From Brevibacillus sedimenti (GTDB lineage: Bacteria; Bacillota; Bacilli; Brevibacillales; Brevibacillaceae), in the NCBI RefSeq assembly GCF_020923495.1, contig NZ_CP064048.1, positions 2,791,001-2,855,000 on the forward strand: a stretch of 64,000 nucleotides of DNA, in the 5' to 3' direction. Positions 1 to 64,000 of this stretch are shown one piece after another (within the stretch, counting starts at the first letter, position 1; every line of letters begins with the position of its first letter). Under the pieces are notes generated by a model. That model did no database searches, was not told the origin of the DNA, and saw nothing but the letters and a program-made list of their open reading frames with translations. The position numbers were made by a program, and so were the translations under genes.

Positions 1-98
1 TGACGCTGTGTGCCCGTATTTGACAAACTATTCTGACTAGACGCTGGCGACAGCCCCTGCCCATAATAAAAACAAACGCCTTGCGAAAGGAGCATGCC

Positions 99-1412
99 AT
101 GAGGGCGTATTGCAGATGGACGTTGTGCGCCATGCTGGTCATGAGTTTACATTTGCCGCTGCCGGCAGGGGCGGCGGCCGAAGTGCAGGAACAGATCGAC
201 GCCGACAGTCTGTACGATCACGTAGAGCGCCTGTCCCGTCAGCCGCGGGCGGCGGCGACGGAATCGGAGTTTGCCGCCCTCGTCTATGTGGAAGAGCAGC
301 TTCGCATGTACGGGTACGAGACCAAGCTGCAGCCGTTTTTCTATTACGTGTACAGCCAGCCGACCCAGCTCTCCTTGCGCACGGATGGCTGGCCCGACCG
401 CATGTGGAACGTGACCGCCTTGACACATGGACCAAACGGCAGGGCGGCAGCCGAGATCATTGACGCCGGGAGAGGCACGGCGGCGGAGATGAGCCGCATA
501 CAGGCGGAAGGGAAGATCGTCCTGATCCAGCGGGGAGAGATTCCCTTGGGGGAAAAGGTGCGCAACGCGGCGGCCGTCCAGGCGGCGGGAGTCATTCTCG
601 TCAACGACGACGACGGAGCATGGGACGAACCGCTGGAAGAACCGCTCGACATGGCCGTACCTGCCGTGCTGCTCCCGCGAACGGAAGGGGAACTCCTGCG
701 TCAGCGTCTGCTGGAAAAGGGAAAGGTGTCCGCTGAGCTGAACGTAATCGGCGGTGTCTCCACCCGACGCACGTCGTACAATCTGATCGCGGCGCGAAAG
801 CCAAAGGGGGCAAACACAGGTCAAACGGTACTGGTGACCGCACGCCACGATTCTCCGCCCGCGTCGCCGGGGGCCAACGAGGGAGCGTCCGGAGCGGCCG
901 TGCTGCTGGAGACAGCCCGCCTTCTGGCCAGTCAGCAGGTTGACACGGAAGTGCGTTTCGTCAGTCTGGGAGCGGCTTACGACGGGGCGCGGGGGGCTGA
1001 TGCCTACGTGCGCTCCTTGTCCGAAGCCGAGAAGCAGCAGATCGTCGCTGCGTTCTGCCTCAATGGCGTCGGCAGTGCGGACGCGGGGGAATTGACGGCG
1101 GTTACAGCGGACGGACTGCGAAATCTGCCCGCCGATCTGGCAGAGCAGGCGGGGGCCGTTTTTTCCGCCGCTCGACCTGGCGAGGCTGGCATAGGGGGAG
1201 AAGCGACCGTGTTTGCCCGCGCCGGGATTCCCGCCGCCGTGCTAGTCGCTCCAGTACCCGCTGACAGAAAGAGGGAGCTCTCGCAGGACACCGTGGACAG
1301 AATCAGTCGGGAGCAGCTCAGCCGTACGGCGCAAATCGTCCTGGCCGCCGTGCGCGAGATTGCCGATGAACACACCCCGGCGTATCCGGCGGGCCGACCC
1401 GCTCCCAAGTGA
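99..1412 (+). CDS. Secreted PA/M28-peptidase-like protein with degenerate active site
   Basis: This 437-residue protein has a signal peptide (about residues 1-25, ending in an Ala-rich stretch), a PA-like insert in the middle and an M28 aminopeptidase-type fold in the C-terminal half. The ATG at 99 is chosen because AAAGGAG lies six bases upstream; an in-frame TTG at 81 has no ribosome site. M28 enzymes bind two zinc ions. Here ARHDSPPASPGANEG (His250) resembles the first ligand motif, but the usual catalytic Glu pair is replaced by GAAYDG (residues 292-296), the LNLD-type Asp motif reads LNGVG, and the final SDH motif reads GGEATVF (about residue 368). The fold is therefore supported but catalysis is doubtful; it may be a binding protein or pseudopeptidase. 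A terminator at 1453 follows. Confidence 0.75.
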   Translation: MRAYCRWTLCAMLVMSLHLPLPAGAAAEVQEQIDADSLYDHVERLSRQPRAAATESEFAALVYVEEQLRMYGYETKLQPFFYYVYSQPTQLSLRTDGWPDRMWNVTALTHGPNGRAAAEIIDAGRGTAAEMSRIQAEGKIVLIQRGEIPLGEKVRNAAAVQAAGVILVNDDDGAWDEPLEEPLDMAVPAVLLPRTEGELLRQRLLEKGKVSAELNVIGGVSTRRTSYNLIAARKPKGANTGQTVLVTARHDSPPASPGANEGASGAAVLLETARLLASQQVDTEVRFVSLGAAYDGARGADAYVRSLSEAEKQQIVAAFCLNGVGSADAGELTAVTADGLRNLPADLAEQAGAVFSAARPGEAGIGGEATVFARAGIPAAVLVAPVPADRKRELSQDTVDRISREQLSRTAQIVLAAVREIADEHTPAYPAGRPAPK

Positions 1413-1452
1413 TGAGGATTGATAGGAAAAGGGAAATACAGACGTTTGCCGT

Positions 1453-1488
1453 GCCCGCGCAGGTTTTCTAGACGCGGGCGTTTTGTTG
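1453..1488 (+). terminator. Rho-independent terminator after the M28-like gene
   Basis: GCCCGCG (1453-1459) pairs with CGCGGGC (1473-1479) and is followed by GTTTTGTTG. It lies 41 bases after the stop codon. Confidence 0.7.
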
Positions 1489-1502
1489 CCTTCCGGAAGT
1501 AA

Positions 1503-1559
1503 TTGTCAAAATCTGTCGAATGGTAAGGAATGGTCGATTTTTGATAAAAGAGGTATAAT
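1503..1559 (+). promoter_or_regulatory. Candidate promoter with Spo0A-box-like sites upstream of kinase
   Basis: The 381-base gap before the kinase holds TTGTCAAA (1503-1510) and CTGTCGAA (1513-1520), close to the Spo0A box TTGTCGAA. A TATAAT at 1554-1559 could be a sigma-A -10 element, but its -35 region is weak. Control of the kinase by Spo0A is an inference. Downstream in the same gap are a palindrome at 1715-1728 and a hairpin at 1737-1763. Confidence 0.4.
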
Positions 1560-1736
1560 TTTCGCGAATGTAAAAAAATTCACTCACTTTGTGCAGAGTG
1601 TGAATCAGTGATTCCCGGCAAAGGGAGATGTGGCTGGTGCGGCAATGCGTTTACCGCGGTCGTGTCGTGGGCAATCCGGAACAGCAGCGTCACCGTAATG
1701 TTTCGCGTCATTTATCGGAAATTTCCGAATAAAATA

Positions 1737-1763
1737 ACATCCCCAACCGCAATACGGGGATGT
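1737..1763 (+). other. Hairpin in the kinase 5' leader
   Basis: ACATCCCC (1737-1744) is complementary to GGGGATGT (1756-1763) across an 11-base loop. No T-tract follows, so it is not a normal terminator. It ends about 30 bases before the kinase start and directly follows a perfect palindrome, TCGGAAATTTCCGA (1715-1728). Confidence 0.4.
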
Positions 1764-1793
1764 CCATCAGTTACATATGTTACGGAGGTTGAT

Positions 1794-3788
1794 ATGAAGC
1801 AATCCCAAGCGCTGTATCCTTCGTTCTTGGCGGTAATCGCCCTGGCGGTTGTCACCGCCGTGGCACACTGGCCCGTATGGTCTTCCCAAGCCAATGGGAG
1901 ACTGCTGTTTGGTGTCCTGGAGTTGTTGGAGGTGGCGGCCTTCCTCTTGATCTTGTACCTGCTGCGGCGCGTCCGTCAACTGGAACAGGAAGTCCGCTAT
2001 CGGGAGCACAGATTCCGCAGCTATCTCGACGCCGTCCCGGACCTCCTGTTTATCAAGAGCAAAACGGGCGATCTTTTATACGTCAATCAAGCGGCCGGGA
2101 AATTCTTTGTCGGCGATTGCTCAGCCAGTCCGGAGCTGGTGGGCGTGACGGACCGTTACCGGCAAAGTCTGTTCAGCTGCCGGGAAACCGACGAACTCGT
2201 CTTTCGATCGGGAGAACCGTTCCGTCGCGTCGAAGTGTTTGAGCAGCCGGACGGATCGACACGCTTTATCGACCTGGTAAAGGTACCGGTCATGGATCCA
2301 CTGACCCATAAAGTCTCCCTCCTGATGCTGGGGCGGGACATCACCGACCAGAAGCGGGTGGAAATGGACGGACTGGCCACGAAAGAACTGCTGGAGTCCA
2401 TTCTGCAGCAAACCCCCGACGCCATCTCGGTGATTGACGTCAACGGCCGCATCAAGCGCATCAACCAGGCGTCAGAAATCATCTTTGGCTACAGCGAAGA
2501 AGAATTGATCGACCGGCCGCTGCCGTTCATCCCCACGCATTTGCAGGAAGAAGCCGACTACTACCATCAACAAGTGCTGAATGGCAAGCGCATCATTGGG
2601 CTGGAAACGGTCCGCATTCACAAAAACGGCCAACCCCTGCACGTGTCCCTCTCATTGGCGCCGATCTACGACGGCGAGGGGAAAGTGATCGGCATTGTCG
2701 GCAGCGCGCGGGACATTACCGAACAGAAGCGCGTGGAGCATCGCCTGCGGGTGAGCGAAGCAAAGTACCGGCTGATCGCCGAAAACATGACCGACATGAT
2801 CTGCGTGTACGAGGGGAGCGGTGCGGTGACCTACATGTCTCCTTCGCATGAGTCGATTCTGGGGTATCCGCTCGATCAGTTCAATCAGGTGTACGACTTC
2901 ATGGATCGGGTGCATCCGGATGACCAGAAATCCGTCCGGCAGGCGATTTGGCGCATCGGTCAAACCGGTGAAATGGCTTCGGTCGAATTCCGCTTCCTGC
3001 ACAACGGCGGCCACTGGGTCAACCTGGAATCTCGCTGCAAACCAATTGTGGATGAGACAGGACGGGTGATCAGTTTTATGATCGTCACCCGCGACATTAC
3101 GGAGAAAAAGCGGGCAGAAGAACTGCTCCGCCAGTCGGACATGCTTTCTGCCGTCGGGCAGCTGGCGGCGGGAATCGCCCACGAGATCCGCAACCCATTG
3201 ACTGCGCTGCGCGGCTTTATCCAATTAATGCAGTCGTCCGCTGAAGCCAATCGGTACTGCGGGATCATGCTCTCCGAACTGGATCGGATCAACTTGATCG
3301 TCAGCGAACTCTTGCTGTTGGCCAAGCCGCAGGCGGTCAAGTATCAGCAGCGGGAAGTGGGCGGCATCCTGAAAAACGTTCTCTCACTCCTGGACAGCCA
3401 GGCCATCTTAAACAACATCCAGATTCACACCCGAATCTCGGAGAATTTGCCGCTCATCACCTGTGAAGAAAACCAGTTGAAGCAAGTCTTCATCAATTTG
3501 TGCAAAAATGCCATCGAAGCAATGCCAAACGGGGGACACCTCCGGGTGGAGGCGGAAGAGCTGGACAAAGGCGAGGTGCGAATCAGGATCATTGATACGG
3601 GGGGCGGGATCGACCCGGAACAGATTCCGCGCCTGGGCGAGCCCTTTTACACCACCAAGGGAAAGGGGACCGGACTTGGCCTGATGGTCAGCCGCAGGAT
3701 CATCCAGGAGCACGGCGGCCAAATCGTGATTTCCAGCGAACCGGGCAAAGGAACGACGGTCGATGTCATCCTCCCCGTCATGGCCTGA
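1794..3788 (+). CDS. Membrane PAS-domain sensor histidine kinase, sporulation-kinase type
   Basis: This 664-residue kinase autophosphorylates on a histidine and passes phosphate to a response regulator. It has two membrane helices (about residues 9-28 and 37-56), three PAS domains (about 70-190, 195-315 and 325-440), a HisKA domain with the phospho-acceptor in AHEIRNP (His463), and a HATPase domain with NLCKNAIEAMP, DTGGGID and GKGTGLGLM motifs. The HisKA sequence is of the KinA/KinC/KinE type that feeds the Spo0F-Spo0A phosphorelay. ATG 1794 is preferred because ACGGAGG lies six bases upstream and the hydrophobic N-terminus starts there. No cognate response regulator is adjacent, as expected for an orphan sporulation kinase. 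Which kin orthologue it is cannot be decided by eye. Confidence 0.88.
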   Translation: MKQSQALYPSFLAVIALAVVTAVAHWPVWSSQANGRLLFGVLELLEVAAFLLILYLLRRVRQLEQEVRYREHRFRSYLDAVPDLLFIKSKTGDLLYVNQAAGKFFVGDCSASPELVGVTDRYRQSLFSCRETDELVFRSGEPFRRVEVFEQPDGSTRFIDLVKVPVMDPLTHKVSLLMLGRDITDQKRVEMDGLATKELLESILQQTPDAISVIDVNGRIKRINQASEIIFGYSEEELIDRPLPFIPTHLQEEADYYHQQVLNGKRIIGLETVRIHKNGQPLHVSLSLAPIYDGEGKVIGIVGSARDITEQKRVEHRLRVSEAKYRLIAENMTDMICVYEGSGAVTYMSPSHESILGYPLDQFNQVYDFMDRVHPDDQKSVRQAIWRIGQTGEMASVEFRFLHNGGHWVNLESRCKPIVDETGRVISFMIVTRDITEKKRAEELLRQSDMLSAVGQLAAGIAHEIRNPLTALRGFIQLMQSSAEANRYCGIMLSELDRINLIVSELLLLAKPQAVKYQQREVGGILKNVLSLLDSQAILNNIQIHTRISENLPLITCEENQLKQVFINLCKNAIEAMPNGGHLRVEAEELDKGEVRIRIIDTGGGIDPEQIPRLGEPFYTTKGKGTGLGLMVSRRIIQEHGGQIVISSEPGKGTTVDVILPVMA

Positions 3789-3806
3789 TGATGCAGCGGG
3801 TTGTGC

Positions 3807-4838
3807 TCACGCGGGCGGTTTGGGACGTGGTTTCCTGCCTTTCCACAACAGGCGCCCCAGCAGCAACAGTCCGCAGTACGTGGCGCTGCTTGCGGCCAGA
3901 TTGGCTGCCGTGACGCTTACCAGTGGCAGCAGTGCAAACAGACCGGCCCCGGCCAGCATCGCCAGCAGCAGCGGCCCCATGTGCAGATCGTGGCGCACCG
4001 CCACGGGCACGGCCATCGCGTAAACGAGTGCGCCCAGGATGAGGCCGGCGTGTCCGAGTGACAACAACAGATGCAGCAGGTCGGCAAACGGCATGAGAGA
4101 AGCCAGAATGTGCGCAAGCGGCAAGGCGGCGGAGTGGACGTCGTGCCAGTGAGCCAAAAGGATCGCCTGTCCCAGCAGGGAGGCGAAGAAAAAGAACAGT
4201 GTGCCCGCCAACACGCCCGCACGTATCGTGCTCTGGCGGGGCGCGCGGATGGCAAGCGGCAGGACGACGACCAGACAGACCAGTAAATGCAGGGAGAGGT
4301 ACAGCACGGCCTGGATCAGCCACAGAGCGTTGAATTGGTATCCGAGCGAAGGAATCGGCACGTGGCGCTGTTCGGCAAACACAAACCCAAGCATTAGCAG
4401 TCCTGCGGCAAGTGAGGCGGCTGTCCCCCTAAGGATCGTCGTCCACCCCTGAGAGACAACCACCACGGCGAGGAGCAGGGGGGCGAGCACAAACAGCCAG
4501 CTCCACGCACCAGCCATGTGCTGCATTGCCTGCATGCCTGCTGTCGCTCCCGCGTAAGCCAAGAGGGAGAGGTGAATCAACACGGAGAAGGTGGGAGCGA
4601 ATGTAGGGCCAAACCAGTGCAAAAGCAGATCGTGGAGCGTACGCACCCCCTGGCGATGACAGGAGACCAGCACACGGCAGCCGATCCACCCCAGTCCGAT
4701 GCTGGCAGCAGCAAGGCCAATCGTCCCCCACGAGCCGAAATAGGCAAAAAAGCGCAGCCATTCATTACCGCTAAAATACGAACCGCCGAGCGCAGCCCCA
4801 GCGAACAGGACGGCGATTCGCCATGCGCTTCTGTCCAT
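3807..4838 (-). CDS. YkvI-family multi-pass membrane protein
   Basis: This 343-residue protein is almost entirely hydrophobic, with about ten predicted membrane helices and a basic C-terminus (KGRKPRPKPP). Its N-terminus, with GAALGGSYFSGNEWLRFFA, resembles YkvI-like relatives of the amino-acid/polyamine transporter fold, where a Gly-rich break in the first helix is typical. The substrate is unknown. It converges on the kinase gene (18-base gap) and diverges from the FMN reductase gene. AAAGGA lies upstream of the ATG. Confidence 0.7.
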   Translation of the reverse strand: MDRSAWRIAVLFAGAALGGSYFSGNEWLRFFAYFGSWGTIGLAAASIGLGWIGCRVLVSCHRQGVRTLHDLLLHWFGPTFAPTFSVLIHLSLLAYAGATAGMQAMQHMAGAWSWLFVLAPLLLAVVVVSQGWTTILRGTAASLAAGLLMLGFVFAEQRHVPIPSLGYQFNALWLIQAVLYLSLHLLVCLVVVLPLAIRAPRQSTIRAGVLAGTLFFFFASLLGQAILLAHWHDVHSAALPLAHILASLMPFADLLHLLLSLGHAGLILGALVYAMAVPVAVRHDLHMGPLLLAMLAGAGLFALLPLVSVTAANLAASSATYCGLLLLGRLLWKGRKPRPKPPA

Positions 4839-4963
4839 TCACATCATCCTTTTCCCAGCGTGGAACCCAAATTCGTTCATGCGTCATGAAATCTGTCGCA
4901 CTGGTACCAATGTATGAGGCACAGAGGCTTGTTCAGAACAGTGTGATTAATGATACATATGTG

Positions 4964-4992
4964 TTTACAAACTATTAATATATGGATATACT
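4964..4992 (+). promoter_or_regulatory. Sigma-A promoter for FMN reductase
   Basis: TTTACA (4964-4969), a 17-base spacer and TATACT (4987-4992) match the vegetative consensus well, about 45 bases before the start codon in an AT-rich patch. Confidence 0.65.
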
Positions 4993-5036
4993 GTATGAAG
5001 GTACTTTAGACAACTCCCCCATTTGAGGTGAATAAG

Positions 5037-5594
5037 ATGAAAATTGTCGGCATTGCTGGCAGCATGAACGCGCAGTCAACAACCAAACTGGCGGTAGAGA
5101 TCGTGTTGAAGGCCGCCCGGGAAGCGGGAGCGGAAACGGAATTGATTCACCTGGCCGAATGGCCGATGCCGGTCTACGACAATCGCGATGACGCCTCCAC
5201 GTATCCGGAGACGGTGCATCGTTTTGTGCAAAAGGTATCGGAAGCGGACGGGCTGGTGATTGGTTCGCCGGAGTACCACGGCAGCATCACTGGCGCCTTG
5301 AAAAACGCGCTCGACTTTTTGGAAGGGCGCCATTTGCGCGACAAGCAGGTAGCCATTCTTGGCGTGGCAGGAGGCAGCATGGGCGCGACCAATACGGTAA
5401 ACACCCTGCAGGTGATCATGCGCAATCTGCACGCCTGGCCTCTGCCGTCCAGCCCGAGCATTCCCAGCGCCTACGACGCCTTTGCGCCGGACGGGACGCT
5501 GAAAGATCCGCGTTTGCAGGAACGCATGGAGACGCTCGGCCGGGAACTGGTACGGTACGTGCGGGCGATGAACGCGGAAAAACAGCCGCAGTAG
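5037..5594 (+). CDS. NADPH-dependent FMN reductase family protein
   Basis: This 185-residue flavodoxin-fold protein probably reduces FMN, quinones or azo compounds with NAD(P)H in the cytoplasm. The N-terminal GIAGSMNAQSTTKLA is the phosphate-binding loop and GSPEYHGSITGALKNALDFL (about residues 76-95) is the family signature. Length matches the YhdA/ChrR-like group. ATG 5037 is preferred over GTG 5028, which lies within the ribosome site GAGGTG. It has its own sigma-A promoter. The physiological substrate cannot be read from sequence. Confidence 0.85.
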   Translation: MKIVGIAGSMNAQSTTKLAVEIVLKAAREAGAETELIHLAEWPMPVYDNRDDASTYPETVHRFVQKVSEADGLVIGSPEYHGSITGALKNALDFLEGRHLRDKQVAILGVAGGSMGATNTVNTLQVIMRNLHAWPLPSSPSIPSAYDAFAPDGTLKDPRLQERMETLGRELVRYVRAMNAEKQPQ

Positions 5595-5651
5595 GCAGGT
5601 TTTTCTTGCAACCGTCGCGCTTTCCACGGTATTATGTTTTTACGTGCGTTT

Positions 5652-5677
5652 GAAAAGCCTTGGCCACAAGGTTTTTC
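5652..5677 (+). terminator. Hairpin/terminator between FMN reductase and mntR
   Basis: GAAAAGCCTTG (5652-5662) pairs with CAAGGTTTTTC (5667-5677) with one G-U pair, giving a stem that ends in a T-run. It sits inside a larger imperfect inverted repeat (TTTCCACGGTATT at 5621 and AATACCGTGTGGAAA near 5689). Confidence 0.5.
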
Positions 5678-5715
5678 ATCCCGCCTGAAATACCGTGTGG
5701 AAACGAGGGATTCAC

Positions 5716-6144
5716 ATGCCAACTCCCAGTATGGAAGACTATTTGGAACGCATTTACACTTTAATCGAAGAAAAAGGTTACGCCCGTGTCTCCGATATCG
5801 CGGAAGCGTTGGAAGTGCATCCCTCATCCGTTACCAAGATGGTCCAGAAGCTGGACAAAGACAACTACCTGGTCTATGAAAAATACCGCGGCCTGGTGCT
5901 GACGCCAAAAGGCAAGAAAATCGGCAAGCGCCTGGTGGATCGTCACAGTCTGCTGGAAGAGTTCATGCGCGTCATCGGCGTGGACGAGGAGCACATCTAT
6001 CGGGACGTGGAAGGGATCGAGCACCATCTCAGCTGGGAGTCGATCACCTGCCTGGAGTATCTCGTCCAGTATTTTCACGCCGACCCGTCGCGTATTGAGG
6101 AGCTGCGCCGTATCCGACAGGAAGACGAGCAAAAGGAAGAATAA
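5716..6144 (+). CDS. mntR: Manganese-responsive transcriptional regulator MntR
   Basis: At 142 residues this is the length of Bacillus subtilis MntR, a DtxR-family repressor that binds Mn(II) and represses manganese uptake genes. The N-terminal winged helix ([20 protein letters not shown], about residues 22-41) binds DNA. Metal ligands known in the family are visible: Asp8 and Glu11 in MEDYLERIY, and Glu-x2-Glu-His in [11 protein letters not shown] near residues 99-103. ATG 5716 follows CGAGGGA. It is monocistronic, with a strong terminator at 6154. Confidence 0.95.
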
Positions 6145-6153
6145 CTGCACTGA

Positions 6154-6180
6154 CGCAAGCCTGACCGGCTTGCGTTTTTT
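6154..6180 (+). terminator. Rho-independent terminator of mntR
   Basis: CGCAAGCC (6154-6161) pairs with GGCTTGCG (6167-6174), followed by six T. Confidence 0.9.
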
Positions 6181-6238
6181 GTCGTAATCGACAAGCCACC
6201 TCCCTATATTTGATAAGGAGGGAAGGGAAGGTGAGAGC

Positions 6239-7186
6239 ATGCAGGCGGACGCGGTGTTTGAGGGCGGCGGAGTGAAAGGGATTGCCTTTATCGGAGCGCT
6301 GCAGGTGATGGAGGAGCACGGCTATACGTGGAAGAACCTGGCCGGCACGTCGGCGGGCTCGTTTGTCGCCGCTCTGCTCGGGGCGGGTTACAAGAGCGGA
6401 GAGCTCAGGCCTGTGTTTGAGCGGCTGGACTATCTGCATTTTCTCGAGCGGCGCGGCCTCGGTCGGCTGCCGGTCATCGGTCCATTGTACGAATTGTTCG
6501 TGCGGCAGGGGATGTACCGGACCAACCGGATTGAAAGGTTTATGGACGAATTGCTGCGGAAAAAAGGCATACGCACCTTTGGGGATCTGCCTCCGGGCAA
6601 GCTCAGGATCATCGCGTCCGACATCACGGCGGGAAAAATGCTGGTTTTGCCGGACGATCTCGTCCAGTTTGACATCGTCCCGGAGGAATTCCCGATCGCC
6701 CGGGCCGTCCGCATGTCGTGTTCGCTGCCGTATTTCTTTCAGCCGGTCCGGTTGCAGCAAAACGGGGAACCGCACTATATCGTGGACGGCGGGCTGCTGA
6801 GCAATTATCCGGTCTGGCTGTTTGACGTTCCCGGAAAGCCGCGCTGGCCGACAATCGGGTTTCGCCTGCACAGTAAACGGGTGGAGCGGGAAGCGTACCG
6901 GATTCGGGGCCTTTTTTCGTTTACCCGCAGCCTGATCACCACGATGCTGGACGCCCACGACCGGCTGTATGTGGAGCGGGCGCAGGCAGTACGGACGATC
7001 TTCATTCCGACGCTGGGGGTGCGGACCACGCATTTCGGCCTTCCTCCTGAGCTGCGCGCAGCCCTGATACGTTCGGGGGAAGAGGCGGCCCGCCAGTTTC
7101 TGGCCAAATGGAACTTCGAGCAGTACGTCGAAGTATTCCGCAGCATACCGCCAGGACCAAACAAAAAAACAGGCTGCCTCGTATAG
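6239..7186 (+). CDS. Patatin-like phospholipase
   Basis: This 315-residue protein is a patatin-family lipid acyl hydrolase with a Ser-Asp dyad. FEGGGVKG (residues 7-14) is the oxyanion hole, GTSAG (36-40) carries nucleophile Ser38 and DGG (Asp183) completes the dyad. No signal peptide is seen, so it probably acts in the cytoplasm or on the inner membrane face. ATG 6239 follows AAGGTGAG. The terminator overlaps the last codons. The substrate is not predictable. Confidence 0.88.
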   Translation: MQADAVFEGGGVKGIAFIGALQVMEEHGYTWKNLAGTSAGSFVAALLGAGYKSGELRPVFERLDYLHFLERRGLGRLPVIGPLYELFVRQGMYRTNRIERFMDELLRKKGIRTFGDLPPGKLRIIASDITAGKMLVLPDDLVQFDIVPEEFPIARAVRMSCSLPYFFQPVRLQQNGEPHYIVDGGLLSNYPVWLFDVPGKPRWPTIGFRLHSKRVEREAYRIRGLFSFTRSLITTMLDAHDRLYVERAQAVRTIFIPTLGVRTTHFGLPPELRAALIRSGEEAARQFLAKWNFEQYVEVFRSIPPGPNKKTGCLV

Positions 7187-7198
7187 GCAGCCTGTTTT
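7166..7198 (+). terminator. Terminator overlapping the end of the patatin gene
   Basis: CAGGCTGCC (7170-7178) and GGCAGCCTG (7186-7194) form a stem flanked by A and T runs, so it may serve the convergent minus-strand operon too. The stop codon lies within the loop. Confidence 0.85.
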
Positions 7199-7245
7199 AC
7201 ATAAACGGACGGAATACGAATCGGGTAGAAGTGTTTTGCCTGATG

Positions 7246-7584
7246 TTACTGCGAGATGTGGTTCTTTGGGTCGCTCTCGTTCTGCTTGTTCTTTGCCCTG
7301 CTTTTGGCTCCTTCGATCACACGGAACGGGTGGTTTTTGCGGCTTGCCGGCGACGACTTTTTCATCGTCGGGCGCGGTGCGGTTTTAGGCTTCGGCTGTT
7401 TGTGCCGGTAGGCAGAGGAGAAAACCGAGCCGCTTCGCAGGTAGTTTCGCACTGCCACAAACAGCAGCACGGACAAGCCGATCACGATCAAGGTGCCGAC
7501 AGGATTGTCGATGACCTGCCTCAGAAAGCCGTAGGCGGCCAACAGCAGCAACGCGACGATGATAGGGGGGATGTGGCGTAACAT
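7246..7584 (-). CDS. yqhP: SA1362/YqhP-family small membrane protein
   Basis: This 112-residue protein has two membrane helices (about residues 5-22 and 29-45) and a long basic, Pro/Lys-rich C-terminal tail ending near NESDPKNHISQ. The architecture and its place directly downstream of yqhQ match the SA1362/YqhP family, whose function is unknown. The gap to yqhQ is 37 bases, so the two are probably co-transcribed. Confidence 0.75.
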   Translation of the reverse strand: MLRHIPPIIVALLLLAAYGFLRQVIDNPVGTLIVIGLSVLLFVAVRNYLRSGSVFSSAYRHKQPKPKTAPRPTMKKSSPASRKNHPFRVIEGAKSRAKNKQNESDPKNHISQ

Positions 7585-7621
7585 AGGGCTTCACCTCAAT
7601 GGTATTCTATATGCCTCAACG

Positions 7622-8557
7622 TTATCCGGCGGAGATGAGTCGCTCTTTGCCTGCGACCTGATCCCGTTCCCGCATTTTGAGAAACGCGGCGATCGCCACT
7701 TCCACCTGGCTGTCGTCCGGTTCGCGGGTCGTGATTTTTTGCAGCCACAGTCCTGGGTAACCCAAATAGCGGAGGATCGGTGTATCGCGCCATTTGTTGG
7801 TCCACTGCAGAACTTCGTACGATACCCCGATTACCAGAGGCAGGAGTACGATGCGCTGCACCACGCGATCCCACAGTGTTTCGTAGGTGAACAGCGAGTA
7901 GATGATGACCCCGACGATCACCGTAAAGATCAGAAAGCTGCTGCCGCAGCGGTAGTGCAGGGTGGAAAATTTTTGCACATTCTCTACTGTCAATTCTACC
8001 CCGGATTCAAACGCGTTAATCACCTTGTGTTCGGCCCCGTGGTATTGAAACAGACGTTTGATGATCGGTGCCTGCGCGATCGCTGTAATGTAGCCGAGCA
8101 AGAGCAGGAGTTTGATCACACCTTCCGCCAGGTTTTGGGGAATCCCCGCCGGCACCCACTGTCCGAGCAAAAACTGGGCGAGAAAGACCGGCACCAGCGT
8201 GAAGGCAAACTTGCCGAACAAGAACGATAGCACCCCAACCACGGCTACGCCGAGCACCATTTGCAGCTTGGACGGTCCTGAGTCCACGTCGTCGTCCGAT
8301 TCCATGCTGTACCGTTCGGTAGCGAAATTCAGATGTTTGGCTCCGTTTGCGCTGGCTTCGATCAAGCCGACGATACCGCGGACAAAGGGGATTTTTTTCA
8401 AGCTGTTTGCCCATTTATATTCCGAACGCGGAGCTTCGTAATACTCGATTTCCTGATTTTTTCTGCGGATGGCAGTGACGGTCACTCGTTTGCCGCCAAA
8501 CATGACGCCTTCGATGACGGCCTGCCCGCCGTAACTGGGTACGTTTTGCTGCGCCAA
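7622..8557 (-). CDS. yqhQ: DUF1385 membrane protein YqhQ
   Basis: This is a conserved integral membrane protein of about 311 residues and unknown biochemical function. It begins with YGGQAVIEGVMFGGKR, the family signature, then has several membrane helices and a FQYHGAEHKVINAFE motif near the middle. The TTG at 8557 is chosen because AAGGAAGGTGAT lies just upstream and the protein then starts MAQQNVPSYGG; an ATG at 8599 lacks a ribosome site. It is divergent from yqhR, as in Bacillus. Confidence 0.88.
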   Translation of the reverse strand: MAQQNVPSYGGQAVIEGVMFGGKRVTVTAIRRKNQEIEYYEAPRSEYKWANSLKKIPFVRGIVGLIEASANGAKHLNFATERYSMESDDDVDSGPSKLQMVLGVAVVGVLSFLFGKFAFTLVPVFLAQFLLGQWVPAGIPQNLAEGVIKLLLLLGYITAIAQAPIIKRLFQYHGAEHKVINAFESGVELTVENVQKFSTLHYRCGSSFLIFTVIVGVIIYSLFTYETLWDRVVQRIVLLPLVIGVSYEVLQWTNKWRDTPILRYLGYPGLWLQKITTREPDDSQVEVAIAAFLKMRERDQVAGKERLISAG

Positions 8558-8693
8558 TCCTATCACCTTCCTTACCACATATTGTACCGGAAACGGCACG
8601 CGCAGGCTATAAGCAGTTCACACGCTGCCATTCAATTGTCAACAATTAGTGAAAACCGGAACTGCGGCGCATACTACACCTGAGGTGATGCAC

Positions 8694-9182
8694 ATGGACG
8701 CAACCAGGACACAAAAGGCGGAACAGCAGGGCACGGCAGGCTTGTCGGCCGGGCAGCAGGGCAGTGCAAAAGCGCTGGCGCTCGCCAAGGTGGGAGAAGT
8801 GGCTTTCTGGGGGACGGTTGTGTGGGGGCTGGTCCGCGCTGCCGCCCATTATCTGAACTTCACGCCATACGGCGTGGAAGCGTTCGCCCGGCCGATTCTC
8901 GGCATGGTGAGGGCAAACTCCTGGGCGGGCGTCGGACTGGGGGCGCTGATGCTGCTCGTGGAGACGATCGTGGCTGTCTTCTTGTATTCGCTAGTGTTCG
9001 GCAAAATCCGCTTGTGGTGGTTCGGGTTGCTGTACGGCCTGATCCTTTTTGCCGTGGCAGGGTACTTCTTTCGCATCGGCAATTGGAATCAAGCGACGCT
9101 CAGCACCGAACTGGCCTGGTATCTGTCATTCGGCCTGTTTGCCGGGATGTCAATCTCGCTGGAGCAATCAGACAAAGCCTGA
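8694..9182 (+). CDS. yqhR: YqhR-family membrane protein
   Basis: This 162-residue protein has a polar Gln/Ala-rich N-terminus of about 27 residues and then four membrane helices. Gene order (yqhP, yqhQ, divergent yqhR, aroQ) supports the name; the function is unknown. ATG 8694 is preferred because TGAGGTGA ends six bases before it; GTG 8685 and ATG 8688 overlap that site. A short inverted repeat AATTGT-CA-ACAATT lies at 8634-8647 between the divergent starts. Confidence 0.75.
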   Translation: MDATRTQKAEQQGTAGLSAGQQGSAKALALAKVGEVAFWGTVVWGLVRAAAHYLNFTPYGVEAFARPILGMVRANSWAGVGLGALMLLVETIVAVFLYSLVFGKIRLWWFGLLYGLILFAVAGYFFRIGNWNQATLSTELAWYLSFGLFAGMSISLEQSDKA

Positions 9183-9282
9183 TGCTGTTCAAGCCCTTCC
9201 TCTGTGTGGTAAAATATTTCTCTAGTAAAAATCTTTTTACAAAAAGATGTTCAACTGAATCTCACACGGGGAGGAATGGACG

Positions 9283-9723
9283 ATGGTATCCGTCCTGCTG
9301 CTGAACGGCCCGAACCTCAACCTCCTGGGGAAGCGGGAACCTGACGTGTACGGAAGCGAGACGCTGGACGACGTGCTTGCTCGGCTGGAAAAAGTGATGG
9401 AGGAACTGGGCGGCAGGCTGGAACACTGTCAGTCCAACCATGAAGGCGTCTTGATCGACGCCATTCACCGGGCTAAAGGGGTGCACGACGGCATCGTGAT
9501 CAATCCCGGCGCCTTCACCCATTACAGCTACGCACTGCGGGACGCGCTGGCAGGGGTGGCGCTGCCGACGATCGAGGTACATATTTCCAACGTTCACGCC
9601 CGCGAGCCGTTCCGCCATCAGTCTGTCATCGCGCCGGTCGTGCTGGGACAGGTGGTCGGACTGGGAACGGACGGATACGAATGGGCGCTGCGCGCACTGG
9701 TCCGCAAACTGACGCAGGGATAA
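9283..9723 (+). CDS. aroQ: Type II 3-dehydroquinate dehydratase
   Basis: This 146-residue enzyme dehydrates 3-dehydroquinate to 3-dehydroshikimate, step three of the shikimate pathway, as a cytoplasmic dodecamer. [20 protein letters not shown] holds the N-terminal signature with the catalytic Tyr, NPGAFTHYS forms part of the active site, and [15 protein letters not shown] carries the catalytic His region. Full family length. It lies 38 bases upstream of the Xaa-Pro dipeptidase gene. Confidence 0.96.
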
Positions 9724-9760
9724 AGGCACGGAAGAACAAAAAATCAAAGGGGAGAGGGTC

Positions 9761-10831
9761 ATGGAACAACGGCTTGTGAGACTTCGCGACGCCTTGTCGC
9801 AGCTCGGCGCAGATGCGCTGATTACGGAAAAGAAGGAAAACCGGTTTTACTTGAGCGGCTTTACCGGCTCCACCGGCTGGGTGATCGTGACGGAAAAAGA
9901 GGCATTTCTCGTCACTGACTTCCGCTACATCGAGCAGGCGCAGGAGCAGGCGCCCCATTTTCGTGTGGTCAACAACGAACGCAAACCGGTGGAAGCGATC
10001 GCCCGCGTGCTGAAGGAAGCGGGCGTAAAGCGGCTTGCCTTTGAGAGCAGCGTGTCGTTTGGCACCTATCAGGAATGGAGCAAGGCGTTTGACGGTGTCG
10101 AGCTTGTGCCGACGAGCGGTCTGATGGAAAAACTGCGCATGTACAAGGACCCCTCCGAGCTGGCGATCATCCGCGAAGCAGTGCGCATCGCCGACGAGGC
10201 GTACCAGCATATTCAGGGCTACATCAAACCGGGCGTCCGCGAGGTGGACGTGGCGTTGGAGCTGGAGTTTTTCATGCGCAAACGCGGTGCGGAAGCTGCT
10301 GCGTTTGACATCATCGTGGCGTCCGGTGTGCGCGGGGCACTGCCGCACGGGCGAGCCAGCGAGAAGGTCATCCAGGCGGGCGAAATGGTCACGCTGGACT
10401 TCGGTGCGGCCTACAAAGGATACAACTCCGACATCACCCGCACCCTGTCCGTCGGGGAACCGGACCCCAAGCTGAAGGAGATTTACGACATCGTCCTGCG
10501 CGCCCAGATCGCCGGAGTAGCGGCCTTGAAACCGGGTGTGACCGGCAAGGAAGCGGATGCTGTCACGCGCGAGATCATCACTGCCGCGGGCTACGGAGAC
10601 GCGTACGGACACAGCGCGGGTCACGGCCTGGGCGTGGAAGTGCATGAGCTGCCCAATCTGTCGACGGTGAGTCCCTTCGTGCTGGAACCGGGCATGCTGG
10701 TCACGATGGAGCCGGGCATCTACATCAGCGGCCTTGGCGGGGTGCGCATCGAGGACGACGTGCTGATCACCGCGGACGGCCACGAGGTACTGACAACCTC
10801 GACGAAAGAGTTGCTCATTTTGCCGGTCTAA
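9761..10831 (+). CDS. pepQ: Xaa-Pro dipeptidase/aminopeptidase (M24)
   Basis: This 356-residue cytoplasmic metallopeptidase cleaves Xaa-Pro bonds. An N-terminal creatinase-like domain (about 1-125) precedes the M24 pita-bread domain. The five ligands of the dinuclear metal site are visible: two Asp in TLDFGAAYKGYNSDITRT, His in HSAGHGLGVEVHE, Glu in TMEPGIYI and Glu in GVRIEDDVL. It corresponds to yqhT between aroQ and efp in Bacillus. Confidence 0.93.
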   Translation: MEQRLVRLRDALSQLGADALITEKKENRFYLSGFTGSTGWVIVTEKEAFLVTDFRYIEQAQEQAPHFRVVNNERKPVEAIARVLKEAGVKRLAFESSVSFGTYQEWSKAFDGVELVPTSGLMEKLRMYKDPSELAIIREAVRIADEAYQHIQGYIKPGVREVDVALELEFFMRKRGAEAAAFDIIVASGVRGALPHGRASEKVIQAGEMVTLDFGAAYKGYNSDITRTLSVGEPDPKLKEIYDIVLRAQIAGVAALKPGVTGKEADAVTREIITAAGYGDAYGHSAGHGLGVEVHELPNLSTVSPFVLEPGMLVTMEPGIYISGLGGVRIEDDVLITADGHEVLTTSTKELLILPV

Positions 10832-10871
10832 TTTATACTAGTTGTGTTATTCGTTGATTGGGAGGACTACC

Positions 10872-11429
10872 ATGATTTCTGTGAACGACTTTCGTACTGG
10901 TTTGACCATCGAAGTAGATGGCAACATTTATCAGGTAATCGAATTCCAACACGTAAAGCCCGGGAAAGGTGCAGCTTTCGTTCGTTCCAAGCTGCGCAAC
11001 CTGCGCAACGGCAACATCACGGAAATGACGTTCCGTGGCGGTGAAAAGGTGAACCCGGCCCGCATTGAAACATCGACAATGCAGTACCTGTACAACAGCG
11101 GTGACGAGTACACCTTCATGAATACCGAGACGTACGAGCAGATCACGTTCACGCGTCAGCAAATTGAGCGCGAACTGAAATTCCTCAAGGAAAACATGAA
11201 CGTACAGATCATGCAGTACAACGGTGAGACCATCGGTATTCAACTGCCGAACACGGTTGAATTGGTAGTGACCGAGTGCGAGCCGGGCGTAAAAGGCGAC
11301 ACTGCGTCCAACGTGACGAAAAAGGCAACGCTGGAAACCGGCTTTGTGGTCAACGTGCCGCTGTTCGTAGAAGAAGGCGACAAGCTGATCATCGACACGC
11401 GCACGGAACAATACGTTTCCCGCGCATAA
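10872..11429 (+). CDS. efp: Translation elongation factor P
   Basis: EF-P binds stalled ribosomes and helps form Pro-Pro bonds. At 185 residues it is the usual length. The loop [10 protein letters not shown] places Lys32 at the modified position (5-aminopentanolylated in B. subtilis). The KOW-like N-terminal domain and two OB domains are intact. ATG 10872 follows GGAGGACTACC; an upstream in-frame start at 10842 has no ribosome site. A strong terminator follows at 11448. Confidence 0.97.
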
Positions 11430-11447
11430 ACGCGGATGTTTGCACGT

Positions 11448-11480
11448 AAGGCTGTACCCAAACAGGGTACAGCCTTTTTT
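11448..11480 (+). terminator. Rho-independent terminator of efp
   Basis: AAGGCTGTACCC (11448-11459) pairs with GGGTACAGCCTT (11465-11476), followed by T residues. Confidence 0.92.
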
Positions 11481-11513
11481 CTTTGCCGGATTGTCAACAC
11501 ACTGAGCGGACGG

Positions 11514-11960
11514 TTACGTCCGTCCGCCAAACCACTCACACAGCTTGAGAACAAATGCGGTGATGCCCGCCGCCATCAAGGGCCCGACAGGGATGCCGCG
11601 CAAAAAGACGATGCCAAAAATGGAGCCGATCACCAGACCGACGATGATGTGCGGCTCGGCGCGCAGCAGGTCAAGCCCCTTTCCGTTCATCCACGTGGCG
11701 ATGGCGCCGCCTGCCATGGCGAGCAGGCCCATCACTGTCGTAAACAACGGCGTTACATCCCGCCAGGAAATCTTTTCGTTGGCGAACGGCACCAGCACGG
11801 AGATGGTCAAAAACAACAGGCCCAGTTCCAGCCCGCGCCGTTCGACGGCGGGAAAAAATCGCTCCAGTGCGGTCAGTTTTAACACCAGCAGGATGCTGGC
11901 GGCTGTGGCGATGATCGGCGATCGTCCGAGCAGCCCGATCACGATCAGGATGACAAGCAT
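11514..11960 (-). CDS. UPF0756/DUF441 membrane protein
   Basis: This protein of about 148 residues has four to five membrane helices and the DUF441 features: an N-terminal [11 protein letters not shown] helix and a Gly-rich segment, [19 protein letters not shown], at the end. The ATG at 11960 is chosen over 11987 because AGGAG lies five bases upstream. The function is unknown; a YtwI-like label would fit. Confidence 0.8.
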
Positions 11961-12014
11961 CACTTCTCCTGGCATCATCGGCATCAAAACCCCTGTCCCT
12001 GTTCTGCTTACACT

Positions 12015-12731
12015 TTATGAGACAAGGGTTGGGAGTATGCGTCGATCCTTCACCACCGGAACCAACTGGTAGCGGTCGATCTGGGAGCAGAAGCGGATGT
12101 CTTCCTCGCAGTGGTGCTGGGTCAGCCGTTTGCCCGTGGTGGTGCGAGCCATCACCTCTTCCAGCCGGTCGCATACGTACAGATAGCTCGCTTTCAGCGC
12201 CTCCCCCAGGTCACACACCTGGATGTGGGGGCGCATTTGTTGTGCTGTGTGGATCATCAGGCCGGCCGCCAGTCCGTCCTCCAGGGCGAACTCGGAGCGA
12301 GTGCCGGCACAGTACAGCGTGATGTCCAGTTTGTGCGACAGGGCGTACCGGATACAGGAGGTGGCATTCAAAAAACAGCCGATGACAAGAACCTGGGCCC
12401 GCTCGGCTTTTTGAATCGCGCGAGTGCCGTTGGTCGTGGTGAGAACCAACTGCCGTCCGACACTGGTCTGTCGGGCCAGCTCGGTCGGCGAATTGTTGCA
12501 GTCGAAATCGGCGATCTTGCGGCAGTGCCGTTCACCGGCAAGAACGCTTTCGGCCGAGCGCAGCGCGTGGGCCTGGCCGATCGTCTCCACCGGGAGGACC
12601 TCTTGAAATCCGCTGCCTAAAGCGGTGACGATCGTGCTGGAGGCACGCAGCACGTCGATCACCACGACGACGCGGTTGCTGATTTGATCAAAACGTATCT
12701 CCTCCACGGTCGGCACCACCGCTATTCTCAT
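12015..12731 (-). CDS. comB: 2-phosphosulfolactate phosphatase (ComB family)
   Basis: This 238-residue enzyme is expected to dephosphorylate 2-phospho-3-sulfolactate to 3-sulfolactate with Mg(II). DVLRASSTIVTALGSG near the N-terminus and TTNGTRAIQKA (about residues 98-108) are the family motifs. Its start overlaps the stop of the upstream comA by four bases (ATGA), so they are translationally coupled. Methanogens use this pair for coenzyme M; in spore-forming Bacillus the related yitC/yitD genes are linked to sulfolactate stored in spores, the more likely role here. Confidence 0.9.
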   Translation of the reverse strand: MRIAVVPTVEEIRFDQISNRVVVVIDVLRASSTIVTALGSGFQEVLPVETIGQAHALRSAESVLAGERHCRKIADFDCNNSPTELARQTSVGRQLVLTTTNGTRAIQKAERAQVLVIGCFLNATSCIRYALSHKLDITLYCAGTRSEFALEDGLAAGLMIHTAQQMRPHIQVCDLGEALKASYLYVCDRLEEVMARTTTGKRLTQHHCEEDIRFCSQIDRYQLVPVVKDRRILPTLVS

Positions 12732-13558
12732 GGAGCGATCCTCCTTCCCTCCAGCAAAGCCGCCGTATCCGCCCGCAAGCCCCGGCGCAGGGTCTCCACG
12801 GCGAGGATGTCTGTATAGGCGACGTTTCCCAAATTGACGTCACACCCCAGGGTGCGGATCAAGGCCACCTGCTGTTCCTTGTGCGGCGCCTCCCAGATCA
12901 GCCGACAGGCAAGGTCCCCGGCCGCCTGGGCGATCTCCTGCACAAACGCGTGATCCACCATGCCTTCGCAGTCAAACACGCCGACTGTTCCGCTCTCCCG
13001 CGCTTCCACGATCACGTAGCTGGCGCCCGCGCGCACATCCTGTTCCAGCGTGCGCAGCAGATCGTCGCGTTCCGCCCGGAAATGGGCTGCTTTTTTGCCA
13101 AATTCCGTGTATACCGTCAACCCCGCGTCTGCCGCAGCAGCGATTGCCCGACGGCGCATGTCGTCAGAGAGCGGAAAGGTTCCGTCGGAAATCTCCACCG
13201 CGTTGAAACCAAGGTCAAGCAGCCTGGCCATGTACGCTTCCGGTGACGAATGGCGGATGGCAATCTCAAACAGGGTGCCGCCCGGCATGATGTGCAGGTC
13301 AAGTGCCTTGGCGAGCGCCACTTTTTGGTACAGAACACCGGCGGGATAGAGCGTCGAAGTGCCAAACCCCAGTTTGTAAATGTCGATATACGGCGCGGCC
13401 AGTTCCATCAGATCTTGAAAGGTGTTCAGCCCAAGCCCTTTGTCGATGACCATGGTCAATCCGCGGGAGCGCGGTTTGGATTGCCGCTCGCCAAACGGAT
13501 CAGACCAGCTCACGGGCCAGAATGGGATGTCGCTGTCTAGCATTGGCGGTTTCCTCAT
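12728..13558 (-). CDS. comA: Phosphosulfolactate synthase (ComA family)
   Basis: This 276-residue TIM-barrel enzyme should add sulfite to phosphoenolpyruvate to give phosphosulfolactate. Readable motifs are MVIDKGLGLNTFQDL, YIDIYKLGFGTST and HIMPGGTLFEIA, and a C-terminal segment binding the phosphate (LGCDVNLGNVAYTD). It is the first gene of a two-gene minus-strand operon with comB and corresponds to yitD of Bacillus. It diverges from yqhV. Confidence 0.9.
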   Translation of the reverse strand: MRKPPMLDSDIPFWPVSWSDPFGERQSKPRSRGLTMVIDKGLGLNTFQDLMELAAPYIDIYKLGFGTSTLYPAGVLYQKVALAKALDLHIMPGGTLFEIAIRHSSPEAYMARLLDLGFNAVEISDGTFPLSDDMRRRAIAAAADAGLTVYTEFGKKAAHFRAERDDLLRTLEQDVRAGASYVIVEARESGTVGVFDCEGMVDHAFVQEIAQAAGDLACRLIWEAPHKEQQVALIRTLGCDVNLGNVAYTDILAVETLRRGLRADTAALLEGRRIAP

Positions 13559-13702
13559 TTCTTTTTAGGCGTTTGCTTCAGTGTATGTAGGCGGCCGAAA
13601 AGGAGTGAGCCAATCGCCCATAGGCTATTGCCCAGCCAAAAGGTGTGATGAAACCGGCGAGGACGGGCATAGAGTGAGGAAGAGGAGGGAGGACGAGGCT
13701 GG

Positions 13703-13966
13703 ATGTGGGAAAAAGCGATACTCGGGATGGCTGCGCTCAGGATGATGTCCGGAACGCTTGAACTGTTGGTCGCCCTGCTGATCTTGAAGGTGAACCAAGT
13801 GGAAAAGGCCCTGCTGATCAACTCCAGTCTGGCAATCGTGGGGCCGCTGGTGCTGCTGACGACCACGACCGTCGGGTTGATCGGCATGTCGGACCGGATT
13901 AGTTTCACCAAAATTGCCTGGATCTTCCTCGGCATCGTCTGCATCTTTATCGGCGTGCGCAAGTAA
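13703..13966 (+). CDS. yqhV: YqhV-family small membrane protein
   Basis: This 87-residue protein has three membrane helices (MAALRMMSGTLELLVALLI, INSSLAIVGPLVLLTTTTV and FTKIAWIFLGIVCIFIGV). A short hydrophobic protein just upstream of the spoIIIA operon is YqhV (DUF2619) in Bacillus. Its function is unknown. GGACGAGG precedes the ATG. Confidence 0.8.
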   Translation: MWEKAILGMAALRMMSGTLELLVALLILKVNQVEKALLINSSLAIVGPLVLLTTTTVGLIGMSDRISFTKIAWIFLGIVCIFIGVRK

Positions 13967-14053
13967 GCGGACATGTTCGGCAGATTGGATTGGTAACCAG
14001 AACGTCTTTCGGGAACAATAGGGCAAGCACCGGTTAGAGGAGGGAAGCCCATC

Positions 14054-14548
14054 ATGTTGGAAACGTTGGAAAACCGCATTGCCTATCTGCGCGGATTGGC
14101 GGAAGGACTGGACATACAGGAGAACAGCCGCGAGGGAAAGATTCTCGCGGAGATGATTGAACTGGTCGACGACATCTACGGTGCGTTCCGCGAGCTGCAC
14201 GCCCGCGTGGAAGAAACGGAGCGTTACGCGGAGGCCATCGACGAAGACCTGGAAGACGTGGAGCTGTACCTGTTCAACGACGATGAGGCCCTGTACGAGA
14301 CCGTAGAGGACTGTTCCGTGGATGGGCAGGCAGCGTACGAGTCATTCGCCGATCACGATGACGATGAGGATGCGCATTTGTACGAGACAGGAGAGCGTGA
14401 TCACGTCTTGTCGTCGCACGCCCTTGAGTGTCCATCCTGCCGGGAGGTTCTCTTTTTTCACGAAGGTGTGGACGGTGAAGGCTACCACCACTACATCGTC
14501 GAGCCGTATCGCGACGAAGCCGAGTACGAGCCGATCAACCCGACATGA
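14054..14548 (+). CDS. CD1247 N-terminal-domain acidic protein
   Basis: This 164-residue protein is very acidic. The N-terminal 75 residues (LETLENRIAYLRGLAEGLDI onward) are probably helical and match the CD1247 N-terminal domain found near sporulation genes in Clostridia and Bacilli. The C-terminal part has a CPSC pair (ALECPSCREVLFF), which could be half of a zinc ribbon, and then a His/Tyr-rich end. GAGGAGGGAAG precedes the ATG. Its position between yqhV and spoIIIAA suggests a sporulation link, but the function is unknown. Confidence 0.75.
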   Translation: MLETLENRIAYLRGLAEGLDIQENSREGKILAEMIELVDDIYGAFRELHARVEETERYAEAIDEDLEDVELYLFNDDEALYETVEDCSVDGQAAYESFADHDDDEDAHLYETGERDHVLSSHALECPSCREVLFFHEGVDGEGYHHYIVEPYRDEAEYEPINPT

Positions 14549-14636
14549 GTACATCGATTCCGGCAGACATACGAGCTCGCGGCCGGATTTGCCGGTCAAT
14601 CTGGCTTGTCTCTTCGCATGCGCGTCTGCCGTTTGG

Positions 14637-14662
14637 CGCTTGCCCTGCGGCAGGCGTTTTTT
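14637..14662 (+). terminator. Terminator upstream of the spoIIIA operon
   Basis: CGCTTGCC (14637-14644) pairs with GGCAGGCG (14649-14656) with one G-U pair, followed by six T. It separates the CD1247-type gene from spoIIIA. Confidence 0.8.
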
Positions 14663-14666
14663 CTTG

Positions 14667-14696
14667 GCATAAAACTCGTCCATGGGCGCATAGGAT
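14667..14696 (+). promoter_or_regulatory. Candidate sigma-E promoter of spoIIIA
   Basis: GCATAAA (14667-14673) and CATAGGAT (14689-14696) are separated by a spacer typical of sigma-E promoters (-10 consensus near CATACAAT). spoIIIA is a sigma-E operon in B. subtilis. The match is partial, so this is an inference. Confidence 0.4.
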
Positions 14697-14756
14697 GGAG
14701 GTAAGTCAAAGTGGACAAAGGCTGGCACCACCCGCCAGCCGCAAAAGGAGGGGACG

Positions 14757-15722
14757 ATGGTGAAGGAGATCATGGCGATTTTGCCGGCGTCCGTCCGCAG
14801 CATTCTGACCGCGCTGCCCTCCGCCGTCAGAGAGCATCTGGAGGAGATACGCCTTAGGCAAAATCAGCCGATGGAAATACGTTACGGACAGCAGTCCAGC
14901 TATGTGACGCCTTCCGGCCAGCTGACCGCGATTGCCAGACAGGGGTGGATCTTTTCAGAGGAGCAGGCGGTCAAGCTGCTCAACCAGGTGAGCCAACACT
15001 CGCTATACGCGCTGGAAGAAGAGCTGAAGCGGGGATACATCACCGTCGTCGGCGGCCATCGCATCGGCATCGCCGGCAAAGTGGTGATGGAGAAGGGAGA
15101 AGTAAAAGGCATCCGCGACGTCACCAGCTTCAACATCCGCATCGCCCGCGAGAAAAAAGGGGCGGCACACCGCGTGCTTCCGTTTCTGTTCGAGAATGGA
15201 CGCGTGCACAACACCCTGATCATTTCTCCCCCGCAGTGCGGAAAAACGACGCTGCTGCGCGATATCGCCCGTTCTTTAAGCTACGGCAACGAATGGGCGT
15301 CCAGCCGGAAAGTCGGCATTGTGGACGAGCGTTCCGAATTGGCCGGCTGCTTCAACGGCGTGCCGCAGCGGGACGTCGGACCGCGCACCGATGTGCTGGA
15401 TGCTTGTCCCAAAGCAGTCGGGATGATGATGCTGATTCGCTCGATGTCGCCAGATGTGCTGATCGTCGACGAAATCGGCCGGACCGAAGACGGAGAGGCG
15501 GTGTGGGAGGCAATTCACGCCGGGGTAGCGGTCATCTGCACCGCGCACGGCGCCGATGTCAGCGAAGTGGCTCAGCGACCAACACTGGGCAGGTTGATCC
15601 AGTACGGCGCGTTTTCCCGCTACATCCTGCTCAGCAGGACAAATGGCGTAGGGACGGTCGAAGCGGTTTACGATGGCAGCCTGACTCGGGTGGATAGGGA
15701 GAAAATCGCATGGTTAAGCTGA
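14757..15722 (+). CDS. spoIIIAA: Stage III sporulation protein AA (ATPase)
   Basis: SpoIIIAA is the 321-residue secretion-type ATPase proposed to power or assemble the SpoIIIA-SpoIIQ channel between mother cell and forespore. The Walker A loop SPPQCGKTTLLRD (about residues 157-169) and the Walker B-like DVLIVDEIGRTEDGEA are intact. The start ATG-GTG at 14757 follows AAAAGGAGG. The 3' end overlaps spoIIIAB by 13 bases. Confidence 0.96.
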   Translation: MVKEIMAILPASVRSILTALPSAVREHLEEIRLRQNQPMEIRYGQQSSYVTPSGQLTAIARQGWIFSEEQAVKLLNQVSQHSLYALEEELKRGYITVVGGHRIGIAGKVVMEKGEVKGIRDVTSFNIRIAREKKGAAHRVLPFLFENGRVHNTLIISPPQCGKTTLLRDIARSLSYGNEWASSRKVGIVDERSELAGCFNGVPQRDVGPRTDVLDACPKAVGMMMLIRSMSPDVLIVDEIGRTEDGEAVWEAIHAGVAVICTAHGADVSEVAQRPTLGRLIQYGAFSRYILLSRTNGVGTVEAVYDGSLTRVDREKIAWLS

Positions 15723-16228
15723 TTGGCGCCGTGTTGATTTTGTTCTCCGCGTCCATGATCGGCTGGCAGATCGGCCGCAATTACGCGTTTCGTCCCGTGC
15801 AGCTGCGCGCCCTGCTGGTCGCCTTGCAGATGCTGGAGACGGAAATCGTGTACGGTCTGACCCCCCTGCACCGTGCCTTCGTCAAAATTGGACATCGCGT
15901 ACCGGACGAGGTGGGCCGTCTGTTTTTGACTGCGGCCGAGCTGTTGATCACCGAGCGGGCCCAGACGGCGGAAGACGCCCTCCGGCAGGCGATCGACGCA
16001 CATTGGCCGCAGACAGCACTGCGCAGGCAGGAACGCGATGTGTTGAGCAGCCTGGGGCAGGTTCTCGGCTCGTCCGACCGGGAAGACCAGCAGAAACATT
16101 TGCGCCTTGCCGTCACCCATTTGCGCGGACTGGAAGAAGAGGCGCGCGTAGAGCAAGGGCGGTACGAAAAGATGTACAAAAGCCTCGGCTTCCTGTGCGG
16201 CCTGCTGGTCGTCATCCTGATGTTCTAA
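15710..16228 (+). CDS. spoIIIAB: Stage III sporulation protein AB
   Basis: This 172-residue protein has an N-terminal membrane helix, a cytoplasmic alpha-helical domain resembling type II secretion GspF subunits (LRALLVALQMLETEIVYGLT, then charged helices) and a C-terminal helix (GFLCGLLVVILMF). In the SpoIIIA machine it probably contacts the SpoIIIAA ATPase. It overlaps the upstream gene, so translation is coupled. Confidence 0.94.
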   Translation: MVKLIGAVLILFSASMIGWQIGRNYAFRPVQLRALLVALQMLETEIVYGLTPLHRAFVKIGHRVPDEVGRLFLTAAELLITERAQTAEDALRQAIDAHWPQTALRRQERDVLSSLGQVLGSSDREDQQKHLRLAVTHLRGLEEEARVEQGRYEKMYKSLGFLCGLLVVILMF

Positions 16229-16244
16229 AGGCGAGGTGTTCACA

Positions 16245-16448
16245 GTGGATTTTGATTTGACACCTGTTTTTCAGATCGGGGCGGTTGGGTTTATCACGGC
16301 CATTCTGCACACGGTGCTGAAGCAGGCGGGCAAGGAAGACATCGCGCACTGGGCGACGCTGGTGGGGTTCATCATCGTGCTGTACATGGTGGCTCACTTT
16401 ATTGGCGACCTGTTTTCCGAGGTAAAACGCGTCTTCCTGTTCAACTGA
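16245..16448 (+). CDS. spoIIIAC: Stage III sporulation protein AC
   Basis: SpoIIIAC is a 67-residue protein with two membrane helices (FQIGAVGFITAILHTVL and WATLVGFIIVLYMVAHFI) and a basic end, KRVFLF, as in the family. GTG 16245 is chosen because GCGAGGTG ends seven bases before it; an in-frame GTG at 16236 is part of that site. It lies in the spoIIIAA-AH operon. Confidence 0.93.
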   Translation: MDFDLTPVFQIGAVGFITAILHTVLKQAGKEDIAHWATLVGFIIVLYMVAHFIGDLFSEVKRVFLFN

Positions 16449-16462
16449 GGAGGGAAGGCAGA

Positions 16463-16852
16463 ATGGAAATCGTGCAGATCGTCGGGCTGGGACTGGTGGC
16501 TACGATTCTCGCGCTGGTCATCAAGGAGCAGAAGCCGATGTTCGCCTTTCTTCTGGCGCTTGCCAGCGGAGTGTTCATCTTCTACTTTCTCATCGGCAAG
16601 ATCGCCGAAGTGATCCGCATTCTCGAGAAATTGGCCGTGCAGGCTGATCTGAATCTCGTCTTTCTGGAAACGATCCTCAAAATCATCGGAATTGCCTACA
16701 TTGCCGAATTTGGCGCTCAAATGACGCGGGATGCAGGCCAGGGAGCAATCGCTTCCAAAATTGAGCTGGCGGGCAAGGTGCTGATTCTGGTCATGGCCGT
16801 TCCGATCATTCAAATCATCATCGAAACCGTGATTAACCTATTGCCGGCGTAA
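16463..16852 (+). CDS. spoIIIAD: Stage III sporulation protein AD
   Basis: This 129-residue protein has four membrane helices, with the conserved centre IGIAYIAEFGAQMTRDAGQG and C-terminal VPIIQIIIETVINLLP. It is related in sequence to SpoIIIAC and belongs to the mother-cell membrane part of the channel. GAGGAGGGAAGG precedes the ATG. Confidence 0.95.
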   Translation: MEIVQIVGLGLVATILALVIKEQKPMFAFLLALASGVFIFYFLIGKIAEVIRILEKLAVQADLNLVFLETILKIIGIAYIAEFGAQMTRDAGQGAIASKIELAGKVLILVMAVPIIQIIIETVINLLPA

Positions 16853-16870
16853 GGGAGAGGAGGGATGCAG

Positions 16871-18061
16871 ATGCGTGTGGCGCGTGCAGGCTTGTCGGTC
16901 ATCCTGCTGATTCTGCTGGTGGTGCTGCCGGCCGTCACCGTATCGGCTTCACCCGCTCCCGCCGCCCAGACCATCGACGAATTGGTCAAGGATCAAGCGG
17001 ACGGCCTCGAGTTGGATCGTGTGGAGCAGTTTTGGCGGCAGCTCCAGCGCGAGTACAAGGGCTACCTGCCCGACGTGAAAGCACCTGGCTTCATCCAATT
17101 GCTGATGCAGCAAGGGGAGCTCAGCATCACGGGGTTTCTCAAGGGCATGGCCAAATTCTTCCTTCACGAGATTTTGATGAACGGCAAACTGCTCAGCTCG
17201 ATCATCATCATCACCGTGTTTGCGATGATCCTGGAAACGATGCAAAACGCGTTTGAACGGAACACGGTCACCATCGTCGCCTACTCCATTGCCTATCTGG
17301 TGCTGATGGTGCTGGCAATCAACAGCTTTCACGTGGCCATCACCTACGCCAAGGACGCGATCAACAACATGTCCGACTTCATGCTGGCGATGATTCCCCT
17401 GGTGATAGCCCTGCTCGCCTCCGTGGGCAACCTGGCGTCGGCGACGATGTTTCATCCGCTGATTATCTTCATGATCAACACCAGCGGGCTGTTCATTTCC
17501 GCGATCATTTTCCCGCTGCTGTTTCTGTCCGCCATGCTGTCCATCGCCAGCCTGTTTTCGGAGCGGTACCAGGTGACACAGTTGGCGACGCTGCTGCGAA
17601 ATATTGCGATGGGAGCGCTGGGCTCGTTTCTGACGATGTTCCTCGCCGTCATCTCCATCCAGGGGGCGACCTCGGCGGTGGCGGACGGGGTGACGCTGCG
17701 GACGGCCAAATACCTCACGGGCAACTTCATCCCCATCGTGGGACGGATGTTTTCCGACGCCGCCGACACCGTGCTGAATGCGTCGCTCCTGGTAAAAAAC
17801 GCAGTCGGTCTGGCGGGCGTGCTGATCCTCGTCATCCTGTGCGCGTTTCCGGCCATCAAAATCCTGGTGCTGGCCCTGATCTACAATCTCTCGTCGGCGG
17901 TGCTGCAGCCGCTTGGCAACAGCCCGATCATCAGTGCGCTCGGGACGATCGGCAAAAGCCTCGTGTTCGTCTTTGCCGCGCTGGCAACGGTGGGTCTGAT
18001 GTTTTTTCTCGCCATTACCATCATCATCGCGGCCGGCAACATCTCCATGATGGTTCGGTAG
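16871..18061 (+). CDS. spoIIIAE: Stage III sporulation protein AE
   Basis: SpoIIIAE is a polytopic membrane protein of about 396 residues with a cleavable-looking signal (ending near VSASPAPA), a soluble segment and seven or more membrane helices. It may form the export channel of the SpoIIIA complex. ATG 16871 is favoured over 16865 by spacing to GAGGAGG. The gene ends directly next to spoIIIAF. Confidence 0.95.
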   Translation: MRVARAGLSVILLILLVVLPAVTVSASPAPAAQTIDELVKDQADGLELDRVEQFWRQLQREYKGYLPDVKAPGFIQLLMQQGELSITGFLKGMAKFFLHEILMNGKLLSSIIIITVFAMILETMQNAFERNTVTIVAYSIAYLVLMVLAINSFHVAITYAKDAINNMSDFMLAMIPLVIALLASVGNLASATMFHPLIIFMINTSGLFISAIIFPLLFLSAMLSIASLFSERYQVTQLATLLRNIAMGALGSFLTMFLAVISIQGATSAVADGVTLRTAKYLTGNFIPIVGRMFSDAADTVLNASLLVKNAVGLAGVLILVILCAFPAIKILVLALIYNLSSAVLQPLGNSPIISALGTIGKSLVFVFAALATVGLMFFLAITIIIAAGNISMMVR

Positions 18062-18070
18062 GTGAAGCGA

Positions 18071-18718
18071 ATGACATGGCTGACCTTGTGGCTGAAAAAA
18101 ATCATCCTGCTGGTGCTGCTCGCCGCCTTTCTCGATCTGATCCTGCCCAATACCAGTCTGCAGCGGTACGTCAAAATGGTCATGGGTTTGATTCTCTTGC
18201 TGACGATCATTTCGCCTGTTTTTTCCCTGTTCAATCTCTCGCAGGAAGAACTGGCGCTCCAGATTGACCGCTATCAGGCAGAGCTGGACCGCCCCGCCGA
18301 TGCCGAGTGGAAGCGCATCGCAGAAAAGCTGGCGGGCGCGCGTGACAAGCAGGTGCGGGCGTACGTGCAGAAGCAGGTGGAGGAAGCGGTCCGCGCCCGC
18401 GTAAAAGAGGCGTACGGACTGGAGCTGAGCGGCGTGAACGTAACCCTGGAGCAAAGCGCCCAACAGCCGGAGCTGCGCCGCATCGAACTGATCGTGGGAG
18501 AGGAGAGGGAGCGGTCTTCCGGGGAGATCAAGCCGATTGAGCCGATTCAGCCGGTGCACATCGATCTGAGCAGGCCGCCGTCCTCTGTTGACCCGGCGGA
18601 AGTGCCGAAGGCGGAGCAGCAAGACAATCCCCTGTACAGGCGGATTGCCCGCGACGTCGCCCAGCAGTGGGGATTGACGGAGGAGCAGGTGGTCGTCCTG
18701 TCGCGGCCGGCCGGGTGA
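18071..18718 (+). CDS. spoIIIAF: Stage III sporulation protein AF
   Basis: This protein of about 215 residues has two N-terminal membrane helices (KIILLVLLAAFLDLILP and VKMVMGLILLLTIISPV) and a soluble ring-building domain (about 90-215) like those of SpoIIIAG and SpoIIIAH. ATG 18071 is chosen because AGGTGA ends five bases upstream. Confidence 0.94.
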   Translation: MTWLTLWLKKIILLVLLAAFLDLILPNTSLQRYVKMVMGLILLLTIISPVFSLFNLSQEELALQIDRYQAELDRPADAEWKRIAEKLAGARDKQVRAYVQKQVEEAVRARVKEAYGLELSGVNVTLEQSAQQPELRRIELIVGEERERSSGEIKPIEPIQPVHIDLSRPPSSVDPAEVPKAEQQDNPLYRRIARDVAQQWGLTEEQVVVLSRPAG

Positions 18719-18740
18719 ACAGCGCTGAAGAAGGAATCAT

Positions 18741-19394
18741 ATGAGCGAGGTGAAGGACGTGTTTGCCAAGCTGAAAAAACTGTGGGAGGGGGATGGCGGC
18801 GACAAAAAGCTGAGGCCGATCCATTACTTCATCGTCATCATGGGCATCGGCATGGCGGTGATGATTTTGACCGACTTCCTGAAAGTGGAGCGGGATCAGC
18901 CGCTCAGCTTCGGAGTCGAGGGCAGCAATCCGACCGGCCCGCCGGACGGTGAAGCGAGCGTGCCGGCCATTGGAGGATCGTCCGCTCCCGACATCATCGC
19001 TGAATACGAGAACATGTACGAGACGCAGCTGCGGGAAATCCTCGGCAATGTAATCGGAGTCGGCAGCGTCGAAGTCATGGTAAACCTGGATTCCACCCCG
19101 GAGCTGGTCGTGGAGAAAAACCGCAACACGCGTTCTTCCACCAATCAGGAGACGGACAAGGATCGGGCTACCCGCAATCAGAGCGAACAGTCGCGCGACG
19201 AGCAGGTGGTCGTAATCAGCGGGAAGCAGGATCAGCCGGTAGTGATTAAGACGTTGAAACCCCGGGTGAGGGGCGTGCTGGTCGTCGCCAAGGGAGCCGA
19301 CAATATTCAGGTCAAGGCGTGGATCACCGAGGCCGTCCAAAAAGTGCTGGACGTCCCCGCTTACAAGATATCCATTTTGCCCAAAAAGGGTTAG
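18741..19394 (+). CDS. spoIIIAG: Stage III sporulation protein AG
   Basis: This 217-residue protein has a basic cytoplasmic N-terminus, one membrane helix (HYFIVIMGIGMAVMILTDF) and an extracytoplasmic ring-building domain with a long polar insertion (about residues 130-165, rich in Asn, Gln, Asp and Arg). SpoIIIAG forms a large ring in the intermembrane space. Confidence 0.95.
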   Translation: MSEVKDVFAKLKKLWEGDGGDKKLRPIHYFIVIMGIGMAVMILTDFLKVERDQPLSFGVEGSNPTGPPDGEASVPAIGGSSAPDIIAEYENMYETQLREILGNVIGVGSVEVMVNLDSTPELVVEKNRNTRSSTNQETDKDRATRNQSEQSRDEQVVVISGKQDQPVVIKTLKPRVRGVLVVAKGADNIQVKAWITEAVQKVLDVPAYKISILPKKG

Positions 19395-19406
19395 GAGGAA
19401 TGGCAG

Positions 19407-20072
19407 ATGATGCTCAGAAAACAGACAGTATGGTTGTTGACGATGCTGGCGGTGATGGTTGTCCTGTCCGGCTACTACCTGGTGAAGGGGCCGCAGGAGC
19501 AGATGCCGGCGTTAGGCCAGGAGCAGCAGGACCAACTGGATGGTGTGATCGTGGAAACCAAGCAAACGGACAAACCGGCGCCGGACGCCAAACCTGTGGA
19601 AGGGAAAGCCGAGGCAAACGCAGATTCGTCCCAAACGCCAGCCGCTGCGCCGGATGACGCGAAGCAGGCTGCCGACAAGCAGGAGGAAGACAGCGCGCTG
19701 ATGACGGTGGGTGAGTCGGCGGCCGAGATCTTCCAAGGCTACAAGATGAAACGGGAAGCGCAGACCCAGCAGCAAAAAGACGAGCAGCTGGCAATCATGA
19801 GCAGCGCCGATGCCACGCCGCAGGCGGTCGCCGAAGCAAAAGCGAAGTACGACGAGCTGTCCAAGCTCGAATCAGCCACGATGGGGCTGGAAGAGATGCT
19901 GAAGGCGAGCGGCTACAAAGACGCGGTCGTGTTCGTGCAGGACGGCAAGGTGACGGTAATCGTCCAAAAAGACAAACTGAATGCCGATGAAGTCGTGGAC
20001 ATCATCGCCCAAGTGAAACAGCACCTGAACGTCTCCGCCAGCAACGTGACCGTCAGGTTCCAGGCTTCGTAG
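19407..20072 (+). CDS. spoIIIAH: Stage III sporulation protein AH
   Basis: This 221-residue protein has an N-terminal membrane helix (QTVWLLTMLAVMVVLSGYYL), a low-complexity Ala/Lys/Gln linker (about 45-95) and a C-terminal EscJ-like domain (YDELSKLESATMGLEEMLKA to the end). SpoIIIAH binds SpoIIQ across the intermembrane space. spoIIQ is not in the window. It is the last gene of the operon, and a strong hairpin follows at 20166. Confidence 0.95.
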   Translation: MMLRKQTVWLLTMLAVMVVLSGYYLVKGPQEQMPALGQEQQDQLDGVIVETKQTDKPAPDAKPVEGKAEANADSSQTPAAAPDDAKQAADKQEEDSALMTVGESAAEIFQGYKMKREAQTQQQKDEQLAIMSSADATPQAVAEAKAKYDELSKLESATMGLEEMLKASGYKDAVVFVQDGKVTVIVQKDKLNADEVVDIIAQVKQHLNVSASNVTVRFQAS

Positions 20073-20099
20073 GCGTGCGGGGTGATTCATCCTCCCATT

Positions 20100-20135
20100 C
20101 GCGTTTTAGACCATACTCGCGTTTTTGGCCATACT
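20100..20135 (+). repeat. Tandem 18-bp direct repeat in accB leader region
   Basis: CGCGTTTTAGACCATACT (20100-20117) is followed at once by CGCGTTTTTGGCCATACT (20118-20135), 16 of 18 bases identical. It lies upstream of the hairpin at 20166. Its function is unknown. Confidence 0.6.
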
Positions 20136-20165
20136 AAAGTGCGGCTGAATCGGGTATGCTTGTAA

Positions 20166-20211
20166 GGATTTTCCCTCTTCTCCAGCGAGAGCAGAGGGGA
20201 AATCCTTTCTT
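20166..20211 (+). terminator. Strong terminator after spoIIIAH
   Basis: GGATTTTCCCTCT (20166-20178) pairs with AGAGGGGAAATCC (20193-20205) with one G-U pair, followed by TTTCTT. It insulates accBC from spoIIIA. Confidence 0.85.
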
Positions 20212-20311
20212 GACGTTGGGGATGGAGACAGGCTACCATGGTTTTATGACCTGATCCTACATACTCTTGTAAACTCCCTGGACATCCATTGAAACAAAGG
20301 AGTGCGTACGC

Positions 20312-20812
20312 GTGTTAAAAATTCATGAAATCCGCGAAATCATTAAGTTGATCGATCAATCTTCCATTAATGAATTTGAACTGGAAATGAACGGGACGAA
20401 AGTGACTCTGAAAAAATCGGTAGAAGCCGAGACGGTCGTACTTCCGCAGCCGGTCGTGCAGGCGGCACCCGCTGCTGTTCCGGCGGCTCAGGTGACGGCA
20501 GTGGAAGCGCCGGCAGCCCCCGCGCCTGCGGAAGCAGCAAAACCGGCGGCACCGGCACAGGAAGAAGCCAACCTGCACAAGATCGTGTCGCCAATGGTCG
20601 GCACCTTCTACCGCGCTCCCGAGCCGGGCAAACCGCCGTACGTGCAGCCGGGTGACAAGGTCACGCCGGACAAGGTGGTCTGCATCGTAGAGGCGATGAA
20701 ATTGTTCAACGAAATCACGGCGGAAGTGACCGGGGAAATCGTGAAGGTGCTGGTCGAAGACGGCCAGCTGGTGGAATTCGGTCAACCGCTGTTCCTGGTA
20801 AAGCCTGAATAA
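20312..20812 (+). CDS. accB: Biotin carboxyl carrier protein of acetyl-CoA carboxylase
   Basis: AccB carries biotin between the carboxylase and transferase halves of acetyl-CoA carboxylase, the first step of fatty-acid synthesis. This 166-residue protein has an N-terminal helical segment, a long Ala/Pro linker (about 50-85) and the biotinyl domain with EAMKLFNE, where Lys130 is modified. The start is GTG at 20312 after AAAGGAG. accC follows after one base beyond the stop. Confidence 0.96.
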
Positions 20813-20828
20813 AGTGGAGGAGAGCGGA

Positions 20829-22184
20829 ATGTTCCAGAAAGTGTTGATTGCCAACCGCGGCGAGATTGCCGTACGGGTCATCCGCGCCTGCCGCGAGTTG
20901 GGCATTCGGACGGTCGCGGTCTACTCCGAAGCAGACCGTGACGCGCTTCACGTCAAGATGGCGGATGAAGCGTACTGCATCGGGCCGACGGCGTCCAAAG
21001 ACAGTTACCTCAACATTGCCAACATCATGAGCGTGGCGACCAAGGTGGGGGCCGACGCGATTCATCCGGGGTATGGCTTTTTGGCCGAAAACGCCGACTT
21101 TGCCGAAATCTGTGCCGCCTGCAACATCACGTTTATCGGGCCGGACCCGGAAGCGATCGTAAAGATGGGGGACAAGTCCACCGCCAAGGAGACGATGAAA
21201 GCGGCGGGCGTGCCCACAGTGCCCGGTACGGACGGTCTGATCGAAGATATTGACGACGCCATCCGTACTGCAAATGAGATCGGCTATCCGGTCATGGTCA
21301 AGGCGACAGCGGGCGGTGGCGGCCGTGGCATGCGCGTCGCCGTCAACGACGAGGATTTGGAAAAAGCAATCCGCCAGGCGCAAAGCGAAGCGAAAACGGC
21401 GTTTGGCAATCCGGGGGTCTACCTGGAGAAGTTCGTGGAAGGCCCGCGCCACGTGGAAATTCAGATCATGGCCGACAAGTACGGCAACGTCGTCTACCTG
21501 GGCGAGCGCGACTGTTCCATCCAGCGGCGTCATCAGAAGCTGATCGAAGAAGCGCCGTCCCCCGCTCTCAGCGAGGAACTGCGCAAGCAGATGGGGGAAG
21601 CCGCCGTCGCAGCCGCCAAGGCGGTCAACTATCACGGTGCCGGCACAGTCGAGTTTTTGGTGGACAAATACGGACAATTTTACTTCATGGAGATGAACAC
21701 GCGCATCCAGGTGGAGCATCCGGTCACGGAGCTGGTCACCGGCATCGACCTGATCAAGGAGCAGATTCTGGTTGCAGCCGGCCAACCGCTGTCGTTCTCC
21801 CAGGACGACGTCAAGCTGAACGGATGGGCGATCGAGTGCCGTATCAATGCGGAGAATCCAGCCAAAAACTTCATGCCGTCGCCGGGACGCATCAACAACT
21901 ACCTGGCGCCCGGCGGTTTTGGCGTGCGGGTGGACAGCGCCGCCTACGCCGGTTACACCATCCCGCCGTATTACGATTCGATGATCGCCAAGCTGATTGT
22001 TTGGGGCAAGGACAGACAGGAGGCGATCGAGCGGATGAAGCGGGCGCTCGGAGAATTCGTCGTCGACGGGATCACCACCACCATCCCGTTCCACTTGAAG
22101 GTGATGGATCACGAGGTGTTCATCAGCGGAGAGTTTGACACCAAATTCCTGGACACCTATGACCTTCAGCTGGACGAAGCCTGA
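20829..22184 (+). CDS. accC: Biotin carboxylase subunit of acetyl-CoA carboxylase
   Basis: This 451-residue ATP-grasp enzyme carboxylates AccB-bound biotin using bicarbonate and ATP. Visible motifs are the N-terminal [16 protein letters not shown], the glycine-rich ATP lid GGGGRGMRV, the catalytic [16 protein letters not shown] and the C-terminal lid domain. ATG 20829 follows GGAGGAGAG. Length and synteny match AccC. Confidence 0.97.
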
Positions 22185-22196
22185 TCTTGCCTTGAT

Positions 22197-22225
22197 TTGT
22201 AAAAAGAGTGGGTGCTTGCTATAAT
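22197..22225 (+). promoter_or_regulatory. Sigma-A promoter with extended -10 for yqhY
   Basis: TTGTAA (22197-22202), a 17-base spacer and TATAAT (22220-22225) preceded by TGC form a near-consensus promoter 31 bases before the yqhY start. Confidence 0.8.
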
Positions 22226-22255
22226 GGAGTATAAAACCGCAGGGAGGTGCGAAGC

Positions 22256-22666
22256 ATGGAAGAGTTTACTCCGGATTTAGAGAGAACAGAGCTTGGCAAA
22301 GTCCAGATCGCTCCCGAAGTCTTGGAAGTCATCGCCGGCATGGCCGCCTCGGAAGTGGAAGGCGTGGCCCATATGAGCGGCGGTTTCGTAGGCGAGATTG
22401 CCGAACGGCTCGGCCGTAAAAATATTGCTCGCGGCGTTCGCGTCGAAGTGGGATCGCGCGAAGCGGCAGTTGATGTATCGATCATTGTGAAATACGGACA
22501 CCGCATCCCGGATGTCGCTCGGAATATTCAAGATAATGTGCGCAACGCGATCGAGAGCATGACAGGGCTGTCGGTTGTGGAAGTAAACGTACATATCGTC
22601 GATGTAGAGCTGAAGAGCGAAGAAAAAGCCCCGGCCGCCGTAGAAGAGTACCAGCGGGTTCGCTAG
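22256..22666 (+). CDS. yqhY: Asp23/Gls24 envelope-stress protein YqhY
   Basis: This 136-residue Asp23/Gls24 protein has the family core GKVQIAPEVLEVIAGMAASE followed by VDVSIIVKYGHRIPDVARNI. In staphylococci Asp23 is anchored to the membrane by AmaP, and an AmaP homologue is encoded next. YqhY in B. subtilis affects acetyl-CoA carboxylase activity and also lies next to accBC. ATG 22256 follows GGGAGGTG. Confidence 0.93.
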   Translation: MEEFTPDLERTELGKVQIAPEVLEVIAGMAASEVEGVAHMSGGFVGEIAERLGRKNIARGVRVEVGSREAAVDVSIIVKYGHRIPDVARNIQDNVRNAIESMTGLSVVEVNVHIVDVELKSEEKAPAAVEEYQRVR

Positions 22667-22682
22667 ACGGCAGCGGAACCAA

Positions 22683-22709
22683 TGCCCCCTGCTAGCCAGG
22701 GGGCATTTT
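22683..22709 (+). terminator. Terminator or attenuator between yqhY and amaP
   Basis: TGCCCCCTG (22683-22691) and CAGGGGGCA (22697-22705) form a perfect stem followed by TTTTCC. The T-run is short, so read-through into amaP is possible. Confidence 0.7.
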
Positions 22710-22763
22710 CCTCATCATTGCCGGGATGGCCTCCTGTTCAAACAAGGCGAAAGGAAGATGTGT

Positions 22764-23321
22764 GTGAATTTGTTTGACCGCTTTATCTTGACGCTGTACA
22801 GCTTTGCCCTGATTGTGCTGTCCTGCGTTGCCATCGGGGCGACCAGCGGCCTGATCCCCGCTGCCTATCTGCGCCCCTATGTGGAGCAAATGCTGACCGG
22901 CAGCCATTCTGCGTATCTGATCGTCGCCATAATCTTTCTGATTGTCAGCCTGCGTTTCTTTTTCAGTTCGTTTCGCTCCCGCCAACCGAAAAGGGAACGG
23001 GGCATCCGGCAGCGCAGTGAGTTGGGGGAAGTGAACATTACCCTGCAGACGATCCAGACGATCGCCGAGCGGGCGGCGCGGCGCGTGAAAGGCGTTCGCG
23101 ATCTGAAAACGGTAGTCAGGGCGCACGAGAGCGGCAACATGATCCTGCTGCGCGTCTCTGTGGACGGGGAAACCCCGCTGCCGGATTTGACCCAGCAGCT
23201 GCAGACCGTTGTCAAGGAGCAGGTGGAAGGCATCGCCGGCGTCATGATTTCCGAAGTGGCTGTCGTCGTCACCGAAGTGGCACAGTCTGAGATTTACGCG
23301 GCCCGCAGGCGGGTGGAATAG
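22764..23321 (+). CDS. amaP: Alkaline-shock membrane anchor protein AmaP
   Basis: This protein of about 185 residues has two membrane helices (about 5-30 and 50-70) and a soluble domain ending in VMISEVAVVVTEVAQ. AmaP tethers Asp23/Gls24 proteins to the membrane. GTG 22764 gives the family-like start MNLFDRFIL and suits AAAGGA better than ATG 22758. It groups with yqhY and the DUF2273 gene as an envelope-stress set. Confidence 0.85.
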   Translation: MNLFDRFILTLYSFALIVLSCVAIGATSGLIPAAYLRPYVEQMLTGSHSAYLIVAIIFLIVSLRFFFSSFRSRQPKRERGIRQRSELGEVNITLQTIQTIAERAARRVKGVRDLKTVVRAHESGNMILLRVSVDGETPLPDLTQQLQTVVKEQVEGIAGVMISEVAVVVTEVAQSEIYAARRRVE

Positions 23322-23333
23322 AGGGTGAACGGC

Positions 23334-23546
23334 ATGTTATGGGAGTTGTTGTGGGAGCACAAGGGGAAACTACTGGGTGTGGCGGCCGGTCTTTTTTTCG
23401 GCATCATCTACCTTTTCGTCGGTTTTTGGGATACACTGGTGATTGTCGTGTTTGTCGGCACAGGGTATTACATCGGCCGCAAGCTGGACCACAAGGAAGA
23501 TTTGCGGGAAATCCTGGACCGCATCCTGCCCGGCAAGTTTCGGTGA
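23334..23546 (+). CDS. DUF2273 small membrane protein
   Basis: This 70-residue protein has a basic N-terminus (WEHKGKLLGV), two adjoining membrane helices and GYYIGRKLDHKEDLREILDR at the end, typical of DUF2273 proteins found beside amaP and asp23. ATG 23334 is six bases after AGGGTGA. Probably a partner of the AmaP/Asp23 complex. Confidence 0.85.
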   Translation: MLWELLWEHKGKLLGVAAGLFFGIIYLFVGFWDTLVIVVFVGTGYYIGRKLDHKEDLREILDRILPGKFR

Positions 23547-23594
23547 TGGTCGGACCATCGTTTGCAACGGATTTTTGAGTAGAAGGTGAACGCA

Positions 23595-23999
23595 ATGAAA
23601 CGTAGAACAGCACGAGAAAAAGCAGTCCAATGCCTGTTCCAGATCGACATGGCTGACGTGCAGGTGGAAGACGCACTGAACCTCGTCATGGAAGACAGCG
23701 AGGAAGATCCGTCGTACCTGCGTTATCTGGTGGAAGGCACGTTAAAGCACCAGCAAGAGGTAGACGCGGAAATTCGCAAATTCCTGCGCGGCTGGCAGTT
23801 GGAGCGCATTGCCAACGTGGATCGGGCCATTCTCCGCCTGGCATTTTTTGAAATCATGTACGAACCGGACGTGCCGGACAGAGTCGTGATGAACGAAGCG
23901 ATCGAGATCGCCAAATTGTTTAGTGACGAGCAGTCGCACCGTTACATCAACGGCGTGTTGTCCAGCTTTTTGCAGTCGCGCCAGACCGCCCAGGCGTAA
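23595..23999 (+). CDS. nusB: Transcription antitermination factor NusB
   Basis: NusB (134 residues, all helical) pairs with NusE/S10 at boxA to prevent premature termination of rRNA transcription. RRTAREKAVQCLFQIDMADV at the start and VDRAILRLAFFEIMY and NEAIEIAKLFSDEQSHRYIN in the C-terminal half are family motifs. ATG 23595 follows GAAGGTGA. Confidence 0.96.
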   Translation: MKRRTAREKAVQCLFQIDMADVQVEDALNLVMEDSEEDPSYLRYLVEGTLKHQQEVDAEIRKFLRGWQLERIANVDRAILRLAFFEIMYEPDVPDRVVMNEAIEIAKLFSDEQSHRYINGVLSSFLQSRQTAQA

Positions 24000-24018
24000 A
24001 ACAAGCAGGTGAGACAGC

Positions 24019-24978
24019 ATGACGAAGGTATTGTTGGGAATTGATACGAGCAACTACCGGACATCGCTGTGCTTGGCAGAGGAAGACGGCCGGATTGTGG
24101 CAGAAGCAAAGCGCCTTCTCAAGGTGAAGGAAGGAAAGCGCGGCCTGCAGCAATCAGAAGCCGTCTTTCAGCATGTGATGAACCTGCCGGAGTTGAGCGA
24201 GCAATTGAAGTGGAACGACTACGAAATCGTTGCGGTATGTGCCAGCGAAAAGCCGCGTCCCGTGGAGGGATCGTACATGCCTGTGTTCAAGGTGGGGGAA
24301 GGGCTGGCGAAGTCTCTGGCCGCCTACCTGCGGGTACCCTGCCTGTTGACGACCCACCAGGAAGGGCATATCGCGGCAGGAGAGTTCACCGCGGAAAAAC
24401 GGCCTCAGGGCGACAGCTTTCTCGCCGTTCACCTGTCCGGCGGGACGAGCGAGCTGTTGAAGTGCGAACGGGAGGCGGCCGGATACCGCATTGAGAAGAT
24501 AGGCGGAACGATCGACCTCCACGCCGGGCAGTTGGTGGACCGGATCGGGGTGGCGCTGGGACTGCCGTTTCCGGCGGGTCCCTTCCTGGAAAAAATGGCA
24601 TGTGAAGCCAAAGGGGAGTTTCGCGTGGCGTCCGCAGTAGACGGCATGTCGTTCAGTTTCTCCGGACCGGAGGCGTCGCTGCTGCGGGCAGTGGAAAGCG
24701 GGACCATAGATCCGGCGGACATTGCGAGGGCGACAGAACAGTGTATCGCCAATACGCTGGAAAAGGCACTGCGCCATGCTGTCGAAGCGGGGCTGCCGCG
24801 GGAGATTCTCATCGTCGGGGGAGTCGCCGCCAACCGGTACATCCGCGAGCGTCTGATCAGACGGCTGGAGCACCCGGCCGTCAAGGCCAGTCTCTATTTT
24901 TGCGACCCGGAGTACTCCGGGGACAATGCATACGGCGTGGCAATGCTGGGATGGATGAAGTTGAAAGGCGAACGTTAA
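24019..24978 (+). CDS. TsaD/Kae1-family paralogue (Gcp-like protein)
   Basis: This 319-residue ASKHA-fold protein is related to TsaD, the tRNA threonylcarbamoyl-adenosine transferase. It starts with LGIDTSNYRTSLCLAE, and HQEGH (His113 and His117) corresponds to the HxxxH metal motif. HLSGGTSELLK, VDRIGVALGLPFPAGP and a C-terminal GGVAANRYIRERL are also family-like. It is shorter and more divergent than true TsaD, and no tsaB/tsaE genes are near, so it is probably a second paralogue rather than the essential enzyme. It sits 19 bases after nusB. Confidence 0.75.
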   Translation: MTKVLLGIDTSNYRTSLCLAEEDGRIVAEAKRLLKVKEGKRGLQQSEAVFQHVMNLPELSEQLKWNDYEIVAVCASEKPRPVEGSYMPVFKVGEGLAKSLAAYLRVPCLLTTHQEGHIAAGEFTAEKRPQGDSFLAVHLSGGTSELLKCEREAAGYRIEKIGGTIDLHAGQLVDRIGVALGLPFPAGPFLEKMACEAKGEFRVASAVDGMSFSFSGPEASLLRAVESGTIDPADIARATEQCIANTLEKALRHAVEAGLPREILIVGGVAANRYIRERLIRRLEHPAVKASLYFCDPEYSGDNAYGVAMLGWMKLKGER

Positions 24979-25005
24979 GAGGATATGAACTTTTTAAAAT
25001 TCGCC

Positions 25006-25034
25006 TTTACATAAACTCCTTGAGTCGCTACACT
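25006..25034 (+). promoter_or_regulatory. Sigma-A promoter of folD
   Basis: TTTACA (25006-25011), a 17-base spacer and TACACT (25029-25034), 36 bases before the folD start. Confidence 0.65.
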
Positions 25035-25070
25035 AAGGGTAGCGAACTTGATGAAGGAGGTTTCTTCTCC

Positions 25071-25925
25071 ATGGCAGCGACCATTTTGTACGGGAAGGAC
25101 ATTGCACAGGACATTCGCGCAGAATTGGCGAATGATGTGGAAGAATTGAAAAAACAGGGCGTGGAACCAGGATTGACGGTGATTTTGGTGGGGGATGACC
25201 CTGCCTCCCACTCCTACGTTCGCGGCAAGGAGCGGGGGTGTCAAGAGGTGGGCATCCGCTCGGAGGTCATTTACAAAGACGCTTCCATCAGCGAAGCGGA
25301 ACTGTTGGACTTGATTCATCAATTGAATGAAAATCCGAACGTTCACGGCATATTGGTGCAGTTGCCGCTGCCGCCGCACATCTCCGAGAAAGCGGTGATC
25401 GAAGCCATCGCGCCGACAAAGGATGTGGACGGCTTCCATCCCCTCAACGTCGGCAACATGATGATCGGATATGACACACTGCTTCCCTGCACGCCGCACG
25501 GCATCGTGGAATTGATCAAGCGGACGGGAACGCCCATTGCAGGCAAGCACGCGGTCGTGATCGGCCGCAGCAACATCGTGGGCAAGCCGGTCTCCTTCCT
25601 GCTGCAGCAGGAAAACGCCACGGTGACCATGTGCCACTCCCGCACGGTGGACCTGGCCGCGTATACTCGGCAGGCAGATATTCTCGTCGTGGCGGCAGGC
25701 AAGCCTCATTTGATCGGGCGGGAACACGTCAAACCGGGCGCTGTGGTGATTGACGTCGGCGTCAACCGGATTGAGACCGGCAAGCTGGTCGGGGATGTCA
25801 AGTTTGAGGAGGTGCGGGAGGTAGCCGGCTATCTCACGCCCGTCCCCGGTGGTGTCGGCCCGATGACGATTACCATGCTGCTGAAAAACACCGTCGCCGC
25901 TGCCAGAAAACAAACCGCCCGATAA
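25071..25925 (+). CDS. folD: Bifunctional methylene-tetrahydrofolate dehydrogenase/cyclohydrolase
   Basis: FolD (284 residues) interconverts 5,10-methylene-THF and 10-formyl-THF with NADP. Signature segments are VGDDPASHSYVRGKERGC, GILVQLPLPPHI, the nucleotide-binding VIGRSNIVGKPVSFLL and PGGVGPMTITMLL. ATG 25071 follows AAGGAGG. It begins the folD-xseA-xseB-ispA gene run. Confidence 0.97.
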   Translation: MAATILYGKDIAQDIRAELANDVEELKKQGVEPGLTVILVGDDPASHSYVRGKERGCQEVGIRSEVIYKDASISEAELLDLIHQLNENPNVHGILVQLPLPPHISEKAVIEAIAPTKDVDGFHPLNVGNMMIGYDTLLPCTPHGIVELIKRTGTPIAGKHAVVIGRSNIVGKPVSFLLQQENATVTMCHSRTVDLAAYTRQADILVVAAGKPHLIGREHVKPGAVVIDVGVNRIETGKLVGDVKFEEVREVAGYLTPVPGGVGPMTITMLLKNTVAAARKQTAR

Positions 25926-25937
25926 GGGAGGGAGCGC

Positions 25938-27317
25938 ATGGACACGCGACATGTATATACGGTCAGCGACTTGAATCGCTGCATCAAGCAGGTGCTGGAA
26001 CGGGAACAGCACCTGCAGGACGTCTGGGTGCGGGGGGAAGTGTCCAATTTTACCCACCACACCAGCGGCCACATGTACTTGACATTGAAAGACAGCCAGT
26101 CCCGCATGAAAGTGGTCATGTTCGCCAGCTACAACCGCTTTTTGCGCTTTTTGCCCAAAGATGGAACCAAGGTGATTGTCCGTGGTTCCATCTCTGCCTA
26201 TGAGCGGGACGGCGTCTATCAACTGTACGCCAGGGAGATGCAGCCGGACGGGCTGGGCTCTCTCTATTTGGCGTTTGAACAGTTGAAGGCGAAGCTGGCT
26301 GCGGAAGGCTTGTTTGCCCAGGAACGGAAGCGGCCGCTTCCGCGCTTTCCCAAGCGCGTTGGCGTGGTTACATCGCCGACAGGTGCGGCCATCCGCGACA
26401 TCTGCACCACCATTAGACGGCGCTACCCGCAGGCGGAGATCGTCCTGTCCCCGGCGATCGTCCAGGGGGCGGAAGCTCCGGCGTCGATCGTGGCGGCGAT
26501 CCACATCATCAATCAGCAGCCTGACATCGACGTGCTGATCGTCGGCAGGGGCGGCGGCTCGATCGAAGAGCTGTGGGCCTTCAACGACGAGCAGGTGGCG
26601 CGGGCGATCGCCGCATCCCGGATTCCGGTCATCTCCGCCGTGGGACACGAGACTGACGTGACCATCGCCGATTTTGTCGCAGACGTGAGGGCGGCCACTC
26701 CGACAGCGGCTGCCGAACTGGCCGTGCCGCATTACCTGGAGTGGGTGGAACGAGTCAAGCAGCTGGACGCGCGAATGCACAGGGCGCTGCGCGGACAGAT
26801 GGCTTCTGAACGGAAACGACTGGAAACCCTGATGCAATCCTACGCCATGCGCCGGCCCAAGCGGCGGGTGGAAGAAGCGCAGCAGCGCCTGGATGACGTG
26901 CAGAGCCGCATGCGTCAGGCGATGAAGCAGTTGGTGAGCCGTCGCACGGAGCGGTATGAACTGGTGGCTGCCCAGTTGAAACGGTTCCGGCCGACGGAAG
27001 CGGTCGCGGAGCGCAGGCGGGCCGTCAGCGCGCATCGGTCTCGCCTGGATGAGCTGGTCCGGCAGCGGGTGAATGAGGTGCGAATGGCATTTGCCGCTCG
27101 GATCGGTCAACTGGATGCGCTAAGCCCGTTGAAAGTGATGCAGCGCGGCTTTTCCCTGGTATATGCCAACGGGCGGTTGATCAAGTCAGTCGACCAGTTT
27201 GCCCCCGGAGACACTCTCATGGTACGATTAAGTGATGGCAGTGCTCAGGCACGCGTGGAACAGATTTACCGGGAGGAGAAGCGTAATGGCGCGGAAGAAG
27301 ACGGATCAAGAGACTGA
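25938..27317 (+). CDS. xseA: Exodeoxyribonuclease VII large subunit
   Basis: This 459-residue subunit holds the catalytic site of exonuclease VII, which degrades single-stranded DNA. It has an N-terminal OB domain (VWVRGEVSNFTHHTSGHMYL), a catalytic domain with GVVTSPTGAAIRDI and GRGGGSIEELWAFNDE, and a long coiled-coil region (about 260-400). The 3' end overlaps xseB by 32 bases. Confidence 0.96.
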   Translation: MDTRHVYTVSDLNRCIKQVLEREQHLQDVWVRGEVSNFTHHTSGHMYLTLKDSQSRMKVVMFASYNRFLRFLPKDGTKVIVRGSISAYERDGVYQLYAREMQPDGLGSLYLAFEQLKAKLAAEGLFAQERKRPLPRFPKRVGVVTSPTGAAIRDICTTIRRRYPQAEIVLSPAIVQGAEAPASIVAAIHIINQQPDIDVLIVGRGGGSIEELWAFNDEQVARAIAASRIPVISAVGHETDVTIADFVADVRAATPTAAAELAVPHYLEWVERVKQLDARMHRALRGQMASERKRLETLMQSYAMRRPKRRVEEAQQRLDDVQSRMRQAMKQLVSRRTERYELVAAQLKRFRPTEAVAERRRAVSAHRSRLDELVRQRVNEVRMAFAARIGQLDALSPLKVMQRGFSLVYANGRLIKSVDQFAPGDTLMVRLSDGSAQARVEQIYREEKRNGAEEDGSRD

Positions 27318-27543
27318 CATGCAGTTTGAAGAGGCGATGAAGCGGCTGGAGGAAGTCGTCCACCGTCTGGAAGAGGGGGATATCGCGCTGGAGGAGGCGA
27401 TCAGCCTCTATCAGGAAGGCGTGAAGCTGTCCCGCATCTGCAGTCAAAAGCTGGATGCAATCGAAGCGAAAATCACCCAGTTGGTGGAGGAAGACGGCCA
27501 ATGGAAGCAAAAGCCGTTCCACGTGGAGGGCGAAGCGCAATGA
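27286..27543 (+). CDS. xseB: Exodeoxyribonuclease VII small subunit
   Basis: XseB (85 residues) wraps around XseA. FEEAMKRLEEVVHRLEEGDI and LEEAISLYQEGVKLSRICS are the two helices of the family. ATG 27286 follows GGGAGGAG and lies inside xseA; its stop overlaps the ispA start (ATGA). Confidence 0.95.
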   Translation: MARKKTDQETDMQFEEAMKRLEEVVHRLEEGDIALEEAISLYQEGVKLSRICSQKLDAIEAKITQLVEEDGQWKQKPFHVEGEAQ

Positions 27544-28436
27544 CCGACGCTTTCGCTTCCTACCTGACTGAAAAGACGGCATTGATCGAAGAACACCTGC
27601 TTCCCGGTCTGGAACGGGACGGCGTGCCGCATACACTGTACGAATCGATGAAATATTCCTTGATGGCGGGCGGCAAACGGCTGCGTCCGATGCTGGTGCT
27701 GGCGGTACTGGAAGCGCTGGACAAGCCGCTGAAGCGGGGGATTCCCTTCGCCGTCGCGCTGGAAATGATTCATACCTATTCGCTGATTCACGACGACCTG
27801 CCGGCGATGGACGACGATGACCTTCGCCGCGGCAAACCGACCAATCACAAGGTGTTCGGGGAAGCGACCGCGATTCTGGCCGGGGATGCGCTGCTGACGC
27901 GTGCGTTTGGCTACATCGCCGAGGCGTACATGGACGATCCGGAGGTAAAGCCGGAGACGACCGTCCGGCTGATTGCCGAACTGGGAAAGCGGGCCGGTTC
28001 CGCCGGGATGGTCGGCGGGCAGATGGCAGACATCGAAGGGGAAGGCAAACGCCTCAACCTGGAAGAATTGGAGTACATCCACCGGCACAAAACCGGCGAC
28101 CTGCTGATTGCCGCGCTGCGCGGCGGCGGGTGGTTGGCCGAGGCGACGCCGGCGCAGATGGACGCGCTGACCCGCTATGGGCTCTGTATCGGACTGGCGT
28201 TTCAAATCCAGGATGACATCCTCAACGTGGAAGGGGATGAAGCCCAACTGGGCAAGGCGGTGGGCAGCGACGCCGACCGGCAGAAGGCCACCTATCCTGC
28301 GCTGCTCGGACTGGAGGCGTCCAAAGAGCGGCTCGTCCAGCTGATCGCGGAGGCAAAAGCCGCGCTTGCCGAAGCGGGGTTGGAACATTCGGCCTTGGCC
28401 CCGCTGGCCGATTACGTGATGAACCGGACAAAGTAA
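27540..28436 (+). CDS. ispA: Farnesyl/geranyl diphosphate synthase
   Basis: This 298-residue prenyltransferase condenses DMAPP and IPP to GPP/FPP. The first Asp-rich motif is in HDDLPAMDDDDLRRGKPTNH and the second is FQIQDDILNVEGD. Full length for IspA. Its start overlaps the xseB stop. The isoprenoid gene dxs follows after a terminator. Confidence 0.95.
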   Translation: MTDAFASYLTEKTALIEEHLLPGLERDGVPHTLYESMKYSLMAGGKRLRPMLVLAVLEALDKPLKRGIPFAVALEMIHTYSLIHDDLPAMDDDDLRRGKPTNHKVFGEATAILAGDALLTRAFGYIAEAYMDDPEVKPETTVRLIAELGKRAGSAGMVGGQMADIEGEGKRLNLEELEYIHRHKTGDLLIAALRGGGWLAEATPAQMDALTRYGLCIGLAFQIQDDILNVEGDEAQLGKAVGSDADRQKATYPALLGLEASKERLVQLIAEAKAALAEAGLEHSALAPLADYVMNRTK

Positions 28437-28487
28437 ACGGGTCAGGTATTCACGCCCGGTTCTTTTGAACCACATTTATCGACAAAT

Positions 28488-28523
28488 GCTGGCTATCCGC
28501 AGGGAAAGCCGGCTTTTTATTTT
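28488..28523 (+). terminator. Terminator after ispA
   Basis: GCTGGCT (28488-28494) pairs with AGCCGGC (28507-28513), followed by a T-rich tract. A TATAAT at 28609-28614 further on may be the -10 box of a dxs promoter, though its -35 region is weak. Confidence 0.7.
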
Positions 28524-28706
28524 TCTCCCCGGAGCGGACAGTCCGGGTGATTACGGCAGCATGGCGGGCCTCTGGCAGATGAAAGTGGTCTTTTCGCCAA
28601 GAAACCGTTATAATGAAGCAAGCTGAACGCAGCGGATGTTTGCGTTATCATTTATGGATTGCAGCATGCCAATTGACGGAGAACGACTGGAAAGTGAGGA
28701 ATCAAA

Positions 28707-30593
28707 ATGCTGCTGACGACAGTCAACAATCCTCAGGATTTGAAAACGTGTTCGCTGCCCCAGCTGTACATGCTGGCCAGTGAAATTCGCCAGTTTCTAG
28801 TGGAAACCTTGTCCAAAACGGGCGGACACCTCGCTCCCAACCTGGGTGTGGTGGAACTGACGCTCGCATTGCACTACGTGTTCAACAGTCCGGAAGACAA
28901 ATTGATCTGGGACGTAGGTCACCAAGCCTATGTACATAAAATCCTCACCGGCCGCCGCGAACTGTTTCCGACACTGCGCCAGTACAAGGGGTTGTGCGGC
29001 TTTCCCAAGATGAGCGAAAGCCCGCATGACGTCTGGGAAACGGGACACAGCAGTACGTCCCTGTCCGCGGCGATGGGCATGGCTACCGCGCGGGATCTGA
29101 AAAAGGAAAAGCACCATGTCGTGGCGATCATCGGGGACGGCGCCCTGACCGGGGGAATGGCGTTTGAAGCGCTGAATCACATCGGTCACGAGAAGAAAAA
29201 CGTGATCGTGGTCCTGAACGACAACGAGATGTCGATCGCCCCCAACGTCGGCGCGCTGCACAATTACCTGGGCAAGCTGCGTTCTGCCGAAAACTACCGG
29301 AACGCCAAAAAAGAGCTGGAGCACCTGCTGAAATCGATACCCGCCGTGGGCGGCAGACTGGCCCATCTGGCGGAGCGGTTCAAGGACAGCTTGAAGTATT
29401 TGCTGGTCTCCGGCGTGCTATTCGAAGAGCTGGGCTTCACCTACATCGGCCCCATCGACGGCCACAACCTGGAACTGCTGCTCGACTCGCTGAAGACAGC
29501 CAAGCAGACCAGAGGGCCGGTACTGATTCACGCCATTACCAAAAAAGGAAAGGGCTACGCCCCCGCCGAAGCCGATTCGGTCAAATGGCACGGCATCGGA
29601 ACGTACAAGATCGAGTCAGGTCATACGCCGAAGTCTGCTCCGACGTACACGTCCGTCTTTGCGGACACGATGATCCAGCTCGCCGAAGCGGATGAACGGA
29701 TTGTCGCCGTGACTCCGGCCATGCCGGCTGGTTCCGGGCTGCTCAAGTTTGGTGAGCGATTTCCGGATCGCCTGTTTGACGTAGGCATCGCCGAACAGCA
29801 CGCCTGTACCTTTGCCGCCGGCCTGGCGACGCAGGGGCTGAAACCGGTGTATGCGGTCTACTCCACCTTTTTGCAGCGTGCGTACGACCAGTTGATTCAC
29901 GATGTGGCGCGCCAAAAGCTGAACGTCATCTTCGCCGTCGACCGGGCCGGCCTGGTCGGAGCAGACGGGGAGACACACCAGGGCATGTACGACATCGCGT
30001 TCATGCGGACGATCCCCAACATGGTGATCATGGCGCCAAAGGACGAGAACGAACTGCGCCACATGATGAAAACGGCGGTGGCCTACGAAGACGGCCCCAT
30101 CTCGTTCCGCTACCCGCGTCTGGCCATTCGCGGCGTAAAAATGGACGAGGAGCTGCAGGTCCTGCCGATCGGCAAAGCGGAAGTGGTGCGTGAGGGGAAA
30201 AACGTCGCCATCCTGTCGTTTGGCCACGTCTTCGAACTGGCGGAGGCAGCGGTGGAGCAGCTTGACAGCGAAGGCATCCAACCGATGCTGGTCAACGCCC
30301 GCTTCTGCAAGCCGCTGGATGAGGAGCTGCTGTTCCGCCTGGCGCGGGAAGGCTACGACATCGTCACCGTCGAAGAGGGAGCGGCGATGGGCGGTTTTGG
30401 CAGCGCCGTTCTCGAATGTCTGGCGGCGGCCGGGTTTCATCAGGTGCGCGTGGAAGTGGTGGCGGTGCCCGACTACTTTGTGGAACACGGCAGCGTGAAG
30501 GAACAGCGCGAGGAAGTGGGGCTGACGGCAGACGCCATCGCTGCCCGCGTGCGCGCCCTGCTGCCCATGACAAGGGGCGTTGTGGAAGCATGA
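28707..30593 (+). CDS. dxs: 1-deoxy-D-xylulose-5-phosphate synthase
   Basis: Dxs (628 residues) condenses pyruvate and glyceraldehyde-3-phosphate with thiamine diphosphate, the first step of the MEP isoprenoid pathway. Motifs include [16 protein letters not shown], the TPP-binding [16 protein letters not shown] with NDNEMSI, and the transketolase region [15 protein letters not shown]. Its stop overlaps the tlyA start by four bases. Confidence 0.97.
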
Positions 30594-31402
30594 AAAAAGA
30601 ACGGGTAGACGTGCTCCTCGTCGAACGAGGGTTTTTTGAAACAAGGGAAAAGGCCAAGGCCGCCGTGATGGCCGGATTGGTCCTGGTGGGCGGCGAGCGC
30701 TGCGACAAGCCGGGGACCAAAATTCCTGAAGACACGCCGATCACCGTAAAGGGAGAGGTGCATCCCTACGTCAGCCGCGGCGGGTTGAAGCTGGAAAAAG
30801 CGCTGCGCGTGTTCGGGATTGATCTGAACGGCAGAGTGATGATGGACATTGGCGCGTCGACGGGCGGCTTTACCGACTGTGCGCTGCAGCACGGCGCGCG
30901 CCGTGTGTACGCGATTGACGTCGGGTACGGACAGCTTGCCTGGAGCCTGCGGCAGGACGAGCGTGTCGTAGTGATGGAGCGAACCAATTTTCGCCACATG
31001 GACCCGGATGCATTTGACGATGAGAGGCCGGACGCCGCCTCGATCGACGTTTCCTTCATCTCGCTGAAGCTGATCCTGCCCGTTTTGTACCGCTTTCTGG
31101 AACCGGGCGGGGATGTGGTTGCCCTCGTGAAGCCACAGTTTGAAGCGGGCAAGGAAAACGTCGGCAAAAACGGCATCGTCCGCGATCCGGATATTCATGA
31201 AGCGGTGCTGGTTGATATCGGCCAGTTCGCTGTCAACACCGGGTTCTCTCTGCATGGATTGGATTACTCTCCCATCACTGGAGGCGAGGGGAACATCGAG
31301 TTTCTCCTGCACGCGCGAAAAAGCGAGGGCGGCCTGACTCCGGACGCCTGGCTGAAGCACACGGCGGAAGTGGTCTCCGCGGCCCATCGCGAATTGAAGT
31401 GA
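30590..31402 (+). CDS. tlyA: TlyA-family rRNA (cytidine-2'-O)-methyltransferase
   Basis: This 270-residue protein joins an N-terminal S4 RNA-binding domain ([20 protein letters not shown]) to an FtsJ-like methyltransferase with the SAM motif [18 protein letters not shown]. It corresponds to YqxC of Bacillus and the TlyA proteins that methylate 16S/23S rRNA; older annotations call it a hemolysin. ATGA overlap with dxs indicates coupling. Confidence 0.92.
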
Positions 31403-31412
31403 AATGTGGGAC

Positions 31413-31448
31413 AAAAAGCCTCGATCACGCAGAATCGAGGCTTTTTTT
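31413..31448 (+). terminator. Terminator after tlyA
   Basis: A stem with arms AAGCCTCGAT and ATCGAGGCTT around an 8-base loop, flanked by A and T runs, ends the dxs-tlyA unit. Confidence 0.92.
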
Positions 31449-31511
31449 ATATGCATGATAAGTTGTATACTTGTATAAGGATTTCCAACCAACGACGTTT
31501 GGGAGGGCCGT

Positions 31512-32369
31512 ATGAAATCGATTGGTATCGTAGCAAACAAAGGGAAGCCGGAAGCCCGAATCGTGGCCAGAGAGTTGATGTACCTGCTGGAAGCGAGAGG
31601 GGCCCGCGTCCTGCTTGATGAACATATTGCCTCGGATGTCGGGCGGTCCGAGCTGGCAGCCTCGCTGGAAAAAATCGGCCGGGAAGCACAACTGCTGTGT
31701 GTCTTGGGCGGCGATGGGACGCTGCTTGGGATAGCCCGCCAGTTGGCCGGCCGCTCCTTGCCGATACTTGGCATCAATCTGGGGACGCTCGGCTTTTTGT
31801 CGGAAGCAGATCCGGACGATCTGCCTGTAGCCGTGGACAATCTGCTCTCCGGCAAGTACGACATCGAGGAGCGGACCATGCTGGAGGCGACGCTGGTGCG
31901 AAACGGGACGGCGCTGGCCAGCTACACCGCGATGAACGATATCGGCATCGCCAAAGGCTCGTTTTGCCGGATTATCCAATGCGCCGTGTACGTGGATGAC
32001 GACTATGTGGCGACGTTCAGCGGCGACGGTGTGATCGTCTCCAGTCCGACCGGCTCGACCGCCTATTCCTTGTCGGCGGGAGGGCCAATCGTGGCACCCA
32101 ACGTGGATATGCTGCTATTGACACCGGTGGCCCCACATTCGCTGACCGCCCGTCCGATGGTGCTGTCGGCCAATCAGATCATTCGCATCGAGGTGGATGC
32201 CATCCACCAGGAGATGGGACTGTCCATCGACGGCCAGTTTGGCTATCGGCTGGAAGGCGGCGACCAGATTTTTGTCAAGAAGTCCCCGCATGTCACGCCG
32301 CTGATCAAGTGGAAAACAGGCGGCTTTTTTGAAACGATACGCACGAAACTACAAGGTGAGTGGGAGTAA
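31512..32369 (+). CDS. nadK: NAD kinase
   Basis: NadK (285 residues) phosphorylates NAD to [16 protein letters not shown] (from about residue 68) and [16 protein letters not shown] (from about residue 176) are the diagnostic nucleotide-binding motifs. GGGAGGGCCGT precedes the ATG. Its stop is next to the ahrC start, giving a nadK-ahrC-recN run. Confidence 0.96.
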
Positions 32370-32374
32370 TGGCA

Positions 32375-32824
32375 ATGAACAAAGGACAACGACAGATTCG
32401 CATCAGGGAAATCATCAGCAATTACGAAGTGGAGACCCAGGACGAACTGGTGGACCGTCTGCGGGAAGCAGGGTTCAACGTGACCCAGGCCACCGTATCA
32501 AGGGATATCAAAGAGCTGCACCTGGTGAAAGTGCCGCTTCCGGACGGACGCTACAAGTATTCGATGCCTGTCGAGCAGAAGTTCAACCCGATCCAAAAAC
32601 TGAAGCGGATGCTGGTGGACTCCTACGTGAGCATCGACTACGCCGACCACTTCATTGTGCTGAAAACATTGTCAGGCCACGCCAATGCTGTAGCCGAACT
32701 GATTGACAACCTGTCCTGGGAGGAGATCATGGGCACCATCAGCGGCGACAACACCATTCTCATCATCTGCCGCTCAAAGGAGAACTCCCGGGAAGTCACC
32801 CAGCGCTTCCTGGACATGTTGTAA
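32375..32824 (+). CDS. ahrC: Arginine repressor ArgR/AhrC
   Basis: This 149-residue protein is an arginine-dependent regulator that represses biosynthesis and activates catabolism genes. The N-terminal winged helix contains [15 protein letters not shown] and [15 protein letters not shown]; the C-terminal hexamerisation domain has [14 protein letters not shown], the arginine-binding loop. ATG 32375 gives the MNKGQR start seen in Bacillus AhrC; ATG 32369 overlapping the nadK stop is an alternative. Confidence 0.95.
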
Positions 32825-32839
32825 AGGTGGTTGCACACG

Positions 32840-34570
32840 ATGCTGTTGGAACTGTCCATTCGCAATTTTGCCATCATCAAATCGGTCACGATTTCCTTTC
32901 AACGCGGACTAAACATCCTCACGGGGGAGACCGGCGCAGGGAAGTCAATCATCATCGACGCGCTCGGCCTGCTTCTTGGCGGGCGAGCTTCCGCAGACTT
33001 TGTCCGTTACGGAGAGACGCGGGCTGAAGTGGAAGGGTTGTTTGAACTGCCCGCCGGCCACCCGGCGCTGGCCCTGTGCGAGAGCTTCGGCGTCGCTGTG
33101 GAGCAGGACGGCACGCTGGTCGTGCGCCGCGACATCTCCAGCCAGGGCAAAAGCATCATCCGCATCAACGGCCAGTTGGTCACCCTGGCAATGCTGCGGG
33201 AGCTGGGGCCGTGGCTGGTGACCGTGCACGGCCAGCACGACACCCACATGCTGATGCAGGCGGACAAGCACATCAACTGGCTGGACGCGTACGGCGAGGC
33301 GGAGTTGGGCCCAGCCAAAAAGGAGTACGCTCAGCTTTACGCCGCCTACAAAAAGACCAGACAGGACCTGGAGCGGATGGCTCGCAACGAGCGGGAACTG
33401 GTGCAGCGGATTGACCTGCTTCAATACCAGTTGAACGAGATCGAGGCGGCCGCCCTGACCCCGGGGGAAGACGAGAAACTGCTCAAACAGCGAAAAAAAT
33501 GGATGAACATTGAAAAGGTGTACGCCGGCATACAGGACGCCTACCGCGCCCTCTACGGCGATCAGCGGGGACTTGATTGGCTCGGCCACGCGATGAGCGA
33601 GCTGGAGCGGATCGCGTCGTACGAAGAGCAGCTCGCGCCGATTGTGGAATCGGTTCAGAGCGCATACTATCAGATGGAAGACGTGGTGCAGCAGCTTCGC
33701 CAGCTCAGCGACCAGCTTGACTTCGAACCGGAGCAGTTGGCGGAAGTGGAGCAGCGGCTTGACCAGATCCAGAACCTGAAACGCAAGTACGGCAAAAACG
33801 TGGACGACATTCTGGAGTACGCCGCTGCGATCCAGGACGAGCTGGACGAGATGCAGCACTATGAGGATCGCCTGCAGCAGTTGGAGCACCGGCTGAGCGA
33901 ACTGGCGGCCGATCTGGCCGTGGAAGCGCAGGAACTGTCCGTGATCCGCCGCGAATGCGCCGAACGGCTGGCGCGGGAGATTGAGCAGCAGTTAAAAGAT
34001 CTGCACATGGAACGGGCCCGTTTCGCAATCGACGTCCGCCGGGTGCCGGATGAGGACGGGATTGAGCTGGAAGGTGCCAAATGGCGCGTCGATGCAAACG
34101 GCATTGATCAGGTGGAGTTTCTCATCTCCCCCAACCCGGGCGAGCCGCTTCGTCCGCTGGCCAAGATCGCGTCTGGCGGAGAACTGTCCCGGGTCATGCT
34201 GGCGATCAAGACGATCCTGGCCGGCACCGATCAGGTCCAGACGCTGATTTTCGACGAAGTGGATACCGGCGTGAGCGGCAGGGCGGCCCAGGCGATTGCG
34301 GAGAAACTGGCCCGCGTGGCACAGAAACGGCAGGTTCTTTGCATCACCCATCTGCCGCAGGTGGCATCGTTGGCTGACGCGCATTTCCTGATTCGCAAGG
34401 AAATGAGTGAGCACGAGACGATGACGGTGGTAGAGCGGCTCTCCGACGAAGAGCGCGTCAAGGAGTTGGCCCGGATGCTGGGCGGTGCCGAAGTCACGTC
34501 CAAAACCGAAGAACATGCCCGCGAAATGATTTTGCTGGGGCAACGACGAAAAGCTGTCAACGGCGTTTGA
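32840..34570 (+). CDS. recN: DNA repair protein RecN
   Basis: RecN (576 residues) is an SMC-like ATPase recruited to double-strand breaks. It has Walker A GETGAGKSIIIDALG near the N-terminus, a long coiled coil (about 160-370), the ABC signature region SGGELSRVMLAIKT and Walker B FDEVDTGVSGRAA. ATG 32840 follows AAAGGTGG. The terminator overlaps the stop codon. Confidence 0.96.
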   Translation: MLLELSIRNFAIIKSVTISFQRGLNILTGETGAGKSIIIDALGLLLGGRASADFVRYGETRAEVEGLFELPAGHPALALCESFGVAVEQDGTLVVRRDISSQGKSIIRINGQLVTLAMLRELGPWLVTVHGQHDTHMLMQADKHINWLDAYGEAELGPAKKEYAQLYAAYKKTRQDLERMARNERELVQRIDLLQYQLNEIEAAALTPGEDEKLLKQRKKWMNIEKVYAGIQDAYRALYGDQRGLDWLGHAMSELERIASYEEQLAPIVESVQSAYYQMEDVVQQLRQLSDQLDFEPEQLAEVEQRLDQIQNLKRKYGKNVDDILEYAAAIQDELDEMQHYEDRLQQLEHRLSELAADLAVEAQELSVIRRECAERLAREIEQQLKDLHMERARFAIDVRRVPDEDGIELEGAKWRVDANGIDQVEFLISPNPGEPLRPLAKIASGGELSRVMLAIKTILAGTDQVQTLIFDEVDTGVSGRAAQAIAEKLARVAQKRQVLCITHLPQVASLADAHFLIRKEMSEHETMTVVERLSDEERVKELARMLGGAEVTSKTEEHAREMILLGQRRKAVNGV

Positions 34571-34581
34571 CAGCTTTTTTT
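34549..34581 (+). terminator. Terminator overlapping recN stop
   Basis: AAAAGCTGTCAA (34549-34560) pairs with TTGACAGCTTTT (34567-34578), then more T. The last recN codons form part of the stem. Confidence 0.92.
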
Positions 34582-34722
34582 ACGGGGCGGATGGCGCATT
34601 CCCGCGTGTGTGCGTGGGTGATTTTCCTGACATAATCCGTTGGGGCGCAGGCAACATTATAACTACACAAGGTGGAGGTGTATCAGGTAGGTGTAGGTAG
34701 GGAACGGTAGGAGTGATTGCTG

Positions 34723-36054
34723 GTGATCCGTCACAACAGAAGAAAATGGATGGGAAGTCTCCTTCTCCTCATCACGGCGCTCGTCGTGAGTTCCACCCCG
34801 TTCCGCGACCTGACTTCTTTCCCCCATGAATTGCGCTTGATGGAAGGTTCACTGCAACAGCTTCGCGTCTCCGTGCCCGTCATGGGGACGTTGATCAACA
34901 GCAACCCCGACATTTTGCACGTAAACGGAGCAAAGACGCGGGAAGTCACCGTCGACTTGAGCAAACCGCTGTCTGTCGAGCCGCGCCGCGCAGGTCAGGC
35001 ACAGCTGCAGGTCAAGTGGCACAACGTTCCGCTGACCGCTGTCAACGTAAACGTGCTGCCCGATTTGCGGGTCATCCCCGGGGGACAATCGATCGGCGTC
35101 AAGTTGCAGACGGCGGGCGTGCTCGTCGTCGGACACCATCTCGTGGACACAGGCAAGGAAAAGGTTTCGCCCGGGGAGCGAGCGGGTATTCATGTCGGGG
35201 ACATGATCGTCAAGATAAACGATCTGTACATCAACGACATGAATGATGTCAAGAAACTGGTCAACGAAGCAGGGGAGCGCAACACCCCCGTACAGCTGCT
35301 GGTCGTACGCGGCAAGGAAAAGCTCAACATGACCCTGCACCCGGCAAAAGACAAAAAAGACAACGAGTACCGCATGGGGCTATACATCCGCGATTCTGCA
35401 GCCGGTGTCGGTACACTGACGTTTATTGACCCCAATACCAAGGCGTACGGTGCGTTGGGCCACGTGATCTCTGACGTGGACACCGGCCAGGCAATTGCCG
35501 TGGGCGACGGCCAGATCGTCGCAGCCAGCGTAACCTCCATTGAAAAAGGACAGAGCGGCAACCCGGGGGAGAAATTTGCCCGCTTTTACAACGAAAGCGA
35601 AGTCCTGGGGACGATCACCAAAAACACGCCGTTCGGCATCTTTGGCAAGATGAAAGAGCAGCCAAAGCGCGGTTTGTACAATGAGCCGATGCCGATCGCC
35701 CTTGCCGAGCAGGTGAAGGAGGGGCCGGCCAAAATTCTCACGGTGGTGGACGGCCAAAAAGTGGAGGAGTTCTCCATAGAGATCGTCAATGTCGTCAAGC
35801 AGCATTTCCCCGCCACGAAGGGCATGATTATCAAAGTAACGGACAAGCGTCTGCTGGAGAAAACCGGCGGCATCGTTCAGGGGATGAGCGGCAGTCCGAT
35901 TATCCAAGACGGTAAGATTGTCGGGGCGGTCACACACGTGTTTGTCAACGATCCCACCTCGGGATACGGCTGCTACATTGAATGGATGCTGCAAGAGGCA
36001 GGCATACCCGTCCGCTCGCAGCAAGGCAAAGCGCCGATCGGGAGTGCAGCATAG
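34723..36054 (+). CDS. spoIVB: SpoIVB signalling peptidase (S55)
   Basis: SpoIVB is secreted by the forespore into the intermembrane space and cleaves SpoIVFA, releasing pro-sigma-K processing in the mother cell. This protein of about 443 residues has an N-terminal membrane anchor (WMGSLLLLITALVVSS), a PDZ domain (about 120-200) and an S55 serine protease domain with catalytic His in GALGHVISD (about residue 247) and Ser in GMSGSPI (about 389-391). GTG 34723 is preferred by spacing to TAGGAG; TTG 34717 is an alternative. It lies directly upstream of spo0A, as in Bacillus. Confidence 0.95.
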   Translation: MIRHNRRKWMGSLLLLITALVVSSTPFRDLTSFPHELRLMEGSLQQLRVSVPVMGTLINSNPDILHVNGAKTREVTVDLSKPLSVEPRRAGQAQLQVKWHNVPLTAVNVNVLPDLRVIPGGQSIGVKLQTAGVLVVGHHLVDTGKEKVSPGERAGIHVGDMIVKINDLYINDMNDVKKLVNEAGERNTPVQLLVVRGKEKLNMTLHPAKDKKDNEYRMGLYIRDSAAGVGTLTFIDPNTKAYGALGHVISDVDTGQAIAVGDGQIVAASVTSIEKGQSGNPGEKFARFYNESEVLGTITKNTPFGIFGKMKEQPKRGLYNEPMPIALAEQVKEGPAKILTVVDGQKVEEFSIEIVNVVKQHFPATKGMIIKVTDKRLLEKTGGIVQGMSGSPIIQDGKIVGAVTHVFVNDPTSGYGCYIEWMLQEAGIPVRSQQGKAPIGSAA

Positions 36055-36485
36055 CGTAAGGACCAGCTTACAGGCACGAACGCATGGCTTTGCGGGACGT
36101 GCAAAAACGCCCCTAACCGAAGCACGCTTCAATAGCCGTCAGCGCTCTCCCGTTGGGCGCGGCGGCTCTTCTCTATGCGGGCGTCCCTTACCGGATATCG
36201 CCCAGACGTGCAGGGCGCAAAAGGAAGGGGGCTGCCGCATCCAGCCGCATTTTTCGCAAGTGACGGCCGACGGGGGAACGCATACTGACGAAAAGTAGTT
36301 GTGAATTGTCGAAATATCGGAAAAATCATTCAATCTTTCGTCATTGGCAGGAATGACCTGGGGTTTGTCGAATAATTTTTCATGTGAAAAGATGGTTTGG
36401 ACAGATTCCGATCGTTTACATACTTCTGAGATCACCAATTCCACCTTCTTTCCAAAATAGATGTTGATTGTAAGGAGGAACGACC
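36055..36485 (+). promoter_or_regulatory. spoIVB-spo0A intergenic region with sigma-H promoter and Spo0A boxes
   Basis: The 431-base gap has no convincing gene. A weak hairpin (AGCCG at 36134 with CGGCT at 36163) may end spoIVB. Spo0A boxes TTGTCGAA (36306-36313) and TTTGTCGAATAAT (36364-36376) are clear. GCAGGAATG (36347-36355), 11 bases and GTCGAATAA (36367-36375) fit the sigma-H consensus (RnAGGAWWW, RnnGAATWW). The second Spo0A box therefore overlaps the -10 element, matching the known autoregulated sigma-H promoter of spo0A. Confidence 0.65.
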
Positions 36486-37274
36486 TTGAACAAGATTGAC
36501 GTGTTGTTGGCAGATGATAATCGGGAATTTGTGAACCTGCTGGAAGAGTACATCAGCAGCCAGCATGACATGAACGTCGTCGGGGTGGCGTACAACGGCA
36601 ACGATGTCATTCGTCTGCTTCAGGAGAGCGTGCCGGATGTACTGATTCTCGATATTATCATGCCGCACCTCGATGGCCTGGCGGTGCTGGAGCAGATTCA
36701 GGCCATGCGTCTGTCTCCGCAGCCCAAAATCATCATGCTGACCGCGTTTGGTCAGGAAGAAATCACGAAAAAAGCGGTGGAACTGGGAGCTGCCTACTAC
36801 ATTTTGAAACCGTTTGATATGGAAGTGCTGGCTCAACGCATCCGCCAGATGACCAGCAGCAAGCCGACCGGTTCGTTTATCAGCGCCGTCAAGCCGCAGT
36901 CGTCGCTGGCGGTGAGAGGGCGCAATCTGGATGCCAGCATTACCAGCATCATTCACGAGATCGGTGTGCCTGCCCACATCAAGGGGTATTTGTACCTGCG
37001 CGAAGCGATCACGATGGTGTACAACGATGTGGAATTGCTCGGTTCGATCACCAAAGTGCTGTACCCCGACATCGCCAAAAAGTTCAACACGACAGCCAGC
37101 CGGGTGGAGCGTGCCATCCGCCACGCCATCGAAGTCGCCTGGTCGCGGGGGAATCTGGATTCCATCTCCAGCTTGTTCGGCTACACCGTCTCCAACACAA
37201 AGGCAAAGCCGACCAACTCCGAGTTTATTGCCATGGTGGCTGATAAGCTGCGGATTGAAGCGAAAATAAGCTGA
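36486..37274 (+). CDS. spo0A: Sporulation master regulator Spo0A
   Basis: Spo0A (262 residues) is the phosphorelay output regulator. The receiver domain (about 1-125) has the acidic pocket Asp10/Asp11 and phospho-acceptor Asp56 in [12 protein letters not shown], with conserved Thr and Lys in IIMLTAFGQ and YYILKPF. The DNA-binding domain (about 145-262) contains [20 protein letters not shown], the recognition helix. The start is TTG at 36486 after AAGGAGGA. The promoter region has sigma-H and Spo0A sites. Confidence 0.98.
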
Positions 37275-37460
37275 GAAAAAAGAAAATAGATGTATCAAAG
37301 ATACTGACAATTGGAAGCATTACGAGTACCGCTTGTTTATTGGTTCCGTATGACCAATGAAGAAGTGGTATTTTTTTACAATCCAGAAGGGGGTAAGGCA
37401 GGATGAGACATGCCCGGGATATCTTGCTGCCAGAAGTGATGAGCAGTACATAATTCTTTA

Positions 37461-37514
37461 TTGATATATTCATAAACATCATTATAACCAAATTAAAATG
37501 AAATTTGTTTGGTT
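37461..37514 (+). promoter_or_regulatory. Promoter with overlapping inverted repeat upstream of rsbT-like gene
   Basis: TTGATA (37461-37466), a 16-base spacer and TATAAC (37483-37488) form a candidate sigma-A promoter. The inverted repeat AACCAAA (37486-37492) and TTTGGTT (37508-37514) overlaps the -10 end and the start site, as an operator would. The surrounding DNA is AT-rich. Confidence 0.5.
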
Positions 37515-37529
37515 CCTTGGAGGATTCCT

Positions 37530-37934
37530 GTGCCGATCACCTATCAAAAAGTGAATATCTCTTCCGAAGACGATATTTATTTTGCGTTAAGTACGGTTCG
37601 TCATTTTATGAAGCAGCTCCCTTTTTCCGAGGCGGATCAGCAGAAGATTTTCGTGAGCGTGTCAGAGTTAACCCGAAACATACTGGATCACGCCTTCAGC
37701 AAGGGGATCATTTGTTGTGAATTGCTCGAACAGGGAATACGCTTGGTCGTTACCGATGAAGGGCCGGGAATTCTCGATGTTGAGGACGTGATCAACGGCA
37801 AACGGCGATCGTCGTCACGAGGATTGGGACTCGGCTTATCCGGCGTAAAGCGACTGATGGATGAATTCCACATCGAAACTTCAAGGAGAGGAACGAGGAT
37901 CGTTGCAATCAAATGGGCAACCAAGCAGCCATAA
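37530..37934 (+). CDS. RsbT-like serine/threonine protein kinase
   Basis: This 134-residue GHKL-fold kinase is of the RsbT type, the stressosome switch kinase that phosphorylates STAS proteins RsbR and RsbS. Visible motifs are SELTRNILDHA (N box), TDEGPGI (G1) and SRGLGLGLSGVKRLMDEF (G2), and it ends TRIVAIKWATK, very close to RsbT. GTG 37530 follows GGAGGA; an upstream ATG at 37509 lacks a ribosome site. The next gene begins inside this one and encodes a protein with an RsbR-like STAS domain, its likely substrate. No RsbS or RsbU gene is nearby. Confidence 0.85.
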   Translation: MPITYQKVNISSEDDIYFALSTVRHFMKQLPFSEADQQKIFVSVSELTRNILDHAFSKGIICCELLEQGIRLVVTDEGPGILDVEDVINGKRRSSSRGLGLGLSGVKRLMDEFHIETSRRGTRIVAIKWATKQP

Positions 37935-39435
37935 CACACAAAAGACAGAAGATACCTTGAGCCGCCTTGCTTCGATCGGCCAAATTGCAGCGGGGATCGC
38001 ACATGAAGTGAGAAATCCGTTAACCGCAGTGAAGGGATTTTTGCAGCTGCTCAAGGAAGAGATTTCCCATGGGTATTTGGATATTGCCTGTTCCGAACTG
38101 GACCAGGCGATTGCGACGCTGCAGGATTTGCTGCAGGTATGCAAACCTGATTTGGAAGAAGAGTCGTATCTTTCGATCAATCTCTGTTCCGAATTGGAGT
38201 CTCTGCTCTACTTGTTTCAGGATCAAATCTATCGGGTGCAAATTGTCCGGAACTTTCGCAATTGTGATGAAGTTATCTGGGGAAAACGCAACCAGTTGAA
38301 GAAAGCCTTTTTCAATCTCTTGAAAAATGCGTTTGAAGCCATTCCCCATGAAGGCATCATCACCATCGACCATTACCGTATGGGTGACTTTGTGTACGTC
38401 AGCATTTCGGACACAGGAGTCGGTGTGCCGAGGGAAAAGCTTCAACTGTTGGGTACTCCCTTCTTCACAACAAAAGATGAGGGGACGGGCATGGGCCTGA
38501 CACAGGTGTTTTCAACCATTTATCAACATGGAGGAACCATTGAGGTAAAGAGTACAGAAGGCATCGGCACAACATTCACCATTCAGTTTCCGATTGAAAT
38601 GATCGAACAAATTGGAGTGATGGATATGAACATGCAATACGTGGAAGGCCAGAGTTTTCAAGAGTATTTCGCCATGAATGAAGATCGCTTTCACGAGCTG
38701 TTTGCCCACGAAACGAAAGGGACCAACCAGCTCATCGCCGACTCCATGTACAATATTGATGTAGGGGACATTTTTGTCAGAATGGCCAAACTCCTGGTCG
38801 AAGAGCGGCAGCATGAGCTGACGATGCTCGCGAAGGAACTGGGCAAGACGGGTGCGAGAAATGATGTCCCGCTCGTCATCAAACTGGAATTGATCCAGGC
38901 GTTTCGCAAGGTGTATTGGAATTTATTACATAACTATTATCAGAATGTCGGACTGGACATGGAAGGTGTCTTCCAGCTTGGCATCAAAACGAATTTTCTC
39001 TTGGATCATTACATTTTCCACTATTTCTCCAGTTACATCGAGTACAAGGATGAACTGCTGCGTTCCCACCGTGAAACGATAGATGACCTGTCGGTTCCCA
39101 TCATTCCGTTATCCGCTTCCATGGCGGTGCTGCCCATTGTCGGCACCCTGGATACCTATCGGGCGAAAAAAGTGCAGGAGCGAACGCTCAATCAAATTGC
39201 CAACCTGAAGATTCAAAAAATTATTATTGATTTGTCCGGTGTGGCGTTCATGGACACAGCCGTGGTGGGCCATTTGTTTCGCATCGTAGAAGGAATCGGG
39301 CTGCTCGGATGCAAGGCGATCATCACCGGGATTCGCCCGGAAATCGCCAACACCATGATCGAATTGGGCATTGCGTTTACTGAAAAGGTGGTGACCAAGG
39401 CCACGCTGCAGCAAGCCTTGGAGGAGCTTCAATAA
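37903..39435 (+). CDS. Histidine kinase fused to RsbR-like STAS domain
   Basis: This protein of about 510 residues joins two signalling families. Residues 1-230 are a soluble histidine kinase without a sensor domain: AGIAHEVRNPLTAVKGFLQL with phospho-acceptor His34, then HATPase motifs NLLKNAFEAIP, DTGVGVP and GTGMGLTQ. Residues 245-385 look like an RsbR N-terminal helical domain, and 396-510 are a STAS domain with Thr residues in GTLDTYRA (415, 418) and FMDTAVV (Thr452), matching the Thr sites phosphorylated by RsbT in RsbRA. TTG 37903 lies after GAGGAACGAGG and overlaps the RsbT gene by 32 bases; ATG 37861 is an alternative. It may connect STAS switching to phosphotransfer near Spo0A. The base composition is AT-richer than its neighbours. 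Confidence 0.82.
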   Translation: MQSNGQPSSHNTQKTEDTLSRLASIGQIAAGIAHEVRNPLTAVKGFLQLLKEEISHGYLDIACSELDQAIATLQDLLQVCKPDLEEESYLSINLCSELESLLYLFQDQIYRVQIVRNFRNCDEVIWGKRNQLKKAFFNLLKNAFEAIPHEGIITIDHYRMGDFVYVSISDTGVGVPREKLQLLGTPFFTTKDEGTGMGLTQVFSTIYQHGGTIEVKSTEGIGTTFTIQFPIEMIEQIGVMDMNMQYVEGQSFQEYFAMNEDRFHELFAHETKGTNQLIADSMYNIDVGDIFVRMAKLLVEERQHELTMLAKELGKTGARNDVPLVIKLELIQAFRKVYWNLLHNYYQNVGLDMEGVFQLGIKTNFLLDHYIFHYFSSYIEYKDELLRSHRETIDDLSVPIIPLSASMAVLPIVGTLDTYRAKKVQERTLNQIANLKIQKIIIDLSGVAFMDTAVVGHLFRIVEGIGLLGCKAIITGIRPEIANTMIELGIAFTEKVVTKATLQQALEELQ

Positions 39436-39462
39436 ATATGGAAAGCATTTTCTGGAAACCTG

Positions 39463-39490
39463 CCCCCTTATCCAAGAGGGGGTTCTTTTT
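39463..39490 (+). terminator. Terminator after the kinase-STAS gene
   Basis: CCCCCT pairs with AGGGGG across a short loop, followed by TTCTTTTT. Confidence 0.75.
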
Positions 39491-39546
39491 GCCTAGCCTC
39501 CATGCTGCGAGCAGGCACATTGCGTTGGCGGACTTCTCGCAATGTG

Positions 39547-39574
39547 TTGATTCCCTGCTTCTTTCTAGTACAAT
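39547..39574 (+). promoter_or_regulatory. Sigma-A promoter of carbonic anhydrase
   Basis: TTGATT (39547-39552), a 16-base spacer and TACAAT (39569-39574), 35 bases before the ATG. Confidence 0.55.
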
Positions 39575-39609
39575 GAGGAAATAACCCTTGCAAAGAGTGG
39601 TGATCACGC

Positions 39610-40188
39610 ATGACCAAACTGGAAGAGATTCTCGCGTACAACCGCGGGTTTGTCGCTCGTGGGGAATACGAGGCATTCAAGACAACCAAATTCCCGGACA
39701 AGCGTCTGGTGATCCTGTCCTGTATGGATACCCGGCTGGAAGAACTGCTGCCCAAGGCGATGAATTTGCGCAACGGGGATTTCAAGCACGTGAAGAGTGC
39801 GGGGGCGATCGTGTCCCATCCATTTGGCAGTGTCATGCGCAGCATCCTCGTCGCGCTGTATGCCTTGAACGCGGAAGAAGTGATGGTCGTGGGACATTAC
39901 GACTGCGGGATGAGCATGATCTCCGCCGAAGACATGCTGAACAGAATGAAACAGCAGGGGATTACCGACGAGACGATTTCCTTGCTGCTAAATGCCGGGA
40001 TCAATCTGAAGACCTGGCTGCGCGGCTTTGACAGCGTGGAGGAAAGCGTGAAACGAAGCGTCGAGGTTATTTCAAACCACCCACTGCTGCCGTGCGGGGT
40101 GCCGGTGCACGGCCTGTTAATCAATCCGGAGACCGGGCAGCTGGACCTGGTCGTCAACGGCTATGAGAGAATCGCTTGCGACGAGTAA
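39610..40188 (+). CDS. Beta-class carbonic anhydrase
   Basis: This 192-residue zinc enzyme interconverts CO2 and bicarbonate. The ligands are Cys38 in LSCMDTRLEE, with the Asp40-Arg42 dyad, and His96 and Cys99 in VVGHYDCGM. The short length matches the YvdA-type subgroup of Bacilli and Mycobacteria. The bicarbonate could serve AccC and other carboxylases. The 3' end overlaps the following phosphoesterase gene. Confidence 0.92.
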   Translation: MTKLEEILAYNRGFVARGEYEAFKTTKFPDKRLVILSCMDTRLEELLPKAMNLRNGDFKHVKSAGAIVSHPFGSVMRSILVALYALNAEEVMVVGHYDCGMSMISAEDMLNRMKQQGITDETISLLLNAGINLKTWLRGFDSVEESVKRSVEVISNHPLLPCGVPVHGLLINPETGQLDLVVNGYERIACDE

Positions 40189-40195
40189 GCGGCGG

Positions 40196-41044
40196 TTGGA
40201 TGTCATTACCCGGAGGCGTTTTATGACAAAAGGCATGCACTGGCTCCTGGGGCTGCTCGGGGTGGGGGCACTGTGCGGAGCCTACGGATACGGGTGGGAA
40301 CGGCATCAACTGGAAGTGGTCTCGCTGTCGATCACACTTCCCGATTGGCCGCAGGTGCTGAAAGGTGTCCGTCTGGTCCATTTTAGCGACACGCACCTGG
40401 GACCGTACTGGGGATTGGAACAACTGCAGCGCGTGGTGGATGTGATCAATCGGGAGAAGCCTGATCTGATCTGCTTTACCGGCGACCTGGTGGACGAGAG
40501 CACGCGGCTGCTGTCCGCGGCGGTTCCCATGCTGCGGGGACTGCAGGCGCCGCTCGGCAAGTTTGCCGTACTGGGCAACCACGACTGGCGCTACGGGCAG
40601 CAGGATGTTATCCACCAGGCGCTCGTGGATGCGGACTTTCAGGTCCTGGACAACCGACATGTGCGGACAGAGTACAAAGGGGCCGGTCTCTATGTGGCCG
40701 GCGTGGACGACGTGCTGCACGGCACGCCTGACGTGCAGGCGGCATTGGCGGGCATTGCCCCAGGCGAACCGGTAATCCTGCTTGTGCACGAACCGGACTT
40801 TGCCGATGTGGCTGCCCGTCATCATGTCCATCTGCAGTTGTCCGGCCACAGTCACGGCGGACAGGTGCGCCTCCCGCTCATCGGCCACGTATTGACACCA
40901 CCGCTTGGCCAAAAATACGTGTCCGGCCTGATGCAGGCAGGCGAGCGCAAGATGCCGGTCTATACCAGCAGGGGATTGGGCACGACCATTTTGCCGGTCC
41001 GGTTTCTCTGCCGGCCGGAAGTGACCGTCCTCACGCTGGTTTAG
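40196..41044 (+). CDS. YkuE-like Tat-type metallophosphoesterase
   Basis: This protein of about 282 residues is a calcineurin-like phosphoesterase with all metal motifs: FSDTHLG, FTGDLVDE, LGNHDW, and GHSHGGQ near the C-terminus. The N-terminus has a twin-arginine motif, TRRRFMTKG, followed by a hydrophobic helix; YkuE of B. subtilis is a known Tat substrate bound to the cell wall. A good ribosome site (GGAGGCG) precedes ATG 40223, but starting there would lose the Arg pair, so TTG 40196 is proposed; ATG 40163 is also possible. It probably acts outside the membrane on phosphate esters. Confidence 0.85.
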   Translation: MDVITRRRFMTKGMHWLLGLLGVGALCGAYGYGWERHQLEVVSLSITLPDWPQVLKGVRLVHFSDTHLGPYWGLEQLQRVVDVINREKPDLICFTGDLVDESTRLLSAAVPMLRGLQAPLGKFAVLGNHDWRYGQQDVIHQALVDADFQVLDNRHVRTEYKGAGLYVAGVDDVLHGTPDVQAALAGIAPGEPVILLVHEPDFADVAARHHVHLQLSGHSHGGQVRLPLIGHVLTPPLGQKYVSGLMQAGERKMPVYTSRGLGTTILPVRFLCRPEVTVLTLV

Positions 41045-41907
41045 TAGGCGCTTTTGATCCACTGGACAAACTGCTGAAATGCGTCGTCCTCCTTTTTGGC
41101 ATGCAGGTAGGCAATCAAGGTGGGGCGGGTCAGTTGGCCGTTGGCAATGTCCATGGCAATCAGTCGTCCCGCGTCCACCTCTTCCCGAATGGTTCGTTCC
41201 GGCAGCATGGTGACACCGAGCTGCTGGAGGACCATTTTTTTGACTGCACTGAAACTGTCCAGTTCCATGACGACGTTGGGAAATACGCCGTGCTGCGCCA
41301 GGAACCGGTCAACCCGCTGCCGGAACGGCGCGGTATGGTCGCCGAAAGCGATGACGGGCTCTGCTCCCCAGTGGGAAAAACCGGGGAATCCGCTTGCCCA
41401 CGGATGTTCGGGAGCGGTCACCAGGAGAATCCGGTCGCAAGGCAGGAACTCCTGATGAATGTACGGATGGTACACCTCGTGGCCAAGAAAGGCGATGTCG
41501 GCGGCACCGGTGAGGAGGGCGGCGATTGATTCCTCGTAAAGCGTGGAGCGGACGAAACAGGTAAAGTGCGGGTGAGCGCGCCGGTACTCGCCGATCAGGC
41601 GGGGCAGCTCGTACGACGCGAACGCTTTGCCAGCGACGATTGTCAGCGCCTGAGGCTTTTCCCTGTGCTGGGTAAATGCACGGAGCTGTTCGACGACGGA
41701 GGCCGCAACCGGCAGAAGGCGCCTCCCTTCCCCGGTCAGGCTGACGCCTGTAGCGGTGCGGACGAATAGCGGTGTGCCCACTTGCCGTTCCAACTGCTTG
41801 AGCCGGTGGGTCACGGTGGATTGGGCGAGAAACATGGCTTGGGCCGCCCGGTTCAGCGAACCGTACCGGGCAATCGCCAAAAACACCTCCAGGCTTTGCA
41901 AATCCAT
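41041..41907 (-). CDS. LysR-family transcriptional regulator
   Basis: This 288-residue regulator has an N-terminal winged helix (SLEVFLAIARYGSLNRAAQA then QSTVTHRLKQLE) and a type 2 periplasmic-binding co-inducer domain (about 90-288). The start at 41907 follows AGGAGGT; a longer frame to 41970 lacks a ribosome site. It is divergent from the methyltransferase genes, with an 11-bp inverted repeat between them, so it probably controls them and itself. The ligand is unknown. The 3' end overlaps the phosphoesterase stop by four bases on the opposite strand. Confidence 0.9.
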   Translation of the reverse strand: MDLQSLEVFLAIARYGSLNRAAQAMFLAQSTVTHRLKQLERQVGTPLFVRTATGVSLTGEGRRLLPVAASVVEQLRAFTQHREKPQALTIVAGKAFASYELPRLIGEYRRAHPHFTCFVRSTLYEESIAALLTGAADIAFLGHEVYHPYIHQEFLPCDRILLVTAPEHPWASGFPGFSHWGAEPVIAFGDHTAPFRQRVDRFLAQHGVFPNVVMELDSFSAVKKMVLQQLGVTMLPERTIREEVDAGRLIAMDIANGQLTRPTLIAYLHAKKEDDAFQQFVQWIKSAY

Positions 41908-41938
41908 GGGAACCTCCTGAAACGATCTGGTTGTTGAA

Positions 41939-41980
41939 GTTATCGAATAGATGGATAGCTTGTTATTCATATTCTATAAC
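41939..41980. promoter_or_regulatory. Inverted repeat between lysR and methyltransferase genes
   Basis: GTTATCGAATA (41939-41949) and TATTCTATAAC (41970-41980) are inverted copies with one mismatch, in the 119-base divergent gap. This is a plausible LysR-type operator. Confidence 0.5.
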
Positions 41981-42026
41981 AAAGCGGTTTGTGTATGGAA
42001 TAGGATGGGATCAGGAGGTGGTCTCC

Positions 42027-42811
42027 ATGAGACAGGATGACGTGAAAACAACGGTTCAACAACAATTCGGCCGCCACGCCGAGTCATATGTGACCAGCGC
42101 GACGCACGCCAAGGGGAGGACTTGCCGCTCCTGGTCGAATGGCTGAAGCCACGCGGCGATTGGGTGGTGCTGGATGTGGCGACCGGCGGCGGCCATGTGG
42201 CCAAAACGCTGGCTCCGCACTGCCGCTTCGTTGTGTCCACCGACCTGACTGCACCGATGCTGGAGGCTGCAGCTAATGCTCACCGGGAGGCCGGATTGAC
42301 GAATCTTGTGTACGTGCAGGCGGACGCGGAACAACTGCCGTTTTTGTCCGAATCGTTTGACGCCGTATGCTGCCGCATTGCCGCCCATCACTTTCCCGAC
42401 CCGGACGCGTTTGTCCGTGAGGCGAGCCGTGTGCTTCGTCCTGGCGGCATGTTTTTGCTGATCGACAACGTGGTGCCCGATGAACCGGAGTTGGCCGAGA
42501 TTGTCAACCGGGTGGAGAAATTGCGCGACATCAGCCACGTGCGCTGTCTGTCGGTAGCGGAGTGGCGGCAACTGTTGCAGAAATACGGCCTAATGGAACG
42601 CAAGGACCGCCTGCGCCAAAAGCGCTTCCTGTTTTCAGAGTGGGTCGCCCGGACCTCCTCATCCAAGGAGCAGGAGGAAGCAGTGGAGCGCTGCCTGCTG
42701 GATGCGCCGCAGGCGATGAAAGCATACTGGAATCTGGACGTGCGGAACGGACGCGTCCAGTCGCACCAGATCGACGAGTGGATGGTCTTGTGCCAAAAAG
42801 GGGGAAAGTGA
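42027..42811 (+). pseudogene. Class I SAM methyltransferase gene with a frameshift
   Basis: Translation starts well at ATG 42027 (TCAGGAGGTG upstream) as MRQDDVKTTVQQQFGRHAES, then leaves frame near 42113-42118. The rest, from EDLPLLVEWLKPRGDWVVLD to the stop at 42811, continues in the +1 frame from about 42119. One extra G in the G-run at about 42113-42116 would restore a 261-residue UbiE/YcgJ-like methyltransferase with the SAM motif VLDVATGGGHVA and PGGMFLLIDNV. The remainder has no other damage, so this is a recent frameshift or a sequencing error. A second methyltransferase gene follows after one base. Confidence 0.75.
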
Positions 42812-42812
42812 G

Positions 42813-43640
42813 ATGAACCATCCCATTTGGCAACCGGCTGGAATTCATGGAGCGGATCAGGCCATGCGAATAGATTTTCATGCGGAACAGAATCGTTATG
42901 CGTACGCTGGCAGGCGCGCGGACGCAAGCTGGATGGAGGCCATTTGCGGATGGCTCGACCCGGTTGGCAGGCGCGTGGCAGACATCGGATGCGGCGGCGG
43001 GATATACACCAAAGCATGGGCGGAGATGGGAGCGTCAGCGGTGGTCGGCGTTGATTTCTCCCAAGTTATGCTGGAGGCAGCAAAGGAGACCTGTCGTGAC
43101 TGTCCAAACGTAACATTGGTCCGCGGAGACGCCCTGCGGACAGGGATGCCGGGGGAAAGCACCGACGTGGTGTTTGCCAGAGCGTTGATTCATCATTTGG
43201 ACGAGCTGGACGGGTTCTTTGCCGAGGCCGCCCGCCTGCTTGTTCCCGGCGGTCTGGCGATCGTGCAGGATCGGACGATGGAGGATGTGTCCCTGCCGGG
43301 TTCGCCCACCCATCTGCGCGGATACTTTTTTTCCCGCTTTCCGCGTCTGCTGGAGCTGGAAAAAGAGCGCCGCCCAGCCGATTCCGACGTGCAGGACGCG
43401 ATGCGAACAGCCGGTTTTCAAGCGATACACAGGGATGTGCTGTGGGAGACACGCCGCGTCTATTCGGGATGGGAGGAACTGGAGCAGGATCTGCTCAAAC
43501 GAAACGGCCGCTCGATCCTGCACGCCCTTTCCGACGAAGAGCTGCGCGCGCTGGTCGCTGCCATGAAGCAGGAGATTGCTTCAGACGGGATCATCGTGGA
43601 GCGGGATCGCTGGACGATCTGGATAGGAACGAAACAATGA
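42813..43640 (+). CDS. Class I SAM-dependent methyltransferase
   Basis: This 275-residue protein has the SAM-binding motif VADIGCGGGIYTKAWAEMG (about residues 54-72), GVDFSQVMLEAAKE, and RLLVPGGLAIVQDRT, typical of UbiE/BioC-like small-molecule methyltransferases. The substrate is unknown. It lies one base after the frameshifted methyltransferase, so both probably belong to one LysR-controlled unit. Confidence 0.88.
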   Translation: MNHPIWQPAGIHGADQAMRIDFHAEQNRYAYAGRRADASWMEAICGWLDPVGRRVADIGCGGGIYTKAWAEMGASAVVGVDFSQVMLEAAKETCRDCPNVTLVRGDALRTGMPGESTDVVFARALIHHLDELDGFFAEAARLLVPGGLAIVQDRTMEDVSLPGSPTHLRGYFFSRFPRLLELEKERRPADSDVQDAMRTAGFQAIHRDVLWETRRVYSGWEELEQDLLKRNGRSILHALSDEELRALVAAMKQEIASDGIIVERDRWTIWIGTKQ

Positions 43641-43679
43641 GACACACTATCCGTAACCACCCTTCCCCAGTGAATCCAC

Positions 43680-43704
43680 AATTGTGAAATCGTTTGTCAC
43701 AATT
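43680..43704 (+). repeat. Perfect inverted repeat upstream of small membrane gene
   Basis: AATTGTGA (43680-43687) and TCACAATT (43697-43704) are perfect inverted arms around nine bases, just upstream of the -35 box. It could be an operator, or a hairpin ending the methyltransferase unit. Confidence 0.5.
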
Positions 43705-43714
43705 CCACTACTGC

Positions 43715-43743
43715 TTGTATACCCGTGGGCGATTCTATATAAT
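43715..43743 (+). promoter_or_regulatory. Sigma-A promoter of small membrane protein gene
   Basis: TTGTAT (43715-43720), a 17-base spacer and TATAAT (43738-43743). Confidence 0.75.
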
Positions 43744-43796
43744 GAAAGTGGCATTCTATTCCTGCGCGTCAGTTTTGTAAAGGAGTTGTCTGACGG

Positions 43797-43973
43797 ATGA
43801 AAATTACCTTGTTCGATATCCTCATGTTCGTGTTCACGTTCTTCATCCTCTGGGGCGTGATCCGTTCCGCGAGAGCCAAAAACAAGTTTGCGGTAGGATT
43901 CGGACTTTTGTCCCTGGCTGTATTCCTGTTCGCAGACGGTCTGATTATCTACTACGCGACAAGAGGAGTATAG
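43797..43973 (+). CDS. DUF2759-like 58-residue membrane protein
   Basis: A short gene encodes 58 residues with two membrane helices: ITLFDILMFVFTFFILWGVI and FGLLSLAVFLFADGLIIYY, separated by a basic loop, RSARAKNKF. AAAGGAG lies upstream, a good sigma-A promoter is at 43715 and a strong terminator at 44026, so it is a real single-gene unit. The layout resembles DUF2759/YqgW-type proteins, but this is only a visual match; the function is unknown. Confidence 0.75.
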   Translation: MKITLFDILMFVFTFFILWGVIRSARAKNKFAVGFGLLSLAVFLFADGLIIYYATRGV

Positions 43974-44025
43974 GGGTCGTTCCCGTTTACAGGTTCGTTT
44001 TCGCGGGGACGAAAGCGGTTGCTGT

Positions 44026-44060
44026 GGAGGCTGCGCAAATTGCGCGGCCTCCTTTCTTTT
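44026..44060 (+). terminator. Terminator after small membrane protein gene
   Basis: GGAGGC-type arms at 44026 and GGCCTCC at 44046, with GCGCAA/TTGCGC extending the stem, followed by TTTCTTTT. Confidence 0.85.
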
Positions 44061-44117
44061 TCGCCAATTGCATGCCCGGCGGAAATGATTAGCATACTAG
44101 GGATGGAGGTGGGAAAG

Positions 44118-45278
44118 GTGGGCAAGTGCAGTGATACCGGCATGTTTGCATGCACGGCGACGATCGCGGCCGACCGTAAAACCAAACAGCTGTGCAAACG
44201 GCTTCAGCCCCGGCAAATCGCCCTGGTGGACCATGCCGATGTCGATGAGATGGCGGCCCGTTCGCTGCTGGAAGCCAACGTGCAGGCCGTGATCAACCTC
44301 TCCCCATTCATGACCGGCACCTACCCCGCCGAAGGGGCGAGCAGACTGCTGGAAGCAGGGATTCCCATGTACGAAGTCGTCGGTGGACACAGCAGTCTGG
44401 TGGAGGAATTGGACGGAAAACGGGCGGCAGTGTCGGGCGATGCGCTGCTGGTGCACACTGACGGACAGTGGCGTCCGGTTGCCTCCGTGCGGGCCGTCAC
44501 CGCTTATGAGATCGCGGCAAGGCGAAAGGAAGCGGATGACCGCCTGGACGACGTGCTGGCCGCGTTTATCGACAACACCCTGCAGTTCGCCGAACGGGAA
44601 AAGGAACTGTTTCTCCATCCGCTGCGCAAGTTGCCCTTGGTCACGCGGATGGCAAACCGGCATGTGGTGGTGGTCGTGCGCGGCCGGCATTATCGGGAGG
44701 ATTTGCGGATGCTTTCCTCCTACATCCGCGAGTGCCAGCCGGTGCTGATTGCTGTGGACGGCGGGGCGGACGCGTTGATGGAATGCGGCTACACGCCCGA
44801 TCTGATCGTCGGGGACATGGACAGCATCTCCGACCGCGCCCTGTGCTGCGGGGCGGAGGTAGTGGTCCACGCTTTTCCCGATGGCAGCGCGCCCGGACGG
44901 GAGAGGGTCGAGGCGCTGGGGCTTCCCTATCACCTCCTGCCCGCGCCGGGGACCAGCGAAGATGTCGCAATGCTGCTCGCCTACGAGGAACAGGCGCAGC
45001 TGATCGTCACGATTGGCTCGCATTCCAATATGATTGACTTTTTGGAGAAAGGACGCAAAGGCATGGCCAGCACCCTGCTGGTACGCACCAAAATCGGGCC
45101 CAAGCTGATCGATGCCAAGGGCGTCAGCCAGCTCTACCAGCCGCGCTGGTCGTGGAACTGGTGGGCGCTGATGATCGCCGCCACCCTCGTTCCGGTCGCG
45201 GCCGCTCTGGCAATCAACCCGGTCGCCCGCCACGCCGTGCAAATGTGGTGGATGCAGTGGCGCAGTTGGGCGTTTTAG
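44118..45278 (+). CDS. steA: SteA-like putative cytokinetic ring protein
   Basis: This protein of about 386 residues has an N-terminal domain (DRKTKQLCKRLQPRQIALVD onward), a thiamine-pyrophosphokinase-like central domain (AVDGGADALMECGYTPDLIV then GDMDSISD) and C-terminal membrane helix(es) (WWALMIAATLVPVAAALAI). This matches SteA, which with SteB affects septal peptidoglycan in Actinobacteria and is also found in Firmicutes. GTG 44118 suits GGAGGT spacing; ATG 44103 is an alternative. A SteB-like protein, a GT2 enzyme and a MraY-like protein follow in close order. Confidence 0.82.
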   Translation: MGKCSDTGMFACTATIAADRKTKQLCKRLQPRQIALVDHADVDEMAARSLLEANVQAVINLSPFMTGTYPAEGASRLLEAGIPMYEVVGGHSSLVEELDGKRAAVSGDALLVHTDGQWRPVASVRAVTAYEIAARRKEADDRLDDVLAAFIDNTLQFAEREKELFLHPLRKLPLVTRMANRHVVVVVRGRHYREDLRMLSSYIRECQPVLIAVDGGADALMECGYTPDLIVGDMDSISDRALCCGAEVVVHAFPDGSAPGRERVEALGLPYHLLPAPGTSEDVAMLLAYEEQAQLIVTIGSHSNMIDFLEKGRKGMASTLLVRTKIGPKLIDAKGVSQLYQPRWSWNWWALMIAATLVPVAAALAINPVARHAVQMWWMQWRSWAF

Positions 45279-45290
45279 GAGGCGGCGGAA

Positions 45291-45851
45291 TTGATTCACT
45301 TTCGTCATCACCTGTTGTCGCTGGCTGCAGTGTTTCTCGCATTGGGGATCGGCATCCTGCTGGGAGGAACGGCCGGGCAATCGTGGTTTGCACTGAAGGA
45401 ACAGGAAGTGTTGAAAAACATGGAAGCCAAGTACGACCAGGCGCTGCGCAGCAACAGCGAGCTGAAGCAGCAGCTAAACCGTATCTTGGCGGAAATGGAG
45501 CGGAACCACGAAGAAATGGAACAGCTGCTGGCCAGCCGCTATGCCAATGAACTGAAGGGGAGCAGCGTGTACGTCTGGCATGCCGATCAGCAGCAATTGC
45601 TGCGGCTCAAGCAGATATTCCGCTCCGTCGGGGTAAACGTGCTTGCCTACCGGGAGGGAAGCATACCGTCGGACGGGCCGCTGTTGGTCTTTGGCCCTGT
45701 CCAGCCGGACTGGCTGTCGACGCTGCCAAACGACTGCCGCTGGCTGTACGCCGAAGAGGTGCCCGATTCGCCGAGCAAACAGTGGGGATTGCTGGAGAAC
45801 GTGCAAAAGCTGCTGACGGAAATGAGGGAGGCGCGTGAAAAAAACAGTTAG
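45291..45851 (+). CDS. steB: SteB/MctB-family (copper transporter family) envelope protein
   Basis: This 186-residue protein starts with HFRHHLLSLAAVFLALGIGI, a single membrane helix with the family HhLlSL-type motif, and then has a coiled coil (about 38-85) and an extracytoplasmic domain. The family was named for MctB, but many members are SteB-like partners of SteA. TTG 45291 follows GGAGGCGG. It overlaps the GT2 gene by 17 bases. Confidence 0.82.
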   Translation: MIHFRHHLLSLAAVFLALGIGILLGGTAGQSWFALKEQEVLKNMEAKYDQALRSNSELKQQLNRILAEMERNHEEMEQLLASRYANELKGSSVYVWHADQQQLLRLKQIFRSVGVNVLAYREGSIPSDGPLLVFGPVQPDWLSTLPNDCRWLYAEEVPDSPSKQWGLLENVQKLLTEMREAREKNS

Positions 45852-46527
45852 CGTAGTAATTCCCGCCTATAACGAGGCCGACTCCATCGTGTCCACGCTG
45901 CAGGCTGTCCGCGAGCACGTCATCTGTGACGAACTGATCGTCGTCGATGACGGCAGTACGGACGGCACGGGAGCACTGGCGGACAGTTGGGCCGATCTGG
46001 TAATCCGATTGCCGCGCAACCAGGGCAAAGGGGCAGCGCTGCAGACGGGCTGGCGGCGTGCCGCTGGCGACATCGTGCTGCTGTTGGACGGCGATTTGCG
46101 GGAAAGCGCGGGAGAAGCGAACCGCCTGATCGCTCCTGTCCTCAGCGGCGTCTGCGACATGGCAGTGGCCGTACTGCCCGCGCCGGCGCGAAAAGCGGGC
46201 GTGGGATTGGCAAAAGGATTGGCGCGTCACGGCATCCGGCTGCTGACCGGGTATCGGGCCCAGGCGCCGCTGTCGGGGCAGCGGGCCATTCGCCGCCAGG
46301 TGTTGGAACGCACGGGGCGTCTGGACAAGGGCTTTGGCATCGAAGTCGGGTTGACCATTGATGTGCTTCGGGCCGGGTACCGGGTGCTGGAGGTGCCGGT
46401 TGCGTTTGCCCATCGGGAGACCGGAAATGATTGGGCTGGTTACTGCCACCGGGGAAAAGAATTTTGGGCGATCGGCCGGGCACTTGGCCGCAAATGGTGG
46501 GAGGGAAGCGTGTGGACGCGAAACTGA
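45835..46527 (+). CDS. Family 2 glycosyltransferase
   Basis: This 230-residue GT-A fold enzyme has VVIPAYNEADSI, ELIVVDDGSTDGT, NQGKGAALQTGW and the metal motif in LLLDGDLRES. It resembles polyprenyl-phosphate glycosyltransferases but lacks C-terminal membrane helices. The start is GTG 45835 inside steB. Together with the MraY-like gene it suggests an envelope glycan on a polyprenyl carrier, linked to SteAB. Confidence 0.88.
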   Translation: MKKTVSVVIPAYNEADSIVSTLQAVREHVICDELIVVDDGSTDGTGALADSWADLVIRLPRNQGKGAALQTGWRRAAGDIVLLLDGDLRESAGEANRLIAPVLSGVCDMAVAVLPAPARKAGVGLAKGLARHGIRLLTGYRAQAPLSGQRAIRRQVLERTGRLDKGFGIEVGLTIDVLRAGYRVLEVPVAFAHRETGNDWAGYCHRGKEFWAIGRALGRKWWEGSVWTRN

Positions 46528-47387
46528 TGGCGCTGCTTTTTCTCGGCGTCGTCGTCCCCGCGGTCGGGCATCGCCTGCTGTTTGCCGCATGTTTGCGGAT
46601 GCTTAGCAGGAAGGGAATGATCCGCAAAAATTTCAGGGACGAAGACGTGATCACCGGGGGAGGCGTGGCAGTGTTTTGTTATGCAGCCGCTGCGCAGGCG
46701 GCGATGCTGCTCGTCTGCCTGTTTGCCGCCGAAGCGTCAGCCATGCTGCGCGTGGGCGTCTTGTTTCTGGCCGGTTCGGCGTCGATGGCGTTTTGGGGCT
46801 GGCTGGACGACTGCAGTCCCGACAAAGCGGTAAAAGGCTTCCGCGGCCACTTCGGCGCGCTCTGGAAGGAACGGCGCATGACCAGCGGCATGTGGAAAGC
46901 GTGGGGAGGCGGGAGTACGGCCCTGTTGGTCAGCCTCGCCCTTTACGGGGAGACGCTGTCGGCGCTTGCAGCAGCCGGTCTGCTGGCGCTGTCGCCAAAC
47001 GTACTCAACATGTTTGACCTGCGGCCGGCGCGCGCGCTCAAGGTGTTTGCGCTGCTCGCAGCTGTGGCTGTGGCAGGCGGGGCGTTTGCTTCAGGAAAAG
47101 CTCCCTGCTGGGTGTGGATGGTTCCCGTGGCGGCTGCTGCTGCGCTGGTGTTTCGGCATGACGCCGCAGGCCGCCTGATGCTGGGAGACACGGGGGCCAA
47201 CTATCTGGGGTTCGCGGCTGGATTCAGCCTTGCGACCAACCTGTCGTTTGCCGTGCAAATTGCCATGCTGCTCGTGTTTGCAATCCTCCACCTGTTGGCG
47301 GAATTCGTCTCCTTTTCCCGCGTGATCCAATCTGTCGGCTGGCTGAACCGGCTGGATCAGTGGGGCCGGCCGGCTGAAACGAAATAG
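46512..47387 (+). CDS. MraY/WecA-like phosphotransferase family (GT4) membrane protein
   Basis: This 291-residue protein has about nine membrane helices. Three cytoplasmic motifs place it with polyprenyl-phosphate sugar-1-phosphate transferases: GWLDDCSPDKAVKGFRGH (Asp-rich loop), LNMFDLRPARALK (where MraY has a DGLDGL-type motif) and MLGDTGANYLG. The middle motif is altered, so its substrate or activity may differ. GTG 46512 follows GGAGGG and overlaps the GT2 gene. It is the last gene of the SteA-type operon. Confidence 0.8.
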   Translation: MDAKLMALLFLGVVVPAVGHRLLFAACLRMLSRKGMIRKNFRDEDVITGGGVAVFCYAAAAQAAMLLVCLFAAEASAMLRVGVLFLAGSASMAFWGWLDDCSPDKAVKGFRGHFGALWKERRMTSGMWKAWGGGSTALLVSLALYGETLSALAAAGLLALSPNVLNMFDLRPARALKVFALLAAVAVAGGAFASGKAPCWVWMVPVAAAAALVFRHDAAGRLMLGDTGANYLGFAAGFSLATNLSFAVQIAMLLVFAILHLLAEFVSFSRVIQSVGWLNRLDQWGRPAETK

Positions 47388-47410
47388 AACCAGGTCGTCA
47401 CGGCCTGGTT

Positions 47411-47674
47411 CTAGTCTTCGTCGTCTTCCGGATCGCGTTTCATGAAGCGGGGCTGTACGCGGTTCCGCTTCCGGTCGTGGTGCAATATAAACCCGCCGAT
47501 AAAGCTGACGGGGCCTGCGAACAGCACGAGTCCGAGCAGCAGCTTTCCCCAGAGGAAATCTGCATCGGGTGTTGCGGAGTAAAAAAGCGCATCGCGGATC
47601 AGTTTGATTCCGTACATGGCAAGCGCTGCGGGAATGACCATGATCATAAGCGCGATTAGTTTTTGGCCGATCAA
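47411..47674 (-). CDS. yqzF: DUF2627/YqzF small membrane protein
   Basis: This 87-residue protein has two membrane helices ([20 protein letters not shown] and [20 protein letters not shown]) and a basic tail, [18 protein letters not shown], the DUF2627 pattern. TTG 47674 is chosen because AAAGGGGTGA lies eight bases upstream; the longer frame to 47830 has no such support. It lies next to bkdR as in Bacillus. A short GAACCAGG/CCTGGTTC hairpin at 47390-47412 lies between it and the convergent glycosyl gene. Confidence 0.78.
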
Positions 47675-47824
47675 GGGCGTGTTCACCCCTTTCCAACGTG
47701 CTCCCTTCCCATCATAATGGATGGGTCGCCCCTTGTCCAACGGAACATGCGCCTGTCCAACCGGGCGCGCATGGGGTACAATGGTAACAGTCTGATTTCT
47801 GATTGGTGGAAAGAGGGATCGCGC

Positions 47825-49891
47825 ATGCACAAGCTGCTCATCGTCGGGGCCGGCCGGGGCGGAACGGCGCTTCTGCGGTTGTTGAGCAACATGGAGGAGA
47901 TGACGATCATCGCCGTGGTGGATGAGCGCAGCGACGCACCGGGACTGGAACTGGCCCGATCACTGGGCATCGAGGTCGGCACAGATTTTCGGCCGTATCT
48001 GTCCAGGGATGTGGACGTGATTCTGGAGGCGACCGGCAACCAGGCGGCCTATGAAGAGATCCTGCGCCTCAAACAGGAAAAGACGGCGCTGATTCCAGGG
48101 ACGTTTACCAGCATCATCATGAAGCTGATCAGCGAGAAGGAAGCGCTGATCGCCGCGCTGACGCAGAACCAGCGGGAGCGGGAGACCATGCTCAACTCCA
48201 CCCATGATGCGATCATCGCCGTCAACCGGCAGGGGATCATCACCCTGTTCAACAGGGCAGCGGAACGGCTGATGGGACTGGAGGCAGCAGATGTGCTGGG
48301 GACGGTCGCCTCGGAAAAGATCCCCAACACGCGCTTACATATCGTATTGGAAACGGGGCAGCCGGAGCTCAACCAGGAGCAGGTGCTGCCCAATAAGACG
48401 CGCATCATCACCAACCGCGTTCCTGTTCGCAACGAACAAGGCGAGGTGGTGGGCGCTGTCGCCATCTTCCGCGACATTACGGAAATCATGACACTGGCGG
48501 AAGAAGTGACCGACCTGAAAGAGCTGAAAAGCATGCTGCAGGCGATTATTCATTCGTCTGACGAGGCCATCTCGGTCGTAGATGCCAAGGGAAATGGCCT
48601 GCTGATCAATCCCGCGTATACCCGGCTGACCGGTCTGCAGCCCGAAGACATCATTGGCAAGCCGGCAACGGTGGACATCTCCGAAGGGGACAGCATGCAC
48701 ATGCGTGTGCTGAAGACCAAAAAGCCGGTTCGCGGCGTACATATGAAAGTGGGACCGAAACGAAAAGACGTCGTCGTCAACGTGGCCCCGGTCATGGTGG
48801 ACGGTGAGCTGAAAGGCAGTGTCGGGGTGATCCACGACGTATCGGAAATCAAACGGCTGACGGAAGAGCTGGAACGGGCACACCAGATCATCCGCACCCT
48901 GGAAGCCAAGTACACCTTTGCCGACATCATCGGCTTCAGCGAGCCGATGCGGGCGGCAATCGAACAGGCGCAAAAGGCAGCCTTGACCCGGGCGACCGTG
49001 CTCTTGCGCGGCGAATCGGGGACGGGCAAGGAGCTGTTCGCCCACGCCATCCACAACGCCAGCGAACGGAAGTACAAGCAGTTCATCCGCGTCAACTGCG
49101 CAGCGATCTCGGAGCATCTGCTGGAGAGCGAACTGTTCGGTTACGAGGAGGGAGCATTTACAGGCGCGCGGCGCGGCGGCAAGCGGGGCCTGTTCGAGGA
49201 AGCCAGCGGCGGCACCATTTTTCTCGATGAAATTGGCGAACTGTCGATGAGCATGCAGGTCAAACTGCTCCGCGTTCTGCAGGAGCGGGAAGTGGTGCGC
49301 GTCGGCGGGACCAAGGCGATCGACGTCGACGTCCGCGTCATCGCGGCCACTCACGTCAATCTGGAATCAGCGATCCAAGCGGGCCGTTTTCGGGAAGACT
49401 TGTACTACCGGCTCCTCGTGGTTCCGATCTATATCCCGCCGCTGCGGCAGCGTCTGGAGGACATACAACCGCTCGCCATGCACCTGCTGCGCAAGTACAA
49501 TCAGGAATACGGGCGCAACGTCGAGGAGATCGCCCCGGAGACGCTGCGCATCCTGCTCTCCTACCACTGGCCGGGCAATGTGCGGGAGTTGGAAAACGTG
49601 CTGGCCCGGGCGATGATCCACATGCGGATCAGCGAGCGGGTCATCCTGCCCGAGCATCTGCCTCCGCTGGAGCGAAAAAGCGGAAACCACGGCGGACAGC
49701 GACAGGAGACTGCCGCCACCACGGGTAAAACGCTGAAGGAGGCGGTGGAAGAAGCGGAGCGGCAGCACATCATCCACGAGCTGACAGCCGCTCGCGGCAA
49801 CCGCACGCTGGCGGCCAAACGCCTGGGGATTTCAATCCGCAGCCTGTATTACAAGCTGGAAAAGCTGGGGATTACCGAGGAGCAGAGCTGA
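47825..49891 (+). CDS. bkdR: Sigma-54-dependent activator BkdR
   Basis: This 688-residue enhancer-binding protein activates sigma-54 promoters. The N-terminus is a Rossmann-like domain ([17 protein letters not shown], residues 4-20), then two PAS domains (about 120-240 and 240-355), a AAA+ domain with Walker A GESGTGKE and the sigma-54 contact loop GAFTGA, and a Fis-type helix-turn-helix ([20 protein letters not shown]) at the end. It precedes the bcd-bkd operon, which has a perfect GG-N10-GC promoter. ATG 47825 follows AAAGAGGGA. Confidence 0.93.
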
Positions 49892-49935
49892 GCGAGACGA
49901 GCGTGCATTTTTTTGCATGCAACCTTTTGCTCGTT

Positions 49936-49997
49936 TGTGCAAAATATTGCGCAGGGAATTGCCAAGCCCGAATGGCTCCTGCACAAAATTGAAGCGC
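49936..49997 (+). promoter_or_regulatory. Candidate BkdR upstream activating sites
   Basis: TGTGCAA-AATA-TTGCGCA (49936-49953) is a near-perfect palindrome about 90-105 bases before the predicted start site, where enhancer-binding proteins usually sit. A similar sequence, TGCACAAAATTGAAGCGC, lies at 49980-49997. A perfect TTGCATGCAA palindrome at 49913-49922 lies further up. Confidence 0.45.
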
Positions 49998-50002
49998 TTT
50001 CA
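49989..50002 (+). promoter_or_regulatory. Possible CcpA cre-like site
   Basis: TTGAAGCGCTTTCA matches most of the cre consensus TGWAANCGNTNWCA, with mismatches at the 5' end. It lies just upstream of the sigma-54 promoter. Confidence 0.35.
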
Positions 50003-50015
50003 TTTTCTCTTTCGA

Positions 50016-50031
50016 TGGCATGACTGTTGCA
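50016..50031 (+). promoter_or_regulatory. Sigma-54 (-24/-12) promoter of the bcd-bkd operon
   Basis: TGGCATGACTGTTGCA has GG at 50017-50018 and GC at 50029-50030 with exactly ten bases between, close to consensus TGGCAC-N5-TTGCA. The transcription start would be near 50041, about 75 bases before bcd. Confidence 0.85.
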
Positions 50032-50117
50032 TTATAAACCAATCGGGAGCAGGCAGAAGAGTTCTCTCCGCTTGACTGCCGGATTGCAAAGACGAAACAT
50101 ACTAGGGAGGTTTCCTC

Positions 50118-51209
50118 ATGAACATCTTCGAATACATGCATAAATACGACTACGAGCAGCTTGTCTTCTGTCAAGACGAGAATTCCGGTTTGAAAGCGAT
50201 CATCTGCATTCACGATACGACACTGGGGCCGGCCCTGGGCGGCACGCGCATGTGGCCGTACAAGTCCGAGGAAGAAGCAATCATCGACGTGCTCAGGCTC
50301 GCCCGCGGGATGACCTACAAAAATGCGGCGGCCGGCCTCAATATCGGCGGCGGGAAAGCCGTGATCATCGGCGATCCGCGCAAAGACAAGAGCGAGGAAC
50401 TGTTCCGGGCCTTTGGCCGCTACATCCAGGGCTTGAACGGCCGCTACATCACCGCCGAGGATGTGGGAACGACCGTGGCCGACATGGACATGATCCATCT
50501 GGAAACGGACTTTGTCACCGGCGTCTCTCCGGCGTTCGGCTCCAGCGGCAACCCCTCGCCGGTAACCGCCTACGGCGTATACCGCGGCATGAAGGCAGCC
50601 GCCAAGCTGGCGTTTGGCAGCGACGACCTGTCGGGCCGTGTGGTGGCGGTGCAGGGCGTGGGCAACGTGGCGTACAACCTCTGCCGCCATCTGCATGAAG
50701 AAGGTGCCCATCTGATCGTGACCGACATCAACGAGGAGAACGTCAACCGGGCCGTCGAGGACTTTGGCGCGAAAGCGGTCGGCGTCAACGAGATTTTCAG
50801 TGTCGAGTGCGACATCTTTTCGCCGTGCGCGCTCGGGGCGATCATCAACGACGACACGATTCCGCTGCTAAAGGCGAAAGTGATCGCCGGCGCGGCCAAC
50901 AACCAGTTGAAAGAAGAACGGCATGGCGATATGATTCATGAAATGGGCATCATCTACGCGCCGGACTACGTCATCAACGCGGGCGGCGTGATCAACGTGG
51001 CGGACGAACTGCAGGGCTACAACCGTGAGCGGGCGCTGAAAAAGGTGGAGACGATCTACGACAACATCCTGAAGGTATTCGAGATTGCTGAACGCGACGG
51101 TGTACCGTCCTACAAGGCAGCTGACCGCATGGCGGAAGAGCGCATCGCCAGCGTCGCCAAATCCCGCAACACATTCCTGCGAAACGGCAAGACTGTTTAC
51201 CACCGCTAA
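50118..51209 (+). CDS. bcd: Leucine (branched-chain amino acid) dehydrogenase
   Basis: This 363-residue NAD-dependent enzyme deaminates leucine, valine and isoleucine to 2-oxo acids for the BKD complex. [12 protein letters not shown], the catalytic Lys region [15 protein letters not shown], and the NAD-binding [17 protein letters not shown] are family motifs. It is the first gene after the sigma-54 promoter. A hairpin at 51212 follows, so later genes may be made at a lower level. Confidence 0.95.
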
Positions 51210-51211
51210 TA

Positions 51212-51234
51212 CCGCCGTTTGACCGGCGGCTTTT
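51212..51234 (+). terminator. Partial terminator or attenuator after bcd
   Basis: CCGCCG (51212-51217) pairs with CGGCGG (51224-51229), followed by a short CTTTT. The weak T-run suggests partial termination within the operon. Confidence 0.5.
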
Positions 51235-51368
51235 CCGGGAGCGCCCGCGGCAGCGCTGCGGACGCCCCGATACATACAGCCGAGTGAATGTTCAAATTCG
51301 CCGGACGCGATACCGGACGGTGGAGTGGTCCTAAGCTGCTCCCCCACGGACGAAAGGAGATGGAACGC

Positions 51369-52790
51369 ATGTCACAGGAATTTGATCTCGTCGTGTTGGG
51401 AGGCGGGACAGGCGGTTACGTCGCGGCGATCCGCGCCTCCCAGCTGGGGATGAAAGTGGCGATCGTCGAAAAGGAAAAGCTGGGCGGCACCTGCCTGCAC
51501 CGAGGCTGCATCCCCTCCAAGGCGCTGCTGCGCAGTGCCGAGGTGTACGCGACGCTGAAGGAAAGCGACAAGTACGGCATCTCGGCCGACAGTGTAGGCT
51601 ACGACTTCCGCAAAGTGAAGTCGCGCAAGCAGGGGATCGTCGACCAACTGCACAAGGGCGTGCAGTACCTGATGAAAAAAGGGAACATCGCGGTCTTTGA
51701 AGGGATCGGCCGCGTCATGGGCCCGTCGATTTTTTCGCCGCAGGCAGGGGCTGTGCGGGTGGAAAAGCCAAACGGGGACCAAGAGATGCTCGTCCCCCGC
51801 TTTTTGCTCATCGCCACCGGTTCCCGCCCCCGGACGCTGCCGGGCTTGACGATTGACGGCACAGCAGTGGTCACCAGCGACGAAGCGCTGCAATGGGAAG
51901 AACTGCCGTCGTCTGTCACAATCGTCGGCGGCGGCGTGATCGGCATTGAGTGGGCCTCCATGCTGAACGACTTCGGCGTCGAGGTGACGGTGGTGGAGTA
52001 CGCCGACCGGATTCTGCCGCTGGAAGACGAGGAGATCAGCAAGGAGATGACCCGCCTGCTGAAAAAGCGCAAGGTGAACATCGTCACCGGGGCAAAGGTA
52101 CTGCCGGAGACATTGGAGAAAGCGGACGGCCGCGTCTCGATTCAGGCAGAGACGGCCAGCGGCGTGCAGACGTTTGCGGCCGAAAAGCTGCTGGTATCCG
52201 TCGGGCGGCAGGCCAACGTGGAAAACATCGGTCTGGAGGCGACGGAGATCAAAGTGGAGCGCGGCGTGATCGTCGTCAACGAGCACTTTCAGACGGCAGA
52301 GCCGCATATCTACGCCATCGGCGACGTCATCGGCGGGCTGCAGCTTGCTCATGTGGCCTCGCACGAAGGCATCCTGGCCGTGGAGCACATGGCTGGTCTC
52401 AATCCGGAGCCGCTGGATTACAGCAAAGTGCCAAAGTGCACATACAGTCGGCCTGAGGTGGCCAATGTCGGCCTGACGGAAGCGGAAGCGCGCCGGCAGG
52501 GGTACGACGTAAAGGTCGGCAAATTCAGTTTCAAACCGTTGGGGAAAGCACTCGTCCACGGCGAAAACGACGGCTTTGTCAAGGTGGTGGCCGATGCGAA
52601 GACCAACGATCTTTTGGGCGTGCACATGATCGGCCCCCACGTGACGGACATGATTTCCGAAGCGGGACTGGCCCGCGTCCTGGATGCTGCTCCGTGGGAA
52701 ATCGGCCATGCCATACACCCGCATCCGACCCTGTCCGAAGCGCTCATGGAAGCGGCGCTGGCAGTGGACGGCAAGGCGATTCACATTTAG
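51369..52790 (+). CDS. lpdV: Dihydrolipoyl dehydrogenase (E3) of the BKD complex
   Basis: This 473-residue flavoprotein reoxidises dihydrolipoamide. VLGGGTGGYVAAIRASQLG binds FAD, GGTCLHRGCIPSKALL holds the redox Cys pair, IVGGGVIGIEWASML binds NAD, and HPHPTLSEALMEAAL has the catalytic His near the C-terminus. ATG 51369 suits GAAAGGAG spacing. Its place before bkdAA-AB-B marks it as the E3 of the branched-chain complex. Confidence 0.95.
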   Translation: MSQEFDLVVLGGGTGGYVAAIRASQLGMKVAIVEKEKLGGTCLHRGCIPSKALLRSAEVYATLKESDKYGISADSVGYDFRKVKSRKQGIVDQLHKGVQYLMKKGNIAVFEGIGRVMGPSIFSPQAGAVRVEKPNGDQEMLVPRFLLIATGSRPRTLPGLTIDGTAVVTSDEALQWEELPSSVTIVGGGVIGIEWASMLNDFGVEVTVVEYADRILPLEDEEISKEMTRLLKKRKVNIVTGAKVLPETLEKADGRVSIQAETASGVQTFAAEKLLVSVGRQANVENIGLEATEIKVERGVIVVNEHFQTAEPHIYAIGDVIGGLQLAHVASHEGILAVEHMAGLNPEPLDYSKVPKCTYSRPEVANVGLTEAEARRQGYDVKVGKFSFKPLGKALVHGENDGFVKVVADAKTNDLLGVHMIGPHVTDMISEAGLARVLDAAPWEIGHAIHPHPTLSEALMEAALAVDGKAIHI

Positions 52791-52817
52791 TGCGATTAGC
52801 AAGGAGGGTATCCGACG

Positions 52818-53810
52818 ATGACAACCAAGCGTCATGAACAAGTGGGCTTGACGGACGCGCAGGTATTGGACATGTACTATTACATGCTCCTGGCGCGCAA
52901 GATTGACGAACGTCAATGGCTGTTGAACCGGGCGGGCAAGGTGCCGTTTGTCATTTCCTGCCAGGGGCAGGAAGCGGCCCAGGTGGGAGCAGCCTTTGCC
53001 CTGCAGAAGGGAAAGGACTACCTCTGCCCGTATTACCGTGACCTCGGCGTGGTGCTCGTCTTCGGACAGACTGCCCGGGACTGCATGCTGTCGGCGTTCG
53101 CCAAGGCGGAAGACCCGAACAGCGGCGGCCGGCAGATGCCCGGCCACTTTGGCGGCAAGAAGTGGAACATCCTGACCGGGTCCAGTCCGGTGACGACGCA
53201 GGTGCCGCACGCAGTGGGCATTGCGCTTGCCGGCAAAATGCAAAAGAAGGACTTCGTCGTCTACACGTCGTTTGGCGAAGGCTCCAGCAACCAGGGGGAC
53301 TTCCATGAAGGGGCCAACTTTGCCGGCGTTCACAAGCTGCCCGTCATCTTCTTCTGCGAGAACAACAAATACGCCATCTCCGTGCCGTTGAAAAAACAGC
53401 TGGCCTGCGAAAGCGTGGCAGACCGGGCGATCGGGTACGGCTTCCCAGGCGTCAGCGTGGATGGCAACGATCCGATTGAAGTGTACCGGGTAATGAAGGA
53501 AGCGGTGGAGCGCGCACGCTCCGGCGAAGGTCCGACGCTGATCGAAGCGGTCATGTACCGCCTTGTCCCCCACTCCAGCGACGATGACGACCGCACCTAC
53601 CGGACGCGTGAAGAAGTGGAAGAAGCGAAGAAAAAAGACCCGATCCTGCTGTTTGGCCGATACCTGCGAGAAGTGGGCCTGATGGATGATGAAAAAGAGC
53701 AGGATTTGCTGACCCGCGTGCAGATGGAAGTGGACGAGGCGACAGAGTATGCGGAAAACGCACCGTATCCGACGCCAGAATCGACACTCACGCACGTGTA
53801 CGGGGAATAA
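52818..53810 (+). CDS. bkdAA: Branched-chain 2-oxoacid dehydrogenase E1 alpha
   Basis: This 330-residue subunit, with BkdAB, decarboxylates branched 2-oxo acids using thiamine diphosphate. GEGSSNQGDFHEGANFAGVH with FCENNKYAISVP is the TPP motif, and YRLVPHSSDDDDRTYR is the conserved phosphorylation-loop region of E1 alpha. AAGGAGGG precedes the ATG. Confidence 0.95.
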   Translation: MTTKRHEQVGLTDAQVLDMYYYMLLARKIDERQWLLNRAGKVPFVISCQGQEAAQVGAAFALQKGKDYLCPYYRDLGVVLVFGQTARDCMLSAFAKAEDPNSGGRQMPGHFGGKKWNILTGSSPVTTQVPHAVGIALAGKMQKKDFVVYTSFGEGSSNQGDFHEGANFAGVHKLPVIFFCENNKYAISVPLKKQLACESVADRAIGYGFPGVSVDGNDPIEVYRVMKEAVERARSGEGPTLIEAVMYRLVPHSSDDDDRTYRTREEVEEAKKKDPILLFGRYLREVGLMDDEKEQDLLTRVQMEVDEATEYAENAPYPTPESTLTHVYGE

Positions 53811-53822
53811 GGGGGTATCCAG

Positions 53823-54806
53823 ATGGCAGTCATTTCGTTTATTGATGCGATTACCATGGCGATGCGCGAGGAAATGAGGCGTGATCCCAACGTGTTCATT
53901 CTCGGCGAAGACGTCGGCGTTCGCGGCGGCGTGTTTCGCGCCACCGTCGGTCTGATCGAAGAGTTTGGCGAAGAGCGCGTCATCGACACGCCGCTGGCGG
54001 AATCGGCCATCGTCGGCGTGGGGATCGGGGCGGCGGCGTACGGCATGCGCCCGATCGCGGAGATCCAGTTTGCCGACTTCATCATGCCGGCTGTCAACCA
54101 GATCGTCAGCGAAGCGGCGAAAATGCGCTATCGGTCCAACGGCGACTGGCACTGCCCGATTACAATCCGCGCCCCGTTTGGCGGCGGAGTGCACGGAGCG
54201 CTGTACCACTCCCAATCCGTGGAAGCGATGTTTACCAACGTGCCCGGTCTGAAGGTGGTGGCGCCGTCCACGCCGTATGATGCCAAAGGCCTTCTGAAAG
54301 CGGCGATTCGCGACGACGACCCTGTCCTCTTTTTCGAGCACAAGCGCTGCTACCGCCTGATCAAAGGGGAAGTGCCCGAGGACGATTACGTTCTGCCGAT
54401 CGGCAAGGCGGACGTCAAGCGGGAAGGGACGGACATCACGGTGATTTCGTACGGCCTGACGCTCCATTTCTGCCTGCAGGCGGCGGAAAAGCTGGCCGAA
54501 GAAGGGATCAGCGCTCACGTGCTCGATCTGCGCACGCTGTATCCGCTGGACAAGGAGGCGATTGCGGAAGCGGCCGCCAAGACGGGCAAGGTGCTGATCG
54601 TCCACGAAGACAACAAGGAAGGCGGCGTCGGCGCAGAAGTGGCTGCCGTGATTGCCGAACAATGTCTGTTTGACCTGGATGCGCCGATCAAGCGTCTGTG
54701 CGGCCCCGACGTACCGGCCATGCCGTACAGTCCGCCGATGGAGAAGTTTTTCATGCTCAACCCCGACAAGGTACTGGAAGCGATGCGGGAACTGGCGCAT
54801 TTTTAG
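53823..54806 (+). CDS. bkdAB: Branched-chain 2-oxoacid dehydrogenase E1 beta
   Basis: This 327-residue E1 beta subunit has the transketolase-like fold: FILGEDVGVRGGVFRATVGL, TPLAESAIVGVGIGAAAYG and VLDLRTLYPLDKEAI are characteristic. It starts 12 bases after bkdAA and forms the alpha2-beta2 E1. Confidence 0.95.
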   Translation: MAVISFIDAITMAMREEMRRDPNVFILGEDVGVRGGVFRATVGLIEEFGEERVIDTPLAESAIVGVGIGAAAYGMRPIAEIQFADFIMPAVNQIVSEAAKMRYRSNGDWHCPITIRAPFGGGVHGALYHSQSVEAMFTNVPGLKVVAPSTPYDAKGLLKAAIRDDDPVLFFEHKRCYRLIKGEVPEDDYVLPIGKADVKREGTDITVISYGLTLHFCLQAAEKLAEEGISAHVLDLRTLYPLDKEAIAEAAAKTGKVLIVHEDNKEGGVGAEVAAVIAEQCLFDLDAPIKRLCGPDVPAMPYSPPMEKFFMLNPDKVLEAMRELAHF

Positions 54807-54838
54807 GGGTTCAATAAGGCGATAGGAGGACCGTGGAC

Positions 54839-56200
54839 ATGGCAACAAAAGTGCTTATGCCCCAGCTTGGCGAAAGCGTGACCGAAGGCACCATCACCAA
54901 ATGGCTGGTGAAGGTGGGCGATGTGGTCAAGAAATACGATCCGTTGGCCGAAGTGACGACGGACAAGGTAAATGCGGAAGTGCCGTCCACCGTCTCCGGT
55001 CGGGTTACGGAGATCGTCGTGCCCGAGGGTGAGACGGTGGCAGTGGGGACGCTGATTCTGTACATCGAAGAGGAGGGCGGCGCGGCTGAGCCGCAGACTC
55101 CAGCGGCAGCGGATGTGAGCGCGGCAGCTGATACCACAGTTTCGGCCGAGCCTGTCAGCGCGACGCCGAATGCCCCGTCCCGACCGGCAGCAGCCGCCAA
55201 ACAGCAGGGCGGCAAGCAGCGCTATTCACCGGCCGTATTGCGTTTGGCGCAGGAACACGGGATTGACCTGTCCCGCGTACAAGGTACCGGACTGGGCGGA
55301 CGTGTGACGCGAAAAGACGTGCAGGCGATTATCGACGCGGGCGGTCAGCCGCCGGCAGCGGCCGAGACTCCGGCAGCGGCAGCACCTGCCCAGCAGCCTG
55401 CTGAGGTTGCGGCGGTGAGTGCCCCATCCGCTCAGCACGCTGCTCCGGCTGTCTCTGCACCAGCAGCGACAGGTGCGAACGCCTTTGACATCCCGGTGGC
55501 ACCTGGCGATCAGATCATCCCGGTGACGCCTGTGCGCCGGACGATTGCCAATCGGATGGTGCAGAGCAAACATGAAGCTCCTCACGCCTGGACGATGGTG
55601 GAAGTGGACGTGACCAACCTGGTCAACTTCCGCAATCAGGTCAAAGAAGAGTTCAAGCGTAAAGAAGGGGTAAACCTCACCTTCCTGCCGTTTTTCATCA
55701 AGGCCGTGGTGGAAGCGCTCAAGGAATACCCCATGCTCAACTCCACCTGGGCGGGCGACAAGATCATCGTCAGGAAAAACATCAACATCTCCATCGCCGT
55801 AGCGACGGAGGATGCGCTGTTCGTACCCGTGATCAAGGATGCGGACCAAAAGTCGATCCTCGGCATCGCCAAATCGATTGAGGATCTGGCGGCCCGTACG
55901 CGCGCCGGCAAACTGACGATGGATGACATGTCAGGTGGCACGTTCACTGTGAACAATACCGGCTCGTTCGGCTCCGTATTGTCCATGCCGATCATCAACG
56001 CCCCGCAGGCGGCCATTCTCAGCGTGGAAGCGATCGTTAAACGCCCGGTGGTAATCGACGACATGATCGCCATCCGTTCGATGGTAAACCTCTGCCTCTC
56101 GCTGGACCACCGCGTGCTCGACGGCCTCATCTGCGGCCGTTTCCTGCAAAGCGTCAAGCAGAAACTGGAGGCCATCGGCCCCGATACCAAACTGTACTAG
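54839..56200 (+). CDS. bkdB: Branched-chain dihydrolipoyl acyltransferase (E2)
   Basis: This 453-residue E2 core transfers acyl groups to CoA, giving the branched primers of iso/anteiso fatty acids. It has one lipoyl domain (modified Lys in TTDKVNAEVP, about residue 43), an Ala/Pro linker, a subunit-binding domain (SPAVLRLAQEHGIDLSRVQG, from about residue 128), another Ala-rich linker and the catalytic domain ending with LSLDHRVLDGLICGRFL. ATG 54839 follows AGGAGGACC. A strong terminator ends the operon. Confidence 0.96.
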   Translation: MATKVLMPQLGESVTEGTITKWLVKVGDVVKKYDPLAEVTTDKVNAEVPSTVSGRVTEIVVPEGETVAVGTLILYIEEEGGAAEPQTPAAADVSAAADTTVSAEPVSATPNAPSRPAAAAKQQGGKQRYSPAVLRLAQEHGIDLSRVQGTGLGGRVTRKDVQAIIDAGGQPPAAAETPAAAAPAQQPAEVAAVSAPSAQHAAPAVSAPAATGANAFDIPVAPGDQIIPVTPVRRTIANRMVQSKHEAPHAWTMVEVDVTNLVNFRNQVKEEFKRKEGVNLTFLPFFIKAVVEALKEYPMLNSTWAGDKIIVRKNINISIAVATEDALFVPVIKDADQKSILGIAKSIEDLAARTRAGKLTMDDMSGGTFTVNNTGSFGSVLSMPIINAPQAAILSVEAIVKRPVVIDDMIAIRSMVNLCLSLDHRVLDGLICGRFLQSVKQKLEAIGPDTKLY

Positions 56201-56211
56201 CCAACGTGACC

Positions 56212-56245
56212 AAAGGCCAGATTCACCTAGGAATCTGGCCTTTTT
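56212..56245 (+). terminator. Terminator of the bkd operon
   Basis: AAAGGCCAGATT (56212-56223) pairs with AATCTGGCCTTT (56232-56243), followed by T residues. Confidence 0.93.
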
Positions 56246-56266
56246 GCATGGCAGTAAAAAATTTTT

Positions 56267-56287
56267 GTTACCGGTTTGTAACTTTTT
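56267..56287 (+). terminator. Second weak hairpin after the bkd operon
   Basis: GTTAC (56267-56271) and GTAAC (56278-56282) form a small stem followed by TTTTT. Confidence 0.4.
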
Positions 56288-56432
56288 GCATACATCCGTC
56301 GTCATAGCTTAATGAACCGGTTATGTTTGCCATTTTGCCAGAACAGATTCCCTCTGTTTCGTATATATGGTAAACTGAAAGCGGTTCGACTAGAAAAGTT
56401 TACTAGATTACGAGAAGCATGGGAGGACGAAC

Positions 56433-58553
56433 ATGGAGAAGAGCAAAAAGACACTTCCAATCGTGTTGGCTACTGCGCTTGTATCCACGCCGCTGGTGGC
56501 GAACCCGCCATCCGCATATGCAATCGAAGACCTGTCCGTTGAGCCGGAGGACGATACGGCTGGCGAAGAAACAACGTATACGATCGACTTTACGCTGGAA
56601 AAAGATTTGAAAAAGGGCGATGTCATCTACATCAGATTTCCCAAGGACTTTGATGTCAGTACCAAAATTGATGAAGACGACATCGATGCCAATGTGGATA
56701 TCAAAAAGGTCAGAGTCTCCGGCAGAACGATCGAGATCACTGTAGACGAAGCCGTGGATAAGGGAGATGATATCTCGATCGACATCGAAAGCGGCATCAC
56801 CAACCCGGATGACGACGGATCTTACACCGTCTCTGTAAAAACGGACAGGGAATCGTCCTGGGAGGACTACAAGGTCAAGATTTACGAAGACAGCAAAAGC
56901 AGCTCGGGGAAAAGCAGCGAATTTGACGTGTCCATCAACCGTACGACTGAAGGCGACACGGCCAAATACGAGCTGGGACCGATCAAATTGAAGGACAAAC
57001 TGACCAAAGGTGATTGGATCACCGTCTACTTCCCGGATGAAGACATGCTCCCGAACAAAATCAGCACGGACGATGTGGACATCAACGAGTATGAACCTGA
57101 CGACGTCAGAATTTCCGGCAAAAAAGTGGAACTCAAGGTGCCGTCCAAAGCCGCCGGCAGCAAATCATTGACCATCACGTTCTACGAAGCCGCGGGAATC
57201 GAGAATCCGGATGCAGACGACGACTACGTGATCGAAGTCAAATGGGATGGCACTACATACAAATCGGAAGAATTTGAAATCAAAAGTTCCAGCTCCAGTT
57301 CGACCAGCGGTTCGGGGGACTTCAGTATTACCCTGTCCGACTCCGGTGTGGGAGCGCGTTCCAGCTATACGTTTGAAGCCGACTTCGGCAGCAAGAAGCT
57401 GAATTCCGACAGCGACGTCATCGTCGAATTCCCGTCCGCCGACATGATCCCGGGCATTCTCAATCCGTCCGACTTTTCCATCAACGGAAAAACGCCGCGC
57501 AAAGTAGCGCCTGCCGGCAACAAAATCTACCTGACCACGCCGAGCAACTTCACGTCTACCAGCAAAGTTAAAGTGGACATCTCGTACGATGCCTGGCTGA
57601 CCAACCCGAAAACGGCGGGAAGCTACCAGCTGAAGATGACGGTGAACGGCAAGACAATCACGTCCAAGCCCTTTACCATCTCGGGTACTGGCTCGACGAC
57701 CACGAACCCGACGCCGGCAACAGGCACGCCTGCCCAGGTAAACAACAGCACGTCTACCATTTCGCTGACCAACACGGCCGTAGGCGCGGCGACCGGTATC
57801 AACATCGCGATCAAGGGCGTGTCGATGCCGCTGTACAAGCAGCGCGACTTCATCGAGATCGTGTTCCCGGCGGGTTACCGCGTGCCTGCCTACATCGCTC
57901 CGGCAAACGTCACGGTAAATGGCGTGGCTGCCAATTTCGTCGCTGTTCGCGGCCAAAACGTGCTGGTTTATCCGGCACAAGACATTCCGGCTGGCGGCGC
58001 GGCCAATGTCGTCATTGGCGCAGGTGCCAACATCGTGAACCCGGCGACGAAAAACACGTACAGCATCAGCGTGTTTACGTCTGAGGAAAAAGGCCTGCTG
58101 TTTGCTCGCTCCGTTGGTGTAGGCGTGCCGGCACCGGCACAGACCCCGGCACCGGCGCAGCAGCAGCCTGCGGTTACCGTTCCGTCGAACGCCGCGCTGT
58201 TTAAACTGAATACGGCATCGTTCACACTGCACGGCAAGACCTACCCGCTGCAGGTAGCGCCATACCTGGCCAACAACAGCACGACAATGGTCCCGGCGCA
58301 GTTCTTTAAAGAAGCGCTGGCGCTTACTACCATCTGGAACAACAACACCGTAACGATTGTCAGCGGCACGACCCAGATCAAATTTACCGTTGGCGCCAAT
58401 ACTGCCCGTGTTGGCAGCAAGGAGGTAACTCTGCCCACGCCTGTCGTGCTGAAAAACAACATGCCGATGATCCCGATCCGTTTCGTGAGTGATACGCTCG
58501 GCTACAAAGTCGGATGGGATGCCAAAACATCCAGCGTGTTCGTTTACCGCTAA
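56433..58553 (+). CDS. Secreted four-repeat surface protein with copper amine oxidase-like domain
   Basis: This 706-residue exported protein has a signal peptide (1-30, ending SAYA). Four divergent tandem repeats of about 115-130 residues follow (about 35-150, 160-290, 295-420 and 438-570), each with a V-x-FP or Y-FP strand, a V/I-NG or V-SG turn and an I-x-NP...Y motif before its last strand. Repeats 1 and 2 are rich in Asp, Glu and Lys; repeats 3 and 4 are much less charged. Ser-rich and Pro/Ala/Gln linkers separate segments. The C-terminal 118 residues resemble the copper amine oxidase N-terminal-like domain, which in Bacilli often marks cell-wall-associated proteins. No LPXTG or SLH motif is seen. 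Function unknown; adhesion or a wall layer is possible. Confidence 0.8.
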   Translation: MEKSKKTLPIVLATALVSTPLVANPPSAYAIEDLSVEPEDDTAGEETTYTIDFTLEKDLKKGDVIYIRFPKDFDVSTKIDEDDIDANVDIKKVRVSGRTIEITVDEAVDKGDDISIDIESGITNPDDDGSYTVSVKTDRESSWEDYKVKIYEDSKSSSGKSSEFDVSINRTTEGDTAKYELGPIKLKDKLTKGDWITVYFPDEDMLPNKISTDDVDINEYEPDDVRISGKKVELKVPSKAAGSKSLTITFYEAAGIENPDADDDYVIEVKWDGTTYKSEEFEIKSSSSSSTSGSGDFSITLSDSGVGARSSYTFEADFGSKKLNSDSDVIVEFPSADMIPGILNPSDFSINGKTPRKVAPAGNKIYLTTPSNFTSTSKVKVDISYDAWLTNPKTAGSYQLKMTVNGKTITSKPFTISGTGSTTTNPTPATGTPAQVNNSTSTISLTNTAVGAATGINIAIKGVSMPLYKQRDFIEIVFPAGYRVPAYIAPANVTVNGVAANFVAVRGQNVLVYPAQDIPAGGAANVVIGAGANIVNPATKNTYSISVFTSEEKGLLFARSVGVGVPAPAQTPAPAQQQPAVTVPSNAALFKLNTASFTLHGKTYPLQVAPYLANNSTTMVPAQFFKEALALTTIWNNNTVTIVSGTTQIKFTVGANTARVGSKEVTLPTPVVLKNNMPMIPIRFVSDTLGYKVGWDAKTSSVFVYR

Positions 58554-58572
58554 TCCCCGGCGAGCACATACA

Positions 58573-58604
58573 AAAACCCCCTTCCACTGTGGAAGGGGGT
58601 TTTA
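58573..58604 (+). terminator. Terminator of the surface protein gene
   Basis: ACCCCCTTCCAC pairs with GGAAGGGGGT, flanked by A and T runs. It could also stop the minus-strand miniprotein transcript. Confidence 0.9.
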
Positions 58605-58630
58605 CTTGGTACGGTACCGTGTCCGCCCGT

Positions 58631-58723
58631 CTACGGTTGAAAGTAGAAAAACATCGGGACGACCAGTGCAATCACCAATACGATTACCAATACCTTGGCA
58701 AACAGGGACTGATTCCTCATCAT
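58631..58723 (-). CDS. 30-residue single-span membrane miniprotein
   Basis: A minus-strand gene encodes 30 residues: a short polar start (MMRNQSLFAK) and one membrane helix (VLVIVLVIALVVPMFFYF). AGGAGGT lies four bases before the first ATG and seven before the second, an excellent ribosome site, and a hairpin lies downstream at 58573-58604. The size and layout resemble Prli42, the stressosome anchor miniprotein of Listeria and Bacilli, but identity by eye is uncertain; it may be another miniprotein. It is divergent from the methylmalonyl-CoA mutase gene. Confidence 0.6.
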   Translation of the reverse strand: MMRNQSLFAKVLVIVLVIALVVPMFFYFQP

Positions 58724-58868
58724 TACTACCTCCTGAACCGGGCCTTGCAAAAAATTGCTTCACGAAAAGTGGAAATTGTCGCGTTATTGTATACTTCGCT
58801 GTGCTAGAATTGGAAGGGGGAGCCTTTGATTCCTCCTGCCGATTACACATTGAAACGGGGGTTGACCG

Positions 58869-60521
58869 GTGACTACAAAAGATTGTACCGAACTGTACCG
58901 GAAGTGGCAACAAGAGCTGGCCGAGCGTCTGGCAAAGACGCCGGAGCGCAAACAGCGCTTTGCCACCTCGTCGGACATTGAAATAGATCCGCTGTATGTG
59001 CCGGATCAGATTGATGACGCTTACATGGAAAAGATTGGTTTCCCAGGCCAATATCCCTACACTCGCGGCGTTCAGCCCAACATGTACCGCGGCCGCTTGT
59101 GGACGATGCGCCAATACGCCGGATTCGGTTCGGCGGAGGAGACCAACAAACGCTTTCGCTACCTGCTGGAACAGGGACAAACCGGGCTCAGTGTAGCGTT
59201 TGACCTGCCAACGCAGATCGGGTACGACTCCGACCATCCCATGGCCGCCGGCGAGGTGGGCAAGGTGGGGGTGGCGATCGATTCGCTCGAGGACATGGAG
59301 ACCCTGCTGGCGGGAATTCCGCTCGACAAGGTGAGCACGTCAATGACGATCAACGCACCCGCATCCGTGCTGCTGGCAATGTACATTGCCGTGGCCGAAA
59401 AGCAGGGGGTACCGTCGGAAAAATTGTCGGGCACGATTCAAAACGACATTCTCAAGGAGTACATCGCGCGCGGCACGTACATCTTTCCGCCAAAACCGTC
59501 GATGCGGCTGATTACGGACATCTTTGGCTACTGCGCCAAACACGTGCCCAAGTGGAATACCATTTCCATCAGCGGCTACCACATTCGGGAGGCCGGGTCC
59601 ACCGCCGTGCAGGAAGTCGCTTTTACGCTTGCGGACGGCATCGCCTATGTGGAAGCGGCGCTGCAGGCCGGACTGGACATCGATCAATTTGCGCCGCAGT
59701 TGTCGTTTTTCTTCAACGGGCACAACCACTTCTTTGAGGAGATCGCAAAATTCCGGGCAGCACGCCGGATGTGGGCGCGTCTGATGCGGGAGCGTTACGG
59801 GGCCAAGAATCCGAAGTCGTGGCAGTTCCGCGTCCACACCCAGACGGGCGGTTCGACGCTGACTGCGCAGCAGCCGGACAACAACATCGTTCGCGTAACC
59901 ATCCAGGCCTTGGCCGCAGTGTTGGGCGGCACGCAAAGCCTGCACACCAACTCGCGCGACGAGGCGCTCGCCCTGCCGACGGAGGAGTCAGCGCGAATTG
60001 CGCTCAGAACGCAGCAGATCATCGCTTTTGAAAGCGGTGTGACCGACACTGTCGATCCTCTGGCCGGTTCGTATTACGTCGAGTATCTGACGGACCAGAT
60101 TGAGTCCAGAGCGCTGGAATACTTGGAGAAAATCGAGCAGATGGGCGGAGCGGTGGCTGCCGTGGAAGCGGGCTACATGCAGCGGGAAATTCAAAAACAG
60201 GCCTACGAAACGCAGCGGAAGATCGAATCGGGCGAAGAAAAAGTGGTCGGCATGAACTGCTTCCAACTGGAACACGAGCCGCAGCCAGAACTGCTTCGCG
60301 TCGATCCGGCTTTGGGCCGCAAACAAAAGGAGCGCCTGGATGCGCTTCGGGCGCGTCGCGACAACCTCGCTGTTGAGCAAACGCTCAATCAGTTGAAAGC
60401 GGGCGCGGAGGGGACGGAAAACCTCATGCCGCTGATCCTGGAGTGTGTCCGCAGCTACGCCACCATCGGCGAAATCTGCGGCGTGCTGCGCGAGGTGTTC
60501 GGCGAGTACCGCGCCGTATAG
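58869..60521 (+). CDS. Methylmalonyl-CoA mutase large (catalytic) subunit
   Basis: This 550-residue TIM-barrel subunit converts (R)-methylmalonyl-CoA to succinyl-CoA with adenosylcobalamin. [20 protein letters not shown] carries the substrate Tyr, and [17 protein letters not shown] retains the Arg that selects methylmalonyl-CoA over isobutyryl-CoA. The subunit ends before any cobalamin domain, which is supplied by the next gene: the split form common in archaea and some Firmicutes. The start is GTG 58869. It probably works with the downstream epimerase and carboxyltransferase. Confidence 0.92.
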
Positions 60522-60566
60522 GGACAGCCGCTGTCGAGGATTCAGAAGTGAACAAGGGGGATCAAC

Positions 60567-61418
60567 ATGGAACGAACCATTCGCGTACTGGTAGCCAAAC
60601 CGGGACTGGACGGCCATGACCGCGGCGCTCTGGTGGTCGCGCAAGCGCTGCGGGACGAGGGCATGGAAGTAGTCTATACCGGGCTAAGGCAAACGCCCGC
60701 ACAGATTGTCAATGCCGCCATACAGGAGGACGTGGACGTCATCGGCCTGTCGTGTCTGTCGGGTGCCCACAATGAACTGTTTCCGGAAGTAGTCCGCCTG
60801 CTTAGGGAGCAGGGGGCGGACGACATTCTCGTCATCGGCGGCGGAGTGATTCCGCAGGAGGACATTCCCTATCTGAAATCGCAGGGGATTGCCGAGGTCT
60901 TTACCCCTGGGACGCCGACGCGGGTGACCGCCGATTTCATCCGCTCTCATGTGAAGCGCAAGCGGATGAGCCTGCTGCCTGCTCCCAACAAGATTGCCCA
61001 CATCGGCATCGCCGTCAAAAGCCTGGACGATGCCCTTCCGTTCTACACCGAACAGTTGGGGCTGCCGCTTTTGGGGACGGAAGAAGTGGCTTCGGAACAG
61101 GTACGGGTGGCGTTTTTGGGAATCGGCGAGAGCCGCATCGAGCTCCTGGAGCCGCTCGGTCCGGACAGCCCGATCGCCCGTTTCATCGAAAAGCGGGGTG
61201 AAGGCATTCATCACATTGCCCTCGACGTGGACGATGTGAACGAGCGCTTGCTCCGTTTGCGCGAAAACGGCGTTCCGCTCATCCATGAAACGGCCAAACC
61301 GGGTGCCCACGGTGCGCAGATTGCTTTCCTGCACCCCAAGGGGGCGCATGGCGTCCTATACGAATTGTGTCAGGCTCCGAAAGCATCTGCGAGCAAGGAG
61401 GAAACGGCGCATGAGTGA
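60567..61418 (+). CDS. Cobalamin-binding mutase subunit fused to methylmalonyl-CoA epimerase
   Basis: This 283-residue protein combines two activities. Residues 1-132 are the B12-binding domain of a split mutase, with the cobalt-ligand motif DGHDRG (Asp15, His17, Gly20) and GLSCLSGAH and VIGGGVIP segments. Residues 140-275 are a glyoxalase-fold methylmalonyl-CoA epimerase: [17 protein letters not shown] (His145), [14 protein letters not shown] (His215/216) and GVLYELCQ (metal-binding Glu). A short basic linker (HVKRKRM) joins them, with no stop or frameshift. The fusion would hold epimerase next to the mutase. Its stop overlaps the next start by eight bases. Confidence 0.9.
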
Positions 61419-62967
61419 AGCGATGTACGAAAAAATCAACGACATGTATGAACGGAAGCGGAAGGTAGAGATGGGCGGCGGCGACGAAAAAATCGCCGCC
61501 CAGCACAACCGGGGCAAACTGACGGCCAGGGAACGGCTGGACCTCCTGCTCGATCCGGACAGTTTCGTGGAACTGCAGCCGTTCGTCAAGCACCGGGCCA
61601 CCCACTTCGGCATGGACAAGCTGGAGGCCCCAGGCGAAGGCGTGGTCACCGGTTATGGCAAGATTAACGGCCGCCTGGTGTACGTGTTTGCCCAGGACTT
61701 CACCGTTTTCGGCGGAGCTCTAGGGGAAATGCATGCCAGAAAGATCGCGAACATCATGGATTTGGCGGCGAAAAACGGCGCTCCGATCATTGGTCTGAAC
61801 GACTCCGGAGGCGCGCGGATTCAGGAAGGGGTCGTCTCTCTGGACGGGTACGGCCATATTTTTTACCGCAATTCCATTTACTCCGGGGTTGTCCCGCAAA
61901 TCTCCGTCATTCTCGGTCCGTGCGCGGGCGGGGCGGTGTATTCGCCGGCCATCACCGATTACGTCTTTATGGTGGAGAAGACGTCGCAGATGTTTATCAC
62001 CGGTCCCAAGGTAATTGAGACAGTCACCGGCGAAAAAATCTCCAGCGAAGACCTGGGCGGTGCATCGGTTCATTCCGCCATCAGCGGCAACGCTCATTTC
62101 ACGGCGGAGACGGAAGAGGACGTGCTCCAGCAGGTGCGCCGTCTGCTCACCTTCCTTCCGCAAAACTACCGGGAGGAACCGCCGTGCGTACCGTACGACG
62201 GAGACCCGGGCGATTGGCTGGAAGAGCTGATCGAGCTGGTGCCCGTGGCCGGAACGAAAGTGTACGACGTGAAAAAAGTGCTGGAGAAAGTGGTGGACCA
62301 CGGCGACTTTATGGAAGTGCAGCCCAATTTTGCCCGCAACATCGTGGTCGGTTTCGGCCGCATCAACGGTCAAAGCGTGGGGCTGATCGCCAATCAACCC
62401 AAAGTGATGGCCGGCGGGCTGGATATCGATTCTTCGGACAAACTGGCCCGGTTTATCCGCACGTGTGACGCCTTTAACGTGCCGCTGATCACGTTTGTGG
62501 ACGTCACCGGCTTTTTCCCGGGCATCAATCAGGAGCACGGCGGAATCATCCGCCACGGGGCAAAAATCTTGTACGCCTATTCAGAGGCAACCGTGCCGAA
62601 AATCAGCGTAATCACGCGCAAGGCGTACGGCGGGGCGTACGTTGCGCTCAACTCCAAGGCAATCGGGGCAGACGTGGTCTACGCCTGGCCGAACGCGGAG
62701 ATTGCCGTGATGGGGCCGGAGGGGGCAGCGAACGTCATCTTCGCCCGGGATATCGAGCAAAGCGACGACCCGGCTGGCACGCGGCAGGCGAAGATCGCCG
62801 AATACCGCGAAAAATTCGCCAATCCGTACGTCGCGGCAGAGCACGGCATGGTGGACGACGTGATCGATCCGCGTGAAACGCGCAAGTACCTGAGGCTGTC
62901 ATTGGAAATGCTGAGAAACAAACGGGAGCAGCGGCCCGACAAGAAGCACGGCAACATCCCGTTGTGA
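61411..62967 (+). CDS. Acyl-CoA carboxylase carboxyltransferase (propionyl-CoA carboxylase beta/MmdA-like)
   Basis: This 518-residue carboxyltransferase has the two crotonase-like halves of the family: [19 protein letters not shown] and [15 protein letters not shown] in the first, and [19 protein letters not shown] with [18 protein letters not shown] in the second. It is the YqjD/MmdA type. No biotin carboxylase is adjacent, so it may use a carrier encoded elsewhere, or act as part of a methylmalonyl-CoA decarboxylase; direction cannot be read from sequence. With the mutase and epimerase it links propionyl-CoA to succinyl-CoA. ATG 61411 follows AAGGAGGAAA. Confidence 0.9.
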
Positions 62968-63261
62968 TCCGGCTGTTTATGGAAGCCTTCCGACGTTTGA
63001 TTGTCAGGCAGCAGGTTGGCAGGGGTTGCGGGAATACATGGTGTAAAAAAATTTTTTGCGGTATACTGGTACATGTAGGCAAGGTAGGAAGGTGAATGTT
63101 CCGGGCCATGGCGGCAAAAGCGTGCGGCATGTGCGTAAAAAGCCAGGACACGTCCGCATCGCTGGTGCGCCGGACCGGGATTCCCGCAAAAATCTGGACC
63201 CTGCCGGCTATGGTGCTATTGATCCCTGCGCGGCAGGACATCTTTCAGGGAGGAATCGGGT

Positions 63262-64000
63262 GTGATCAACCAGGAACGTTTGCTAAACGAGTTTCTGGAG
63301 CTCGTCCAAATCGACAGCGAAACCAAACATGAGGCGGCCATTGCCAAGGTGCTGAAGGAAAAATTGACGGACCTGGGCTTTACGGTGGAGGAAGACGACG
63401 CGGCTGCCAAAACTGGCCATGGCGCAAACAACCTGATCGCAACGCTGGAAGGCACCGCCCCAGGGCCGGTCATTCTGTTCAGCAGCCACATGGACACGGT
63501 CGTGCCGGGCAACGGCGTCAAGCCGCAGGTGCGCGACGGGTACGTCTACTCAGACGGGACGACCATTCTCGGCGCTGACGACAAGGCCGGCATCGCGGCG
63601 ATTTTTGAAGCGCTGCGCACGTTGAAAGAGAAACAATTGCCGCATCCGACGATCCAGATCGTATTCACGGTGGGCGAAGAATCGGGCCTCGTTGGTTCCC
63701 GTGCGATGGATTCCAGCTTGCTGAAGGCGGAGATGGGCTTTATCCTGGATTCTGAGGGACCGGTGGGCAAGATCACGGTTGCCGGAGCGGGGCAGTATCG
63801 GATTGTGACAAAAATCTACGGCAAGGCTGCTCATGCAGGCGTCAATCCGGAGGACGGCATCAGCGCCATCACCGTCGCCAGCAAGGCCATTTCCCGCATG
63901 CCGCTGGGCCGCATCGACGCGGACACGACCGCCAATGTCGGCCGGTTTGAAGGCGGCAAGGCATACAACATCGTGACGGACTACGTGGAAGTCTGGTCCG
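63262..64000 (+). CDS. yqjE: M20 peptidase T-like protein YqjE (3' truncated by window)
   Basis: The first 246 codons of an M20 metallopeptidase are present, running past the window edge. LFSSHMDTVVPGNGVKP has the first zinc His and catalytic Asp, ILGADDKAGIAAIFEAL the bridging Asp, and VFTVGEESGLVGSRAMD the catalytic Glu pair; YGKAAHAGVNPEDGISAI begins the dimerisation domain. This matches tripeptidase-like YqjE, which follows yqjD in Bacillus. GTG 63262 lies after AGGGAGGAA. The preceding 294-base gap holds no convincing gene. Confidence 0.9.
   Translation, partial: MINQERLLNEFLELVQIDSETKHEAAIAKVLKEKLTDLGFTVEEDDAAAKTGHGANNLIATLEGTAPGPVILFSSHMDTVVPGNGVKPQVRDGYVYSDGTTILGADDKAGIAAIFEALRTLKEKQLPHPTIQIVFTVGEESGLVGSRAMDSSLLKAEMGFILDSEGPVGKITVAGAGQYRIVTKIYGKAAHAGVNPEDGISAITVASKAISRMPLGRIDADTTANVGRFEGGKAYNIVTDYVEVWS

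Follow-up and report, generated by a model that had tools for sequence, protein, structure and literature searches.

An RsbT-type kinase gene overlapping a histidine kinase-RsbR/STAS fusion gene in spore-forming bacteria, and its possible tie to the sporulation phosphorelay

The window, a stretch of 64,000 nucleotides from the complete 3.93-Mb genome of Brevibacillus sedimenti (NZ_CP064048.1, positions 2,791,001 to 2,855,000), carries an overlapping gene pair 255 bases downstream of spo0A and on the same strand. The upstream gene encodes an RsbT-type serine/threonine kinase and the downstream gene a protein in which a histidine kinase is followed by an RsbR-like half. The features, in window positions, are:

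37324..37373, + strand: terminator-like hairpin with a U run after it, in the gap from spo0A to rsbT (-26.5 kcal/mol, z -8.7)
37461..37488, + strand: possible own promoter of rsbT, TTGATA-16-TATAAC
37530..37934, + strand: rsbT-type serine/threonine kinase gene, 134 aa, GTG start at 37530
37903..39435, + strand: histidine kinase-globin-STAS fusion gene, 510 aa, TTG start
37978..38139, + strand: HisKA dimerisation/phosphoacceptor domain, aa 26-79 (Pfam, above cut-off)
38002-38004, + strand: codon of His34, present in 40/40 aligned rows
38023..38049, + strand: six Spo0F-specificity positions within residues 41-49 (T41, A42, G45, F46, Q48, L49)
38284..38598, + strand: HATPase_c catalytic domain, aa 128-232 (Pfam, above cut-off)
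38656..39090, + strand: non-heme-globin-like domain of RsbR-N type and linker helix, aa 252-396
39118..39414, + strand: RsbR-type STAS domain, aa 406-504 (Pfam, above cut-off)
39154..39156, + strand: codon of Thr418, which aligns with residue 175 of RsbR from Listeria innocua (chain 7b0u)
39256..39258, + strand: codon of Thr452, aligned with residue 209 of the same chain

The 32-base overlap described in an earlier, sequence-only reading of this DNA holds with TTG 37903 as the start of the fusion; an ATG at 37861, in the same open frame, is an alternative start that would give 524 aa. The hairpin was found by folding energy and is absent from the pattern-scan list. The promoter was picked out by eye and is absent from the promoter-scan list; a TTGATA-16-TATAAT lies at the equivalent place in a second locus, L046 (also by eye).

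The upstream protein had been read as an RsbT-like kinase, and profile match, conserved boxes and tree placement agree. It matches HATPase_c_2 above the cut-off and thus has the GHKL fold, with N, G1 and G2 boxes intact. In a 20-row alignment, E46, N50, D76, G78, G80, G98, G100 and G102 are invariant and the motifs D76-x-G-x-G and GLGLGL are kept throughout. In NCBIfam its top match, anti-sigma F, scores 43.6 bits, below the cut-off of 135, and its significant PDB matches are to anti-sigma F only. The tree places it with RsbT and not with RsbW or SpoIIAB: it falls among the RsbTs of the module (the rsbT/fusion pair), which are not monophyletic, and apart from the RsbTs of sigB operons, a separate clade on the RsbT side (97/91), and from the RsbW-like rows, a clade of their own (100/100).

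The domain reading of the downstream protein was likewise confirmed. Pfam recognizes HisKA and HATPase_c, the protein has the residues of the N, G1 and G2 boxes, and in sequence searches its kinase core is matched by ZraS and KinB. Glu35 and Asn38, like His34, as well as N138, N142, D170, G172, G174, G196 and G198, are kept in 40/40 fusion rows. Residues 377-507 (STAS domain with linker) match Listeria RsbR (7b0u) at 7.5e-24, and in the predicted structure the C-terminal half resembles an entire RsbR, with both its non-heme globin and its STAS domain. The nearest named relative is from Brevibacillus thermoruber 423 (93%). Relatives are annotated variously as ATP-binding protein, anti-anti-sigma factor, rsbT co-antagonist RsbR or histidine kinase, which suggests that the fusion is not yet recognized as one family. 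Partial likenesses occur elsewhere. Four loci (L092-L095) encode kinases about 350 aa long that look PAS-type by eye and whose cores are 54-56% identical to that of the fusion, and plasmids of Priestia and Mesobacillus encode kinases with cores 57-59% identical (cores alone compared). Many genomes also encode globin-STAS relatives of about 280-300 aa that have no kinase part; in one of them (G096:C55; L166 8224-9078) both threonines are missing, and the 17 kb around it contain no rsbT.

The module occurs in various spore-forming bacteria. In a survey of the class, 48/398 genomes match the fusion at 1e-70, four of them (G118, G181, G277, G313) over the kinase core only; the remaining 44 carry the fusion, some in split or partial form. 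A survey of the order gave matches in 14/39 genomes and added one genome (G400). A phylum-wide draw gave 3/398 at 1e-90, all within the class of the window, among them G096, without the kinase half. The similarities of fusion and Spo0A to those of the window run in opposite directions, which indicates horizontal transfer: in G376, from another family, the fusion is 83% and Spo0A 71% identical, and in G396 and G298 the fusion is 81% and 79% against 63% for Spo0A, whereas in G042 and G164, from the same family as the window, the fusion is 59% and 52% and Spo0A 86% and 87% identical. The pair was also correctly described as AT-richer than its flanks, with 46-48% GC against mostly 53-63% further out. 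Every one of the 46 fetched fusions has a lower GC content than its flanks, the mean difference being 6.1 points; in a rough control, 169 other long ORFs lay on average 2.3 points above the GC of their locus, 36 of them below it. At L080 (7971-11192) the fusion is split after about residue 283 by some 1.6 kb with a 447-aa ORF on the opposite strand.

The neighbourhood was compared in 47 fusion loci, that is, the window and 46 fetched loci, mostly with 8 kb on each side. Pairing recurs in the relatives: rsbT lies directly upstream of the fusion gene and overlaps it in 21/47 (20/46 fetched and the window, by RsbT profile). At L075 rsbT is broken, and L087 ends at a contig edge. No rsbT was found in the fetched stretch at 24 loci with a profile of the RsbT rows. 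A genome-wide search in 33/45 fusion genomes, covering all 24 of these loci, recovered unlinked copies for L051, L055 and L056 (134-191 bits, no STAS gene alongside). In the tree, the unlinked RsbTs L127 (98/91) and L128 (93/98) fall among module RsbTs, and L129, from G116, groups weakly with those of L082 and L083 (88/52); G116 also has an RsbS-RsbT pair. The other rsbT-negative genomes gave best matches of at most 119 bits. Those of their RsbT-like genes that were put in the tree are of the sigB-operon type, except that of G085, which lies outside both groups; nine genomes were judged by score alone (62-109 bits against at least 133 for the module type).

Presence of rsbT goes together with the state of the STAS domain. 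We take residues 175 and 209 of Listeria RsbR to correspond to T171 and T205 of B. subtilis RsbRA, and Thr418 and Thr452 are, by alignment, taken as their equivalents. RsbT targets both RsbRA residues, T205 only when stress is extreme (PMC3944199). Thr415, which had been proposed as a target position along with these two, is not conserved, being replaced by V, S, M or N in 5/23 rsbT-positive rows. Thr418 is found in 24/24 fusions with a module-type rsbT (21/21 linked, 3/3 unlinked) and in 0/21 of the remaining fusions; L075 and L087 also keep it. Its retention in three recent unlinkings and in L075 is expected if the gene, and not its position, is what matters. Thr452 is present in 20/21 linked, 3/3 unlinked and 5/21 other fusions. 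In a scan of 497 columns that compared 17 rsbT-negative with 23 rsbT-positive rows and did not use the Thr sites as input, Thr418 ranked first and Thr452 fourth by gain of entropy in the rsbT-negative rows; ranks 2, 3 and 5 are K422, A421 and A453, which flank them. The rsbT-positive rows have 69 invariant columns; 54 of these are invariant in the rsbT-negative rows too, and among the latter rows Thr418 is the most variable of the 69. Mean entropy rose by 0.54 bit in the STAS domain and by 0.05 in the kinase core and fell by 0.54 in the globin-like part, differences that are partly confounded by clade. Together with the fixed kinase residues, this pattern associates the module RsbT with constraint at its expected target sites and marks the histidine kinase as the part that survives loss of rsbT. 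On the tree, rsbT status changes six times with linked copies alone, and twice when the unlinked copies are included and L075 and L087 left out, which corresponds to about two independent losses; a sign test on independent pairs has no power at that number (one pair on starred branches, two on all).

Three cases depart from the pattern. L062 has an rsbT and K at position 452; just upstream of its rsbT lies a globin-STAS gene that has no kinase part but both threonines and is split over two ORFs (L139 8699-9531, - strand). L067, which lacks Thr418, is the second fusion copy of G149, where the other copy has a linked rsbT. The fusion of G085 lacks Thr418 despite an unlinked RsbT-like gene, the one outside the module and sigB clades.

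The position next to spo0A had been given weight in the sequence-only reading. It is correct as a position, but the strong hairpin separates the two units and the link is not conserved. The survey of adjacency found spo0A near the fusion in 2/47 loci, the window and L046, and in L046 a gene pair that we take to be of IS21 type and a further ORF lie between spo0A and the module. The junction between spo0A and the carbonic-anhydrase gene (window 37275-39609) was compared with six relatives (L167-L172). In G042 and G312, which both carry the fusion elsewhere in the genome, about 115 or 180 bases separate spoIVB-spo0A from the carbonic-anhydrase gene, i.e. the junction is empty; in the other four, unrelated genes follow. 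The junction is a variable spot and the link of the module to spo0A lineage-specific. Co-transcription or co-regulation with spo0A, suggested by the short distance and shared strand, is on these grounds highly improbable, and we attach no meaning to the location.

A connection with sporulation is instead suggested by the kinase itself. At the six specificity residues of Spo0F kinases, KinA and KinE have TAGFQL and KinB has TVGFQL (Davidson et al., PMC6136694 Table 1). The window fusion has TAGFQL at positions 41, 42, 45, 46, 48 and 49, an exact match to KinA and KinE. The same residues occur in 32/47 fusion rows including the window and near-variants in 14, one row not being covered. The pattern T.GFQ[LIMF] fits 6/26 HisKA kinases of the host genome, the fusion and five others. 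A further kinase with residues of Spo0F type lies in the window itself, a 726-aa ORF (1608-3788, + strand), apparently with several PAS domains by eye; it has HEIRNPLTALRGFIQLM, that is, TAGFQL. Spo0F (L174, recognized by sequence), Spo0B (SPOB_ab, between apparent rpmA and obg) and Spo0A are all present in the host genome. Spo0A_C is listed for 43/44 fusion genomes of the class survey, the exception being G171 (91% complete, 400 contigs); since 325/398 genomes of the class have Spo0A, this association is weak evidence. The fusion gene is an orphan, with no receiver ORF within 1 kb in 45/47 loci, and in the window its receiver-type neighbour is spo0A itself, by the non-conserved link described above.

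The host genome also has a sigB operon, 1.3 Mb away, in keeping with the earlier observation that no rsbS, rsbU, rsbW or sigB lies near the module. It reads alr-ndoAI-ndoA-rsbT-rsbU-rsbV-rsbW-sigB (G000:C1, about 1,509.1-1,514.3 kb; L131), the names alr and ndo being presumed, and has no rsbR or rsbS, so that its RsbT has no antagonist beside it and no RsbR-type protein other than the fusion was found in the genome. Four STAS domains were found there: the fusion, a SpoIIAA-like protein (L132), RsbV (L131) and L004, which is of anti-sigma-antagonist type by eye. None of the four appears RsbS-like. A canonical RsbR/RsbS stressosome therefore seems not to be available, and the module is not classed as a stressosome, although a homomeric core may let it act in a stressosome-like way.

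These observations can be read in several ways. The kinase might be regulated by RsbT and yet signal to a response regulator other than Spo0F. The specificity residues are described as degenerate (PMC6136694), Spo0B was found by profile in only 25/45 fusion genomes (24 over the cut-off), and L052 has a receiver protein 258 bases away; Spo0B, however, is reported to diverge strongly (PMC12826061), and against another partner stand the exact KinA/KinE residues, the rarity of receiver neighbours and the frequency of Spo0A_C. We regard a different partner as unlikely. The direction could also be reversed, with histidine phosphorylation as the input and a stressosome-like fusion that sequesters RsbT and frees it for RsbU and sigma-B. 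The N domain of RsbU is the usual partner of free RsbT. The host genome has RsbU_N and a sigB operon that lacks rsbR and rsbS, but RsbU_N was not found in 16/24 module genomes, the operon has an RsbT of its own from a separate clade, and where the module rsbT is lost it is the kinase half that is kept and the STAS sites that decay. We regard RsbT as the output as very unlikely. Taken together, TAGFQL, the phosphorelay genes, the RsbU_N absences and the orphan status favour the kinase as the output and the phosphorelay as its target.

It is also conceivable that the globin-STAS half is only a sensor or oligomerization platform, and that threonine phosphorylation is irrelevant to the kinase. Members without rsbT and Thr418 keep a conserved kinase, so in those lineages the kinase can do without phosphorylation at this site. 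Against this reading stand the overlapping pairs at 21/47 loci and the correlation of rsbT and fusion identities (0.91 over 190 pairs, for which shared ancestry alone can suffice), and we consider it quite unlikely. The reading that we favour, and judge somewhat probable, is that RsbT phosphorylates the STAS half and thereby sets a Spo0F-directed histidine kinase. The fusion would be a kinase of KinA/KinB type with a complete RsbR as its C-terminal sensor and regulatory half. RsbT would dock on the STAS part and phosphorylate Thr418, probably Thr452 too; phosphorylation would set the autokinase or phosphatase state of the core, in either direction, and the core would feed Spo0F, Spo0B and Spo0A in response to a presumed signal. 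The earlier proposal that threonine phosphorylation gates a phosphorelay kinase thus gains indirect support from the co-loss of rsbT and Thr418 and from TAGFQL. One more speculative possibility, which we put forward tentatively, is that the fusion forms a homomeric, single-protein stressosome with histidine kinase arms, in which RsbT, acting on the STAS core, throttles the phosphorelay, so that serine/threonine and histidine phosphorylation meet in one polypeptide. It would have been passed horizontally among spore-formers and have become a plain globin/STAS-sensing kinase in lineages without RsbT.

The general stress response of the model organism is regarded as a pathway distinct from its sporulation phosphorelay. 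The module, of which no description was found in the literature searched, suggests that stress sensing is connected directly, at the molecular level, with the choice to sporulate. If this is true, it joins the two pathways in one molecule, RsbT has a role beyond RsbU and sigma factors, and RsbR is a regulatory module that is portable. Members with and without RsbT offer a natural comparison for the predicted phosphosite.

The module is a real and recurrent variant that joins two known kinds of signalling and is apparently moving horizontally. With the RsbRST module of B. subtilis and Listeria it shares an RsbT kinase, a globin-like N domain followed by STAS, and the two RsbT-site threonines; it differs in that no RsbS was found, that RsbU, RsbV, RsbW and sigma-B are not linked, and that its RsbR part is preceded by a fused histidine kinase. 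Known sporulation kinases have N-terminal PAS or membrane sensors. The fusion resembles KinA-KinE, which feed Spo0F, in its HisKA/HATPase core, in TAGFQL and in the lack of an adjoining receiver gene, but its regulatory part is a C-terminal RsbR half with a serine/threonine kinase of its own. The non-heme globins pXO1-118 and pXO2-61 (PDB 3pmd, 3pmc) are sporulation inhibitors linked to a sporulation kinase. They are reported to control sporulation via a sensor kinase (PMC8396549). Each is a separate small protein, whereas here the globin is part of the kinase and is followed by a STAS domain. The RsbRSTX loci of Vibrio adjoin two-component genes and are alike in tying stressosome proteins to two-component signalling and not to a sigma factor; there, the proteins are separate, RsbS and RsbX are present, and no fusion is described in the accessible part of that source (PMC9237108).
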